Source of the DNA: Bacteroidales bacterium
GTDB taxonomy: Bacteria > Bacteroidota > Bacteroidia > Bacteroidales > UBA932
DNA length: 5,945 bases
Direction of reading: 5' to 3'
Assembly: GCA_017555925.1 (NCBI GenBank)
Contig: JAFZFL010000116.1
Location: forward strand, 1 to 5,945
The notes under the pieces were generated by a model. It worked only from the letters and a program-made list of their open reading frames with translations, was not told where the DNA came from and made no database searches. This document shows, one piece after another, positions 1-5,945 of this stretch; position 1 is the first letter of the stretch; every line of letters starts with the position of its first letter. Position numbers and translations under genes: made by a program.

Positions 1-1556
1 AGACCCGATGTGCCACCCGAAAAACGGCCGTCGGTAAGAAGTGCGCACTCCTTGTCGAGTTTCATGCTCTTAAGGTAAGATGTAGGGTAGAGCATCTCCT
101 GCATTCCAGGTCCCCCCTTAGGACCCTCATATCTGATAACTACAACATCTCCGGCCTTTACTTTACCTCCTAAAATGCCATCTACAGCATCTTCTTGAGA
201 TTCAAAAACAACAGCTTTACCTATAAATTTCAATATCTTCTCATCTACACCGGCAGTCTTTACAATACAGCCGTCGGGAGCAATATTTCCATAAAGGACA
301 GCCAGACCTCCGTCTTTTGAGTAGGCATGCTGTATATCCCTTATACATCCATTTGTACGGTCTCTGTCAAGCTCCTTATAGTAATTGTTGCTGCTGCCCA
401 ATACTATATTATAATGGTTACATGGTCCCGACAGATATTTATCCTCACTCTCTTTTGTGCTGTATTTGCCATTTATATCATTTGCCTCAATAGCATCTTT
501 CATTGTAGGGTAATCGACTCTGTATGCAGAAGTGCTGAGGAAACCGCCCCTGTTAAGCTCTGCAAGTATACCCATAATGCCGCCGGCTCTGTTTACATCC
601 TGAATATGGTATTTTGAATTTGGAGAGACCTTGCACAATACCGGAATTTTACGTGAAAGAGCATCTATATCCTTCATTGTGAAGTCTACACCGGCTTCGT
701 GGGCAATAGCCAAAAGGTGCAATACTGTGTTTGTAGATCCGCCCATGGCAATATCAAGTGACATGGCGTTAAGGAATGCCTCTTTGGTTGCTATTGAGCG
801 TGGAAGAATATTTTCGTTGTCATTGTAATAGTAGTCAAAGGTATTTTTTACTATCTGTTCTGCTGCTCTCATAAACAAAGCACTTCTGTTCTTATGAGTT
901 GACAGAATAGTACCATTTCCTACCAATGACATTCCAAGTGCCTCTGTAAGACAGTTCATTGAATTTGCAGTAAACATTCCTGAACAGCAACCGCAGGTTG
1001 GGCAGCCACCCTTTTCAATCTCCGCCAAGGTGCTTTTCGGAACAGATGTATCTGCACCTTTAACCATTATATCCACAAGGTCATACGCCTCACCGTTAAC
1101 CATTCCTGCCTCCATTGGACCTCCTGATACAAATACTGCAGGAATATTCAATCTCATGGCTGCCATAAGCATACCTGGAGTAATTTTGTCACAGTTGGAG
1201 ATGCAAATCATGGCATCTGCACAATGGGCGTTGCACATGTACTCGACGCTGTCCGCTATAATGTCCCTTGAAGGTAGCGAGTAGAGCATTCCGTTGTGAC
1301 CCATTGCAATACCGTCGTCAATGGCTATAGTATTGAACTCTGCAGCAAAACAGCCCAACTCCTCTATGCGCTGTTTGATCTGTTGGCCAATGTTGTGAAG
1401 ATGAGTGTGACCCGGAACAAATTGGGTAAATGAGTTTACAATAGCTATTATAGGCTTGCCCATCTGCTCCTCTTTCATTCCATTTGCTCTCCATAGGGCA
1501 CGTGCGCCTGCCATTTTCCTTCCTGTTGTGGATATGCTGCTTCTGAGTGCTTTCAT
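1..1556 (-). CDS. ilvD: Dihydroxy-acid dehydratase IlvD, 3' end cut off by the window edge
   Basis: Dehydrates 2,3-dihydroxy-3-methylbutanoate and 2,3-dihydroxy-3-methylpentanoate to the keto acids that precede valine, leucine and isoleucine; cytosolic. I translated 518 uninterrupted residues ending in [12 protein letters not shown], a conserved motif near the C-terminus. The E. coli enzyme has 616 residues, so roughly 90-100 are missing. Visible hallmarks: [10 protein letters not shown] (41-50), DDGIAMGH (80-87, metal-binding Asp), NCDKITPGM (121-129, cluster Cys122 and the lysine expected to be carbamylated, Lys124), [19 protein letters not shown] (185-203, cluster cysteine probably Cys191) and [14 protein letters not shown] (475-488). 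PGH replaces the TPCN motif of [2Fe-2S] relatives, as in the E. coli-type enzyme, which suggests an oxygen-sensitive [4Fe-4S] cluster. The start is firm: an in-frame TAG lies three codons upstream (1563-1565). No Shine-Dalgarno sequence is visible. The leader at 1573-1801 probably controls it. Small oddities: Cys190 where E. coli has Ser, and Val212 where SLPGNG is usual. Confidence 0.97.
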
Positions 1557-1572
1557 AATATTCTATTCAAAT

Positions 1573-1605
1573 AAAAAACTTGCTTAACGGTATCCATTAA
1601 GCAAG
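1573..1605 (-). terminator. Intrinsic terminator (attenuator) before ilvD
   Basis: On the minus strand CTTGCTTAA (1605-1597) and TTAAGCAAG (1587-1579) form a perfect 9-bp stem around a 9-nt loop, followed at once by TTTTTT (1578-1573). A G-U and an A-U pair can extend the base into the T run. It lies downstream of the leader peptide gene and 16 nt before the ilvD ATG, on the same strand, so it would stop transcription before ilvD unless prevented. That position, together with the leader peptide, identifies it as an attenuator rather than the end of an upstream gene. Confidence 0.9.
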
Positions 1606-1627
1606 CTCGATATATTACATAATGGAT
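1592..1627 (-). promoter_or_regulatory. Predicted antiterminator pairing of the ilvD leader
   Basis: On the minus strand ATCCATTA (1627-1620) is perfectly complementary to TAATGGAT (1599-1592). The second element contains the last three bases of the terminator's 5' arm and most of its loop, so the two structures exclude each other, and the antiterminator is completed first during transcription. The first element starts 9 nt after the leader stop codon, where a ribosome terminating there should cover it, while one stalled upstream in the Val/Ile/Leu codons would not. The pairing is seen in the sequence; the switching role is inferred by analogy with enterobacterial amino acid attenuators. Confidence 0.6.
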
Positions 1628-1636
1628 TCTGAATCA

Positions 1637-1750
1637 TTATCTGATAATAATGACCGACAGAAGCACCACCACGATGATACTAACCACCTGCTTGCTCATC
1701 TTGCAAAGCAGGTGCGATAGTCTGCACATCGCTGAATAACTTCCTGTCAT
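1637..1750 (-). CDS. Branched-chain amino acid leader peptide (ilv attenuator), 37 aa
   Basis: A short gene encodes 37 residues starting MTGSYSAMCRL and carrying VVSIIVVVLLSVIII at positions 22-36, that is 6 Val, 5 Ile and 2 Leu in 15 residues, followed by Arg and tandem TAA TGA stops. The ATG at 1750 has AGGA at 1757-1760 with 6 nt spacing, one of the few clear Shine-Dalgarno sequences in the window; later in-frame ATGs (codons 8 and 18) have none. It lies directly upstream of ilvD, is followed by a terminator, and resembles in composition the E. coli ilvGMEDA and ilvB leader peptides. The role is to let the ribosome sense charged Val, Ile and Leu tRNA; the peptide itself probably has no function. 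A small hydrophobic membrane protein is the alternative, but does not explain the RNA structures around it. Confidence 0.88.
   Translation of the reverse strand: MTGSYSAMCRLSHLLCKMSKQVVSIIVVVLLSVIIIR
1685..1714 (-). promoter_or_regulatory. Hairpin within the leader peptide gene (possible pause hairpin)
   Basis: CACCTGCTT (1714-1706, minus strand) and AAGCAGGTG (1693-1685) form a perfect 9-bp stem, extended by two G-C pairs past a one-base bulge to leave a 7-nt loop. It covers leader codons 13 to 22, just before the branched-chain codons. By position it resembles the 1:2 pause hairpin of classical attenuators, which holds RNA polymerase until the leading ribosome catches up. Its 3' arm contains GAGCAAGC (1697-1690), which could also pair with GCTTGCTT (1606-1599) of the terminator 5' arm, giving a second possible antiterminator. 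Confidence 0.6.
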
Positions 1751-1793
1751 TTTATTTCCTGATCCAGAATACATGATATTCAAATAAGTGGTA

Positions 1794-1801
1794 CAAATGT
1801 A
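1794..1801 (-). promoter_or_regulatory. Candidate -7 promoter box for the ilvD leader transcript
   Basis: TACATTTG on the minus strand matches the Bacteroides -7 consensus TAnnTTTG exactly. It lies 43 nt upstream of the leader peptide ATG. No good TTTG -33 element is found 19-21 nt further upstream, so the call rests on one box and position. Transcription from here would give a leader RNA of about 200 nt up to the attenuator. Confidence 0.5.
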
Positions 1802-2104
1802 AAAATATTTTCAATACATTGTTACAGATTATTACATTTTTTTTGCTTTTATAACCCTCCTGAAATTGTATTGTGGGTAATATTTTTATATTAAAATGAA
1901 TAATTGTATTTATTTTGCAATTTTATCGGATGATTTGTGTTTTAATTCGTAATATAAAATTGGATGATTATGCATAAATGAAAGTTTTAATTTTTCTTAT
2001 ATTCTCTTCTTATCCCAATTTTACAATCTTAAACTTTCTTTATTGATTGAGTTTTAGCCCTTTTGCTTATCGTCACATTGTTAATTATTTGTTGAATATT
2101 TGAA
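1802..2104. other. AT-rich spacer between divergent promoters
   Basis: This stretch of about 300 bases is very AT-rich and holds no convincing gene on either strand. The only ATG-started plus-strand reading frames noted are 18 and 22 codons long (1896-1952 and 1978-2046), without ribosome sites or recognisable products. GGATGATT occurs twice (about 1928 and 1962), but is too short to interpret. It separates the ilvD leader promoter from the acetyltransferase promoter and may hold upstream regulatory sites I cannot identify. Confidence 0.6.
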
Positions 2105-2135
2105 TTTGCTTTTTTTATAAAAATTTTTATTTTTG
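2105..2135 (+). promoter_or_regulatory. Canonical Bacteroides-type promoter for the acetyltransferase-DUF47 unit
   Basis: TTTG at 2105-2108 is followed after exactly 19 nt by TATTTTTG at 2128-2135, a full match to the Bacteroidota housekeeping sigma consensus TTTG-N19-21-TAnnTTTG. Transcription should begin around 2140-2145, about 35 nt before the chosen start codon at 2178. This also argues against any translation start at or before 2135. Confidence 0.75.
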
Positions 2136-2177
2136 TGGGCCCTCATTCAGAGGGGTAAATTCTCTGTAAATGTAAAT

Positions 2178-2717
2178 ATGGAAATGAAAGTAAAATTTAT
2201 TGAAGCTCTCCATAAGTCACAATATGATATTGTCGGGAGTCTTGCCTCCAAAATCTGGAGGGAGCATTATGGCAGTATACTTTCCCCGGAGCAGATAGAT
2301 TACATGCTTTTGAAATTCCAGTCAAGTGAGGCTGTCGGGAAGCAGATAGAAGAGTTGGGATACAGATATTTTATGATATATGTGGAGGATTCAGGCAGTG
2401 CAGAGAAACTTTGTGGGGGTGAGGCTGTTCCTGTGGGATATATAGGGGTAAAATCAGAGAATGGAAAACTTTTTTTGAGTAAGTTCTATATTCTTGATGA
2501 GTGGAGAGGGAAGGGAATTGGTTCGGCCGGAATGCAGTATATTTTCAAATTCGCCGTATACAATGGGGACTCGAGTGTCTGGCTTACAGTCAACAAGTAT
2601 AACTCAACTACTATAGAGATTTACAGACATCTTGGTTTTGGCACTGTTGCAGAACAGGTGGCCGATATTGGCAATGGCTATGTTATGGATGATTTCATAA
2701 TGGAGAAAGAGTTGTAA
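2178..2717 (+). CDS. GNAT family N-acetyltransferase, PaiA-like
   Basis: Predicted cytosolic enzyme of 179 residues that transfers an acetyl group from acetyl-CoA to an amine; the acceptor cannot be read from sequence. Acetyl-CoA binding motif A is clear at 108-119, EWRGKGIGSAGM, matching the (Q/R)xxGx(G/A) pattern. Motif B-like VNKYNSTTIEIYRHLGF spans 138-154, with the Asn, Tyr and Gly-Phe typical of the fold's C-terminal half. The N-terminal IWREHYGSILSPEQIDYML (27-45) resembles PaiA-type proteins, which acetylate polyamines in Bacillus; that link is only a similarity. The frame is open back to a TTG at 2133, but this lies inside the -7 promoter box, so I use the ATG at 2178; an ATG at 2184 is equally possible. 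No Shine-Dalgarno sequence precedes either. The DUF47 gene follows after 27 nt and is probably co-transcribed. Confidence 0.88.
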   Translation: MEMKVKFIEALHKSQYDIVGSLASKIWREHYGSILSPEQIDYMLLKFQSSEAVGKQIEELGYRYFMIYVEDSGSAEKLCGGEAVPVGYIGVKSENGKLFLSKFYILDEWRGKGIGSAGMQYIFKFAVYNGDSSVWLTVNKYNSTTIEIYRHLGFGTVAEQVADIGNGYVMDDFIMEKEL

Positions 2718-2744
2718 AAACGAATACCTAAACTTGATATAACA

Positions 2745-3392
2745 ATGAATTTTTCTAAATTATTTGCACCTCTAAGGAGAAAGGATAACATATTTTATCC
2801 TTTATATGTAAGGCAAGCTACGATAGTTGAATCTGCTGCCAAATTGTTGGCAGAGCTTCTTAAAGCTGATACCATTGAAAGGCGCAATGAGTTGTGTAGA
2901 GAGATAAAAAGTTTTGAGACAGAGGGAGACACTATTGCAAATGATATATTTGAAGCGCTTTATAAGGCTAAAAGGACTCCGTTTGACAGGGTTGACATGC
3001 AGCAACTTGCATCACATGTAGAGTCGTTCCTCGATTATATACATGACTCAGCAAAAAAACTTGTAATATATCATCCCAATGCAATTGATTTGCAATGGGT
3101 GGAGATAGGGGAGGCTATACTTGAAGATGCAAAGATTCTCAGAGGTATAGTTGAAGAGATGCCTTGTATTGAGGAGAAAGCAGCCTTTCTGATGCAAAAA
3201 TGTATAAGGATTAAGGAGGTTGAGAGCGAAGTAGATGACCTTTATGAGAGCTATATGAGTACCCTTTTTGAAGTGGAAAAGGATGCAATAGCCATTACTA
3301 AAAACAAAAATATTGTTCAGAGTCTCGAAGATACAACAGACAAGGCAAAGGTTGTTGCTGATTGTATAAAAACCATGATAGTAAAACTATAA
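2745..3392 (+). CDS. DUF47 family PhoU-like protein
   Basis: A 215-residue, mostly helical protein of the DUF47 family (TIGR00153-type, related to PhoU). Family members usually sit next to a PiT-type low-affinity phosphate permease and are thought to modulate it at the membrane's inner face. Evidence: near-usual family length; acidic metal-binding-type repeats FETEGDTIANDIFEAL (57-72), KEVESEVDDLYE (157-168) and SLEDTTDKA (193-201); and the segment RTPFDRVDM (77-85), a family signature. There is no signal peptide or membrane segment. It starts at ATG 2745, 27 nt after the acetyltransferase stop, without a Shine-Dalgarno sequence, and its stop codon overlaps the left arm of the terminator. Unusually, the next gene is convergent, so no adjacent PiT permease exists downstream, and the upstream partner is an acetyltransferase. 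A permease elsewhere on the chromosome is likely but not shown. Confidence 0.88.
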   Translation: MNFSKLFAPLRRKDNIFYPLYVRQATIVESAAKLLAELLKADTIERRNELCREIKSFETEGDTIANDIFEALYKAKRTPFDRVDMQQLASHVESFLDYIHDSAKKLVIYHPNAIDLQWVEIGEAILEDAKILRGIVEEMPCIEEKAAFLMQKCIRIKEVESEVDDLYESYMSTLFEVEKDAIAITKNKNIVQSLEDTTDKAKVVADCIKTMIVKL

Positions 3393-3421
3393 CTGCGAGA
3401 TTGTGAAAAATCTCGCAGTTA
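3390..3421. terminator. Hairpin between convergent genes, probable bidirectional terminator
   Basis: AACTGCGAGATT (3391-3402) and AATCTCGCAGTT (3409-3420) form a perfect 12-bp stem around a 6-nt loop, with one more T-A pair outside. It overlaps the TAA of the DUF47 gene and lies 25 nt past the stop of the convergent DUF362 gene. Neither side has a strong T run, so it may act as a terminator for both units or partly as an mRNA 3'-end stabilising structure. Confidence 0.75.
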
Positions 3422-3445
3422 CACTACTGATACAATCTATGTCAG

Positions 3446-4573
3446 TTATTTAACCTCTATAAGTTCATACTCCCTTGAGCCTATTCCAATCTCTTGGGCA
3501 TACCTCAGACCTGCCTGCCAGTCGGTATCAGGATGCAGGAGTTTGAATTTGTCTTCGTGATGGTTGCAGCACTCTGTATTGTCAGTGTGGTTGTGCTGTC
3601 CGGAGTTTATGGCAGGAGCCTTGTTTACAAGGTCGGCACATGCCTGATCTAAGGCAACCGGATCAAATGATGCCATCATGCCCAAGTCCGGAACAATGGC
3701 CACGTCGTTGTGTCCCCAACAGTCACATTCTGGCGATACATTCATAATGAGACTAATATGGAAGTGGGGTTTGTCTTTTAGGACTGCTTTAGAGTACTCT
3801 GCAATTTTATAGTTAAGAATTTCTGATGTGTCCCAGTCTGCCAGTACAGCTCCCTGATATTGGCAAAGAGCAACACATTGTCCGCATCCCACACATATAT
3901 CATAATCAATCACAGCCTTCTTCTCACCATTCATGCTAATTGCTCCGTGATTACAGTTCTTTTCACAAATCCGGCAGCCTATACAGTTCTTGCTGTTGAT
4001 TTTAGGTTGTGATGAGGAGTGCAGTTCAAGTTTGCCTGCAATGCTGGCACTTCCCATACCAATGTTCTTTAGCGCTCCTCCAAAACCGGCCTGCTCGTGT
4101 CCCTTAAAGTGGCTGATACTAATGAAAATGTCGGAATCTGCAATTGCCTGTCCTATTTTTGGCGCAGGGCAATACTTTGCTCCATCAAGTTTTATTGCCT
4201 GATAATTTGTGCCCTTTACTCCGTCGGCAATAATGACATTACAATTGACCTGTAGAGGGTTGAATCCATTGATGGTGGCACTCTTTAAATGGTCTACTGC
4301 ATTGTCTCTCTTTCCTTTATAGAGGGTGTTGGCATCTGTAAGGTAAGTTTTTGCACCAAGAGAGTTCAATATATCCACAACGGTTGCAACATAATTGGGT
4401 CTTATATAGGCCATGTTGCCGGGTTCTCCAAAGTGAAGTTTTACTGCTGTGAATTTGTCCTTGAAATCTATCTCTTCAATACCCGCCTGTTTTACCAGGT
4501 TTTTGAGTTTCTTTAACAGACTTACACCAGGTTTTGTACGCAGGTTGGTATAATATACTTTTGATTTTTGCAT
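3446..4573 (-). CDS. DUF362 domain iron-sulfur protein
   Basis: A 375-residue protein combining a DUF362 domain with two ferredoxin-like [4Fe-4S] motifs. The DUF362 part is recognised by FTAVKLHFGEPGNMAYIRP (41-59), YLTDANTLYKGKRDN (77-91), SHFKGHEQAGFGGALKNIGMG (154-174; His155, His159 and the glycines conserved) and SPECDCWGHND (280-290). The inserted ferredoxin segment has Cys197, 200, 203, 207 and Cys227, 230, 233, 237, each in Cx2Cx2Cx3C spacing, enough for two clusters. No signal peptide or membrane helix is seen, so it is probably cytosolic. The reaction is unknown; an electron-transfer role is inferred from the clusters. A His/Cys-rich stretch at 326-341 (QHNHTDNTECCNHHED) may bind metal. 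It starts 10 nt after the PLP enzyme's stop codon, so the two are surely one transcript. Members are often annotated only as (4Fe-4S)-binding protein. Confidence 0.9.
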   Translation of the reverse strand: MQKSKVYYTNLRTKPGVSLLKKLKNLVKQAGIEEIDFKDKFTAVKLHFGEPGNMAYIRPNYVATVVDILNSLGAKTYLTDANTLYKGKRDNAVDHLKSATINGFNPLQVNCNVIIADGVKGTNYQAIKLDGAKYCPAPKIGQAIADSDIFISISHFKGHEQAGFGGALKNIGMGSASIAGKLELHSSSQPKINSKNCIGCRICEKNCNHGAISMNGEKKAVIDYDICVGCGQCVALCQYQGAVLADWDTSEILNYKIAEYSKAVLKDKPHFHISLIMNVSPECDCWGHNDVAIVPDLGMMASFDPVALDQACADLVNKAPAINSGQHNHTDNTECCNHHEDKFKLLHPDTDWQAGLRYAQEIGIGSREYELIEVK

Positions 4574-4583
4574 ATCCGTACGA

Positions 4584-5567
4584 TTATAGGGGGAATGACT
4601 CGCTTATTGTAAACAATCCGAACAATCCTCCTGTATGGATAAAGAGGATATTGTTGCCGGCATCTATGTTTCCACCTGGCTTAAGTTCGTTGTAGAGACC
4701 ATACATTGCCTTTCCCGTATAGACCTGATCAAGAATTACACACTCCTGCCGAGCAAATTTCTTTATAAATTCAAGCTCCTCCGGACGGCTCAATGCATAG
4801 CCAATACCCACATATTTGTCATTAATCTCAATATGTGATTTGTCAATAACCTTATCTTTATGTTCAGGAATGTATTGTAATGCTTCAGAACCTATTTTGT
4901 GTGCTATTTCTGTAAAATAGCTGGTGTCATCACACACTGCCATACCAATAACCCTTTTGCCAAGATTCATTACTTCATTTGCAACATAAAGTCCTGCATA
5001 AGTTCCACCTGAACCTGTTGCAACAACAATTGTGTCAAATTTGATTCCAAGTTCCTTCTCCTGCTCCAGAATTTCATTCATACAGTTGTAGTATCCTAAT
5101 GTGCCAATTGCATTTGATGCACCTTCCGGTATTACATAAGCTTTGCGTCCCTGCTTCTCATACTCTTTGGCCATCTCTTCCATTATTTGAGTTCTGCTAT
5201 TGCTGTACTCTTCTCTTGTACAGAATTTTACATCAGCTCCAAGAAGCTTGTCCAAAAAGTAGTTGCCAGCAACAGGAGGGGTGTCTGAGATTCTTAAAAG
5301 TACTGCCGATTTCAATCCCATCATAGTTGCAACTGCTACAGTTGCCCTGCAATGGTTGGACTGTATGCCGCCACATGTAATAAGGGTGTCATATCCTTTG
5401 GAAATTGCATCTTTTACAAGATATTCAAGTTTCCTTATTTTATTACCGCTTATTTCGGAACCTGTCTGGTCATCTCTTTTGATCCAAACGTTGGCATTCA
5501 TCTCTTTAGAAAATTTCTCCAATTTCTGGATTCTTGTAGGGAGATTGGCAATGTTGTACTTTTCCAT
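4584..5567 (-). CDS. dcyD: PLP-dependent D-cysteine desulfhydrase-like enzyme
   Basis: A 327-residue cytosolic enzyme of the tryptophan synthase beta (fold type II) PLP group, in the ACC deaminase/D-cysteine desulfhydrase family. The expected reaction is D-cysteine to pyruvate, sulfide and ammonia. Full length is present: SGNKIRKLEYL (40-50) with the Schiff-base lysine Lys43, GGIQSNHCRAT (66-76) with Ser70 and Asn71 near the substrate, the phosphate-cradle loop GSGGTYAG (185-192), VYTGKAM (282-288) and IHTGGLFGLF (310-319). The two positions that distinguish the activities read Thr284 and Thr312; ACC deaminases carry Glu and Leu there, so desulfhydrase is favoured. Other D-amino acid substrates, for example beta-chloro-D-alanine, remain possible. 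The start ATG at 5567 is preceded by AT-rich sequence without a Shine-Dalgarno site. First gene of a two-gene unit with the DUF362 gene, 10 nt apart. Confidence 0.87.
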   Translation of the reverse strand: MEKYNIANLPTRIQKLEKFSKEMNANVWIKRDDQTGSEISGNKIRKLEYLVKDAISKGYDTLITCGGIQSNHCRATVAVATMMGLKSAVLLRISDTPPVAGNYFLDKLLGADVKFCTREEYSNSRTQIMEEMAKEYEKQGRKAYVIPEGASNAIGTLGYYNCMNEILEQEKELGIKFDTIVVATGSGGTYAGLYVANEVMNLGKRVIGMAVCDDTSYFTEIAHKIGSEALQYIPEHKDKVIDKSHIEINDKYVGIGYALSRPEELEFIKKFARQECVILDQVYTGKAMYGLYNELKPGGNIDAGNNILFIHTGGLFGLFTISESFPL

Positions 5568-5619
5568 AATATGATAGTTGAAATTTATTTTTACGTGGAT
5601 TTATCTCTTCTTTATTGTG

Positions 5620-5635
5620 ATTCAAGGTTTTGAAT
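5620..5635. repeat. Short inverted repeat in the dcyD 5' untranslated region
   Basis: ATTCAA and TTGAAT flank a 4-base GGTT spacer, giving a perfect 6-bp dyad 53 bases upstream of the dcyD start. It lies downstream of the proposed start of transcription. On the minus strand a T run precedes rather than follows it, so it is not a terminator of dcyD transcription. An operator or RNA hairpin is possible; the dyad is short and could be chance in AT-rich DNA. Confidence 0.3.
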
Positions 5636-5677
5636 AAAAAACTCAGACCTTACTTAAATTATTTCATTATATCCCTA

Positions 5678-5685
5678 CAAAAATA
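5678..5685 (-). promoter_or_regulatory. Candidate -7 promoter box for dcyD-DUF362
   Basis: TATTTTTG on the minus strand matches TAnnTTTG exactly, with TTTA 21 nt upstream (5710-5707) as a three-of-four match to the -33 element. Transcription would start near 5671, giving a 5' leader of about 100 nt before dcyD. Confidence 0.5.
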
Positions 5686-5697
5686 GCTCTTTTTTAG

Positions 5698-5705
5698 TAT
5701 TTTTG
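5698..5705 (+). promoter_or_regulatory. Candidate -7 promoter box for the exported protein
   Basis: TATTTTTG matches the Bacteroides -7 consensus and lies 25 nt before the ATG at 5731, which fits a short untranslated leader. No good -33 element is present 19-21 nt upstream, since that region holds the divergent -7 box of the other gene. Confidence 0.5.
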
Positions 5706-5730
5706 CTAAAATTTTAACGAAAATAATAAG

Positions 5731-5945
5731 ATGATACGTTGCAGATTGTTTGCTTTTGTGGCAGCACTATTTTTTTCAAGCCTCTCATTTGCACAGAGCG
5801 CTTTTGACTCTACAGCCTACGCTCCTGTTGGTGCGGAAATAGCTGAATATTTGAAACCATTGGCATCAATCAATGTAAAGATTGCCGTTGAAGATGCCAG
5901 AACAAGTGGTGATGAGCTGGAACTCTATCTTTCCAAACTTGCCAG
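5731..5945 (+). CDS. Exported protein of unknown function, 5' part only
   Basis: The first 71 residues of a protein that continues beyond the window. The start ATG follows an A-rich stretch without a Shine-Dalgarno site, common in Bacteroidota. Residues 1-21, MIRCRLFAFVAALFFSSLSFA, minus the final A for the core, form a typical Sec signal peptide: a short basic head (Arg3, Arg5), a hydrophobic core and an SFA-Q cleavage site after Ala21. There is no lipobox cysteine, so the mature protein is probably periplasmic, secreted or outer-membrane attached rather than a lipoprotein. The visible mature part, including PVGAEIAEYLKPLA and later DELELYLSKLA, is not enough for me to name a family. It is divergent from dcyD with closely packed promoters. 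Confidence 0.8.
   Translation, partial: MIRCRLFAFVAALFFSSLSFAQSAFDSTAYAPVGAEIAEYLKPLASINVKIAVEDARTSGDELELYLSKLA

Follow-up and report, generated by a model that had tools for sequence, protein, structure and literature searches.

The region in front of ilvD in the DNA analyzed here (the window, a stretch of 5,945 nt in all) is very probably a ribosome-mediated transcription attenuator of ilvD that senses charged Val, Ile and Leu tRNAs. All of its parts lie on the minus strand, in the following order:

1801-1794, minus strand: -7 promoter box TACATTTG of the TAnnTTTG type, read from the sequence and aligned across the clade
1774-1637, minus strand: leader gene, 45 codons plus TAA, MYSGSGNKMTGSYSAMCRLSHLLCKMSKQVVSIIVVVLLSVIIIR, its start homologous to MNS... 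in L114, L141 and L115
1770-1760, minus strand: segment 1, AUUCUGGAUCA, leader codons 2-5, partner of 1636-1626 (11 pairs, p=0.002 in the window)
1714-1685, minus strand: in-leader hairpin CACCUGCUU / AAGCAGGUG, just 5' of the control codons, from a predicted fold
1687-1643, minus strand: control codons VVSIIVVVLLSVIII, 13 of 15 being Val/Ile/Leu, in a frame kept in the clade
1639-1634, minus strand: tandem stops TAA TGA, with TAG TGA at the equivalent position in L114, L141, L115 and L144
1636-1626, minus strand: segment 2a, UGAUUCAGAAU, immediately 3' of the first stop, partner of segment 1
1627-1620, minus strand: antiterminator 5' strand AUCCAUUA, partner of 1599-1592 (-8.9 kcal/mol)
1608-1576, minus strand: intrinsic terminator hairpin, 15 bp, loop of 3, -18.3 kcal/mol, with T6 at 1578-1573
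1599-1592, minus strand: antiterminator 3' strand UAAUGGAU, within the terminator 5' arm and loop
1556-3, minus strand: ilvD, dihydroxy-acid dehydratase (Pfam PF00920 and PF24877), ATG at 1556, extending past the window edge

This order on a single strand is what the original prediction had proposed, and on rechecking the coordinates we found the -7 box where it had been placed and the 13 Val/Ile/Leu residues in 15 at codons 22-36 of a 37-codon frame that opens at 1750 and closes with the TAA at 1639-1637, with TGA following TAA as the second of the tandem stops. The predicted terminator is present, its T6 ending 16 nt before the ilvD ATG, but the stem has 15 bp rather than the 9 bp it had been given. 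The attenuator had also been called complete; this is supported at the sequence level, although the decisive part, the antiterminator, had gone unnamed. With these corrections, and one to the leader start described below, sequence comparison supports the attenuator reading.

The -7 box is of the form that we take to be the Bacteroidota -7 consensus, and transcription would be expected to start a few nucleotides downstream of it. The ilvD gene matches Pfam ILVD_EDD_N at 4.7e-124, and the gene upstream (2133 onward) is divergent, which leaves no other likely minus-strand gene just before the terminator. The in-leader hairpin is possibly a pause hairpin, and L114 and L141, which are the closest relatives, show similar pairing on visual inspection. 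Elsewhere in the window, at 3423-3388 on the minus strand, a 15-pair hairpin with a T-rich tail, likely a terminator, sits just past the end of a DUF362 gene, at the end of a convergent PhoU-like gene.

Among 5000 dinucleotide-shuffled versions of the 260 nt preceding ilvD, 8 contained an ATG frame reaching 9 of 10 Ile/Leu/Val codons, and the fold of the 231-nt region has z = -6.2 against shuffles; the conservation seen in relatives is much stronger evidence against chance than either of these. A long structured 5' region with this z score could also be expected of a metabolite riboswitch or T-box, a reading to which we give almost no probability: Rfam searches found no match at the locus, nor any with E<=1 when nine related loci were searched, and the clade alignment contains no conserved aptamer-like sequence outside the switch helices. 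The one weak Rfam hit, to a miRNA family at 3115-3060, falls far under the cut-off.

We compared the region upstream of ilvD across several samples, scoring ATG frames of 8-80 codons by the number of Ile/Leu/Val codons in their best 10-codon stretch. The first sample was the best 80 of 596 ilvD-encoding stretches from genome contigs (top ilvD identity 76%), and whole-genome searches were started from the closest of these, reaching ilvD identities of up to 92% (L114, L141). The order sample comprised 295 genomes, 124 of them with an ilvD match, from which 119 upstream regions were examined; the family sample held 149 genomes, 52 with a match, and the genus sample 39, 15 with a match. Scores of at least 7, 8 and 9 were reached by 86, 67 and 41 of the 119 order-sample regions, against 2, 0 and 0 on the opposite strand and 3.10, 0.80 and 0.05 in shuffles. 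The corresponding counts were 28, 23 and 11 for the 48 regions of the family and genus set (opposite strand 4, 2 and 0), and 37, 30 and 16 for the 79 scorable loci among the best 80 of 596 (opposite strand 2, 1 and 0). As the original prediction had expected, related Bacteroidales keep a Val/Ile/Leu-rich short frame with variable flanking codons and a terminator, with the exception of 33 of the 119 order-sample regions, which have no leader scoring at least 7.

Leader-bearing genera among the best 80 of 596 include Bacteroides, Phocaeicola, Paludibacter, Alistipes, Marinifilum and Labilibaculum, and Prolixibacteraceae in that set carry the leader too. Of the loci there with Prevotella or Prevotellaceae in their titles, only 2 of 9 score at least 7. 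Titles with Desulfo-, Electronema, Deltaproteobacteria or Spirochaete/Treponema mark 16 further loci; one is too short to score, and none of the other 15 reaches 7. Of the 15 genus-sample loci, 13 score at least 7; the exceptions are L146, which scores 6 yet can be aligned with the others, and L150, whose contig starts inside the leader, leaving only the Val/Leu-rich end visible. The leader peptide sequences diverge widely while their Ile/Leu/Val content is kept. Because the frame is conserved, the leader is probably translated.

Upstream of ilvD in L067 (same genome as L084), L078, L162, L170 and L239 there are two tandem Ile/Leu/Val frames with a T-run between them. Inspection of the sequence in L067 and L078 gave the order leader, terminator, leader, terminator, and such tandem frames are probably two attenuators in series ahead of one operon.

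Outside the order, in a phylum sample whose ilvD genes are about 50% identical, 10 of 29 loci score at least 7 (opposite strand 0, shuffles 0.7), and the switch looks different in these leaders. In L256, L259, L264-L274 and L276-L280 of that sample we observed a conserved stretch pair like GCCGxTCCCAAGTCC ... GGCTTCGGGAACGGC, located in several loci 3' of the end of a Val/Ile/Leu-rich frame and lacking a clear T-run; this may be another type of switch attached to a similar leader. L253-L255, L258, L263 and L275 have Ile/Leu/Val codons, a stop and then a complementary pair of the type GGTCGATCCC / GGGGTCGACC before ilvD, which is not a simple terminator. Rfam searches of L256, L264, L254 and L263 gave no match.

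The same comparison moves the start of the leader. The original prediction paired an AGGA motif with the ATG at 1750; both are present, but AGGA is not conserved in L114, L141 and L115, and in L115 the position equivalent to 1750 holds no ATG. Reading instead from ATG 1774, in the same frame, yields 45 codons and agrees with these closest relatives, whose leaders open with MNSxTM (L114, L141) or MNSKSS (L115) at the position of MYSGSG in the window. This ATG lies 19 nt from the end of the -7 box, and the ATG at 1750 lies 43 nt from it. Of the 86 order-sample leaders, 66 have a TAnnTTTG box in the 90 nt ahead of them, where shuffles give 6.2; the box lies 14-36 nt from the ATG in 59 of the 66 and more than 40 nt away in one. 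Shine-Dalgarno-like 4-mers precede 2 of the 86, with 3.2 expected. We therefore rejected a start at ATG 1750 with AGGA as the ribosome site, which is not conserved in relatives and has an unusual box distance; the relatives' start, the box distances and the Shine-Dalgarno-like counts indicate that the leader most likely comprises 45 codons and is preceded by a very short 5' UTR that lacks a Shine-Dalgarno site. To our knowledge, Bacteroidota hardly use such sites.

Other amino acid operons of the order were searched in 60 genomes per gene family. His-rich leaders precede hisG in 14-15 of 30 loci (L281-L310; shuffles 0.0, opposite strand 0), and Phe-rich leaders precede pheA-type genes in 13 of 28 (L311-L338; shuffles 0.1, opposite strand 0). 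When the residues were swapped as a control, His frames were found before 0 of 119 ilvD and 0 of 28 pheA genes, Phe frames before 0 of 119 ilvD and 1 of 30 hisG genes, and Ile/Leu/Val frames before 1 of 30 hisG and 0 of 28 pheA genes. No leader was found in 30 thrA loci (of 40 matches), in which the thrA start is usually at the edge of the available sequence. Given His and Phe leaders of this residue specificity before hisG and pheA, the window appears to exemplify a leader scheme that is general in the order Bacteroidales.

Codon use in the leaders differs from that in ilvD. Across 133 leaders, the share of CTA among Leu codons is 19.4%, compared with 2.9% for the ilvD genes downstream; GTC accounts for 46% of Val codons (16.5% in ilvD) and ATT for 76% of Ile codons (41% in ilvD). 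The CTA codons, which recall the rare codons of E. coli leuL, are absent from the window's own control block. All three residues are present in 121 of 128 distinct leaders. A rival reading takes the terminator as incidental and the product of the short gene as functional in itself, a small hydrophobic protein such as a membrane peptide. The Ile/Leu/Val run does look like a transmembrane segment and the frame is conserved, but the block is 78% V, I, L plus S with few F, A, G and M, the Ile/Leu/Val content stays constant while the peptide varies, the control codons are biased toward a rare Leu codon and are followed by an antiterminator and terminator, and the hisG and pheA leaders use His and Phe instead. 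We consider a functional small protein very unlikely and an attenuator leader the far better reading.

An ilvB-like gene lies 3' of ilvD in 8 of 8 loci having enough sequence among nine inspected by eye, with a Pfam TPP enzyme check made for L114. By analogy with these relatives, an ilvB behind the window's ilvD would come under the same attenuator control.

The switch itself consists of two helices, the antiterminator (1627-1620/1599-1592) and the terminator (1608-1576), which both need the terminator 5' arm and are therefore mutually exclusive. In a clade alignment of 14 sequences, 95.8% of terminator cells are paired, and 8 of 12 aligned pairs change on both sides, a result equaled in 0 of 500 shuffles. 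For the antiterminator 5' strand of the window, comparison with 100 shuffled spacers gives p=0.01, and 86.4% of its cells are paired in the alignment; a double change occurs in one pair, matched by 146 of 500 shuffles, and its covariation score is matched by 53 of 500. With little variation in its own strands, the antiterminator is conserved within the clade rather than covarying.

Across the order sample, a terminator was found between leader and ilvD for 76 of the 86 leaders, the scan being negative for the other 10. A strand near the leader stop is complementary to the terminator 5' arm, beating 95% of shuffles, in 60 of these 76 cases, and no significant strand was found in 16. Measured from the leader stop, 47 of the 60 strands begin between -5 and +7; in the window the strand begins 12 nt past the stop codon's first base. 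Pairing is kept although the strands themselves have very different sequences, such as GTGAGAAAGG in Bacteroides and GAATCCATTA in the genus of the window. An alternative antiterminator, formed by AGCAAGC at about 1697-1690 (the 3' strand of the in-leader hairpin) and the terminator 5' arm, is complementary by eye in the window but, again by eye, is not retained in L114 and L141, and was set aside.

From these parts, the mechanism that we propose is as follows. A ribosome would load, with no Shine-Dalgarno site to guide it, on the leader, whose start lies 19 nt past the -7 box. When branched-chain amino acids are scarce it would stall in codons 30-44 (1687-1643), leaving the RNA past the stop free, so that 1627-1620 could pair with 1599-1592 as RNA polymerase makes them; the antiterminator would then occupy the terminator 5' arm and transcription would continue into ilvD. 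When branched-chain amino acids are plentiful, the ribosome would reach the tandem stops and cover or weaken the antiterminator strand, allowing the 15-bp terminator to form and transcription to end near 1573. The direction of this response is suggested by the switch geometry and by known systems.

Folding of the full RNA at equilibrium, which is uninformative on kinetics, always gives the terminator. For nascent RNA ending before the terminator 3' arm, with a ribosome stalled in 1687-1643, the modeled antiterminator probability is at least 0.95 at every position except one, 1687 with the shortest footprint, where it is 0.64. With the ribosome at the stop and its last sense codon in the P site, a +14 footprint gives a probability of 1.00, and a +17 footprint gives 0.66 and weakens the fold from -10.1 to -4.3 kcal/mol. 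Because the shorter footprint leaves the antiterminator intact and the longer one weakens it, blocking by a terminating ribosome is predicted to be marginal in the window. By sequence, the blocking step would be plain in most relatives, in which the strand overlaps or touches the stop.

The antiterminator also forms in the nascent fold with no ribosome (0.988), so read-through could follow from a general lack of translation. This raises the possibility that the leader is a general translation sensor, or that ilvD is under Rho or translational control, rather than Val/Ile/Leu-specific intrinsic termination. We judge this unlikely, since the control residues fit the operon product for three separate genes and an intrinsic terminator with a T-run and covariation is present.

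The least ordinary feature of the locus is a start-to-stop helix, in which segment 1 within the leader pairs with segment 2a past its stop and which compensatory changes preserve in some members of the window's clade. Of the 17 clade members tested, 10 reached p<=0.05, compared with 2 for a reversed control (2 of the 19 members, L143 and L119, were untestable); outside the clade 27 of 111 loci did so, against 10 of 111 for the control, so that sequence comparison supports the helix in the clade and weakly outside. Pairing is kept with other sequences in L115 (AUUCCAAAUC/GAUUUGGAAU), L144, L142 and L147-L149, the last three being close kin and therefore not independent cases. The helix fails the clade test in L116, L117, L145, L120, L085 and L086, and L141 narrowly misses the threshold (0.053); in a wider search, the best match in L141 and L146 lay elsewhere in the leader. 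A more general 'protector' segment against the antiterminator strand was sought in all Bacteroidales and gave 17 of 104 at p<=0.05, the reversed control giving 11 of 104, which does not support such a segment.

In the window the start-to-stop helix adjoins the antiterminator, with two bases common to both, and both form in the nascent fold without a ribosome. The helix may hide the leader start when a ribosome fails to load, or it may brace the antiterminator. We put forward tentatively, and with less than even confidence, a broader proposal: that the ilv, his and phe operons of Bacteroidales use an independently evolved, Shine-Dalgarno-free form of attenuation, and that in the window's clade the helix 1770-1760/1636-1626, stacked on the antiterminator, links the loading and the finishing ribosome to one switch. 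If true, this would require transcription-translation coupling in Bacteroidota.

Leader-peptide attenuation is a textbook readout of such coupling, established mainly in Proteobacteria. The mechanism is already known, and a widespread Bacteroidales set was not found described in the portions of the literature covered by our search. The Bacteroid-trp RNA (RF01692), which we take to be a trp attenuator, likewise acts in cis on an amino acid operon of this phylum; its operon is a different one, and neither the window's ilvD locus nor the nine related loci searched gave an Rfam match. It is tabulated for Bacteroidetes in an excerpt of PMC2864571. Text excerpts of six papers describe no ilv leader in Bacteroidota (PMC7366714, PMC2864571, PMC3766115, PMC6429828, PMC2965389, PMC8305728); one of these excerpts mentions short frames 'reminiscent of leader peptides' in B. 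thetaiotaomicron 5' UTRs, the example being a different one (PMC7366714). A leucine-rich ilv leader of Staphylococcus aureus appears in an excerpt of PMC5794164. Likened by that partial description, it shares branched-chain leader-peptide attenuation outside Proteobacteria and belongs to another phylum. The abstract of a comparative-genomic prediction of amino-acid attenuators by Vitreschak et al. in 2004 reportedly names Bacteroidetes/Chlorobi; those attenuators are of the same class and may include some Bacteroidetes cases, for which priority may rest with that work.

Since over half of the Bacteroidales regions sampled have a leader before ilvD, and His and Phe leaders occur as well, coupling in the phylum becomes directly testable. 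The leaders also offer native amino-acid-sensing parts for gut Bacteroidales and add 128 distinct leader peptides, small genes that standard annotation would probably overlook.

The closest parallels are the enterobacterial ilvGMEDA, ilvBN and leuABCD operons, which have leader-peptide attenuators. The likeness drawn here is one of architecture: a Val/Ile/Leu run, competing antiterminator and terminator helices, and the pathway are shared, and the likeness to leuL lies in the CTA Leu codons of Bacteroidales relatives' leaders, not in the window's block. Unlike the enterobacterial leaders, the Bacteroidales leader has no Shine-Dalgarno site, lies near its promoter and heads ilvD-ilvB, and its antiterminator strand, located at or just past the leader stop, pairs directly with the terminator 5' arm.
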